36,510 nucleotides of DNA from a virus. Location: positions 1-36,510 of the IMG/VR virus record IMGVR_UViG_3300035698_016227. One strand, given 5' to 3'. Below are positions 1 to 36,510 of this stretch, one piece after another. The position numbers and the translations under genes were made by a program. The number at the start of each line of letters is the position of its first letter. The first letter of the stretch is position 1. The notes under the pieces are model-generated. The model was not told the DNA's origin. It made no database searches and was given only the letters and a program-made list of their open reading frames with translations.

Positions 1-111
1 AACCTTTATCTCTGAATAGAGTTTTGGCACCATTACTTTATTGGTAAAAATCTTAGAAGAAGGGGTTCTTGGTGCTCTTACTTCCTCAATAGTAGAGGCG
101 GCTAAAAGTTC

Positions 112-246
112 TTATTTTTTTACAGCTACAGCAAGTGACATTAATTTCTTAACTATTTTTTGAGATACTATATTTAAATATTTTTTTGCTTTATCTTTTT
201 GAGAAACATCTTTAGTAAGAAGAGACACGAACTCTGTTATGTACAT
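112..246 (-). CDS. Small hypothetical protein, 44 aa, possibly continuing past an in-frame stop
   Basis: A 44-residue reading frame starting MYITEFVSLLTKDV and rich in Lys, ending in a TAA at 112-114. It follows the Dam gene by a few bases. The GTAAAGATA element (252-260) sits 6 bp before the ATG, as it does before several virion genes, so this may be a late gene. The N-terminus resembles the short hydrophobic/acidic leaders of the plus-strand internal proteins. After the TAA the same frame stays open to the window edge and reads like protein (ELLAASTIEEVRAPRTP), so the gene may be interrupted. No family recognised. Confidence 0.5.
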   Translation of the reverse strand: MYITEFVSLLTKDVSQKDKAKKYLNIVSQKIVKKLMSLAVAVKK

Positions 247-251
247 ACTTT

Positions 252-260
252 TATCTTTAC
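252..260 (-). promoter_or_regulatory. GTAAAGATA motif, candidate late promoter element
   Basis: Exact GTAAAGATA on the minus strand, 6 bp upstream of the ATG at 246. The same 9-mer recurs in intergenic positions before virion-type genes (see 6354, 28952 and 30845). Its role as a promoter is inferred from position only. Confidence 0.4.
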
Positions 261-1222
261 TATTTTTTTCGTAGATAATGTAGGTATTCTGTTATAACAT
301 TACTCTCTGTTTTACTGTTTGCCTTAAATCTCTTATACTCTTTTGTATATAAATAATAACCACCAAACTCTTTCATAATAAATTTTATTTGATCTGGATT
401 TAACAATCCTTCATTATTGTAGGATAAAAAAATGTCTTTAGCTTTAGTATCAGCTAATATATTCATAAGAGATTCTTCTACTGTTTTAATGCTGCAAAAG
501 GTAGATTTATTATATTGTTTTGGAAGTCCTGTTATTCCTTGTGGTTCAAACGAAGCTTCTGTTACTATTGTATTGAGTAAATGATAATTCGCTCCATATT
601 GTCTTGTGTTATACGGAGGATCAAGATATAAAATATCAGCTTGTATTTCTTTAACTATAACCTCTGCTCTATATTTAAACACTTTATTATTAGCACCAGT
701 GTTCTTGAACGTAGCTGGTATTAATAGAAATGGTTTTAATGCCGATTTCTTAAAATTTTTTAAATATGCTCCATATACAGAAGTTGTATTCGCTACCCTA
801 TCTGCTGATTCTATCAATGAAGCAAATAAGTGTGCTTTGTAAACAAAATCTGCCTTTGATTTAAATATTTGTTCTCTTATAACATCTATCTTCTTGGCAG
901 TTTCTTCGGTAAAATACATTCTGCCACCGGCAGGAGAATAATGTTTCCAAATAAAACCCTCCTTTGGCGCTAAATCATTTAACCATTTAAAATCTTCTTC
1001 AAAAGATTTACTATTTATTAATAGATTATAATTCAAATAATAACTATAGTCTTCTAAATCATTAGCAAAAACTCTTTCGACTTTTCCGTTAAAATGATTC
1101 CCAACGCATCCAGTTCCTGAAAACAGATCAAAAAAAGATTTATCTTCTAAATCTCCGCATACTTCTTTTATTGTTTCTGTAAGAAATGGAAGAAGGGACA
1201 ATTTACTTCCTATGTAGTTCAA
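260..1222 (-). CDS. dam: DNA adenine N6-methyltransferase, D12/Dam class
   Basis: A 320-residue protein with the D12-class methylase layout. The N-terminal MNYIGSK substrate/AdoMet segment is followed by motif I DLFSGTGCVG (residues 32-41) and the catalytic DPPYNTRQY (201-209). These enzymes transfer methyl from S-adenosylmethionine to adenine N6 in duplex DNA, usually at GATC; the target here is not deducible. In phages they protect DNA from host restriction. The start is a TTG that overlaps the DnaE-C stop (TTGA), which implies translational coupling at the end of the DnaE operon. The length is somewhat above E. coli Dam. The family call is secure; the site specificity is not. Confidence 0.88.
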   Translation of the reverse strand: MNYIGSKLSLLPFLTETIKEVCGDLEDKSFFDLFSGTGCVGNHFNGKVERVFANDLEDYSYYLNYNLLINSKSFEEDFKWLNDLAPKEGFIWKHYSPAGGRMYFTEETAKKIDVIREQIFKSKADFVYKAHLFASLIESADRVANTTSVYGAYLKNFKKSALKPFLLIPATFKNTGANNKVFKYRAEVIVKEIQADILYLDPPYNTRQYGANYHLLNTIVTEASFEPQGITGLPKQYNKSTFCSIKTVEESLMNILADTKAKDIFLSYNNEGLLNPDQIKFIMKEFGGYYLYTKEYKRFKANSKTESNVITEYLHYLRKK

Positions 1223-2745
1223 ACGCCAATCCTTTTAACCATTCTTTTTATTTTAAATTCACTTTCGGTCCAAGCCGCTTGTCCAAACACAACACTACCA
1301 TCATTCATATAAAGATTCATTAAATATAGTTTATCTTTTAATACTTGATCCTTAATGTGTTTCCAATAAGATTGAAACACAGGAACAGATACTTCTTTTC
1401 CGCCCTGATCTTCTACATTTAAGAAGGCCATTTCATTTCCATTCCTATCATTAAAACTTCTTATTGCGTTTATTGTGACTGGAACCTTCATTGATTTTTC
1501 TTTTACATTACTCAAATAAGGATAAATAACTTTTATATCAGCAAGTTTATTTATTGCTTGTAATACTTTTTCTGTGAATAAAGAAGAGAAAACTTTAACT
1601 CCATAAAATGTTTCTTCATATTTAACCAAATCCTCTATAGTAGTTTCTAATGCTGGAATAGAATCCATATAAGATTCACATTCTTTATATATTGCTATTA
1701 GTTTTTCTTCTACCTTAGTAGATTTCTTTTCCTCCCAAAACATTTTAACTGTTTGAAGAAGTTTCTTTCTGTCAGGAGTTTGCCAATCAAAACATCCAAC
1801 TGATATTAATGCTTCAATAACTTTAATAGTAATACATCTGTCTTTAACTCTAAGATAAAATTCTATTAATGAAGAAAAATCTCCACCTATATTTCTCTCA
1901 GCTAATATTCTATCTACTGCTTTTTCTCCAACAAACTTTATATCATTAAGACCAAAGATCATTTTATCTGATTCTAATGGTTTAAATGTATATTCTGAAT
2001 CATTAATATCTGGTGGTAATATTTCTATTCCTTGTTTTCTAACAGCGTTTATTTTAGGAGAAACATTCTTGTCATTATCCATTCCATATGATAATACTGC
2101 TGAGTAATAATATTCTCTAAAATAATACGATAGATATAATGTGATTAAGGCTATATAAGAATAACTTGCTGCATGTGCTCTATTAAAACTATATCCTGAA
2201 AATGCTTGTAAATCTTCTGAGATTTTAACAGCCATTGATTCATCAATCCCAAGTTTGTTGGCTCCACGAATAAACTTTTTTACAACCTTATTCCAAGCCT
2301 TAATATCCTCATCTGCCTTCTCAGCCTTACTAAGCTTTTTCATCAGCCCACGAACAGTATCTGCTTCGTCTAATGAAAAGCCACCTATTTTATGAAAAGT
2401 TTCTATGATTTGTTCTTGGTATAAAAATGTATAATGACTATCTTCTAATATTGCTTCCACTTCTGGAGGATATGGAGATGTACCACTTTCTTTTCTTTCT
2501 ACATAAAATGGAGCACAAGTTTCAAGAGGACCTGGACGAGCCATAGCATTAATAGCCATCACTTCATCAAAGTTTTCTGGTTGTACTTCTTCACATAATC
2601 TTTCAGCTGTGTTTCCACTTAACTGAAAGATTCCTATTTTATTTTGATTATTAGCTTCTTTATATAAGTTAGGATCATCTTCACTTAGTTCATATATCCA
2701 GTTTTCTAAATCTAACTTAGAGCACTCCTTCAATATTTTTATCAT
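1219..2745 (-). CDS. dnaE: DNA polymerase III alpha subunit, C-terminal piece (fingers to OB fold)
   Basis: This 508-residue protein matches the part of bacterial DnaE that follows the palm. It contains GIFQLSGNTAERL (canonical GVFQLES.GM), MARPGPLE (canonical YRPGPM), YQEQI, the nucleotide-binding GGFSLDEADTVRGLMKK, a helix-hairpin-helix-like region with KFVGEKAVDRI, and a C-terminal OB-like segment (FNDRNGNEMAFLNVED). The catalytic aspartates are not here but in the 3900-4769 gene. A ribosome site (AGAAGGA) precedes the ATG. The gene is separated from the preceding DnaE piece by about 1.15 kb holding four small genes. With the other two pieces it totals about 1,212 residues, close to a full-length DnaE, so a non-covalently reassembled polymerase is likely. 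Confidence 0.88.
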   Translation of the reverse strand: MIKILKECSKLDLENWIYELSEDDPNLYKEANNQNKIGIFQLSGNTAERLCEEVQPENFDEVMAINAMARPGPLETCAPFYVERKESGTSPYPPEVEAILEDSHYTFLYQEQIIETFHKIGGFSLDEADTVRGLMKKLSKAEKADEDIKAWNKVVKKFIRGANKLGIDESMAVKISEDLQAFSGYSFNRAHAASYSYIALITLYLSYYFREYYYSAVLSYGMDNDKNVSPKINAVRKQGIEILPPDINDSEYTFKPLESDKMIFGLNDIKFVGEKAVDRILAERNIGGDFSSLIEFYLRVKDRCITIKVIEALISVGCFDWQTPDRKKLLQTVKMFWEEKKSTKVEEKLIAIYKECESYMDSIPALETTIEDLVKYEETFYGVKVFSSLFTEKVLQAINKLADIKVIYPYLSNVKEKSMKVPVTINAIRSFNDRNGNEMAFLNVEDQGGKEVSVPVFQSYWKHIKDQVLKDKLYLMNLYMNDGSVVFGQAAWTESEFKIKRMVKRIGV

Positions 2746-2756
2746 TCATTCCTTCT

Positions 2757-3134
2757 TTAATCATATGCTACATCGGCATATTTATTTACTATACCATCAT
2801 TCTTATAAACTTCAAAATCTACAACATCATATGGTAAGAAATATGCTATCTTCCTACGATTACCTTCTTTCCTTAATATCTCAAGTATTCTAAATGTTGA
2901 GTTCTTCCAAATGAAACTAAATATATTTTTAGATCCATCAACCTTTCCTTGTGATATTTTCTTTAAGAAATTTTCAGCACACTCCTGCTTCATGTCCTCT
3001 ATTATTTCTGGATTGTATATTTTATAATTTCTCATAAGAATAAATTCAGATATTCTATAAACCTTATCAAAAACATACTCCCAATCTTCTTTTACAAATC
3101 TTTCTCTAAGTTCTTCTTTATTTATATCAAGCAT
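2757..3134 (-). CDS. Sigma-70 region 2-like factor, probable T4 gp55-type late sigma
   Basis: A 125-residue protein whose centre (IIEDMKQECAENFLKK, then NIFSFIWKNSTFRILEILRK) has the look of sigma region 2: a core-RNAP-binding helix with an acidic cluster, then a helix with aromatic residues for -10 melting. T4 gp55 is similarly a region-2-only sigma (about 185 aa) that reads simple late promoters. The gene has its own good promoter (3153-3181) inside the 3' end of the preceding ORF and lies between two DnaE pieces. If it is a late sigma, the GTAAAGATA motif is its obvious candidate target; that link is inference. Alternative: an ECF-like fragment of unknown use. Confidence 0.55.
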   Translation of the reverse strand: MLDINKEELRERFVKEDWEYVFDKVYRISEFILMRNYKIYNPEIIEDMKQECAENFLKKISQGKVDGSKNIFSFIWKNSTFRILEILRKEGNRRKIAYFLPYDVVDFEVYKNDGIVNKYADVAYD

Positions 3135-3152
3135 TGCTCTCCTATCTGTTTT

Positions 3153-3181
3153 ATAATATCATTATTCTAACTTTATGTCAA
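3153..3181 (-). promoter_or_regulatory. Sigma70-type promoter for the sigma-like gene
   Basis: TTGACA (3176-3181), 17 bp spacer, TATTAT (3153-3158), about 20 bp ahead of the ATG at 3134. The -35 box lies inside the last codons of the upstream ORF. Confidence 0.65.
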
Positions 3182-3350
3182 GAAGCGCAACTAATAATTG
3201 AAACTCCTTAGTTATTTTTCCTACTTCAAATCCTATCTTTGAAGTATTTATTTCTACATCTTCAAGATAAATTTCTAAAGCGTTTAAAGAACTTTGCATG
3301 CATTCGAACTGCTCAGCTACCATCTTATCTGTGCCTTCTTTTGTTATCAT
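3162..3350 (-). CDS. Small hypothetical protein, 62 aa, helical
   Basis: A 62-residue acidic, probably helical protein with heptad-like spacing (LNALEIYLEDVEINTSKIGF). Its ATG overlaps the stop of the preceding small ORF (ATGA at 3347-3350), so it is likely coupled to it. Its 3' end contains the promoter for the sigma-like gene. No family recognised. Confidence 0.55.
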   Translation of the reverse strand: MITKEGTDKMVAEQFECMQSSLNALEIYLEDVEINTSKIGFEVGKITKEFQLLVALLDIKLE

Positions 3351-3619
3351 CTTATTCTCCTTGTATAATCTTTTAAATATTCATATTTTCTACTTGCTAT
3401 TCTTGTTTCTTTCCAATCCGTAAAAGAATATTCATTTTTTGCTGAAAACCTATGTCTATTTTGAATACAAAAATAGACCATATTTCCTGGTTCATTATTA
3501 ACTAATATTTTCGCATATGTATTTTCTAATCTCGATAAAAATAAAAATCCTAATGCTCTAAACTTTCTGTTGCCTCTATACTGTAATACTTTTGTTGCTA
3601 GACCCTTACAATTTGCGAT
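3347..3619 (-). CDS. Member of the K-L-x-x-L-G-x-x-F small-protein family, non-canonical start
   Basis: A frame free of ATG/GTG/TTG starts encodes about 90 residues with NRKFRALGFLFLSRLEN, matching the family motif of its neighbours. It ends RRIR at a TGA that overlaps the next ATG. I place the start at an ATC (3617-3619) because GAGGGGG lies 8 bases upstream, but an ATT slightly further up or a frameshift out of the overlapping 3598-3903 gene would also fit. The last part of the frame is free of stops and coupled to the next gene, which supports it being translated. Function unknown. Confidence 0.5.
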   Translation of the reverse strand: MANCKGLATKVLQYRGNRKFRALGFLFLSRLENTYAKILVNNEPGNMVYFCIQNRHRFSAKNEYSFTDWKETRIASRKYEYLKDYTRRIR

Positions 3620-3903
3620 TTTCGTTTCCCCCTCAATGTTTGTGTTGTTAACCTAAGCGACCCTTTATTCATTCTATAGTCAAAATAAAGATTTATATAT
3701 TTTCTATCATATCTTGTTTCATCATAATAATCATGATGACCTGGCGTTTCAAATAAAAATATTCTAACGTGTTTATAAGTAGGACCTTTGTTTATAGCCG
3801 CTCTATGTGATGCTGAGAATACAATCCCAAGCATTCTTAATTTATCGTTCGCCTTTATATAACTATATCCTCTTTTTTCATTAGGATCTTTCCATCTACT
3901 CAT
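3598..3903 (-). CDS. Member of the K-L-x-x-L-G-x-x-F small-protein family, 101 aa
   Basis: Contains NDKLRMLGIVFSASHRA after a short basic N-terminal extension, then a beta-rich looking segment with HHDYYDETRYDRKYI and a strongly basic tail (RGKRKSQIVRV). It starts by ATGA overlap with the stop of DnaE-middle (3900) and is followed by another family member in an overlapping frame. It is one of at least nine paralogues in this window; none has a function I can name. Confidence 0.7.
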   Translation of the reverse strand: MSRWKDPNEKRGYSYIKANDKLRMLGIVFSASHRAAINKGPTYKHVRIFLFETPGHHDYYDETRYDRKYINLYFDYRMNKGSLRLTTQTLRGKRKSQIVRV

Positions 3904-4769
3904 AATGTCCCTATCTCCTTATCAAGATAGCTTTGTGGAACTATCTTTTTTACTCCATCCTCTTCTATTAAATATAGTTTCTCATCTATCATATTGATAG
4001 CATTTCTTATTGTATCAAGAACTGTTATTGCTAATACATCAAATTTTACAACACCTACTTCGTCCAAAACCTGTTCTTGCCCACTTTCAGGAAATGCTGT
4101 AACAACTTCTCCAGTAACTCTATCAACCGGAATTCTGTTATATACAGGTTCGTCAAGGATGACTATTCCTCCCGCATGCTTTCCTCCTTGCCGAATCTTA
4201 TTTACAAAATATGGAGTCATATCAAGTATTGCTTTATGGTTTTGATAAAATTGATACACATCAGGGCTATTTTCTTTCAATACCTCAAGATTTTCTTCCC
4301 AAGATATATCAGATTCTAATGCTTTAGAAAACTTATTTGAATCACTATAGTCTATTTTATAAACTCTTAATAAATCCTTAACGGCTGCTTTTATTCCAAG
4401 ACGATTAAACGTCCCAACATGAAGAACACGATCTTCTCCATATTTCTCAAATAAATATTCTTGTATCTTTTGTTTCCCGATTGATCCAAAATCTAAATCA
4501 ATATCCACACCACCAGAACTTCCTGGTTTTACATACTTGAAATCCCACTCCTCATTTGTTATTTCTTCGGTTAATCCCATTAAATTTGGAATAATATACC
4601 GAGTTTTAACTTTACCAGAATTCTCTGCTAAGTATTTATAAAGATTAATTTCATTATCATAATATCTCTTAGCATAAGTTAGTTCTTTCTTATATTTCTT
4701 TTTTAAATCTTCTGGAAGCTCTTTTGCTTTCTCATCACAAAATGCTTTAAATTCCTTAAATGTTTCCAT
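3900..4769 (-). CDS. dnaE: DNA polymerase III alpha subunit, middle piece with the palm catalytic residues
   Basis: A 289-residue protein carrying the DnaE palm. GGVDIDLDF (residues 86-94) corresponds to the canonical PDxDIDF that supplies two metal-binding aspartates. It is followed by YLFEKYGEDRVLHVGTF (canonical YVxEKYGxDxVAxIxTF), GGKHAGGIVI (195-204) and KFDVLAI (242-248), which supplies the third aspartate. The first ~85 residues are a charged helical extension with no DnaE counterpart I recognise. The protein ends just before the segment that begins the 1219-2745 gene. It is separated by 26 bp from DnaE-N, with its own AAAGGAA ribosome site. Alone it could not be a complete polymerase. 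Confidence 0.88.
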   Translation of the reverse strand: METFKEFKAFCDEKAKELPEDLKKKYKKELTYAKRYYDNEINLYKYLAENSGKVKTRYIIPNLMGLTEEITNEEWDFKYVKPGSSGGVDIDLDFGSIGKQKIQEYLFEKYGEDRVLHVGTFNRLGIKAAVKDLLRVYKIDYSDSNKFSKALESDISWEENLEVLKENSPDVYQFYQNHKAILDMTPYFVNKIRQGGKHAGGIVILDEPVYNRIPVDRVTGEVVTAFPESGQEQVLDEVGVVKFDVLAITVLDTIRNAINMIDEKLYLIEEDGVKKIVPQSYLDKEIGTL

Positions 4770-4795
4770 ATCTTATTATAACATTTCCTTTCTTT

Positions 4796-6043
4796 TTACG
4801 CAAGATAGTCAATCACCAAATCTGGACTTCTGCTTTCGCTCATAAATCTCTCAAACAATAATCCTCTCTTAATAGGATCAAGATTATGAACCCCAAGAGC
4901 GTAAGCCAATAAACTCCCGCCTACTGATCCTCTGCCAAATCTTCCGTATATGTTTTCTTTTATTGAGAACTGCGTAATGTCTTCTACTATAAGAAAATAA
5001 CTTGCAAACCCCTTTCTTATAATAATCTCTAGTTCTTTTACTAATCGTTTTTGATATTCTATTGGAATGTCTTTGAAATTATCTACTCCGAATTTTTTCA
5101 TTAATCCAGCCTTACCATTCTTAATCAACAAAGCTTCATCGTTGTCTGATATTGTTGGTAGAAATATTTTCTTTCTTTCTGGTATAAGAAAATTACATTT
5201 GTCGGCAATAAACTCAGAGTTATTACACCAAGTAAGAACGTCATCTTCATCATAGTTGTATTCCCACTTCTTATTAAATTCAAGATAATCTTTTACATCA
5301 TGATAAAAAAGATGTTTACTTTCAAGTTCAAACTTAATCGTATCTATTGTTGCTTTATCTCTAATAGCAATAGCTAATGTTTGTAGTTGAGCTTGTCCCG
5401 GTTCTAAATAATGAACATCACCAGTCATTACAAGCGGAATACCATTTTTATTAGCCATTCTAATCATAAACTCATTTACTACTTTCTGTTCTTTTAATTC
5501 ATTTAGCTGAATTTCTGTATAAAAGTCATCACCAAATCCTTCTACATACTTCATATACAATTCTTCTGCTGTATCTTCCTTGTCAGCTAAAACTAATCTT
5601 GCCATTGGGTTAGCTATACAACCAGTTCCAACAATCAATCCTTCTTTATTGTCGAAGATTTCTTTAAGAAGATTTCTTGGATTATAATAGAAATGATCTG
5701 CGTCTTTCATACTAATATAATTAAGTTTTAATAAATTATTATAGCCTACCGCGTTTTTAACAAGAAGAATGATATGTTGAGTTTTGGTTCTTTTTCTTTT
5801 TTCTTTTTCATTCATTACAACAAGCTTATAAGTAAGATAAGCCTCTACCCCAAGAATAGGTTTAATACCATATTTTATACATTGAGTTTGATGCTCCCAA
5901 ATACCGCTTATTCTTCCATGATCTGTAATAGCTAATGCTGGGTGATTATATTCTAATGCTCTTTGTGCATAATCACTTGAGGACCCGATTGCATCCAATC
6001 TTGATCCAACATGTGTATGTAAATGTAATTGTATAAATGCCAT
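4796..6043 (-). CDS. dnaE: DNA polymerase III alpha subunit, N-terminal piece (PHP domain to edge of palm)
   Basis: A 415-residue protein opening with the PHP signature QLHLHTHVGSRLDAIG (residues 5-20) and AITDHGRISG. It then has GTGCIANP, VMTGDVHYL and the palm-entry GRFGRGSVGGSLLAYALG (canonical GRGSGAGSLVAYxL), DPIKRGLLFERFMSESRSPD. It stops at SPDLVIDYLA, exactly where the catalytic PDxDIDF motif should fall; the working copy of that motif is in the next gene. The PHP domain in bacteria gives structural support or proofreading; most metal ligands appear present here. The start overlaps the upstream small gene (TAATG). Confidence 0.9.
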   Translation of the reverse strand: MAFIQLHLHTHVGSRLDAIGSSSDYAQRALEYNHPALAITDHGRISGIWEHQTQCIKYGIKPILGVEAYLTYKLVVMNEKEKRKRTKTQHIILLVKNAVGYNNLLKLNYISMKDADHFYYNPRNLLKEIFDNKEGLIVGTGCIANPMARLVLADKEDTAEELYMKYVEGFGDDFYTEIQLNELKEQKVVNEFMIRMANKNGIPLVMTGDVHYLEPGQAQLQTLAIAIRDKATIDTIKFELESKHLFYHDVKDYLEFNKKWEYNYDEDDVLTWCNNSEFIADKCNFLIPERKKIFLPTISDNDEALLIKNGKAGLMKKFGVDNFKDIPIEYQKRLVKELEIIIRKGFASYFLIVEDITQFSIKENIYGRFGRGSVGGSLLAYALGVHNLDPIKRGLLFERFMSESRSPDLVIDYLA

Positions 6044-6309
6044 TATCTTCTTATTCCTGTTTGTCTTCTTGGATAAATGTCTCGACTTTCATGACAACCA
6101 ACTAATTCATAATTAGAATGTCTACTAACCCTTGGTTCAAGATACTCTATTCCTATTATATTTAATCTCATATTACTAAGTAATACCACCTTTATTACAT
6201 TTATTTTTGGATTTAGAATACCCAGATGTGTGAATATCTTACCAAGAAACCATAATTTTTCGCAAGTAAACTGCTTGTCCATTTCATAGGATATTATTCT
6301 ATCTTGCAT
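6043..6309 (-). CDS. Member of the K-L-x-x-L-G-x-x-F small-protein family, first gene of the DnaE operon
   Basis: An 88-residue protein with CEKLWFLGKIFTHLG near the N-terminus, then a beta-like segment and a basic end (YPRRQTGIRR). Its stop overlaps the DnaE-N start (TAATG), so it is coupled to it. The -10 box of the promoter (6318-6323) is so close that transcription would start about 2 bases before ATG 6309, implying a leaderless message; an internal ATG (MDKQFTCEKLWFLG) is the alternative start and fits the paralogues better. Function unknown. Confidence 0.65.
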   Translation of the reverse strand: MQDRIISYEMDKQFTCEKLWFLGKIFTHLGILNPKINVIKVVLLSNMRLNIIGIEYLEPRVSRHSNYELVGCHESRDIYPRRQTGIRR

Positions 6310-6317
6310 ATAGAGTT

Positions 6318-6346
6318 ATTATAATATTTATCTTTTTTTTAGTCAA
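6318..6346 (-). promoter_or_regulatory. Sigma70-type promoter of the DnaE operon
   Basis: TTGACT (6341-6346), 17 bp spacer, TATAAT (6318-6323). It drives the long minus-strand operon of DnaE pieces, sigma-like gene and Dam. It is divergent from the plus-strand gene at 6389. Confidence 0.7.
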
Positions 6347-6353
6347 GTGGGGT

Positions 6354-6362
6354 GTAAAGATA
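6354..6362 (+). promoter_or_regulatory. GTAAAGATA motif, candidate late promoter
   Basis: Exact GTAAAGATA on the plus strand, 26 bp before the ATG at 6389, in the divergent intergenic region. Part of a recurrent intergenic motif. Confidence 0.45.
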
Positions 6363-6388
6363 AAGTTGATTACTAAATGGAGATAAAT

Positions 6389-7795
6389 ATGACTTTAAAT
6401 ACATTGTTAGAAGCAGGACCACGATTTGACCTCACCGGACCAGATAGCACTAAACTTGTTACTAGATATTTTAATAAAGCTAAAGAGTTACTTAAAACAA
6501 CAGATAAGAAAGAAATCGAAAGACTTAAATCTGGCGATAAATCTTTAGTTAAAACAGAAAGGGGTGAAGACCTATTAACTGCTATTAATATTTTAGCCAA
6601 GCATGGGCATAAAGTAGGGGCTAACTATGGTAATGAGAAAAAAGATGCGGCTAATGAAATACTTGGTAAATTAGAAACTGGATTTCCAGACAATAAAAAA
6701 GAATTATATACAAATCCTTTATATAAAGAATCAGAGAAGGCCTTTGATGATAAATATGAAAGACATAATCCTGGGGCTAAAGAACAAAAAGAACAACCTG
6801 GGACAGAAACTGCACAAAAAAAAGCTGAAAAACAACCAGCAGCGACGCCTGCTTCTGAAACTGCTGAAAAAATAGAGCCGGGGCCGGGACCAGAAGTAGA
6901 GCAAGAACCGGAACAAGAACAAGAATATAAAGAACCAAAAATAACTGATGCTAAATCAGTGGATGACTTAAAAGCCTTGAGAGCTGAAACTATTAAGAAC
7001 ATTCAAAATAGAATAGAGAAAGAAGAAAACAATACTGACCTTGGGTCTAAACATAAAGTAAGTAAGATGAGAGATATTGAAAAAACTTACCAAAAACAAA
7101 TGGGTAAGCTTGTTGAAAAATATAAGCTTGGACCCGCCAATGCTTCTTCTGTAGCAAATAAAGCTGATTCTATTTCAAGATTAGCTCAAAATGATGTTAT
7201 ACGAGCTGGTCTTAAAGGTGCTATTGGTAGAACTATAATGAAAGGACAAGAAGTTGGTTCTGCATTAAAAAGAGCAGCTGAAAAAGGAACGGCTAAAGTT
7301 GGTAAGGCGCTTGACAATGAAACACTTCAAAAACATGCTGACGTTGTAAGAGAAGTGGGAAAAAACATTAAGGATAAAGCAGAAGAGAAACTTGGTAAGA
7401 TTATTGATAAGAAAACAGATAAAAATAGGGCTGCACTTAAAGCTGCTGCTGCTGATGGTGTGCCAGAAAAGAAACCTGGATTAGCCGATAGAGCAAAACA
7501 AACAGCAGAAAAAGTTTTAGGTAATGTTAAGTCTGGAACATCGAAGGTAGCTATTGCAACTAAGAAAGCTGCCGTGAAGGGAGCTGATACAATTAAAAAA
7601 GCTATACCTAAAAAGAAAGAGGCTCCAATAAAGAATGAGCCAGGAATAATTAAACCTTCTGTTCAACAAGAACTTACTCCAGCAGAGATTAAGAAAGAAA
7701 AAGAGAAGGAAAGACTTAGAAGAATAGCTGCCGCAGCTAAAGCCAAACAAGTAGTTCCTTATAAGAACGCTCCTAATGTAAAAAGGATTAGTTAA
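6389..7795 (+). CDS. Lys/Ala-rich basic protein, probable internal head (DNA-associated) protein with capsid-targeting leader
   Basis: About 468 residues. I choose ATG 6389 over 6377 because GGAG lies 6 bases before it and the product then begins MTLNTLLEAGPRFDL. LLE followed by AG fits the T4 gp21 prohead-protease rule (L/I-x-E, then A/G), and T4 internal proteins have such short N-terminal leaders. The middle is a Glu/Pro/Gln-rich linker (PGPGPEVEQEPEQEQEY). The C-terminal third is very rich in Lys and Ala with repeats like KAAVKGADTIKKAIPKKKEA, resembling histone H1 tails. I infer a DNA-binding protein packaged in the head; a scaffold role is an alternative. The 3' end overlaps the convergent gene by 8 bp. 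Confidence 0.6.
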   Translation: MTLNTLLEAGPRFDLTGPDSTKLVTRYFNKAKELLKTTDKKEIERLKSGDKSLVKTERGEDLLTAINILAKHGHKVGANYGNEKKDAANEILGKLETGFPDNKKELYTNPLYKESEKAFDDKYERHNPGAKEQKEQPGTETAQKKAEKQPAATPASETAEKIEPGPGPEVEQEPEQEQEYKEPKITDAKSVDDLKALRAETIKNIQNRIEKEENNTDLGSKHKVSKMRDIEKTYQKQMGKLVEKYKLGPANASSVANKADSISRLAQNDVIRAGLKGAIGRTIMKGQEVGSALKRAAEKGTAKVGKALDNETLQKHADVVREVGKNIKDKAEEKLGKIIDKKTDKNRAALKAAAADGVPEKKPGLADRAKQTAEKVLGNVKSGTSKVAIATKKAAVKGADTIKKAIPKKKEAPIKNEPGIIKPSVQQELTPAEIKKEKEKERLRRIAAAAKAKQVVPYKNAPNVKRIS

Positions 7796-8186
7796 GACCA
7801 AAGACATCGCCAATGGAATCTCCTAAATCCTCAAACTCCTCATAATATTCATCATCATCTTCTTCTTCATCAATAAAGGGTTGAGTCTTAGTTCCTTCGG
7901 CTATCATTACTGCCACATCAGATAAATTAATGGAAATAAAACCATTTGTTATTACTCCATTGTTGGCAATTTTTAATAATTTATTTCTTAATTTTTCATC
8001 TTGTTCTAAATGAGATCTAGTATAGTGAAACCAAGTATCACGAAAATAATCAAACATTTGATTTACTTGGAAGACAAAACCATTTTTTAAAATTATAGTC
8101 CCCCTACTATTTTTATAAGCTTCTATTTGTTCGCGCTTAAATATTTTGTTTATGTAATTCATTATATCATTTTGTTTTTCTTTCAT
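7788..8186 (-). CDS. Hypothetical protein, 132 aa, acidic C-terminus
   Basis: Last gene of the gp47-gp46 operon, starting 4 bp after the gp46 stop. It begins MKEKQNDIMNYINKIFKREQ, has a beta-like core around GTIILKNGFVFQVNQMF, and ends in a long Asp/Glu run (DEEEDDDEYYEEFEDLGD) of the type seen in proteins that mimic DNA or contact ssDNA-binding proteins. No family recognised; an accessory to recombination is only suggested by position. Confidence 0.6.
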   Translation of the reverse strand: MKEKQNDIMNYINKIFKREQIEAYKNSRGTIILKNGFVFQVNQMFDYFRDTWFHYTRSHLEQDEKLRNKLLKIANNGVITNGFISINLSDVAVMIAEGTKTQPFIDEEEDDDEYYEEFEDLGDSIGDVFGLN

Positions 8187-8190
8187 ATAT

Positions 8191-10356
8191 TTAACTTACC
8201 GAAAGCCTACTAAAATCATTTGAATCTTTTTTCAAGATTATTTGATTAGAAAAGCTTTCTTTGTATTCTTCTCTATGTGATATAACAATAATAGAATTAT
8301 CTACCGATAAATTATTTATGATATTAAGAACAGATTCTATTCCGTCAGCATCAAGATTCATGTCTAAAATTTCATCAAAGATAAGGAGATTTACTGATGA
8401 TGAAAAGAATGTCTTCACTACCATAAACAACGAGAACGCAATAGCAAGTTCTAATCTTGTCTTTTCGCCGGAAGAGAAAGTGCTGAAAGGAACTTCTTCT
8501 CCATTCAATTTGATTTCTTCTTCTAAGTCCTTACTAAAGTTTATCAAAACCTCATTATCAAAAAAGAATGGAAGGTAAAAATTTACTTTCTCGTTAAATA
8601 CATGAAGCATATTCTCTATAATATATTTCTTTACACCAAAACTCTTATTAGAAAATAATTGTTGAAGTATATCATAGTGATTGTCTTCAATAGTTTTTGC
8701 TTCTATTTTCTTTTGAGTTTCTATCTGTTGTAGTTCTGCTTTACTTGCTTTAGCTCTTAACTTATCAATATAACTTTTATCATAAGAAGAAGTAGCTTTA
8801 ACATTAATGACCTTTATTTCGCTTTCAATCTCATCAAGTCTTTCTTTGTATTTATCTGTTTTTTCTTTAACGGAAAGTAAATAATCATTCTCATATATAG
8901 ACTTATCTACATCTATATCAAGATCTTTTGATATGACCTTAATATTATCAATAACTGACTTATTGATTTCATCAGCATAAATAACTTCTTGTTTTTTTAC
9001 TTCGATATCACTCTTAAGTTTATTCACTAAAGCAGCCATATCATCTAATGCTTTATTGGTATAGTTAGATTTTTCTGGAAGTGTTTCTTTCTTACTATTT
9101 AAGTCTTGTATCGCATTTCTAGCAATATTATTATTAGCTAATGTAGTTTCTTTTCTAGACTCTAATGAACTTACAGCCAGGCTCATATCGTCAATGATTA
9201 CTTCTTGACCACCAATTAAACTAAGAGTAAATTCTTTTTCTACTCGTTGTCCACAAGTAGGGCAAGTTGTTGATTCAACTTGTAGATCTAATACTTTAGA
9301 TCTACGTTCAACTAATTCTTTCTCAAGACGTTCTATTTCATTTTTTATAACATCCACATCTTCCAGCTCTGCAATCTTTGTATTTATTTGAGAATCTATT
9401 AAAGCAGTTGCGGCGAATATTCTTTCATATTCATTATTTTTATTTTTTTCTATAATAACATCGATCTCAATATATTTACTAAGCTTATTCTTTAATACAT
9501 ATAGTTCTTTTACAAATAAATCAAGATCTTTTTTCTTTGCTGTTTCAAGTTTTATTTTATCGCTTACTATTTTATTATTCTCAACTCTCTCAATAAATAA
9601 TCTATTCTTTTCTATCTCTTCTTCTATATTTATATTACCTAAAGTATTAATATCATTCTTTATTCTTTCAGCTTCTGTTTTGAGACTTACTTGTTCTTGT
9701 TTATATCCCAATAAAGTATTTTTTACTTTATCTCTATATTCAGTAATAGATTGATTAGTAAAAGTCATTTCATGAGAATAAGTGTTTCTTTCTAATATGA
9801 AAGCTTCAAGTGCTTCTTTGATTGGCTTTCTCATTTCCTTAATACCATTATGATATTCAAGAATCTCTTTAAGGGAAAGAATATTTTCAAATATTTTAAG
9901 CCTATCTGATGGCTTGGATCTTAAGAAAGAAATATATAACTCACTAGAGAATATGATACTTGATACCATAGCGTTGTAGTTAATCTCTATTAAGTCTAAT
10001 ATCAATCCTTGCGCGTCTCCTGCTGTTCTGGGGGAGATGTTTTCCTTACCTCTAAATATAAGGATATTATTTTTATGAACACTATGCCTACGATACCTAA
10101 TAATACTATAATCAACCCCACTAATATCAAAATTTACCTCTACCTTACAATCTATTTTTGTTTTTCTATTTATTACATCATCTATATTGGAAAGACTTTT
10201 CCCATATAAAGCCCATATGATAGCATCAACAAAAGTTGTTTTGCCAGCTCCATTCTCACCTAATAAAAGACGAGAATCGTTTATGTTTAACTCAATACGA
10301 GTTTCATAATCTCCATAAGATTTAAAGTTCTTTATCTCTACCCAATTAAATATCAC
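8191..10356 (-). CDS. 46: Recombination endonuclease subunit, gp46/SbcC/Rad50-like ATPase
   Basis: A 721-residue SMC-type ATPase. Walker A GENGAGKTT is at residues 33-41, followed by long coiled-coil stretches flanking a zinc hook CPTCGQ, then the ABC signature FSSGEKTRLELA, Walker B NLLIFDEILD and the H-loop ISHRE. With the gp47 nuclease (11158-12126) it forms the Mre11-Rad50-like complex that resects DNA ends for recombination-dependent replication. The start is GTG (10354-10356), overlapping the TGA of the upstream small gene. T4 gp46 is shorter (about 560 aa); the difference is coiled coil. In T4 gp47 and gp46 are close neighbours; here four small paralogues separate them. Confidence 0.93.
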   Translation of the reverse strand: MIFNWVEIKNFKSYGDYETRIELNINDSRLLLGENGAGKTTFVDAIIWALYGKSLSNIDDVINRKTKIDCKVEVNFDISGVDYSIIRYRRHSVHKNNILIFRGKENISPRTAGDAQGLILDLIEINYNAMVSSIIFSSELYISFLRSKPSDRLKIFENILSLKEILEYHNGIKEMRKPIKEALEAFILERNTYSHEMTFTNQSITEYRDKVKNTLLGYKQEQVSLKTEAERIKNDINTLGNINIEEEIEKNRLFIERVENNKIVSDKIKLETAKKKDLDLFVKELYVLKNKLSKYIEIDVIIEKNKNNEYERIFAATALIDSQINTKIAELEDVDVIKNEIERLEKELVERRSKVLDLQVESTTCPTCGQRVEKEFTLSLIGGQEVIIDDMSLAVSSLESRKETTLANNNIARNAIQDLNSKKETLPEKSNYTNKALDDMAALVNKLKSDIEVKKQEVIYADEINKSVIDNIKVISKDLDIDVDKSIYENDYLLSVKEKTDKYKERLDEIESEIKVINVKATSSYDKSYIDKLRAKASKAELQQIETQKKIEAKTIEDNHYDILQQLFSNKSFGVKKYIIENMLHVFNEKVNFYLPFFFDNEVLINFSKDLEEEIKLNGEEVPFSTFSSGEKTRLELAIAFSLFMVVKTFFSSSVNLLIFDEILDMNLDADGIESVLNIINNLSVDNSIIVISHREEYKESFSNQIILKKDSNDFSRLSVS

Positions 10357-10583
10357 ACACTACTCCATTGTTTATTCCATACAGGAATGTTGTTCGTTAT
10401 ACTATTAAATACTAACCCATTTTTAGTATAAGTTATATAAAGATGAGAAAGCGTTTTAAAAGAAACACTACATAAGGATTTCTTTTTTGACCACCCACTA
10501 GGATATATTTCATAAAAATGCATGCTATTGCTAACTCTTCCTTTTTGAAACATTGTTCCTAATATAAATAGTTTATCGTTCAT
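10353..10583 (-). CDS. K-L-x-x-L-G-x-x-F family small protein, 76 aa
   Basis: Starts MNDKLFILGTMFQKG at ATG 10583, inside the end of the preceding gene (overlap ATGAACGATAA). An upstream in-frame extension is open but less likely, because all paralogues begin M-N-x-K-L. The body reads as beta-rich with aromatic residues and ends NKQWSSV, its TGA overlapping the gp46 GTG. Fourth of four tandem paralogues between gp47 and gp46. Function unknown. Confidence 0.65.
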   Translation of the reverse strand: MNDKLFILGTMFQKGRVSNSMHFYEIYPSGWSKKKSLCSVSFKTLSHLYITYTKNGLVFNSITNNIPVWNKQWSSV

Positions 10584-10764
10584 TGTTAAAAAACTTACCT
10601 CCTGTATATAAATATGCTGCAATATTTGTTTTTGTTATAAATGCTTCTTTATAAAACCATAATGCTAACTCATTTTTACTATAAATCAATCTCGTCAGTC
10701 CAAGATGATCAGTCGTCTTTTCTTTTAGAAATACTATTCCCAATAAACAAAGTTTCTCATTCAT
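10573..10764 (-). CDS. K-L-x-x-L-G-x-x-F family small protein, 63 aa
   Basis: Begins MNEKLCLLGIVFLKEKT. ATG 10764 overlaps the preceding TGA (ATGA), which decides it over the ATG at 10770. It has the same plan as its neighbours: family motif, then short beta-like segments (IYSKNELALWFYKEAF). Third of the tandem set. Confidence 0.65.
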   Translation of the reverse strand: MNEKLCLLGIVFLKEKTTDHLGLTRLIYSKNELALWFYKEAFITKTNIAAYLYTGGKFFNNER

Positions 10765-10964
10765 ACGCATTTAAATTTAAGATCACCATTCTCAAGAACC
10801 TCAGTTTCAATCATTCTACCCCAAACATCTGTAGGAAAACTATTATTTTCAAAAAAAATTGTTAAAACATTTTCCTTTGGTTGTTCTATTCTAATGGTAT
10901 CATAATAAGTTAATCCCATTCCTACATTAAATATTGTTCCAAGAATAAAAAACTTAGGATTCAT
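10761..10964 (-). CDS. K-L-x-x-L-G-x-x-F family small protein, 67 aa
   Basis: Begins MNPKFFILGTIFNVGMG, a slightly varied form of the family motif, and continues with NVLTIFFENNSFPTDVWGR. It starts at TAATG, overlapping the stop of the gene at 10964-11158. Second of the tandem set. Function unknown. Confidence 0.65.
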   Translation of the reverse strand: MNPKFFILGTIFNVGMGLTYYDTIRIEQPKENVLTIFFENNSFPTDVWGRMIETEVLENGDLKFKCV

Positions 10965-11158
10965 TATACCAGATCAACATATCTATATCCTTTCTTATTA
11001 AAATAATACTCTCCTACAGAACAATCAGAATAAATCTCATAAGAATATATAAAAAGGTTAGGCTTTTTAAACTTAATCTTTTCTTCTACTAACCTTGTCC
11101 CTTCCCCACAATACTCTTTAACAAAAAGATTTCCTAACATAAATAGTTTCTTGTTCAT
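10964..11158 (-). CDS. K-L-x-x-L-G-x-x-F family small protein, 64 aa
   Basis: Begins MNKKLFMLGNLFVKEY, the clearest form of the family motif, and ends YYFNKKGYRYVDLV. Its start overlaps the gp47 stop in the sequence GGTATAATGAA. The same string recurs at its own end (start of the next paralogue), which points to duplication of whole gene units. First of the four-gene tandem set. Confidence 0.65.
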   Translation of the reverse strand: MNKKLFMLGNLFVKEYCGEGTRLVEEKIKFKKPNLFIYSYEIYSDCSVGEYYFNKKGYRYVDLV

Positions 11159-12126
11159 TATACCACTTCTTCTAATACTTTGTCAAAAATTTTAAGAAGC
11201 TTTGCGTTGTCTATTCCTTTTTCATTTACTGTGGTAATATATTCTCTAATAATGTCTTTAATAGAAGAATCATTATTTAGATTAGATTCTTTTAAAACTA
11301 TTTCATCTTTCTTCTCAAAAATAGGTCTTACTTCAATAGCTCCTTTATCAATAAGAATCTTTTTTAATTTAATAAAGTTTTCAATCTTTTCTTTTATCAT
11401 TACTCCAACAAACTTATTGGTTGGATCAAAATCTTTAAAATCCTGTATATCTATTTTTGTATATGTAGGAGCGCCTGTATATTCAACAAACTTCCAACTT
11501 TCATTTTCAGTTTCAAATACTACAAATCCTTTTTCTATTCCCATTTCACCAAAGTTTAATTGTATTGGAGATCCAACATAAACAATATTTTTTTGTGATT
11601 GATGCCTATGAAAATGTCCCGTAAATACTAAAGAATATTCACTAAAAAGTTCTTTACTAAATGCGTGTTTCTCGGTTGCATGAAAAGCATTGTCAAAACT
11701 GAAATCTGCTATTGGGATATGAGTAAATAACACTCCCGGATGATTTTCTATATCTTCTTCTCTTTTTGTATAAGGTAGATAACTAAAATCTCCTCTATCT
11801 GGAAGATATTCAGCTTCCTTTATTACATGTCCTAATGGACTAAATGTTTCTACTATACTATTGTTATTTACATTATATATATCATGATTACCTAATATAA
11901 ACACAAGACTTATTCCTGCTCTTTGCAGTTCAAGAAACTTCATGAACAAAGGAACAAATGCCTCATTCTTTATATTAGAAGATTTATCAAATATATCTCC
12001 CATTATTGTCATAGAAGTAATATCATTTTCTTTACAATAATGTAATAGATAATCTAAATAATTTATTATTATGTCTGTAGTAATTCCTTTCTTCACATGG
12101 AAATCACCCGTTAAAAGTATCTTCAT
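11158..12126 (-). CDS. 47: Recombination endonuclease subunit, gp47/SbcD/Mre11-like nuclease
   Basis: A 322-residue calcineurin-like phosphoesterase with the standard metal-binding motifs in order: GDFH (7-10), GDIFD (43-47), GNHD (79-82), a THIP histidine, and GHFHRHQ. It provides the nuclease of the gp46-gp47 complex. GGGGGAG precedes the ATG by a few bases. Its stop overlaps the first of four small paralogues. Length and motif order match T4 gp47 (about 340 aa). Confidence 0.93.
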   Translation of the reverse strand: MKILLTGDFHVKKGITTDIIINYLDYLLHYCKENDITSMTIMGDIFDKSSNIKNEAFVPLFMKFLELQRAGISLVFILGNHDIYNVNNNSIVETFSPLGHVIKEAEYLPDRGDFSYLPYTKREEDIENHPGVLFTHIPIADFSFDNAFHATEKHAFSKELFSEYSLVFTGHFHRHQSQKNIVYVGSPIQLNFGEMGIEKGFVVFETENESWKFVEYTGAPTYTKIDIQDFKDFDPTNKFVGVMIKEKIENFIKLKKILIDKGAIEVRPIFEKKDEIVLKESNLNNDSSIKDIIREYITTVNEKGIDNAKLLKIFDKVLEEVV

Positions 12127-12138
12127 TATTCTCCCCCT

Positions 12139-12294
12139 TTAATATAAACCTTCAACATAAAAATGAAAGTTTCCATCTAATCTGTTATAATATATTGAAT
12201 TAGTTGGCGCGCCCATTGGTTGAACTGAAACTATTTTTTCGGCAACTAAACTTGGAAAAAGAACTCTCTTAGAGAAGTTTTTTAATAGTTTCAT
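12139..12294 (-). CDS. 51-residue peptide resembling a conserved segment of gp23 major capsid protein
   Basis: The frame begins MKLLKNFSKRVLFPSLVAEK, overlapping the last 26 bases of thyX, and continues KIVSVQPMGAPTNSIYYNRL before stopping 12 bp short of gp47. It closely resembles the conserved gp23 region that in T4 reads roughly IPNLIAFDICGVQPMNSPTG. It is far too short to be a capsid protein. I cannot tell whether it is a relic, a recombination scar or a functional decoy/regulator. Its overlap with thyX and the spacing to the gp47 ribosome site suggest that it is translated. Confidence 0.55.
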   Translation of the reverse strand: MKLLKNFSKRVLFPSLVAEKIVSVQPMGAPTNSIYYNRLDGNFHFYVEGLY

Positions 12295-13003
12295 CTATTC
12301 CATCTTTTTCCATACTTGCAGCAAGTGCTGTTTTTAGATTTAGCATTTCTGTATAAATCTCAAGTGACCATTTGATCTCAGGTATAGTTGAAATAATATT
12401 ATATAGAGCATTAGCATATTCTTGTATTTCTTGTTGAGCATGCTTATCGCTTCTTAATGTAATAAAATTTAATAAATTTCTAAAATCAACAGTAAAATAC
12501 ATTTCGGTGTATTGTCCCATTGGCATTACTATACGAGCTTGCTCTCTTGCCATTCCATATTCAAGATTATTCTCATATCTTCTTTCTGCTTCTTCAAAAA
12601 AGGAAGAATTTATTGTAGATAATTTTTTATTTGTATTATTATCAAACCCATCAACACTTCCTTGTTTATTTATTTCGTCTTGTTTTCTCCATGTTTTTGG
12701 CGCATAACATTTCCACTCAAACTTTTTATATCTTGCGCTTTCTTGATTAAATGAAAATGTTCTATGTCTTAATATTTGTTGATTAACAAATAAAGGAGAA
12801 CGAACATGAAAAGAAAACACAACTTGCTCAAATGGTGTAAGGTGTTCATTTTTATACAAATACCTTATTAGTCTTCTATCTTTATCTGAATCAGTTTTTA
12901 CTTTTGTTCCAGTAGAAACTCTTGCTGCTCTTATTATAGAATAATCATCCCCCATTTTGTCAATTAATTCCACAAAACCATCATCTAAAACTTTAATCTT
13001 CAT
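12269..13003 (-). CDS. thyX: Flavin-dependent thymidylate synthase
   Basis: A 244-residue ThyX with the diagnostic motif RHRTFSFNQESAR (79-91; family RHRxxSxNExSxR, with Gln replacing Glu at one variable-looking position). It also has HLTPFEQVVFSF near 54 and FRNLLNFITLRSDKHAQQEI in the C-terminal half. It makes dTMP from dUMP using FAD, NADPH and methylene-tetrahydrofolate, feeding phage DNA synthesis. The ATG overlaps the 3' end of an HNH endonuclease gene, and the 3' end overlaps the gp23-like peptide gene. Confidence 0.93.
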   Translation of the reverse strand: MKIKVLDDGFVELIDKMGDDYSIIRAARVSTGTKVKTDSDKDRRLIRYLYKNEHLTPFEQVVFSFHVRSPLFVNQQILRHRTFSFNQESARYKKFEWKCYAPKTWRKQDEINKQGSVDGFDNNTNKKLSTINSSFFEEAERRYENNLEYGMAREQARIVMPMGQYTEMYFTVDFRNLLNFITLRSDKHAQQEIQEYANALYNIISTIPEIKWSLEIYTEMLNLKTALAASMEKDGIDETIKKLL

Positions 13004-13592
13004 TTATAAAATACACTCCATTTTTTTTATCAAATCCCACACTCCCTTTCTTGAAAAACTCAATAGCAATTTTCTCTAAAGCGTTGTGGGATTTTCTATG
13101 CTCAACATCTGTTTTGAATAGAAATAAATTGTCTATATTATTATTTAATTTATTACCATCTATATGATGGATTACTTCTTTTTTATCCAACTTTCTTCCA
13201 ATACTTTCTTCCATTATTATAAAATGTTCTTTTCTATATTTACTCCAACCATTTTCGTGTTCTCCTCCAATATATACCAATTTATATCCATCACCACTTA
13301 TAAACTCTCCACCTTTCCAACGTGGGCTATTTACTCCAGATAACTCTGGAAACTTCAGTCCTTTATTCCATGGTTTCTTATATGGCCTTTTTTTTGCTGC
13401 TTCTTTACCAGAGCATTTTCTACATAATGTTTTACCATCAAAACCTCTTTTTTGTTGTCTTAAAAAATAATTATGATAAATTATTATACGTTCAGTATCG
13501 CAATCCTCACATTTTACTTTTATTCTTTTCTCACTTCCTTTTGTTATATCTTTTATTAATGCTCCATCTATTGATTTATCTCCAATAATCAT
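12993..13592 (-). CDS. HNH homing endonuclease
   Basis: A 199-residue protein with two paired-Cys zinc motifs near the N-terminus (CEDC and CRKC), a NUMOD3-like stretch WNKGLKFPELSGVNSPRWKGG cut short here as NKGLKFPELSG, and a C-terminal HNH core VIHHIDGNKLNNNIDNL with a downstream HRKSH. Free-standing HNH enzymes of this kind cut recipient phage genomes next to their own insertion site. It overlaps the thyX start, so thyX-lacking-the-insertion is the likely target. It has its own promoter (13672-13700) and a GTAAAGATA element. Confidence 0.85.
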   Translation of the reverse strand: MIIGDKSIDGALIKDITKGSEKRIKVKCEDCDTERIIIYHNYFLRQQKRGFDGKTLCRKCSGKEAAKKRPYKKPWNKGLKFPELSGVNSPRWKGGEFISGDGYKLVYIGGEHENGWSKYRKEHFIIMEESIGRKLDKKEVIHHIDGNKLNNNIDNLFLFKTDVEHRKSHNALEKIAIEFFKKGSVGFDKKNGVYFINED

Positions 13593-13609
13593 TACATCCT
13601 CCTAATCTA

Positions 13610-13618
13610 TATCTTTAC
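13610..13618 (-). promoter_or_regulatory. GTAAAGATA motif, candidate late promoter
   Basis: Exact motif on the minus strand, 18 bp before the ATG at 13592 and just before the AGGAGG ribosome site. It lies downstream of a sigma70-type promoter, suggesting two modes of expression for the HNH gene. Confidence 0.4.
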
Positions 13619-13671
13619 GAAGATTAAGAAGTAATAACGTCTTTCAAATAATCCCCCTTATAATAGAAATA

Positions 13672-13700
13672 ATATTAATACATATCTTATTTTTTGTCAA
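13672..13700 (-). promoter_or_regulatory. Sigma70-type promoter upstream of the HNH gene
   Basis: TTGACA (13695-13700), 17 bp spacer, TAATAT (13672-13677). The -35 box lies in the last codons of the preceding gene. Leader of about 75 bases to the ATG. Confidence 0.6.
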
Positions 13701-14211
13701 TCTTAATAAGACCAACAGGTAAAATATCATAAAGCTTATATTCATCTATTAGATTCCATAAAATTTTATTCTTTTTCCTTATACATTCTATCTTATATAA
13801 GGGTCTCATATTTTTCAACGACCAACACTTCCTTAATTCATTAGATGTTATTATTTTATAATCGAATGCTGAACGTGGGATAATTTTATCAATCCACCAA
13901 TAAGAACCATAATTTTCCCAATTCATTTCCTTTGTGAATTGTAACTCTAAATGATATTTTAAGTCAACCAAAGTATACCCCAAAAGTCTCTCCCAAATTC
14001 TTCCTGACTTATTTAGTTTGATAGAGCGATAGATTGAATTGTTTACATTGCGATCAAAAACTTTTCTTTCTTTGTGCAATTTAACACTGGGTCCCTTGTT
14101 TCGACATTTTTTACAAATGTTTTTGTGCAAATCTTTGCTGGAACGGTCGGCATGAAAATTATTTAAATTTTGTGCAATTTGGCAGCATGTGCATTTTTTC
14201 ATGTTTTCCAT
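13687..14211 (-). CDS. HNH-type endonuclease, possibly catalytically degenerate
   Basis: A 174-residue protein of a phage HNH type. It has an N-terminal zinc-finger-like KKCTCCQIAQN with a second pair CKKC, then MNWENYGSYWWIDKIIPRSAFD and WSLKNMRPLYKIECIRKKNK. The usual core reads HIDHIIP...F...NLxPLxxxxNxxK; here the two histidines are replaced by Trp and Lys (WIDKIIP), so cleavage activity may be lost. Two ATGs (14211 and MKK three codons on) are possible; I keep the first. It sits directly upstream of the other HNH gene. Confidence 0.7.
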   Translation of the reverse strand: MENMKKCTCCQIAQNLNNFHADRSSKDLHKNICKKCRNKGPSVKLHKERKVFDRNVNNSIYRSIKLNKSGRIWERLLGYTLVDLKYHLELQFTKEMNWENYGSYWWIDKIIPRSAFDYKIITSNELRKCWSLKNMRPLYKIECIRKKNKILWNLIDEYKLYDILPVGLIKIDKK

Positions 14212-14280
14212 GTAAATATCTTTCCCTTAACAAAAGATAGTCAACTCATTTTTTGATATAAACAAATATACCATTTTTAT

Positions 14281-14288
14281 TAAAGATA
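14281..14288 (+). promoter_or_regulatory. TAAAGATA element before the tail tube gene
   Basis: ATTAAAGATATTAG lies 31 bp before ATG 14320, one base off the GTAAAGATA consensus. Position before a late structural gene supports a promoter role. Confidence 0.4.
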
Positions 14289-14319
14289 TTAGTAGAAAAC
14301 AATTTAGGAGGACAATAAT

Positions 14320-14850
14320 ATGGCGTTAGCTTTATCAAGCACAGCTAGCTCAACAAACGAACCAATGAGGAAAAATAGGTGGGTAATGCAATTTACATCT
14401 ATTCCTGGTGATGGTGATGCAGCTAATTTAGCGTTTGCGGCACACACAGCGACTAGACCTACAATATCTTACACACCTGTTGAACACCAAAGATTAAACG
14501 AAAGATACTATGTAGCTGGTAAACCAACTTGGGGTGAAATTCCAATGACCTTTTTTGATTTTATCGGAGGGTCAACATCTGTATCTCAAATTCTTTGGGA
14601 TTGGAATAATGTAGTTTATAATCCAATCACTGGTGCAATGGGATTTAAGAAAGAGTATACAACTTCTGGAACTCTTGCAATGTTAGATCCAGCTGGTGGA
14701 ATCGTTCAAGTATGGAATTTATTCTATGTTTGGCCTATGTCAGTTGGATGGGGAGAACTCTCGGCTGATGATGATGGAATAGCAGAAGTATCTGTAACTT
14801 TCAGATATGATTATGCGGTCAAGGGAACCGATATTGACACTACACCTTAA
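14320..14850 (+). CDS. 19: Tail tube protein, T4 gp19-like
   Basis: A 176-residue protein close in size to T4 gp19 (163 aa). It has an early RKNRWVMQFTSIPG strand, then PTISYTPVEHQRLNERYYVAG, a central ILWDWNNVVYNPITGAMG and a final VSVTFRYDYAV, the layout of contractile-phage tube proteins. These form stacked hexameric rings through which DNA passes. AGGAGG precedes the ATG. It is a single-gene transcription unit, closed by a strong terminator, fitting a very highly expressed late gene. Confidence 0.85.
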   Translation: MALALSSTASSTNEPMRKNRWVMQFTSIPGDGDAANLAFAAHTATRPTISYTPVEHQRLNERYYVAGKPTWGEIPMTFFDFIGGSTSVSQILWDWNNVVYNPITGAMGFKKEYTTSGTLAMLDPAGGIVQVWNLFYVWPMSVGWGELSADDDGIAEVSVTFRYDYAVKGTDIDTTP

Positions 14851-14870
14851 CAGGGAATGATATCAAATAA

Positions 14871-14898
14871 AAAACCTCCTTAAATGGAGGTTTTTTTT
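14871..14898 (+). terminator. Rho-independent terminator of the tail tube gene
   Basis: Stem AAAACCTCC / GGAGGTTTT with a TTAAAT loop followed by a T run, about 20 bp after the stop codon. Confidence 0.85.
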
Positions 14899-14904
14899 AT
14901 GCAT

Positions 14905-14934
14905 AAAAAAAAGGCTACTTCAAATGAAGTAGCC
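14905..14934 (-). terminator. Rho-independent terminator of the purine cassette
   Basis: On the minus strand GGCTACTTC-ATTT-GAAGTAGCC is followed by a run of eight T. It closes the 15.0-17.2 kb operon. Between here and 15030 (about 95 bp) I see no gene. Confidence 0.85.
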
Positions 14935-15029
14935 CAGCGATATATTATACATCCACTATCTATAATACGTCTATTATAATTTAGTGGCCTTATACATTAT
15001 ACTTTACGACATGTATAAAACTACATAAA

Positions 15030-15107
15030 CTATGGCATTTTAAACTTAAAAAGAATATAAACCATAGCACCTACCACTAAAGAAAAAATTATTGCTCCCA
15101 AGATCAT
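15030..15107 (-). CDS. 25-residue single-span membrane peptide
   Basis: Reads MILGAIIFSLVVGAMVYILF then KFKMP and stops. It is almost wholly hydrophobic with a positive C-terminal end, a typical single membrane helix. Its ATG overlaps the stop of the binding-protein gene (TAATG), so it is coupled to it, and the operon terminator lies downstream. It could anchor, assist or regulate an ABC permease, or be a toxin-like peptide; no direct evidence. Confidence 0.55.
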   Translation of the reverse strand: MILGAIIFSLVVGAMVYILFKFKMP

Positions 15108-16255
15108 TATTTTGGAATATCCCCAATAACACCATTTACATAATACATCATAGAAAGAAGTTCATCTTTAGTACCACGTCTTCCTTCTTCAATCTTCAAG
15201 TTTCCCTTATTATCATAAATTGGACCGTCATATGGATCAAAACCATCTGGTCCTTCATTAATCATTACAGCATAAAGATCAAGAATATCTTGATAAACCT
15301 CGGCTTCTTTCAACTCAGGAATAAACTTTGGATTTATTGGTTCTTCAAAATTTCCGCCGATAAAGGTAGCCTTTTCTTTCATTAACCACCAAAGGTCTTC
15401 ATTGGTCCAAGTTCCATTCTTAATGTCTTGTAAAATTTTCTCATACATTACACCCCAATCTGTTAGTTGCCCAGAAACTACTGTATCAACTCCGTATTTC
15501 TGCATTGGACTATAATGACTAAAAGAATAAATTTGATTCCCTCTTTCTGTCATTTCTTGTGAAGCTTCAATGATTGCTGGTGTATCTTCTGTAAATGCTA
15601 TAGCGTCAACTCCAGTTGCAAACAAAGCATTTGCCGCTTCTTTCGCTTTATCTGGACCGTACCAAGCATAAATCCATCTTACATTAACTTCAATATCTGG
15701 ATTAACAGCTTTAGCTCCAAGAGCAAAAGCATTAATATGCCTTATGATTTCTGGAATAGGGAATGCCCCTACATAACCAATCTTGTTTGTTTTAGTTAAA
15801 GCACCAGCCATCATACCATTAAGATAATAAGCTTGATACAAGTCACCAAAATATGTTCCAACGTTAGTTGATTGCTTAAATCCAGAACAATGCATAAAAG
15901 TTGCATCTGGATATTTTTCTCCAGCAGCAATGGTGTCATCCATATATCCAAAACTTGTAGTTAAAACAACTTCTATTTTTTCTTCTTGAATAAATCTATC
16001 TATAACTCTTGAAGCATCACTTTCTGGAACTGACTCTACATAAACTGATTCTAACCAAGGAAACTTTTCTTCTACATATAATCTTCCTTGTTCGTGAGCG
16101 TGAGAAAATCCATAATCTCCAATCGGACCAACATAAATAAATCCAACTTTTAACGTATCAGAATTATCAACCTCGGTAGTTCCTTTAGCTACCGCTCCGA
16201 ATATTACTGTCATAGATAACAATAATATTGTAAATATTTTAAATATTTTCTTCAT
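15107..16255 (-). CDS. BMP/PnrA-family nucleoside-binding protein, exported
   Basis: About 382 residues from ATG 16255, which overlaps the upstream stop (TAATG) and begins directly with a signal peptide (MKKIFKIFTILLLSMTVIFG). The longer start at 16276 would bury it. The mature part has BMP-family features: TLKVGFIYVGPIGDYGFSHA, GYMDDTIAAGEKYPDATFMH, YLNGMMAGALTKTNKIGYVG and VDAIAFTEDTPAIIEA. These proteins (e.g. Treponema PnrA) bind purine nucleosides for ABC import. No lipobox cysteine is visible, so it may be periplasmic. The sequence around the cleavage region (AVAKGTTEVDNSD) is reminiscent of spirochaete proteins. Such a protein is very unusual in a phage. Confidence 0.82.
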   Translation of the reverse strand: MKKIFKIFTILLLSMTVIFGAVAKGTTEVDNSDTLKVGFIYVGPIGDYGFSHAHEQGRLYVEEKFPWLESVYVESVPESDASRVIDRFIQEEKIEVVLTTSFGYMDDTIAAGEKYPDATFMHCSGFKQSTNVGTYFGDLYQAYYLNGMMAGALTKTNKIGYVGAFPIPEIIRHINAFALGAKAVNPDIEVNVRWIYAWYGPDKAKEAANALFATGVDAIAFTEDTPAIIEASQEMTERGNQIYSFSHYSPMQKYGVDTVVSGQLTDWGVMYEKILQDIKNGTWTNEDLWWLMKEKATFIGGNFEEPINPKFIPELKEAEVYQDILDLYAVMINEGPDGFDPYDGPIYDNKGNLKIEEGRRGTKDELLSMMYYVNGVIGDIPK

Positions 16256-17160
16256 TATTCCCACTCCTTGAGCCATTCAATGAGAACTTCAGCTGCGTTA
16301 TTAGCTGCAATACCAAAGAACTTACCTATTTGATTTTCTCCTGGTCCTCCACCTGCAAGGTCGGAAAGTGATCTAAAAATAAGACAAGGAATCTCATTTA
16401 CGTAAGCTACGTGAGCTACAGCAGAAGATTCCATATCGAGACAGTCTGCTTGAAAATTAGCAAATGCATAATCTCTATATTCTGCGTTATCAACAAATGT
16501 CATTCCAGAAACTCCATTTCCTCCGACTACTAACTTTGGAGAAGTTTCCAAACCACCTGTTTTAAACTCAACCTTACTTTGTATTGCGTAAGCAACATCA
16601 AGCATTTCTTCATCTACTGGAAACCAAAACATTTCTTCTGATCCATCTGTCTCAACTCTATTACTTGTAATAGAAGTCGTTTGAGGAAATGACATATTAA
16701 AGTTTGGATAAATTACTTTATGCCAACCAGCATCAAAACCTTCATCAGTTTGTCTCGCATATACAACTTCTTGATAATGCGCCCATTTAGCCGGAATAGT
16801 TACATCACCAATATTCAAATCTGGATTCACTCCACCAGCTATACCTGAGAATACTATATGAGTAATATTAAAATTATCAATAGCTAACTGCATAGTCATT
16901 GTGGCGTTTACCATTGAAACACCTGACAAGAACATTACTACATCATCTCCTTCTAAATTTCCTAAAGTGAAAGACCTTCCATTGACTACTACTATTTCTT
17001 CAATGGTTGCTAACCCCTTAAGAGTCTCCAACTCAGCACCAAAAGCAGAAACCACAGCTATTCGTGGTTCGTTTTGGGCTTCACTTACATCTACGCTCAT
17101 TACATTAACAGCAGCGAACGCGAACAGTATTGCTAGAACAAATTTTCTAAACAATTTCAT
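16255..17160 (-). CDS. Secreted nucleosidase/phosphorylase of the MTA/SAH nucleosidase superfamily
   Basis: 301 residues with an N-terminal signal peptide (KFVLAILFAFAAVNVMS, likely cleaved near SEA-Q). The fold family is shown by SAFGAELETL (catalytic Glu region), FSGIAGGVNPDLNIGDV, the nucleoside-binding DMESSAVAHVA and RSLSDLAG, with the Asp that protonates the base. These enzymes split purine nucleosides or methylthioadenosine/S-adenosylhomocysteine to free base. With its own promoter and a coupled nucleoside-binding protein gene, it looks like a periplasmic purine salvage step. A 60-base sample I counted (16261-16320) is 26/60 G+C against 18/60 at 19141-19200, hinting at recent acquisition. 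Confidence 0.85.
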   Translation of the reverse strand: MKLFRKFVLAILFAFAAVNVMSVDVSEAQNEPRIAVVSAFGAELETLKGLATIEEIVVVNGRSFTLGNLEGDDVVMFLSGVSMVNATMTMQLAIDNFNITHIVFSGIAGGVNPDLNIGDVTIPAKWAHYQEVVYARQTDEGFDAGWHKVIYPNFNMSFPQTTSITSNRVETDGSEEMFWFPVDEEMLDVAYAIQSKVEFKTGGLETSPKLVVGGNGVSGMTFVDNAEYRDYAFANFQADCLDMESSAVAHVAYVNEIPCLIFRSLSDLAGGGPGENQIGKFFGIAANNAAEVLIEWLKEWE

Positions 17161-17187
17161 TAAAACCTCCTAAAAATTTTATACTTA

Positions 17188-17216
17188 TTTATAACATATT
17201 ATATATGTTTTGTCAA
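17188..17216 (-). promoter_or_regulatory. Sigma70-type promoter of the purine cassette
   Basis: TTGACA (17211-17216), 17 bp spacer, TATAAA (17188-17193), followed by AGGAGG just before the ATG at 17160. The spacer nearly repeats that of the gp32 promoter (AAACATATATAATA). Confidence 0.7.
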
Positions 17217-17228
17217 TGGTTTAGGCAT

Positions 17229-17253
17229 AAAAAAAGCCCCTCCGAAGAGGGGC
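17229..17253 (-). terminator. Rho-independent terminator of hsp20
   Basis: On the minus strand GCCCCTC-TTCG-GAGGGGC is followed by seven T. It lies 29 bp after the hsp20 stop and insulates the purine cassette from upstream readthrough. Confidence 0.85.
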
Positions 17254-17281
17254 ATAAAAGAAGGGGGATTCTCTTAAAAGA

Positions 17282-17740
17282 TTAACTAATATTAACCTTT
17301 ATTTTTTCTTTCTCTTGCTTCTCAATTTCCTTTGAAGGAACATTGATAGTAAGTATTCCATCTATCATAGTGGCAGATGTTTTACTTTGATCGTATTTTG
17401 CTTTAGGAACAAATAGTCTAGTAGAAAAACTAGATTTCTTTATGCCTCGATGAAGATATTTTCTCTTATCTCCGTTTTCTTTCTCTTCTTTTTTACCTGC
17501 AAGAATAAGGTAGTTTCCGTCGAAACTAATATCTATGTTTTCTTTTCTATATCCAGCGATTGCTGCCTCTATAGCATAGTCTCTGTTTTCCTTTAAATAT
17601 ATATCAACTGGGATACCTGTTTGTGTGTAAAAATCACACTCGGAACTAAAATTTACGGGGAAATTTCTAAACCAGTTGTCGTTAAGGAAAATGTCTTCGA
17701 ACGTTTTGAAAATGTCATCAAAACTTGCGAGTTCTTTCAT
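17282..17740 (-). CDS. hsp20: Small heat-shock protein, Hsp20/alpha-crystallin family
   Basis: A 152-residue protein with an alpha-crystallin domain: PVDIYLKENRDYAIEAAIAG, YRKENIDISFDGNYLILAG, RGIKKSSFSTRLFVP and the C-terminal ATMIDGILTINVPSKE (family A.xxGvLxIxxP). Hsp20 oligomers hold unfolding proteins for ATP-dependent chaperones. Hsp20 genes are found in several T4-like phages, especially marine ones. It has its own promoter, a ~90 base leader with a conserved hairpin and a strong terminator, so it is an independent unit. Confidence 0.9.
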   Translation of the reverse strand: MKELASFDDIFKTFEDIFLNDNWFRNFPVNFSSECDFYTQTGIPVDIYLKENRDYAIEAAIAGYRKENIDISFDGNYLILAGKKEEKENGDKRKYLHRGIKKSSFSTRLFVPKAKYDQSKTSATMIDGILTINVPSKEIEKQEKEKIKVNIS

Positions 17741-17773
17741 TGTTATATACCTCCAATGAGCATATTATTTGTG

Positions 17774-17796
17774 TTAAGCCCCTCATACGAGGCGAC
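17774..17796 (-). promoter_or_regulatory. 5'-leader hairpin of hsp20, shared with the gp32 leader
   Basis: Minus-strand sequence GCCTCGTATGAGGGGCTTAA forms a CCTC/GAGG stem with a GTAT loop. The same CTCGTATGAGG-x-CTTAA core occurs in the gp32 leader (26220-26238). It may be a translational or RNA-processing element; inferred from recurrence only. Confidence 0.45.
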
Positions 17797-17837
17797 TTCT
17801 TTTTTTTGAATCCCCCTTTCAAAGCGATTCATAATTT

Positions 17838-17866
17838 ATTATACAATATCTTTACTTTTTTGTCAA
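17838..17866 (-). promoter_or_regulatory. Sigma70-type promoter of hsp20, with embedded GTAAAGATA
   Basis: TTGACA (17861-17866), 17 bp spacer, TATAAT (17838-17843): a perfect consensus. The spacer contains GTAAAGATA (17847-17855), so the same site may also serve as a late promoter. The -35 box overlaps the stop of the upstream gene. Confidence 0.75.
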
Positions 17867-18336
17867 GTTTTATACTTTTTTTCCATTGCAATAAGGTGGG
17901 TATAATACTTTGGGTCTTCTTTAAGGTGATCTAATACGATTTGTTTTGCTACTTTTTTATCACTAGTATGTTCCATTTCTATCTTAATGCCTTTAGCAAG
18001 TTCATCAGTAATGATCTTTACTCTATCACCTTCTTTATAGTTACCTTCTTTTTTAAAATCTTTAACCGTTATAGATTCTTTTACTTCTTTAGCGGCTTTT
18101 TTAAGCTTACTTTCTGCTACAGGTTCTACTTTATAGTCAAGCCAAGATTCTGCTTCTTCTTCAAAATTATCATCATCTGGATCTGGATATCCATGCATTC
18201 CACCATAGGATCTTAACTCTTCTATTGCTTGTTCCCAAGCATAATCCTCTGCTGCTTTTTTGGATCTAAATTCTAATACTTCTGGATCTTGATCCTCTGC
18301 ATTATCTGTTCCACTATACCATATTTTATATTTCAT
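17863..18336 (-). CDS. Hypothetical protein, 157 aa, with a DUF5661-like C-terminus
   Basis: The N-terminal part (MKYKIWYSGTDNAEDQD, then RSKKAAEDYAWEQAIEELRS) looks like a small alpha/beta module. The C-terminal segment DKKVAKQIVLDHLKEDPKYY followed by THLIAMEK matches the pattern I associate with DUF5661 in phages, recalled not searched. The acidic middle (DPDDDNFEEEAESW) may be a linker. It starts by overlap with the stop of the upstream gene (18336), in a unit with two virion-type proteins. Role unknown. Confidence 0.6.
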   Translation of the reverse strand: MKYKIWYSGTDNAEDQDPEVLEFRSKKAAEDYAWEQAIEELRSYGGMHGYPDPDDDNFEEEAESWLDYKVEPVAESKLKKAAKEVKESITVKDFKKEGNYKEGDRVKIITDELAKGIKIEMEHTSDKKVAKQIVLDHLKEDPKYYTHLIAMEKKYKT

Positions 18337-19133
18337 TATACAAACCCTTTCCTTTTAGAATATTTGTCAAACTTTCCATAATCAAATTGTTTAAGATTAC
18401 CATATACTTTAGTAGCGAAAAGTTTTTGATTATTCACATTTTTAAGTTGTTCTTTTCTTAAACTCTTTGTCATTACTCCAACTGCATATATTATTGCCAT
18501 TATATATATGGGTTTTAATGTAGCAGTTATTATATTCCATTGAAAGTCATATTCCCAATCAAACATATTTCTTATTTTACCACGCATTCTAGATCGAGCT
18601 GTATCAGGCAACAAATGCTTGAACCAACGCGCTCCTTTATTTCCTTTTTCCATATATTCTTTAAATTTTCTTAACATAAATGGACCAAAATAAGATCTTA
18701 GAGGATCATACATTATCATTGAAGGAACTGTTTTCTTCATTCTAAACGTTCTGGCAAATCTTGTGATTTTAGTTTTTGTAGCAGAATCACTTACAGATTC
18801 TCTTAACCATTTTTCATGATCAAAACGAAATATTGCTCTACGAGTATCATAAACATCTAATATCATATAGTTCTTATCAAATGCACTTACGTTAGCCATT
18901 ATAGCTTTTTTGAGTGAAGCCATATCAACATTTGCTGGTGATAATGGTCTAGATGGGTCTCTTTGTAAGCTTCTGGGAATAATATTTAAAATATAAGTTA
19001 CTTTATAAGAACTACTCATGTCTTTAGCCATAAGAAACTGCAATGAAACATCATTTTTAGTTAAAACTATTTTCTTTGATGCTGATTGTAATGGCGATGG
19101 ACTATAATAAGGTGTTCTAACGAAGTTTGACAT
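18336..19133 (-). CDS. Hypothetical protein, 265 aa, probable virion-associated
   Basis: A basic protein (many Arg/Lys, e.g. SRMRGKIRNMFDWEYDFQW) with one hydrophobic helix near the C-terminus (IYIMAIIYAVGVM). It overlaps the upstream 633-aa gene at the stop-start (TAATG), and both lie behind a GTAAAGATA element, suggesting a late, structural or internal role. No family recognised. Confidence 0.6.
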   Translation of the reverse strand: MSNFVRTPYYSPSPLQSASKKIVLTKNDVSLQFLMAKDMSSSYKVTYILNIIPRSLQRDPSRPLSPANVDMASLKKAIMANVSAFDKNYMILDVYDTRRAIFRFDHEKWLRESVSDSATKTKITRFARTFRMKKTVPSMIMYDPLRSYFGPFMLRKFKEYMEKGNKGARWFKHLLPDTARSRMRGKIRNMFDWEYDFQWNIITATLKPIYIMAIIYAVGVMTKSLRKEQLKNVNNQKLFATKVYGNLKQFDYGKFDKYSKRKGFV

Positions 19134-21034
19134 TATTCTAGTTTGTCCTTTTGAGTAGCAATCTTTCTATCTATTCTACTAAATAAGAAAGCAATATCCT
19201 TTAGTTCTTCTTCTGATTTAGGATCTATTTTCTTATATTTTTCTACCATAGATTGAAGTCTTTGTTTATCAAGTTTTAATCTATCTAATGTAGTATATTC
19301 TTTTTGTAATATTTCTTTTGCTAAATTTTCTATATCAGTTACTTCTATTTTAGGTATAGCGTCAATATTATGACCACTTAATTTTTTAGTTTCTGTAGTT
19401 CTTCTTATTTTAATCTTTCTAATAATATCAGTTTGATCATCAACCATTTCGCCATCACCTTGTTTTCTCATTCTAGCAACTAACTCGTTAGCATCTTTTT
19501 TAGCAGCTTCGAGTTCAGCAACCTTATCATATTCTACTGTTGCTATTTCTTTTATTCTCCTTACAAATTGTTCTGGAGATAAATAACCTTCTTTCTTTTC
19601 TTCCGGTTTTTCAGCAGTTTCATCGGCGGAACTGGTAGTTTTTGAAAGTTCCTCAGTTGATTTAAATAATGTCTTTGGGTCACGCAACTCACTAATAGAA
19701 ATAAGATTACCAATTAATCTCATTCTTTTCAGTGTGTTATAATCACCTTCATCTATAATATTTTTAAGTCTTCTTTCAAATCTTCTGATTTCATTTTCAA
19801 TCTTTCTTTCAGCATCTATTAATTCAGGGCTTCTCTTTATTGTAATAGGTTTTTCAAGAAAATCACTTTCTTTTACTTTTTGAAAATAATCTTCCATATT
19901 ACCAGAGAAACTTTTTATAGACGGGAGTTTAGACCAAATCTTTTTTTCTTTATCTGTTAGTTGTGATCCTTTTTTTAAGGAAATAAGTTTCTGTAATGAA
20001 TTTTCTCTTCTTTGATTAGATTTCTTAATCATTTCATCTATAATAGATAAATATGTATTTTTAAATATATTAAGAACTCCAGGTTTAGTTAGTTTTTTTA
20101 TAATATCTTTTGAAAAGAAATACTTTCCTAAAGCTACATCAAAGTTTCCTTTTTTATAAAAACTACCACTTTCTGTTTTAGTTAAATCAATGGTTTTTCC
20201 GCTCCAAAGTTCTTTACTTTTCTTAACAAGACTTTTAGTTTTTTGAAACTCAACCTTGCCCATTTTAGCTTCATCGGCTACTTTTACTAAAGCCCTATAG
20301 TTTTTCATTATATCACTATATACTTGTTTTAGCTCTTCTCTTGAGTATCCTTCTAAATCATCATCACCAACTTCAAACTCTTTAAAAACTCTATTAGCTA
20401 TATTATAGTCTATTTTAGCATCACCATCCTTAAAGTCTTTCTTCATTAAATGAAGATCTTGCACATATTTAGCCAATCCACCTAAATCATCTTGTATCTT
20501 TTGTGAGTTCTTAAAAAAATCTGGTCCTCTACTTTGTATTTTCTTTCTACCGCTTTCCAAAGCTGAGCGGTATTCTTCTTTAGAAAGACCTGTAACATCT
20601 TTTGATGAAACTCTTGATGAGCTAGATATTTTTCTTTTGATTAATTGATAGGGTGCAAGAACATTTCTTCTAAATGAAATTATTTCCTTAGCTAATTCTT
20701 TACCATATTTATTATAAATCTCACCCATGGTTTTCATTTGTTCATTAGTAAGTTTATAAATAGTTCCACCAGAAGGCGCACCAACTGTAGCCCTGGCTTT
20801 TTCAACACCTATCTCAGCTTTAGCTCTTACTTTTTTTGAAGTTTTTGCCACTGCTTTAATTGTTTTAATTGCTTTATTACGTCTTAAGGCATTAAGTGCT
20901 TGTTTTTTAAATGCTGCGTAAGCAACAAATGGCGTGATTGGTATCGCACCTTCTTCTAAAACAAGAGGTTTCTCTTCAAAAATGTCTAATATTAAGTCTA
21001 TTTGATTACCGACTGGTTTCTTTTTTCTTGGCAT
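19133..21034 (-). CDS. Large Lys-rich helical protein, 633 aa, probable internal/structural virion protein
   Basis: Starts MPRKKKPVGNQIDLILDIFE. At about residues 25-29 it has LEEGA, a good match to the T4 prohead-protease rule (L-x-E before G/A), so it may be processed in the head. The remainder is Lys/Glu-rich and mostly helical (for example RAKAEIGVEKARATVG, then long coiled-coil-like stretches), without a recognised catalytic motif. A GTAAAGATA element lies 30 bp upstream. Size and composition fit a scaffold, internal head or tape-like protein; I cannot choose between them. Confidence 0.6.
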   Translation of the reverse strand: MPRKKKPVGNQIDLILDIFEEKPLVLEEGAIPITPFVAYAAFKKQALNALRRNKAIKTIKAVAKTSKKVRAKAEIGVEKARATVGAPSGGTIYKLTNEQMKTMGEIYNKYGKELAKEIISFRRNVLAPYQLIKRKISSSSRVSSKDVTGLSKEEYRSALESGRKKIQSRGPDFFKNSQKIQDDLGGLAKYVQDLHLMKKDFKDGDAKIDYNIANRVFKEFEVGDDDLEGYSREELKQVYSDIMKNYRALVKVADEAKMGKVEFQKTKSLVKKSKELWSGKTIDLTKTESGSFYKKGNFDVALGKYFFSKDIIKKLTKPGVLNIFKNTYLSIIDEMIKKSNQRRENSLQKLISLKKGSQLTDKEKKIWSKLPSIKSFSGNMEDYFQKVKESDFLEKPITIKRSPELIDAERKIENEIRRFERRLKNIIDEGDYNTLKRMRLIGNLISISELRDPKTLFKSTEELSKTTSSADETAEKPEEKKEGYLSPEQFVRRIKEIATVEYDKVAELEAAKKDANELVARMRKQGDGEMVDDQTDIIRKIKIRRTTETKKLSGHNIDAIPKIEVTDIENLAKEILQKEYTTLDRLKLDKQRLQSMVEKYKKIDPKSEEELKDIAFLFSRIDRKIATQKDKLE

Positions 21035-21063
21035 GTTAGTCCTTCATCTGGGTTTGCTAACAT

Positions 21064-21072
21064 TATCTTTAC
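21064..21072 (-). promoter_or_regulatory. GTAAAGATA motif, candidate late promoter for the 633-aa gene
   Basis: Exact motif on the minus strand, overlapping the stop codon of the zinc-ribbon gene and 30 bp before the ATG at 21034. Confidence 0.45.
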
Positions 21073-21218
21073 TTATTATTTATCATATAATAACAATCCT
21101 TACAAACCTCTAATCCCATACATTTTATAAACTCAAGATTTCTTTTTTTACACACTTGACACTTAGTTTTTCTACCCTCTCGAATATAGCATCCAGGCAG
21201 TGGTATTGGTTTTTTCAT
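21069..21218 (-). CDS. Small zinc-ribbon protein, 49 aa
   Basis: Begins MKKPIPLPGCYIREGRKTKC. Two Cys pairs, CQVC and (C)MGLEVCKDC, are spaced like a zinc ribbon. Its ATG overlaps the UvsW stop (ATGA), so it is coupled to UvsW. In T4-like phages small proteins follow UvsW (e.g. UvsW.1), but I see no sequence match to that one. Probably a nucleic-acid-binding or protein-binding accessory. Confidence 0.6.
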   Translation of the reverse strand: MKKPIPLPGCYIREGRKTKCQVCKKRNLEFIKCMGLEVCKDCYYMINNK

Positions 21219-22573
21219 TCTACTTCAAACCCCGCTTTCGCATAAATTGCTTTTCTCAATTTGGAATGACGTTCTGTGAATTTATTTCCATAATCATCAA
21301 AATCTACGACATGAACAGTGTCTTTTCCTTCCGTTACTCTTAATCCTCTACCGAGCTTTTGTATGGTTTCTATCTTAGATTTTCCACCAGATGCTATTAT
21401 TAGTAATCTAATAGCATTAATAGATATTCCTTCATTAAATATATTAGAACTGATAACTGTTTGTATTTTGCCGGCCTCAAAATCATTGATTATTCCTTGT
21501 CTTACTGTTGCATCGTCAATACCACTAACAAATACTGATCCTGGGATCATTTCATTCAGCATTTCTCCATGTTCTATAAGTCTTATTAAAATAAGTGTAG
21601 GAACATTATGTTCATCTACTAACGTTCTTATTTTTTTATTCCTGAGTTCGTTAGTAACAATACAATTATAACTAGCCGTAGGCCAATCTAAAGTTGCAAT
21701 GCTTTCTACTGGAATAAACTCTATATGTGGCTTAGCCAATACCTTATTTTCCATTAAAGGTTCAGGAGCAATGGTATAGATTATATCACCCATATATTGT
21801 TTTATTAAATTCCATTTATAATCATTACCAGAGTTCGGTGTTGCTGAAAATCCAAATCTTATCGGATAAGAAGTATTAGAAAGAAAATCCTGAAATCTTT
21901 TAGCAGAAGCTCTATGAACTTCATCTATTACAAGAACTTTATATTTTCTTAAAGAAGGAACTTTCATTACAGATCCTATGGTGGAAACCATTACGTCACC
22001 ATCCATAACACCTTTGCCGTAACATAATCCTACATTTTTTATTCCATTTTTTTCTATTCTTTCTTTTAGTTGTAATGCTAATGAAACCTTATCTACTAAT
22101 ATTAAAGTTGGTAATCTAGATATTTTAAGAAATGCTATTATAGTTTCTGATTTACCTGAACTTGTGGGAGCTTCTATAACACCTACATTAGTTTTCATCA
22201 TTCTTTTAAGTGAATCAACTTGATGATCTACATAATCAAAGTTTGGTAGAACCTTCTTAAAATCGTCATCTTTAAATTGCATAAGATTATGTTTGAATTT
22301 TGTTCGTTTGTCATCTAACTTAGTTATCTTATAACGACCTCTAACGAATGTAAGAAGTTCTTTTATATAACCTGAGTTGAGATAATAGAATTGTATTTTT
22401 TTTACTTTTTTAGAGTGAAGGAAACATTTCTTTTTAATTTTACGGAAATCATATGTTCCACCCATAAACACATTTGATTTATCTTCTTTCGTGAAATGCT
22501 TTTTAACTGCTTTCTCCTCATCTTCTGTTTCAAAAAAAATGAGGAGAAGCTTGTCTGTAATTTTTATTTTCAT
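21215..22573 (-). CDS. uvsW: UvsW-like superfamily 2 DNA/RNA helicase
   Basis: A 452-residue SF2 helicase. It has an N-terminal small domain as in T4 UvsW, then Walker A APTSSGKS (135-142), the DEVH box in VLVIDEVHRAS, motif III SATP, and motif VI QKLGRGLR. UvsW unwinds R-loops and branched intermediates and shifts T4 from origin-driven to recombination-driven replication. It sits one small-gene cluster away from the gp31-like, UvsX and gp32 genes, a coherent recombination module. Size is near T4 UvsW (about 500 aa). Confidence 0.88.
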   Translation of the reverse strand: MKIKITDKLLLIFFETEDEEKAVKKHFTKEDKSNVFMGGTYDFRKIKKKCFLHSKKVKKIQFYYLNSGYIKELLTFVRGRYKITKLDDKRTKFKHNLMQFKDDDFKKVLPNFDYVDHQVDSLKRMMKTNVGVIEAPTSSGKSETIIAFLKISRLPTLILVDKVSLALQLKERIEKNGIKNVGLCYGKGVMDGDVMVSTIGSVMKVPSLRKYKVLVIDEVHRASAKRFQDFLSNTSYPIRFGFSATPNSGNDYKWNLIKQYMGDIIYTIAPEPLMENKVLAKPHIEFIPVESIATLDWPTASYNCIVTNELRNKKIRTLVDEHNVPTLILIRLIEHGEMLNEMIPGSVFVSGIDDATVRQGIINDFEAGKIQTVISSNIFNEGISINAIRLLIIASGGKSKIETIQKLGRGLRVTEGKDTVHVVDFDDYGNKFTERHSKLRKAIYAKAGFEVE

Positions 22574-22917
22574 TAAGTAATGTTAGCAACTTTTTTTATT
22601 TTAATCAAGTCGCTTTCATTTATTATAGTGTATCCCAATCTCATAGAACCACTATTAAATTCAATCTCATTACTTACTGTATCTCCACTTATAAATATAC
22701 TACCATTATTATTACTACCATTAATAGTAAGTCCAGAAATAGTACTAAAATTTAATTCGTCTTCTTTTTGAATATCAATTATTTCTTTTATCCCGTCAAA
22801 CACACTGTCTTCTTCAAAAAGATATTCCATCATAGAAAACTTAGTAAGTGGTAAATCACTAATTTCTATTGGAAATTTATTGAATACATATCCGAGAAAT
22901 CTGAGTTTCTTATTCAT
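22573..22917 (-). CDS. K-L-x-x-L-G-x-x-F family protein with a longer C-terminal part, 114 aa
   Basis: Start set at ATG 22917 (MNKKLRFLGYVFNKFPIEI), which lies inside the end of the previous gene (ATGAATAA overlap); the upstream in-frame ATG at 22959 is unlikely. After the family motif and KFSMMEYLFEEDSVFDGIKE it has a beta-rich Asn/Gly/Ser segment (LTINGSNNNGSIFISGD). Its stop overlaps the UvsW start (TAATG-like). The first ~48 residues resemble the gene at 23085-23231. Confidence 0.65.
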   Translation of the reverse strand: MNKKLRFLGYVFNKFPIEISDLPLTKFSMMEYLFEEDSVFDGIKEIIDIQKEDELNFSTISGLTINGSNNNGSIFISGDTVSNEIEFNSGSMRLGYTIINESDLIKIKKVANIT

Positions 22918-23092
22918 TATTATGCTCAAATCTTCCACACCAGTCATCTTCATTAACATTTGGCCATTCAGTTTTAGGTGTTATACCTACAACTATTAAA
23001 ACTGGTGGATTATATCTACATTCTTTCTTTGTAAAGTTGTAACTTATCATTTTTATACTTGAAAAATATTTACAATCCCCACAGTTATTCAT
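22910..23092 (-). CDS. Small Cys-rich (zinc-type) protein, 60 aa
   Basis: Start set at ATG 23092, giving MNNCGDCKYFSSIKMISYN, with later ECRYNPP and DDWCGRFE. The four cysteines (CxxC...C...WC) match a small phage protein type I have seen annotated as hypothetical zinc-binding. Both ends use the same 8-bp stop-start overlap ATGAATAA as its paralogue neighbours. Role unknown. Confidence 0.6.
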   Translation of the reverse strand: MNNCGDCKYFSSIKMISYNFTKKECRYNPPVLIVVGITPKTEWPNVNEDDWCGRFEHNNE

Positions 23093-23231
23093 TTTGACAA
23101 TCCATAATTTCATCTATTCCATTTAATACATTATCTTCCATTAAAAGATATAGCATCATCTGATGTCTGGTTAATGTCCAGTCACCAAAGTATTTAAATA
23201 TATAGCCTAGAAGCCTGAGTTTCTTATTCAT
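23085..23231 (-). CDS. K-L-x-x-L-G-x-x-F family small protein, 48 aa
   Basis: Starts MNKKLRLLGYIFKYFGDW at ATG 23231, within the end of the gp31-like gene (ATGAATAA). Its first 15 coding bases are the same as in the 22573-22917 gene, and the later MMLYLLMEDNVLNGIDEIMD aligns with MMEYLFEEDSVFDGIKEII there. This is the shortest member and may represent the minimal domain. Confidence 0.65.
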   Translation of the reverse strand: MNKKLRLLGYIFKYFGDWTLTRHQMMLYLLMEDNVLNGIDEIMDCQNE

Positions 23232-23562
23232 CACCGTCTTCATAATAATATGCCATAATATCTTTTTGTTGAATAAGTCCATATTCTGTTAAATCATAAT
23301 CATCATAATCTTTTACTTTCTTACAGTTATAATCATTGAATAAAACTTTTACTCCAACTCTAACATCATATTTTCTAGTATCAACATCAGGACCAAATCC
23401 TTCTATTATCCAATAATGAGTGTCTCTCGTATCAGTTCCTGGTTGTCCTGGAGCTGTCTCTACAAGAATAAGTGCTCCTGTTTTAGACCGTCTTTCTTTT
23501 GGTGTATCATATTCAACTGACTTTAATAGAATAAAGTCTCCAACTGGTTGTATCTTTTTCAT
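23224..23562 (-). CDS. 31: GroES-like co-chaperonin, T4 gp31-type
   Basis: A 112-residue protein with the Cpn10 plan: KKIQPVGDFILLKSVE at the N-terminus, SKTGALILVE before the mobile region, then FGPDVDTRKYDVRVGVKVLF and YGLIQQKDIMAYY at the end. T4 gp31 replaces GroES so that GroEL can fold the large capsid protein gp23. The insertion ETAPGQPGTDTRDTHY is where gp31-like proteins differ from GroES. It is the upstream neighbour of several small paralogues and follows UvsX and gp32. Confidence 0.8.
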   Translation of the reverse strand: MKKIQPVGDFILLKSVEYDTPKERRSKTGALILVETAPGQPGTDTRDTHYWIIEGFGPDVDTRKYDVRVGVKVLFNDYNCKKVKDYDDYDLTEYGLIQQKDIMAYYYEDGDE

Positions 23563-23571
23563 TATTCTCCT

Positions 23572-23922
23572 TTATTTGCCTGCACTATAAAATGAATTTG
23601 TTGAGAGGAAAGTGTCTTTCCAAACCCAATCATCAAGAACATATTGAGAAAACTCTCCCTCTGTAAGTTCTATATAACCACTTTCGTTCATAGAAATCAT
23701 TTTATAAATCTTCTTATATTCTTTTAAGAAATGTTTTGGTTGTGGTAATGTTATTGAAAGATTAGGAAATTCTCCTTTCTCTAATCTTTTGATCTTATCA
23801 TTCAGTTTTTCTATAGCTTTTTCTTTATAAACAATAATAGCTTCATCATATTCTTCTTTATGTTTTTTCTCGTTCTCTGCTAACACTCTTAGCAATTCTT
23901 TTTTTTCTACCTTAGTAATCAT
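23572..23922 (-). CDS. Conserved phage hypothetical protein, 116 aa
   Basis: An N-terminal charged helix (LRVLAENEKKHKEEYDEAI) is followed by LPQPKHFLKEYKKIYKMI and a C-terminal LTEGEFSQYVLDDWVWKDTF. This pattern (helix, P-x-P, then E-F-x-Q-Y-V-x-D-D-W-x-W) is widespread in tailed phages as a protein of unknown function. The start is immediately after the UvsX stop. Confidence 0.65.
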   Translation of the reverse strand: MITKVEKKELLRVLAENEKKHKEEYDEAIIVYKEKAIEKLNDKIKRLEKGEFPNLSITLPQPKHFLKEYKKIYKMISMNESGYIELTEGEFSQYVLDDWVWKDTFLSTNSFYSAGK

Positions 23923-25197
23923 TTACTTCTCCATATCTCTAATCATTTCTTTTGTCATATCTTTCAGATCTTCTGAATCGATATCCATTTCATCACTATC
24001 TATATCTATGTCGTCATCACCAATTAACTGTAGTTCTTTTTTCTCACTTATAATTTCTATTTCTCTGGCTTCTAAAAGTTCTTGAAGTTTAGTGATATTA
24101 TTTATTTCATCTTCACGAATCATTGAAATGAAATCCTTTCTATAGAAAGACTTATCCCATAGTCCAGGAACTTCATAAGTAGATCCTCCGCCTTTTTTCC
24201 TTAACACTCCAAAATCTCTAAGCATTCCAAATAGTCCAGAATATTTAGCAGGTCCAACTGCAAAGTCGATAAGAAAATTACATCTTCTCATTTCTGTTCC
24301 GAATCTACTTTTCTTAATCACAGCTCTAATAGGTTTAATAGAACTACCAAGAGCAGTTTTTCTTCTCTCTTTTTCCTTCTTCATGTCAGTATCAGTTACA
24401 TCATCAGTTTCTGCTGTGTCTGATAATCTGATAAATAATGATGGGTTATATTCTACATTAACTCCACCAGATACTTTCCAAGGATCATAAATATTACCTA
24501 TATTAGTATACATTTTATTTGCGAATACAAATGAGATATTAGTCTTCTCAAATCCAACATCAAATGTTCTAAAGAACTTCGCAATCTCTTGAGGTTTCTT
24601 TCCCATATCAGGAGAGCCACCAAGCTCACGAACAGATTGTAGATTTGCCAGTGTATCTAACACAACCAGAATCTTCTTTTCTATTTTATTGAAAATAACA
24701 GTATTAACTATTTTTTTCATCATTCTAGTAACACCTTCTACATATAAATAATCAGCTGTTTCTTTCTTTCCTTTTGGAAACTTATTATCATTTATTTCTT
24801 CTATAGTAGAGTCACTTTTCTTTATTCTATAACTCTCAAAAGTATGAGCTTTAAGCATTCTTATTTTATTTAAGTCTACTCCAGCAAACTCATATAATTC
24901 TTTTGAAGAACCACCACCCTCTGTTTCTATAATAATGATATGATCTATTTGTGGATCTTTCATTATAGAAGCAAGAATTAGACTTTTCCCAGTTCCCGTT
25001 AATCCGTCTACCGCTGTGATTCTACTCACAGAAATTGCTCCCCATATATTTTTTGAACAAATATAATTCAAAGCATAGATTCCTGAATCTAGCCAAGTCT
25101 TAATACTTGTGTCTACTTTTGAAAAGTCAATCATGTTATCAAATTCTTTTTGAATCAATGCATCAACTTCTTCAAATGTATCTACTTCTTTTGCCAT
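23923..25197 (-). CDS. uvsX: UvsX RecA-like recombinase
   Basis: A 424-residue RecA-family protein with Walker A GLTGTGKS (65-72), IIIETEGGGSS, Walker B KILVVLDTLANLQ, and an acidic tail (DDDIDIDSDEMDIDSEDL) like those that modulate RecA filament assembly. UvsX forms filaments on ssDNA coated by gp32 and drives strand invasion. It lies directly downstream of gp32, separated only by an attenuating terminator. Somewhat longer than T4 UvsX (about 390 aa). Confidence 0.92.
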   Translation of the reverse strand: MAKEVDTFEEVDALIQKEFDNMIDFSKVDTSIKTWLDSGIYALNYICSKNIWGAISVSRITAVDGLTGTGKSLILASIMKDPQIDHIIIIETEGGGSSKELYEFAGVDLNKIRMLKAHTFESYRIKKSDSTIEEINDNKFPKGKKETADYLYVEGVTRMMKKIVNTVIFNKIEKKILVVLDTLANLQSVRELGGSPDMGKKPQEIAKFFRTFDVGFEKTNISFVFANKMYTNIGNIYDPWKVSGGVNVEYNPSLFIRLSDTAETDDVTDTDMKKEKERRKTALGSSIKPIRAVIKKSRFGTEMRRCNFLIDFAVGPAKYSGLFGMLRDFGVLRKKGGGSTYEVPGLWDKSFYRKDFISMIREDEINNITKLQELLEAREIEIISEKKELQLIGDDDIDIDSDEMDIDSEDLKDMTKEMIRDMEK

Positions 25198-25211
25198 TAT
25201 TTCTCCTTAAT

Positions 25212-25236
25212 AAAAAATAGGGGCCGAAGCCCCTAT
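25212..25236 (-). terminator. Terminator/attenuator between gp32 and uvsX
   Basis: Minus strand ATAGGGGC-TTCG-GCCCCTAT followed by T6, directly after the gp32 stop and before the uvsX ribosome site. It should allow much more gp32 than UvsX message. Confidence 0.8.
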
Positions 25237-25240
25237 CTTC

Positions 25241-26149
25241 TTACATATCTTCGAACTCACTTAGAATATCATCTAAGTTATCTTCCGCCTTATCAGACGT
25301 ATCTGCTTCTTGTACAGGAGCAGATTCTGCTTCTTGAATCGCTGGACTACTTGCTGGTGCTGTTACGGGAGCAACTGCTGGTGCTGCTGCTTTTGTTGCA
25401 GGAATTGTCACTACGGTTTCTTCCGCTGTAGGATCAATATAATCCTTCAACGCCTTCTCCATTGTTTCAAATGTAGAAAACTCAATAAGAGAATTGTATT
25501 TCATTTCAACTGCTTTAGCAACACACTCTTTTGCTTTTACACCATCTGTGAAAATTGGACTTTCATTAGCTGCTGGAAGTGATTGGTCGTAGTTAGTACG
25601 TCTACCCTTTCCAACCTTTACTATATTATAATCTCTTCCTTTTATTGGGTCAACAATGATCCCATAATCGGTTTCTGTGAGAATGTGATAAAGATTTTGG
25701 AATATAGTTTTTCCAGTTTCGTAAAACTTTGGTGTTGCTTCGTCATCAGTTCCACGAACAACAACTCTGTAAATATACCTTTGTTTTACTGAGAACTCTC
25801 CAGCGAGTTTCCAAGCCTCGGAATTTCTATCATTATCAGCAACCTTATACATCCTTTTAGAAAGGGCACAAGCAGGACAAGTTTCTGCTTCGTGAAGATT
25901 ACCGTCTTTGTCCACTAGTGTTTGGTTCAAACACTCAAAGGATTGTCCGTCAATCCAATGGTTTTTGTGATCAAAATAGAATTTTTTCTCTCCGAGCTTT
26001 TTGAGAGGGGGAAGAAATCTTACAGGAAAGGTTCCTTCTTTGTCGGACTGTGGTGCCCAGTATTTTCTGGTGCCACCGCTATCAGCTTTTTCCTTGTCAG
26101 CTTTGATAGCATCAAGCATTTCTTGATATTCTGGTGATATGTTAGACAT
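25241..26149 (-). CDS. 32: Single-stranded DNA-binding protein, T4 gp32-like
   Basis: A 302-residue protein, the same size as T4 gp32 (301 aa). It has an N-terminal cooperative segment, KYWAPQSDKEGTFPVRFLPP, a zinc site formed by residues in CLNQTLVD...HEAETCPACAL, the OB core, an Ala/Pro-rich linker and a strongly acidic C-terminus ending DNLDDILSEFEDM, which in T4 recruits replication and recombination partners. It protects ssDNA at forks. A structured ~110-base leader precedes it, fitting autoregulated translation as known for T4 gene 32. Confidence 0.88.
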   Translation of the reverse strand: MSNISPEYQEMLDAIKADKEKADSGGTRKYWAPQSDKEGTFPVRFLPPLKKLGEKKFYFDHKNHWIDGQSFECLNQTLVDKDGNLHEAETCPACALSKRMYKVADNDRNSEAWKLAGEFSVKQRYIYRVVVRGTDDEATPKFYETGKTIFQNLYHILTETDYGIIVDPIKGRDYNIVKVGKGRRTNYDQSLPAANESPIFTDGVKAKECVAKAVEMKYNSLIEFSTFETMEKALKDYIDPTAEETVVTIPATKAAAPAVAPVTAPASSPAIQEAESAPVQEADTSDKAEDNLDDILSEFEDM

Positions 26150-26257
26150 ATAACGCCTCCTATGGCCAAATCCGTTTCTGTGCCCACGGGCAATGAATTT
26201 TTACGGGCTTGACGTTAAATTAAGTCCTCATACGAGAACTATTTTTTTCGTTGTCTA
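26150..26257 (-). promoter_or_regulatory. Structured 5' leader of gp32, with a hairpin shared with hsp20
   Basis: It contains CTCGTATGAGGACTTAA (26220-26238), the element also seen before hsp20, and a strong TGCCC-GT-GGGCA hairpin at 26180-26193. The AGGAGG ribosome site is at the 3' end. T4 gene 32 has a leader pseudoknot bound by gp32; an equivalent function here is inferred. Confidence 0.5.
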
Positions 26258-26286
26258 ATATTATACTATTATATATGTTTTGTCAA
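26258..26286 (-). promoter_or_regulatory. Sigma70-type promoter of gp32-uvsX
   Basis: TTGACA (26281-26286), 17 bp spacer to TAATAT (26258-26263); a TATAAT two bases further upstream gives a 15 bp spacer. The TTGACAAAACATATATAATA string repeats that of the 17.2 kb promoter. Confidence 0.65.
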
Positions 26287-26288
26287 CT

Positions 26289-26317
26289 TATCTTTACTAT
26301 TTTTTTAAGTAAAGATA
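26289..26317. promoter_or_regulatory. Divergent pair of GTAAAGATA motifs (inverted repeat)
   Basis: TATCTTTACT (26289-26298) and AGTAAAGATA (26308-26317) form a perfect inverted repeat around a 9-base A/T spacer. One copy faces gp32, the other the plus-strand gene at 26350, suggesting back-to-back late promoters. Confidence 0.5.
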
Positions 26318-26349
26318 TAGATGAGAAATGAAAATGATAGGAGAAAAAA

Positions 26350-26796
26350 ATGCTTAGAGGTTGGATAGAACTACAATTAACTAACGGACAAAGATTTAAA
26401 TATGTAAGAGATGTAACTTTTGGTGACACTGGCGATACAATTGCAGACATAGACTACCGTTTAAATCATTCATTTTATGAATACGGTAATACATCTGGTG
26501 ATACTTATCTATATCAAGGAGATTCAACTGAAATAAAAGATAACTATGAATCAATTATGACAAGTTATGTTTCTGGAGATAGTTTGATATCTTTCCCTGA
26601 ATTTACTGGAGATACATATGTATTAAAAAGAACAAATGAAGATATGCCAGTAACTGCACCTCCACAAAATGAAGGTGGAGATACTTTTATTAGAGGTCTT
26701 CCTGCTTATAGAAGAACGTCTTTACCAAGTTCATCTATAGTCTTAATAACTGTGGTTGAAGAATTTGCTCCACAAGATAATGTATGGATTACATAG
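26350..26796 (+). CDS. Gly-Asp-Thr-rich hypothetical protein, 148 aa
   Basis: A probably beta-rich protein with repeated G-D-T/S units: TFGDTGDTIAD, NTSGDTYLYQGDSTE, VSGDSLIS, FTGDTYVLKR and EGGDTFIRG. It begins MLRGWIELQLTNGQRFKYV. The GATAGGAG ribosome site and a GTAAAGATA element precede it. The repeat pattern and late-type promoter suggest a virion surface or baseplate component; no family recognised. Confidence 0.6.
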   Translation: MLRGWIELQLTNGQRFKYVRDVTFGDTGDTIADIDYRLNHSFYEYGNTSGDTYLYQGDSTEIKDNYESIMTSYVSGDSLISFPEFTGDTYVLKRTNEDMPVTAPPQNEGGDTFIRGLPAYRRTSLPSSSIVLITVVEEFAPQDNVWIT

Positions 26797-26844
26797 TAGA
26801 TAACATATATGTTTACATACACATATCTAAAGGAGAGAATTAAA

Positions 26845-27594
26845 ATGAAAGAAGCTGCTCTATTAAAAGAGTTTATCTATAAATACGATGAAAACAATAA
26901 TCTTGGTTTCGATACTGTAAACTATAGAAAAGGCGCAGCTAATACTGGACACTTTTCTTTAGAAGAAGGATTTAAGGTTTTAAAAGATGGTTCTCTTGAA
27001 TGGGGATGGGTTCGAATTCATTCAGGTGTTGATAGAGGAAGAGGAAAAACATTTGAAGGAGTTAAAAATGTTATTATGGCTCCATTTGATTTTGAATCAT
27101 CTAGATTCGAAGATTATAATGGAAAAATTTATGGCTCATTAGTCGTTCTTATTAGTAAAAGATTTGGTTTTGAATTTAGAACAGCACACATGTTCCCAGA
27201 ACAGATACTTATAATGGATCAATTAAAAAATAACAAACCCGTTAAAAGAGATACTATTGTTGGTCCTATCGGTGGCTATGGAGTTGGTAGTGGTTTTCAT
27301 ACACACACTGAAGTTAAATCTTTAGAAGAAAAATCACCAGTGTTAGAACTATTATTAGAAAAGAAATTTGGTGTTGGAATAAACGAAGAATACAAACCAA
27401 ACGAAATAATTGAATTTTATCAAAACATGAGTCATTTTAAAGATGCTAGTTTTGATAACGTCTTTAATGATTATGAAAACCAAAAAGAAAAAAGAAGATG
27501 TTATTTCGCTAATAAATACTTATATAGATATAACGACTTTGATGGAACAAAGAAAACTCGATATTCCTCAGAACTGTTATGGAATGGCGTGTAA
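26845..27594 (+). CDS. M23/LytM-like peptidase, probable virion endopeptidase
   Basis: About 249 residues from ATG 26845, preceded by AAAGGAGAG; the open upstream start at 26809 lacks a ribosome site. The zinc-peptidase pattern is visible: IHSGVDRGRGKT (H-x-x-x-D), VIMAPFDFES, GSLVVLISKRFGFEFRTAHM, and GPIGGYGVGSGFHTHTEV (canonical G-x-x-T-G-x-H-L-H-F-E). M23 enzymes cut peptidoglycan cross-bridges. Its N-terminus (MKEAALLKEFIYK) resembles the leaders of the internal proteins. Likely roles are wall entry or lysis; the last ~70 residues are an unrecognised basic extension. Confidence 0.6.
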   Translation: MKEAALLKEFIYKYDENNNLGFDTVNYRKGAANTGHFSLEEGFKVLKDGSLEWGWVRIHSGVDRGRGKTFEGVKNVIMAPFDFESSRFEDYNGKIYGSLVVLISKRFGFEFRTAHMFPEQILIMDQLKNNKPVKRDTIVGPIGGYGVGSGFHTHTEVKSLEEKSPVLELLLEKKFGVGINEEYKPNEIIEFYQNMSHFKDASFDNVFNDYENQKEKRRCYFANKYLYRYNDFDGTKKTRYSSELLWNGV

Positions 27595-27615
27595 AATAAA
27601 AGGTGGAGGTAAAAA

Positions 27616-27768
27616 ATGTCTGAAAGAATCGAAAAGATTAATGCGCTCTCGAAAGTGCTATCAGCTCTAAAAGACACATTTGTGAAGGACAGAGATGATA
27701 AAGATGAAATGGTTCAAATAGCATCAAGATTATTAATGCATGAACTTAAAGAATTAGATAAAGAATAA
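27616..27768 (+). CDS. Small hypothetical protein, 50 aa
   Basis: GGTGGAGG precedes ATG 27616. The product begins MSERIEKINALSKVLSALKD and ends LMHELKELDKE; it is highly charged and helical. It is followed directly by a strong terminator, so it ends the plus-strand unit begun at 26350. No family recognised. Confidence 0.6.
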   Translation: MSERIEKINALSKVLSALKDTFVKDRDDKDEMVQIASRLLMHELKELDKE

Positions 27769-28056
27769 TTATTGTCTAGGAATTACTTGCCCGATGGATT
27801 TACCATCGGGTTTTTTTTGTCCTGCTGAACTTTCATTTAATACCTCTTCTTCAGCATCACCCCTATCTCTTTTATGTTTATATAAAAGATTAGAATAATC
27901 AAGAAATTCCTCTATAGGCATTTGAACAAGGGCTTCATATGAGAAGCCCCAGTCTATGAGATAAAATATAGTTTGTCTTATGTTTTTAATATTTTTAGGA
28001 CTAAAAGCGAAAAAACTCAGGTCCCATTGGTATAGAACCAGAATAATCCGATTCAC
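27769..28056 (-). CDS. Probable baseplate-hub partner protein, up to 95 aa, start uncertain
   Basis: It overlaps the end of the gp26-like gene by 56 bases in the +1 frame. The only start in the frame is a GTG at 28056 without a clear ribosome site. Coding quality is best from AFSPKNIKNIRQTIFYLIDW onward, with MPIEEFLDYSNLLYKHKRDR. In T4-like phages a small hub gene (gp51) accompanies gp26, so this may be its equivalent, but I see no convincing sequence match. Its last codons (KPDGKSIGQ) are antisense to the plus-strand terminator stem. Confidence 0.5.
   Translation of the reverse strand: MNRIILVLYQWDLSFFAFSPKNIKNIRQTIFYLIDWGFSYEALVQMPIEEFLDYSNLLYKHKRDRGDAEEEVLNESSAGQKKPDGKSIGQVIPRQ
27790..27818 (+). 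terminator. Rho-independent terminator ending the 26.3-27.8 kb plus-strand unit
   Basis: CCCGATGG-ATTTA-CCATCGGG followed by T8. It lies inside the 3' coding end of the convergent minus-strand gene. Confidence 0.88.
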
Positions 28057-28894
28057 AATAAGGACAAGTAACCCCCTCCAACTGATCTACACCAGTTGAA
28101 AATGTTGTCGCTTCTCTTAGAGTAGCTGTATCCATACCTGGAAGTGCTTCAAAAAATTCTTCCCAATCCTTCTTAGGAACTTCTTCATCATTAAAATTTA
28201 ATATTTCTGTTGTAGTAACCATGAGATTATCTACAAGTCTTGTTTCAGTATCAGAAGATTTCTTTTTTCTATTTGCATCCTTTAGAACTAGTTCTTCTGA
28301 ATGATATAATCTTGGAAGAATTGTCTTAACTGTAAATCCTGATTTTGGGAGTTGAATAACGATAGGTTCTTCTACACCATCTGGTAGTTCTTCAAATACC
28401 AAATCTGATATTTTTACTGTATGCTCAAACTTTCTTTCACACATAGTATTTGAACAAGTAATATTAAAATTATATTCATCTCCGTATGAAATCATTCTTA
28501 AATGATACATCAAAAAATTACTATCAAACATTAAAATATCTTTAGCACTAATATCTGATTCAATACATCTATCCAAAATAGCTCTTGTTGCTGCACCAGA
28601 TTTTAGAAATCTAGGGGTAGAAAGAATCTCTTCTTCTTTCATTCCCATTGGAAGCATTTTAATATATCCATTTAATATATCTGGATCATCTGTTACATTA
28701 GAATATAATCTTCCACCACTAGGCAATGGGATTGTTTCTGCTTCTGAGAAAACAAACTTTCCACTTCTCTTTTGCCTACTGGGTTTGACCACCCTTTCTT
28801 CAAAATCTTTTTCTACCTTATTTACTGCTTCTACATTTTTAATATTACTTAAATCTATTGGTGGTAAAACACCATCATTTTTATCTCTCGCCAT
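28001..28894 (-). CDS. 26: Baseplate hub protein, T4 gp26-like
   Basis: A 297-residue protein with the hub-family pattern: ETIPLPSGGRLYSNV, then MGMKEEEILSTPRFLKSG, LDRCIESD and LMYHLRMISYGDEYNF. It has two Cys pairs, CSNTMC and a C-terminal CPYC (VTCPYCESDYSG), suggesting a metal site. In T4, gp26 acts in assembly of the central baseplate hub. It is larger than T4 gp26 (208 aa), like relatives in other T4-type phages. AGGAGG precedes the ATG. Confidence 0.65.
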   Translation of the reverse strand: MARDKNDGVLPPIDLSNIKNVEAVNKVEKDFEERVVKPSRQKRSGKFVFSEAETIPLPSGGRLYSNVTDDPDILNGYIKMLPMGMKEEEILSTPRFLKSGAATRAILDRCIESDISAKDILMFDSNFLMYHLRMISYGDEYNFNITCSNTMCERKFEHTVKISDLVFEELPDGVEEPIVIQLPKSGFTVKTILPRLYHSEELVLKDANRKKKSSDTETRLVDNLMVTTTEILNFNDEEVPKKDWEEFFEALPGMDTATLREATTFSTGVDQLEGVTCPYCESDYSGSIPMGPEFFRF

Positions 28895-28951
28895 TATTTC
28901 CTCCTATCATCTTATATATGCTTTACGGATTATTTTTAGATTAAATAAAAA

Positions 28952-28960
28952 GTAAAGATA
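28952..28960 (+). promoter_or_regulatory. GTAAAGATA motif, candidate late promoter
   Basis: AAGTAAAGATAAGATTGAT directly precedes ATG 28969. An almost identical string precedes ATG 30862. If it is a -10 type element, the messages would be nearly leaderless. Confidence 0.5.
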
Positions 28961-28968
28961 AGATTGAT

Positions 28969-29187
28969 ATGAAACTTCAAACACTCTTAAATGAAATGGC
29001 AATGAGAAATTTTACTGATAAAGAAGATTTTGAAACTTGGTTAAAGAAATCACCAGCCGGTATTATTCATAATGTTGGGGCGAAGCCAATTGTAAGAGAA
29101 TTTTTTGATTATAAAAAGGGTTTTGAGGAAATTCTCAAAAAAGATAAAACAGGTGGGTGGGTGGGTTATTACTGCTCGCCGTTCTAG
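28969..29187 (+). CDS. Internal-protein module, N-terminal part, interrupted at a GGTG repeat
   Basis: 72 residues starting MKLQTLLNEMAMRNFTDKED, a leader of the capsid-targeting type (L-N-E before M-A), then a body that breaks at a (GGTG)n repeat and ends YYCSPF. Removing one 4-base unit joins it in frame to the 29105-29473 frame, giving a protein of about 166 residues. So this is either a phase-variable gene in the off state, a recent mutation, or an assembly error. Function unknown. Confidence 0.55.
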   Translation: MKLQTLLNEMAMRNFTDKEDFETWLKKSPAGIIHNVGAKPIVREFFDYKKGFEEILKKDKTGGWVGYYCSPF

Positions 29188-29473
29188 AAACTGGGAAAAG
29201 GTATTTGATTCTAGAAAAGCATTTGATGCTCTGATTAGGATTGCTACTGTAGATCCTTATTATAAATTAATCAGACAGCTTTATCTTGCCGGTCTTGATT
29301 TTCCATCTTTTGATTATAAAAAAGGCCTTGAAGTATTAAAAAGGCAAAGCCGTGATCTTTATTATAGAAAAGCATTAAAGGATTGGCCAATAGATATCAA
29401 AATGGCAAAAGAAAAAACTAAAGAGATTAGAAATACTTCTTCTAAACTACCAAAGAAGAAATTAAAATTATGA
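29105..29473 (+). CDS. Internal-protein module, C-terminal part, ends S-S-K-L-P-K-K-K-L-K-L
   Basis: The real coding part starts after the GGTG repeat (about 29165) with VITARRSRNWEKVFDSRKAF and runs to SSKLPKKKLKL. This ending is the same as the module ends in the next gene. Its stop overlaps the following ATG (TTATGA). It repeats the word FDYKKG from the N-terminal part, hinting at an internal duplication. No start codon of its own with a ribosome site, so it is best read as the 3' half of the 28969 gene. Confidence 0.5.
   Translation: MIIKRVLRKFSKKIKQVGGWVITARRSRNWEKVFDSRKAFDALIRIATVDPYYKLIRQLYLAGLDFPSFDYKKGLEVLKRQSRDLYYRKALKDWPIDIKMAKEKTKEIRNTSSKLPKKKLKL
29152..29166 (+). repeat. (GGTG)n tetranucleotide repeat at a reading-frame break
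   Basis: Three full GGTG units plus GGT. One unit fewer restores a continuous reading frame (T-G-G-W-V-I-T-A-R). Tetranucleotide tracts in coding DNA are classic slipped-strand switching sites, though this one is short. Confidence 0.7.
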
Positions 29474-29745
29474 AATTAAGAGAAGGCAAACAAGAAGAAA
29501 AAATATTAAAAGAAAGACTACCAGAAGCTGAGTTTTTAAAGACTGATGCTTTTGATAGAGCACTCTTCAACTATAGAGGTGCTGAATATTCATTCTCATG
29601 TGATTTTGAAAAATATAGTGTTCGTCCAATGAAAAGATCAGGTAATGATACTGCAACTCAAGCTTGGGCAAAAGCACTTAAACTTCAAGATCAGATTCAA
29701 ACTATGGGTATAAAAGCAGCAAAAAATAAAATCTTCTTCCTCTAA
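29470..29745 (+). CDS. Modular internal protein, first module, frame broken at an A tract
   Basis: 91 residues starting MKLREGKQEEKILKERLP, with a core RGAEYSFSCDFEKYSVRPMK, and ending KNKIFFL because of a frame break. Removing one A from the A6 tract (29721-29726) continues the frame as SSSSKLPNKKLKLEGILSEG, i.e. directly into the next coding region. I therefore read 29470-30550 as one three-module gene with a single-base difference. Its ATG overlaps the stop of the previous gene. Confidence 0.55.
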   Translation: MKLREGKQEEKILKERLPEAEFLKTDAFDRALFNYRGAEYSFSCDFEKYSVRPMKRSGNDTATQAWAKALKLQDQIQTMGIKAAKNKIFFL

Positions 29746-29769
29746 ACTACCAAATAAAAAATTGAAACT
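29741..29769 (+). repeat. 29-bp direct repeat at a module junction, copy 1
   Basis: Starts TCTAAACTACCAAATAAAAA; identical to 30164-30192, and a diverged copy lies at 29441-29467. It encodes S-K-L-P-N-K-K-L-K-L, the junction between modules, and would support module loss or gain by recombination. Confidence 0.8.
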
Positions 29770-30550
29770 AGAAGGTATATTAAGTGAAGGAACACAAGTA
29801 GAAAATAGATTAAATAGAATGAAAGGAATCACTAATGTAAAACGTCTTCCAAATAAAAATGGTGAGTTAAAATGGTATAGAACTGTTACAACAATGAGCG
29901 GACCAGAAAAAGAAAACTTTGGTAAAGATTATAAAGGAATTCCATTTTATACATTCACATATAAAAAAGAAAACTATGCTGTTCGTCGTAGAAATGCTGC
30001 ATTCGAAGGTTTACTAATATTTAATAAAAAAAGGAAACAATGGGAATCAGTACTAGATGCAGGTGCTGGTAGATATTCAGAACTTACAGAATTATACAAT
30101 TTATTAGCTAGTAAAAACATTTCAGATCTGAAAAAGATTAATAAAAAGATTAAGGCTAAATCTTCTAAACTACCAAATAAAAAATTGAAACTTGAAGCTG
30201 CTTTATATGAAGGACACAGTAAGGCAAAAATAGATAGAGTTATGAAATTAGCTGATACATTAAGAGAGAAAATACCGAGTGCTAAAATAATAGCTATACA
30301 AAAAACTGCTCAACCATTACCCCAAATAAAATTTGAATATAAGAATAATAAATTTATTATTTTTCAGTCTGAATCGTTTGATGTTATTAGAGTTAGAACG
30401 GCTCAATATAACTCTACTAATGAACAAGATAAATTAGTTGAAGAATTACGGAATATATTGACTGCTATAAATAGAAAAGAAGCAATTGAAAAAACAAAAA
30501 AGATAAGAGATAATTCTACTAAATTACTTAAGAAGAAGTTCAAGCTTTAA
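29762..30550 (+). CDS. Modular internal protein, two modules separated by a prohead-protease-like site
   Basis: 262 residues. The nominal TTG start (29762) is inside the module junction, so it is more likely the continuation of the 29470 frame. Module A starts KLEGILSEGTQVENRLNR and ends SSKLPNKKLKL. Module B starts at once with EAALYEGHSKAKIDRVMK and ends STKLLKKKFKL. The L-S-E/G and L-Y-E/G sequences fit the T4 gp21 cleavage rule, which would release each module in the head. Both modules share a Y/F-x-F-x-Y-K core (FYTFTYKKENYAVR and IKFEYKNNKFIIF). Function unknown. Confidence 0.6.
   Translation: MKLEGILSEGTQVENRLNRMKGITNVKRLPNKNGELKWYRTVTTMSGPEKENFGKDYKGIPFYTFTYKKENYAVRRRNAAFEGLLIFNKKRKQWESVLDAGAGRYSELTELYNLLASKNISDLKKINKKIKAKSSKLPNKKLKLEAALYEGHSKAKIDRVMKLADTLREKIPSAKIIAIQKTAQPLPQIKFEYKNNKFIIFQSESFDVIRVRTAQYNSTNEQDKLVEELRNILTAINRKEAIEKTKKIRDNSTKLLKKKFKL
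30164..30192 (+). repeat. 29-bp direct repeat at a module junction, copy 2
   Basis: Identical to 29741-29769, 423 bp apart, at the corresponding place between modules. Confidence 0.8.
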
Positions 30551-30844
30551 TTTCTTTTATTTTTAAATATTCCTCCGGAAAGATTTAGGATAACTTACGT
30601 TTATACGTTATGCCATTCGTCGCTTTTCGTGCTACTCTCGCGGGTTTCACCTTCGCTTCGCCGCTTCGTAGCACGAACTCTCCTACGGACGTTCTGCTCG
30701 TTAATGTTTAGTTCAAGCACTAATCATTAAACACTTTTATATATGTGGTGAGAACTGTTCGTTTACGGGGTAGAAATGAAACTTTTTCATTTTTCTTTGT
30801 GCAATTTTGAAGAGCCGTTTTCATAAATTTTCTCATCTATCCAA
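30551..30844. other. GC-richer, structured intergenic region
   Basis: No convincing gene in about 290 bp. It contains a 10-bp perfect inverted repeat TTCGTGCTAC (30626-30635) / GTAGCACGAA (30668-30677), with an inner GCGG/CCGC pairing. Base composition is much richer in G+C than the surroundings from 30615 to 30700. It may encode a structured RNA or be a short palindromic insertion. A 33-codon frame across it (30610-30711) has no ribosome site. Confidence 0.5.
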
Positions 30845-30853
30845 GTAAAGATA
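30845..30853 (+). promoter_or_regulatory. GTAAAGATA motif, candidate late promoter
   Basis: AAGTAAAGATAACATTGAT directly before ATG 30862, differing by one base from the string before ATG 28969. Confidence 0.5.
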
Positions 30854-30861
30854 ACATTGAT

Positions 30862-32595
30862 ATGAAACTTAGTCAAATATTACAAGAAGAGTGGGTTGAT
30901 TCATTTAAAGAAAAACAATTTGCAAAAAAAACAATAGAAATATTTAAGAATCCCACTAATAAAGAAATGGATGAAATAGCGAAAAAAACACCCGAAGAAA
31001 CAACTCTTAGGTTTTTAGCTACAACTAAAGGAGATCTATTTGTTTTTTCTTCTGAAACCATTCACGACCCAGTAGCAAGACAATTAAAGTTAAATACAAA
31101 CCCTATTAAAACAAAAGATTATTGGGGTGTAGCAAAAAAAGGTTCAAGGGGTAAATGGGAATTTAAAAACTCAGATTCCCACTATAATAGAAAAATACCA
31201 GAATTCGTAAGCAAATGGATTGAGTTACCAAAAAAAAACATTAAAGAAGAGTGGGCTGATAGTTTTAAAATGGATGGCAAAACTACTGAAATATTTGTAA
31301 ATCCTACTACTAAAGAAATGCTTGAAATAGCTTCTGGCGTGGGTAAAGAAATTAGATGGTTAGCTAATAATAAAACTAAAAAACTTTATGTGTGGGAAGC
31401 TAGTGATATAATCCATATTTATATGGCAAGAAAATTAGATTTTATTAAAAGCAACTTTGATTATACACCAGAACAAAAAAGAATTATAGGTGGAACAGCA
31501 CAATTTAGAAACGGTAAATTTATTACAGATTCAGCTCATATAGTAAAGTATGATAGCGTTCGTGATGACGACGATAATACAATAGGATATCGTTATACTC
31601 AAGAAGATATAAAAAGTTGGAAATGGATAGAGAAATATATTAACATAGATTATATAAAAAATTTAATTAACAAAAGAACTAAAAAAATGAATGAAGAATG
31701 GGTAGATAGTTTTAATTATAGATCAAATGGTCCAGAAAGAACAATTGAAGTATTTAAAAATCCTTCTATAAAAGAAATAAATGAAGTAAGTAAAAAATTA
31801 GGAAAATACCAATCAGTTAGATTTATGATTCATAATAAAGAAATGTATGTTTTTGAACCATATGTATTTCATGATGATGTTTGTAGGCAATTAGGTATTT
31901 CATCCTCAAATACAAGAAGGCCAGAAAAAGGACAATTTTGGGGTAGTGCTATTAAAAAAAATATGAAATGGACATATGAAGGTTCAGATTCAGGATTCGA
32001 TGGTCTAAAACCATCTCTTATTTGGAAATATTTTAAAAAACCAACAGAAACAGATATGGGCAGTAAACCTATCCCTCAACCAGATGAATATAATGAAGAA
32101 TGGAAAGACAGTTTTAAATCTTGGGGTAGAGATACAATGTCTAATAAGTCAAAAATGGTAGATGTATTTGTGAATCCTACCACTAAAGAAATGTTAGAAG
32201 TAGAAAAGAGATTAGCAATAAGATTCTTAGCTGATTTTAAGACTAAAAAAGTTTATGTCTTTACTCCAGAAATGTTACATTGGGAAATAGCAAAAAAACT
32301 TGGCATGGCAGATGGAATGGAAAATTATTTTCAAAACACAAAACTACTTGGTGGAATCGGCAAACTTAGTAGTGGAAAATTTAGATTAGAGAGATTGCCT
32401 CATAACGTAAGAAATATAGGAGCTGGACCAAGAGAACTACAAACACTGGTCACTACAGCAAAAAGAGATTGGTCGTTTGTAGATAAATATATAGCAGGAA
32501 CATCTACTAAGTTAAAAGAAATAGCTACTTCTTATGAAAAACGCTTAAAGAAAAACTTCGCAAAAGAATGGATTAAAGAACAATATGAACTTTAA
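30862..32595 (+). CDS. Four-repeat internal protein of the E-E-W-x-D-S-F family
   Basis: 577 residues made of four diverged copies of one domain beginning at residues 9 (EEWVDSF), 129 (EEWADSF), 278 (EEWVDSF) and 412 (EEWKDSF). Each has T-x-E-I/V-F-x-N-P-T-x-K-E-M, then R-F/W-L/M-A, a K-x-x-Y/F-V-F/W strand, an H-x-x-x-x-x-x-L helix and a final W-x-W/Y-K-Y-like part. The leader MKLSQILQEEW fits the capsid-targeting/protease pattern (L-Q-E/E), and I-K-E/E recurs at repeat 2. A fifth copy is the separate gene at 32938. I infer an internal head protein delivered as several domains; activity unknown. Confidence 0.65.
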   Translation: MKLSQILQEEWVDSFKEKQFAKKTIEIFKNPTNKEMDEIAKKTPEETTLRFLATTKGDLFVFSSETIHDPVARQLKLNTNPIKTKDYWGVAKKGSRGKWEFKNSDSHYNRKIPEFVSKWIELPKKNIKEEWADSFKMDGKTTEIFVNPTTKEMLEIASGVGKEIRWLANNKTKKLYVWEASDIIHIYMARKLDFIKSNFDYTPEQKRIIGGTAQFRNGKFITDSAHIVKYDSVRDDDDNTIGYRYTQEDIKSWKWIEKYINIDYIKNLINKRTKKMNEEWVDSFNYRSNGPERTIEVFKNPSIKEINEVSKKLGKYQSVRFMIHNKEMYVFEPYVFHDDVCRQLGISSSNTRRPEKGQFWGSAIKKNMKWTYEGSDSGFDGLKPSLIWKYFKKPTETDMGSKPIPQPDEYNEEWKDSFKSWGRDTMSNKSKMVDVFVNPTTKEMLEVEKRLAIRFLADFKTKKVYVFTPEMLHWEIAKKLGMADGMENYFQNTKLLGGIGKLSSGKFRLERLPHNVRNIGAGPRELQTLVTTAKRDWSFVDKYIAGTSTKLKEIATSYEKRLKKNFAKEWIKEQYEL

Positions 32596-32941
32596 AGAAC
32601 TACAACAAGATTTGTTTGAAGCAAATAAAATATTACAAGACGTGCCTGGAAAGTTCACAAAGATAATGCTTAAGGATGGCAATAAAGTAATGGCATTTTT
32701 TGGCAAAGATAATACTGTGTATGTAATAGATGCTTCTATTACAGGATTAAGTAAGTTTAAAGATTGGGATGGAAGAGATGCTATGGCAGACATACAAACA
32801 ACTGGAAAAAAAGTTCGTTTAGCTACAGGAGTTAAAGTTCCTACCATAAGAATAAGAGTAGAAATGAAAACTGATGATGATGAAAACGATGGGGATGGTA
32901 AAGAGTTAGAAAAACCTAATGGAGAAGAATTAGCAGTATGA
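32585..32941 (+). CDS. Small internal protein, 118 aa, with protease-type leader
   Basis: Starts MNFKELQQDLFEANKILQDV, where L-F-E before A-N fits the T4 prohead-protease rule. The body is beta-like (KIMLKDGNKVMAFFGKDNTV) and the end is acidic (DDDENDGDGKELE). It overlaps the previous stop by 11 bases and the next start (ATGA-type), in a tightly packed late unit. No family recognised. Confidence 0.6.
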   Translation: MNFKELQQDLFEANKILQDVPGKFTKIMLKDGNKVMAFFGKDNTVYVIDASITGLSKFKDWDGRDAMADIQTTGKKVRLATGVKVPTIRIRVEMKTDDDENDGDGKELEKPNGEELAV

Positions 32942-33411
32942 AACTAAAAGAAGAATGGGCAGATAGTTACCAAGAAAACGGAATAACTCGTGAAATATTT
33001 GTTAATCCAACATCTAAAGAAGTAGCAGATCTTAAAGCGAAAGGACTGAGGTGGATGGCTGATTCTAAAACTAAAAAGTTTTACATTGCTGATAATACTG
33101 TATGGCATGGTCAAATGATAGAGAAACTTAAACTTATGGATAATGTACCAAACTTACCACATTTTAAATCAACAAGATGGTTAACTGGTGATTTATACAA
33201 AGGTAAACATAATAGTGATTTGATGGATAGTGGTATGATTGGGAGAGAAAAGAAAAAGACTATACTTAAAAAAGATTGGTCTTGGGCATATAAATATTTA
33301 CCAGGATTAAAAGAATATGTAGAAAATTTGAAAATAGTATACAATTTAAAAGAGGATATTATGAAAATAGACAATTTGTTAAATACAATGTTAACAGAGA
33401 CTAAGTGTTAA
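32938..33411 (+). CDS. Single-domain E-E-W-x-D-S family internal protein, 157 aa
   Basis: MKLKEEWADSYQENGITREI, then FVNPTSKEVADLKAKG and RWMADSKTKKFYIADN, WSWAYKYLPG: a stand-alone fifth copy of the domain repeated in the 30862 gene. L-K-E/E at the very start fits the leader pattern, here almost without a leader body. A C-terminal tail (MKIDNLLNTMLTETKC) follows. It overlaps the GTG start of the downstream nuclease gene. Confidence 0.6.
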   Translation: MKLKEEWADSYQENGITREIFVNPTSKEVADLKAKGLRWMADSKTKKFYIADNTVWHGQMIEKLKLMDNVPNLPHFKSTRWLTGDLYKGKHNSDLMDSGMIGREKKKTILKKDWSWAYKYLPGLKEYVENLKIVYNLKEDIMKIDNLLNTMLTETKC

Positions 33412-34106
33412 AGTATAAAGAATTTGTTTTAACAAAAGAATACTCTAACTTTTTAGAAAATAAAAATGATATAATAGAAAAATATATTAATGGATATACG
33501 GCAAAAGAATTAGCTGAAGTATATGGGTTTAATAGATTATGTCTACCAAATTATTTAAGAAAAGAGAAAATAGAAACAAGAAAACGCGGAGAACCTACAA
33601 AAAGACAAGCAGATAAAATAAAGAAAACTATCTATAAAAAATACGGTGTTATAAATCCAGGACAAATACCTAATCAAATAGAAAAGTCAAAAAAAATATC
33701 AAATGCTAGGAAAAAGAATGGAACATGGAGTGGCAAAAATAATCCAAACTATGGAAATAAAATAGGAAATAATTATGGATACAAAAGTGGTTTAAGGAAA
33801 GATATAGACATATATGTTAGAAGTAGCTGGGAAGCTAATGTTATAAGAATTTTAAAATTTTTAAATGTTAATTTTGAATATGAAAAATATAGAATTCCTA
33901 TAAACAATAAAGAAACAATTTTAATCGATTTGTATCTTCCTGATTATAAGAAATTTATAGAGGTAAAAGGATATTGGAGAGATGACGCTAGAAGAAAAAC
34001 AAAAGAGCTATTGAATAAATATGATATTAATTTGACTATTATAGAAGAAGGATATTATAAGTGGCTAATTAATAAATTTAAAAACATTATTTATTTGGAG
34101 AATTAA
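33405..34106 (+). CDS. PD-(D/E)XK homing-type endonuclease
   Basis: 233 residues from a GTG start overlapping the upstream stop. The N-terminal half has a helix-turn-helix-like segment (INGYTAKELAEVYGFNRLCL) and a NUMOD3-like GKNNPNYGNKIGNNYGY. The C-terminal half is a nuclease core: VRSSWEANVIRILKFL, FEYEKYRIPI, IDLYLPDYKKFIEVKGYW, where D and E-x-K fit the PD-(D/E)XK active site. Such free-standing enzymes spread by cutting genomes that lack them. It sits between an internal-protein gene and the DHH gene, whose 5' end is disturbed. Confidence 0.7.
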   Translation: MLKYKEFVLTKEYSNFLENKNDIIEKYINGYTAKELAEVYGFNRLCLPNYLRKEKIETRKRGEPTKRQADKIKKTIYKKYGVINPGQIPNQIEKSKKISNARKKNGTWSGKNNPNYGNKIGNNYGYKSGLRKDIDIYVRSSWEANVIRILKFLNVNFEYEKYRIPINNKETILIDLYLPDYKKFIEVKGYWRDDARRKTKELLNKYDINLTIIEEGYYKWLINKFKNIIYLEN

Positions 34107-34139
34107 ATGAAATGAGAAAAAATACTACAGGAGGTAGCC

Positions 34140-34217
34140 TTGATAGATAACTTGCTTGTTGAGTCCGGTATTAGAATACCAAAAGGAACTCATGCGGCAA
34201 AAGTTATCTATCATTAG
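34140..34217 (+). CDS. Leader peptide frame of the DHH gene
   Basis: AGGAGG is followed 5 bases later by TTG 34140. The 25-residue frame begins (M)IDNLLVESGIRIPKGTHAAK and ends VIYH at a TAG. L-V-E before S-G fits the internal-protein leader rule. The end, A-A-K-V-I-Y-H, looks like the strand and histidine that begin DHH motif I, whose remainder (YQDLDG) is in the -1 frame just beyond. I read it as the true 5' end of the 34241 gene, separated by a frame break. Confidence 0.55.
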   Translation: MIDNLLVESGIRIPKGTHAAKVIYH

Positions 34218-34240
34218 TTTACCAAGATTTAGATGGTGTA

Positions 34241-35899
34241 ATGTCTGCTTTATTAACTGTTCAACAACTTGTTAAACAAGGTATCCCAAAAGATAAAATA
34301 AGATTATCAGCCATTCATGACAGGGATAAAAGAAAAGAAGGGGTTATTGGTAAAAAACTAGCAGCATCTAAAGGACAAATGGTTGCTCTAGTTGACTTTG
34401 CTCGTATTCCAAAAGAAGGTGTCAGACAACCTGACTTTTGGAGCGATCATCATGTAACAGATGAGGACCAAAAGAAAGTAGCTGAAAAAATTGTTTCTCA
34501 TAAAAAAGAAGATCCAAAAAAGAAAATAACTAAAAGTGGAAAAGAAATTAAAATAGATCCTAAAACGGGAAAAAAATATATTGACGTAGACTGGAACCCA
34601 GTAGAGAAAAAAAGAGGTAAGCTTGGTACATATAGGACTGGAAAGATTAAAAAAATAAAAAGAGTTCAATTGGGTGAAGCGATTGGTAAAACTGATTATC
34701 CTAGTGAAGCAGAACATTTAGCAACAGTTCATACACAAAACTTAATGACTGGAAAAGACATAAAGGCTATATCAATAGTAGATTCAGCTTCTTATTCTAA
34801 ACTTAAAGACTTAATAGATTTACCAAAAAGTTTTAGAAAGAAAGGAAGAATGGAGAAATTAGCGATTATAACTAATGTATTAATGGGTAAAATGCTTACA
34901 AGTAATCCAACAGCCATTAATCAATTGATTATGACAGCCAATCCTTCATTAGTATCAGTTTATAACACATTACTTAAACTTGCTAAACTTAACAACAAAC
35001 AAGCGGAGGCTATTAGAGAACTTGGTAAAGTAAAACCTAACTATGATTTAATAAAGAAAACCAAAACAGAACTCCCTCCAGAAATGGCTAAAGAAGTTAA
35101 TAAAACCAAAGATAGTAAATCTATAAAGAAACTTACTTCATTAGAACAAACAAGAGCTAAAAGAAAAGAAGAAATAAAAATTCAAACTGATCCTAAAACT
35201 ACCCGGTTTAAGAAGGGTAACGATTATGTTATTATTCAAACCAATAAACCAGGAAGCACTCAACCACAAAGATTTACTGGTAGTTTATTAACCAAACAAA
35301 CGGGAGAGAGATATCCTGCTATGATGAGAGAATGGGGAAACATGTTTCAAATCTCATTAAATCCTTCTTTAAAAATGGCAGATAAAGAAAAAGTAAATCT
35401 CACTAAAGGAGTAGATAAAATTCTTGGAGATGTGATTAGAGATGTTAATAATGGAACAATAAAAGTTAGAGATAAGGGGATGACAAAATGGGCACTAACT
35501 AAAGTTATCAGACCTGAAGCTGGTGGCCATGCTGGTATAACAACAGTAGGTGGATTAGCTACACTAGGGTTAGCTCCAAAAAGTATAAGAGAAGATCTTA
35601 AGAAGTTATTTGAATATGAGAAAAGAGTTAAAGCTCTTAAGGGTAATAAAAAGATGGCAGATATAATGCCTAAATCTGCTGCTAAGATGACAGAACTTAA
35701 AAAAATAAAGGCTGATTTTGCTCAAGAAAGAACAATGATAGTGGCAGAAATAAAGAAGAGAATTCTTGATGGTGTTGCTAAAGCGATGAAGACAAGAGGG
35801 GTTGAAATGCCTAAAGGGTCTGATAGATTTAAGGTGAAAACAAAAAAACCTTCCATAAAAGAAAGTATTCAGTATAGGAATAGAAACTGGAGAACATAA
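34241..35899 (+). CDS. DHH-family phosphoesterase (with DHHA1), 5' end in another frame
   Basis: 552 residues from the first ATG. Motifs: SAIHDRDKR, VALVDFARIP, SDHHVTDEDQ (the DHH signature), YPSEAEHLATVHTQ, AISIVDSAS and a C-terminal EAGGHAGITTVGG (DHHA1 G-G-H). The expected motif I, D-L-D-G-x-x-S, is present but straddles the ATG: YQDLDG lies immediately upstream in the same frame, with no start codon, reachable only from the leader frame by a -1 shift. DHH enzymes hydrolyse oligonucleotides, cyclic dinucleotides or ssDNA (RecJ, NrnA, GdpP). With a capsid-type leader it might be injected with the DNA. Confidence 0.7.
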   Translation: MSALLTVQQLVKQGIPKDKIRLSAIHDRDKRKEGVIGKKLAASKGQMVALVDFARIPKEGVRQPDFWSDHHVTDEDQKKVAEKIVSHKKEDPKKKITKSGKEIKIDPKTGKKYIDVDWNPVEKKRGKLGTYRTGKIKKIKRVQLGEAIGKTDYPSEAEHLATVHTQNLMTGKDIKAISIVDSASYSKLKDLIDLPKSFRKKGRMEKLAIITNVLMGKMLTSNPTAINQLIMTANPSLVSVYNTLLKLAKLNNKQAEAIRELGKVKPNYDLIKKTKTELPPEMAKEVNKTKDSKSIKKLTSLEQTRAKRKEEIKIQTDPKTTRFKKGNDYVIIQTNKPGSTQPQRFTGSLLTKQTGERYPAMMREWGNMFQISLNPSLKMADKEKVNLTKGVDKILGDVIRDVNNGTIKVRDKGMTKWALTKVIRPEAGGHAGITTVGGLATLGLAPKSIREDLKKLFEYEKRVKALKGNKKMADIMPKSAAKMTELKKIKADFAQERTMIVAEIKKRILDGVAKAMKTRGVEMPKGSDRFKVKTKKPSIKESIQYRNRNWRT

Positions 35900-35901
35900 A
35901 T

Positions 35902-35931
35902 AAAAAAGCCCCTTAAGAGGGGCTTTTTTTT
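35902..35931. terminator. Bidirectional terminator
   Basis: A6-GCCCCTTAAGAGGGGC-T8 stem-loop, serving the plus-strand DHH unit and the convergent minus-strand gene. Confidence 0.88.
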
Positions 35932-36510
35932 ATATATCCATATCTTCACGAATTTGCGGTTCAAAACCACCATCTTCAGCTTTCTTCAGCATCTTTTGTT
36001 CAAGATTGCTTTCATATTTTAAGTAAGCAGGGACAATTCTTTTTTGAAGAGAAGTTGCTTTTGTGGTTTTTGCTATTTTTTGAAGTCTATCAGCTCCATA
36101 CATAATAGAACCAAGAGCTTCACCCATAAAAACTTGGGCACCAGCTTCAGTGACCATGTTTTTTACATTTCTTTCTCTAAGTCCATTTATTATTCTTTCA
36201 AAATTCTTTTTAATAGAGATCATCTTAATTCTAGCTTGTGCTTGCGAAGGAGCTGAACCCTTCCAGAACATATCTTCTGCTGATTCAAATGTATTAGAAG
36301 TTTTACCAATGTCTCTAATAACACTCTTAAGTTCTTTCATATCTCCAATCTTACTAGATAATCTATCATGGAGTTTATTTAATCGTTTATTGATACGAAC
36401 ATATCTAATTCCTTCTTCTAATGTATCAACATCAGTTTCAATGTCTTCTGCTAACTTTAATTCTTTAAAGCTTTCATCTCCGATTTTAATTTCATCAAGA
36501 AGGTCAAAAA
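35930..36510 (-). CDS. Partial hypothetical protein, at least 193 aa, 5' end beyond the window
   Basis: The frame has no stop from the right edge of the window down to 35930, so the gene starts outside; an internal ATG at 36340 is not needed. The visible part is helical and charged (FKELKLAEDIETDVDTLEEG, later EDMFWKGSAPSQAQARIKM, and MVTEAGAQVFMGEALGS). It ends GGFEPQIREDMDI. Convergent with the DHH unit and sharing its terminator. No family recognised; composition is like that of the other virion-type proteins here. Confidence 0.6.
   Translation of the reverse strand, partial: FDLLDEIKIGDESFKELKLAEDIETDVDTLEEGIRYVRINKRLNKLHDRLSSKIGDMKELKSVIRDIGKTSNTFESAEDMFWKGSAPSQAQARIKMISIKKNFERIINGLRERNVKNMVTEAGAQVFMGEALGSIMYGADRLQKIAKTTKATSLQKRIVPAYLKYESNLEQKMLKKAEDGGFEPQIREDMDI

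Follow-up and report, generated by a model that had tools for sequence, protein, structure and literature searches.

Tagged, partly fused protein modules in a T4-related phage: a probable polyprotein-type expansion of the T4 internal-protein system

Introduction

Internal head proteins are among the earliest phage proteins inside the host. In T4, the internal proteins IPI-IPIII and Alt carry a capsid-targeting sequence that is cut by gp21 (PMC9026906, PMC3012670, PMC12373910); gp21 cleaves after L/I-X-E, and the N-terminal 10 residues of IPIII suffice for packaging (PMC9026906). T4 Ip1-Ip3 disable GmrSD restriction enzymes (PMC12373910). The inner-body or ejection proteins of phiKZ and SPN3US are paralogous head proteins whose propeptides are cut after Glu by a gp21-like protease (PMC5694885), and the polyvalent proteins of phages and conjugative elements are multidomain chains that are believed to travel with the DNA and to be split into functional parts (PMC5512222).

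Here we analyse a locus whose coding units begin with short tags resembling the T4 capsid-targeting sequence, some of them fused into chains. From sequence comparison we think it likely that this is an expanded, partly polyprotein-type T4 internal-protein cassette, with capsid-targeting tags and chains that gp21 should cut apart.

Results

The window studied is a complete virus record of 36,510 bases, a fragment of a T4-related myovirus whose genes include DNA polymerase pieces, an SbcCD-like nuclease, UvsX, a single-strand binding protein, a tail tube and a gp26-like baseplate hub. The divergent hub gene (28001-28894, minus strand) comes just before the M1-M4 region described below. The DnaE-like DNA polymerase occupies at least three minus-strand ORFs (1219-2745, 3900-4769 and 4796-6043, within 1219-6043); a frameshift as the origin of this split was rejected, as the gene is split likewise in the relatives G001, G003 and G016. 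The polymerase and UvsX-like ORFs of G003 (L065:7722-9848 and L066:7919-10072) hold internal stretches of about 270-280 aa, missing from the window, which are possibly inteins. Relatives were reached only via the hub gene and via profiles: the hub gene and hub profile led to 17 relatives and a profile of the EEW module (see below) to 28 loci; the M3-M4 ORF and the 577-aa ORF, as direct queries, gave no match in IMG/VR or in annotated GenBank phages. An Rfam search gave nothing credible.

Modules M1-M4 span 28969-30550 on the plus strand and end in [ST]-x-K-L-[PL]-x-K-K-[LF]-K-L, followed by (M/L)-K-L...L-x-E↓G, where the arrow marks the predicted cut. M1 (28969-29473; ORFs 28969-29187 and 29105-29473) has the predicted tag MKLQTLLNE↓M and the tail SSKLPKKKLKL, its second frame ending in NTSSKLPKKKLKL and a stop codon. 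At the junction ATGA the TGA of M1 (29471-29473) overlaps the ATG of MKLREGKQEEK at 29470, the start of M2 (29470-29745; predicted tag MKLRE↓G), whose reading frame changes within an A-run immediately ahead of the linker at 29738. The linker SSKLPNKKLKL runs in frame into EGILSE↓G at the M2-M3 junction (29738-29770) and into EAALYE↓G at the M3-M4 junction (30161-30193). The 29745/29762 join requires the frame change in the A-rich run just upstream, the alternative being an M3 start at TTG 29762, giving MKLEGILSE↓G. In the fused M3-M4 ORF (29762-30550) cuts are predicted at LSE↓G (after 29788) and at LYE↓G (after 30211), and M4 ends in STKLLKKKFKL and a stop codon. 

Thus the SSKLPxKKLKL ends and (M/L)-K-L starts that the sequence-only reading had described are seen directly, with the M4 variant, as are the stop/ATG overlap at 29470 and the in-frame fusion that it placed about 30190. 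Its one-base-corrected join at 29745/29762 stands either as a frame change in the A-run or as a separate TTG start, its 29-bp identical repeat at two junctions proved exact, and the fit that it saw of LSE↓G and LYE↓G to the gp21 L/I-x-E rule is supported by comparison.

None of M1-M4 matched any known function. M1 is homologous to the FDYxKG modules of a polyprotein in the relative G016 (E 8e-57), and M4 has a weak similarity (31% over 75 aa, E 1e-4, in one comparison) to the product of a linker gene in L090. The predicted structure of M4 is alpha-beta4-alpha (pLDDT 74.8); fold searches with the M4 and EEW models gave no significant match.

Repeated DNA marks the junctions and edges of this block. 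The 29-bp repeat, TCTAAACTACCAAATAAAAAATTGAAACT, lies on the plus strand within the two linkers, at 29741-29769 and 30164-30192; its copies are identical, and no two 100-nt stretches drawn at random from this region had more than 12 bp in common. A second repeat, unremarked in the sequence-only reading, is a 28-bp leader plus MKL block, AAGTAAAGATAA[GC]ATTGATATGAAACTT, whose two plus-strand copies (28950-28977 and 30843-30870, 96% identical) bound M1-M4. The same block, with 3 mismatches, precedes a 1287-aa ORF of the close relatives L003/L004 that is homologous to the 577-aa ORF. In these two, a non-coding element, the leader and an EEW polyprotein come straight after the hub gene, and the whole M1-M4 block is missing from that place. 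The non-coding element is 79% identical to a G+C-rich one at 30618-30747 in the window (no strand assigned), which is possibly a regulatory element or RNA; it had no match in public phages, nor did an exact 29-base piece of it in GTDB species genomes. Since L003/L004 keep this order without M1-M4, and the duplicated leader frames the block, M1-M4 would represent either an insertion in the window or a loss in L003/L004. Recombination at the junctions is thus supported, at the level of sequence, by the 29-bp and 28-bp repeats and by the lack of M1-M4 at that place in two close relatives.

The tagged-start architecture continues past M1-M4 to 35899, also unremarked in the first reading, with every feature on the plus strand. 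The 577-aa ORF (30862-32595) holds four EEW modules, R1-R4, with predicted sites LQE↓E after 30888, IKE↓E after 31248, MNE↓E after 31695 and YNE↓E after 32097. It is followed by a 118-aa ORF (32585-32941; predicted tag MNFKELQQDLFE↓A) with homologues in L003/L004 and G016, and by a fifth EEW module, R5 (32938-33411; predicted tag MKLKE↓EW). An endonuclease-like gene (33405-34106), inserted at the tag, separates R5 from a DHH/DHHA1-type module (34140-35899), which starts at TTG with the predicted tag IDNLLVE↓SGIRIPKG and has a frame change near 34214. An endonuclease-like gene is found upstream of the DHH gene in L027 too (L027:9149-9868). The DHH module matches Pfam DHH only below that family's cut-off; its motifs (DxD, a central D, DHH and a C-terminal GGH) are invariant in 7 relatives, the window copy being split by the frame change. 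In L004 an 803-aa ORF fuses an EEW module to the DHH module via LKEDTMKLNE↓SGIRIPKG; in L005, L023, L050 and L054 the DHH module stands alone, each time behind a differing tag, and the L027 DHH protein contains a variant linker. Altogether, a predicted tag of about 10 residues ending in L/I-x-E is found in the window on M1, M2, M3, R1, R5, the 118-aa ORF and the DHH module, and likewise in relatives.

Some 35 window genes align with the relatives' proteins in one frame, the exceptions being M1 and DHH. The M1 frame change, near 29155 in a GGTG tandem repeat, was unremarked in the first reading; that of M2/M3, at about 29725 in the A-run, has no relative to compare. Sequencing error as the sole cause is unlikely on this sequence comparison, because the other 35 or so genes are single-frame and both testable frame changes fall in the cassette. 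That all three recognised in the window do so, two of them in short repeats (GGTG and poly-A), speaks rather for real decay or switching of modules, and suggests that some modules are decaying or switched off; given the M1 and M2/M3 changes, some may not be made in full by this genome. M1-M4 might even be what is left of a polyprotein that frame changes have broken up, decaying and now without function. The confinement of frame changes to the cassette, with none in the roughly 35 other genes compared, would fit such decay, as would tails such as KKKLKL before a stop codon, which resemble leftovers of a lost fusion. However, long frames remain open, tags and L-x-E sites are intact at M2, M3 and M4, and own starts are possible for M2 (ATG 29470) and M3 (TTG 29762), so that we think this the less probable state of the block, though one deserving some weight. 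It is in any case compatible with the internal-protein reading for the family as a whole.

The relatives show modules both as chains and as single genes. G016 (L058) has an in-frame polyprotein, truncated at the contig end yet still at least 899 aa long, with five linker junctions of the form P-M-K-[KT]-L-K-L-K-E↓ (DTAKKLPMKKLKLKE↓S twice, DTAKKLPMKTLKLKE↓D, DTSKKLPMKTLKLKE↓N and DTAKKLPMKKLKLKE↓EW), each ending L-K-E; it contains FDYxKG, other and EEW modules, the last being EEW. Every linker retains a Met, which suggests that it preserves the place where a separate gene once started. In an IMG/VR scan for the linker with Met, repeated matches were found in G016 only, and six other single matches did not fit the longer linker pattern. 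EEW modules are fused in the window, L004, L079, L080, L083, L085 and L096; in L086, L088 and L091 most are separate small genes with their own tags (MRLLKYINE↓EYL, MRLKHYINE↓EW, MNNIDMLVE↓KY and others). Module number, which the sequence-only reading had singled out for comparison among relatives, does vary: four EEW modules in the window's 577-aa ORF become nine in the 1287-aa ORF of L004, beside the absence of M1-M4 at the corresponding place in L003/L004.

A motif-guided scan found hydrophobic-x-E, any residue, then W/Y/F in 64 of 70 EEW copies, N-terminal and internal alike, a figure biased toward finding the motif and with the site misplaced in at least two L004 copies. The hand-checked count is the better one: in the window 577-aa and L004 1287-aa proteins, all 11 internal boundaries are hydrophobic-x-E (against 2.7% of positions), with P3 being L/I at only 5 of the 11 and P1' mostly Glu. 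These boundaries bear on whether the chains, tagged and head-packaged, might instead stay uncut internally, losing only the N-terminal tag and acting as one repeat protein. The EEW copies are paralogous, so E-[EG]-[WF] may have been kept as the start of the first strand, and P3 departs from L/I at 6 of the 11 boundaries. Yet the linker-type modules keep L-x-E despite unrelated bodies; one EEW copy that stands alone in G016 (L058:7694-8137) lacks a tagged EEW start at its ATG, and the fold thus seems able to do without it; and the predicted EEW structure (pLDDT 76.6) places the junctions ahead of the first strand, in end regions modelled with low confidence. An uncut chain thus seems to us unlikely.

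The tag precedes bodies that are unrelated to each other: DHH/DHHA1, ART-like, SprT-like, zeta-toxin-like, EEW and FDYxKG. On the DHH proteins it reads L/I-x-E↓[SA], with the P1 Glu invariant in 7 of 7 relatives, P3 L/I and P1' S/A, and the sequence preceding it diverges. Five ART-like proteins start with a tag ending x-E, the ART-like label being based on weak Pfam scores and an HYTN motif, and the SprT-like and nucleotidyltransferase-like proteins have a similar tagged start. Among 675 ORFs from the window and its relatives, 46 have an N-terminal [LI]NE and 28 an N-terminal [LI][NSTQ]E[AGS]; the internal control windows give 12.5 (maximum 21) and 6.8, respectively. The excess of loose N-terminal [LI]xE, at 1.56x, is barely above that of control motifs (1.35-1.49x) and proves little alone, most of it being due to the general Glu/Leu richness of N-termini.

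Among individual tagged families, the HYTN-motif proteins (L005:7834-9359, L004:1427-2260, L023:12004-12843 and L027:3881-4846) have a weak Tox-ART-HYD1 similarity and are possibly injected ADP-ribosyltransferases; a PDB profile search with the ART-like proteins found no relatives. Zeta-toxin-like P-loop kinases carry the tag at L058:18153-18821 (MKFKQLTE↓G) and L091:5715-6659 (MKFQNYLTE↓K).

No head-maturation protease was found among the window ORFs scanned against PHROGs, and the 36.5-kb piece shows no gp21, a point against the reading, although one to be expected of a fragment. The sequence-only reading had made much depend on whether related phages possess a prohead protease gene, and some do. 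A gp21-family protease (PF03420, E 4.6e-21; PHROG 207 head maturation protease, E 3.7e-46) is encoded near gp23 in G010, a 201-kb relative whose hub shows 55% identity, and this gp23 itself has ELNE↓APM in its N-terminal region; PF03420 is also found in 4 of the 16 EEW-bearing contigs. L090 has a KLP-linker gene and an EEW gene placed between its terminase and portal genes and, about 4 kb further along, gp21; this linker-EEW order recurs in L080, there in front of a portal-like gene. That the modules are ordinary small cytoplasmic or tail-associated proteins, with a start motif common by descent and a coincidental L-x-E, is improbable: the adjoining baseplate-hub and replication genes and the generic Glu/Leu richness of N-termini would allow it, but the tag sits on non-homologous bodies, and the L090 genes lie inside a terminase-portal-protease block.

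Discussion

The sequence-only reading had proposed a cassette fused, split or swapped by recombination and cut apart in the head. Comparison supports this in part, namely the modularity, the fusion, splitting and swapping, the match to the gp21 rule and the presence of a gp21-family protease in relatives: at the level of sequence, the locus consists of modular tagged units with fusion and fission, presence/absence framed by repeats and conserved predicted cut sites. Packaging, cutting, injection and an effector role we infer; early action against host defence or metabolism is suggested by analogy with T4 internal proteins and polyvalent proteins.

If the locus is an expanded internal-protein cassette, each module would start with a short capsid-targeting sequence (MKLxxLxE and variants), by which modules, single or as fused chains, would enter the prohead core. 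There, cleavage by a gp21-family prohead protease after L/I-x-E, and in this locus also where P3 is another hydrophobic residue, would take off the tag and part the modules of a chain. The modules would remain in the head beside the packaged DNA and pass into the host when the phage infects; their targets there would most likely be host defences or metabolism. Provided that the tag/cut site persists, loss or gain of a stop codon between two modules would do no harm, and modules could be exchanged, added or lost through recombination at the conserved leader, tag and linker sequences. The virus would thus probably ship several injected proteins per infection and rearrange its modules like cassettes.

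More speculatively, the locus may be a phage counterpart of RNA-virus polyproteins, with several injected effectors in one chain, a capsid-entry tag on each that doubles as the cut site of a common prohead protease acting in trans, modules reshuffled at tag/linker DNA and single modules switched on or off by slippage in short repeats (GGTG in M1, the A-run in M2/M3); this is a tentative suggestion, which we put forward as possible. If environmental T4-like phages carry long tagged chains, the tag/cut-site signature would be a practical means of picking out candidates for injected counter-defence proteins in sequence data alone, and, if the proposal is true, how a phage sets the number and ratio of its packaged effectors becomes testable.

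In comparing the locus with known systems, we take T4-type internal proteins as the known part and the polyprotein arrangement as the apparently new one; the literature searched gave no description of prohead-protease-processed internal-protein chains, an absence which is no proof of novelty. No peptidase family was found in the window 577-aa, L004 1287-aa and G016 chains. Like polyvalent proteins, the locus has several domains per chain (as in the L004 803-aa EEW-DHH fusion and the G016 chain); however, those proteins are described with embedded peptidase domains, whereas here cutting would be in trans by the prohead protease. It shares with phiKZ and SPN3US paralogous proteins and predicted after-Glu cutting by a gp21-like protease, but in those phages long propeptides sit on single proteins and no separable-module chains are described, unlike the cassette here. 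The closest likeness is to the T4 internal proteins, in the short N-terminal L/I-x-E tag on diverse unrelated bodies, the gp21-family protease in relatives and the plastic module set. The locus differs from them in its tandem in-frame chains with a tag/cut site at every junction, its KLPxKKLKL linker and its many modules, whose bodies are not homologous to the T4 internal proteins as far as tested.
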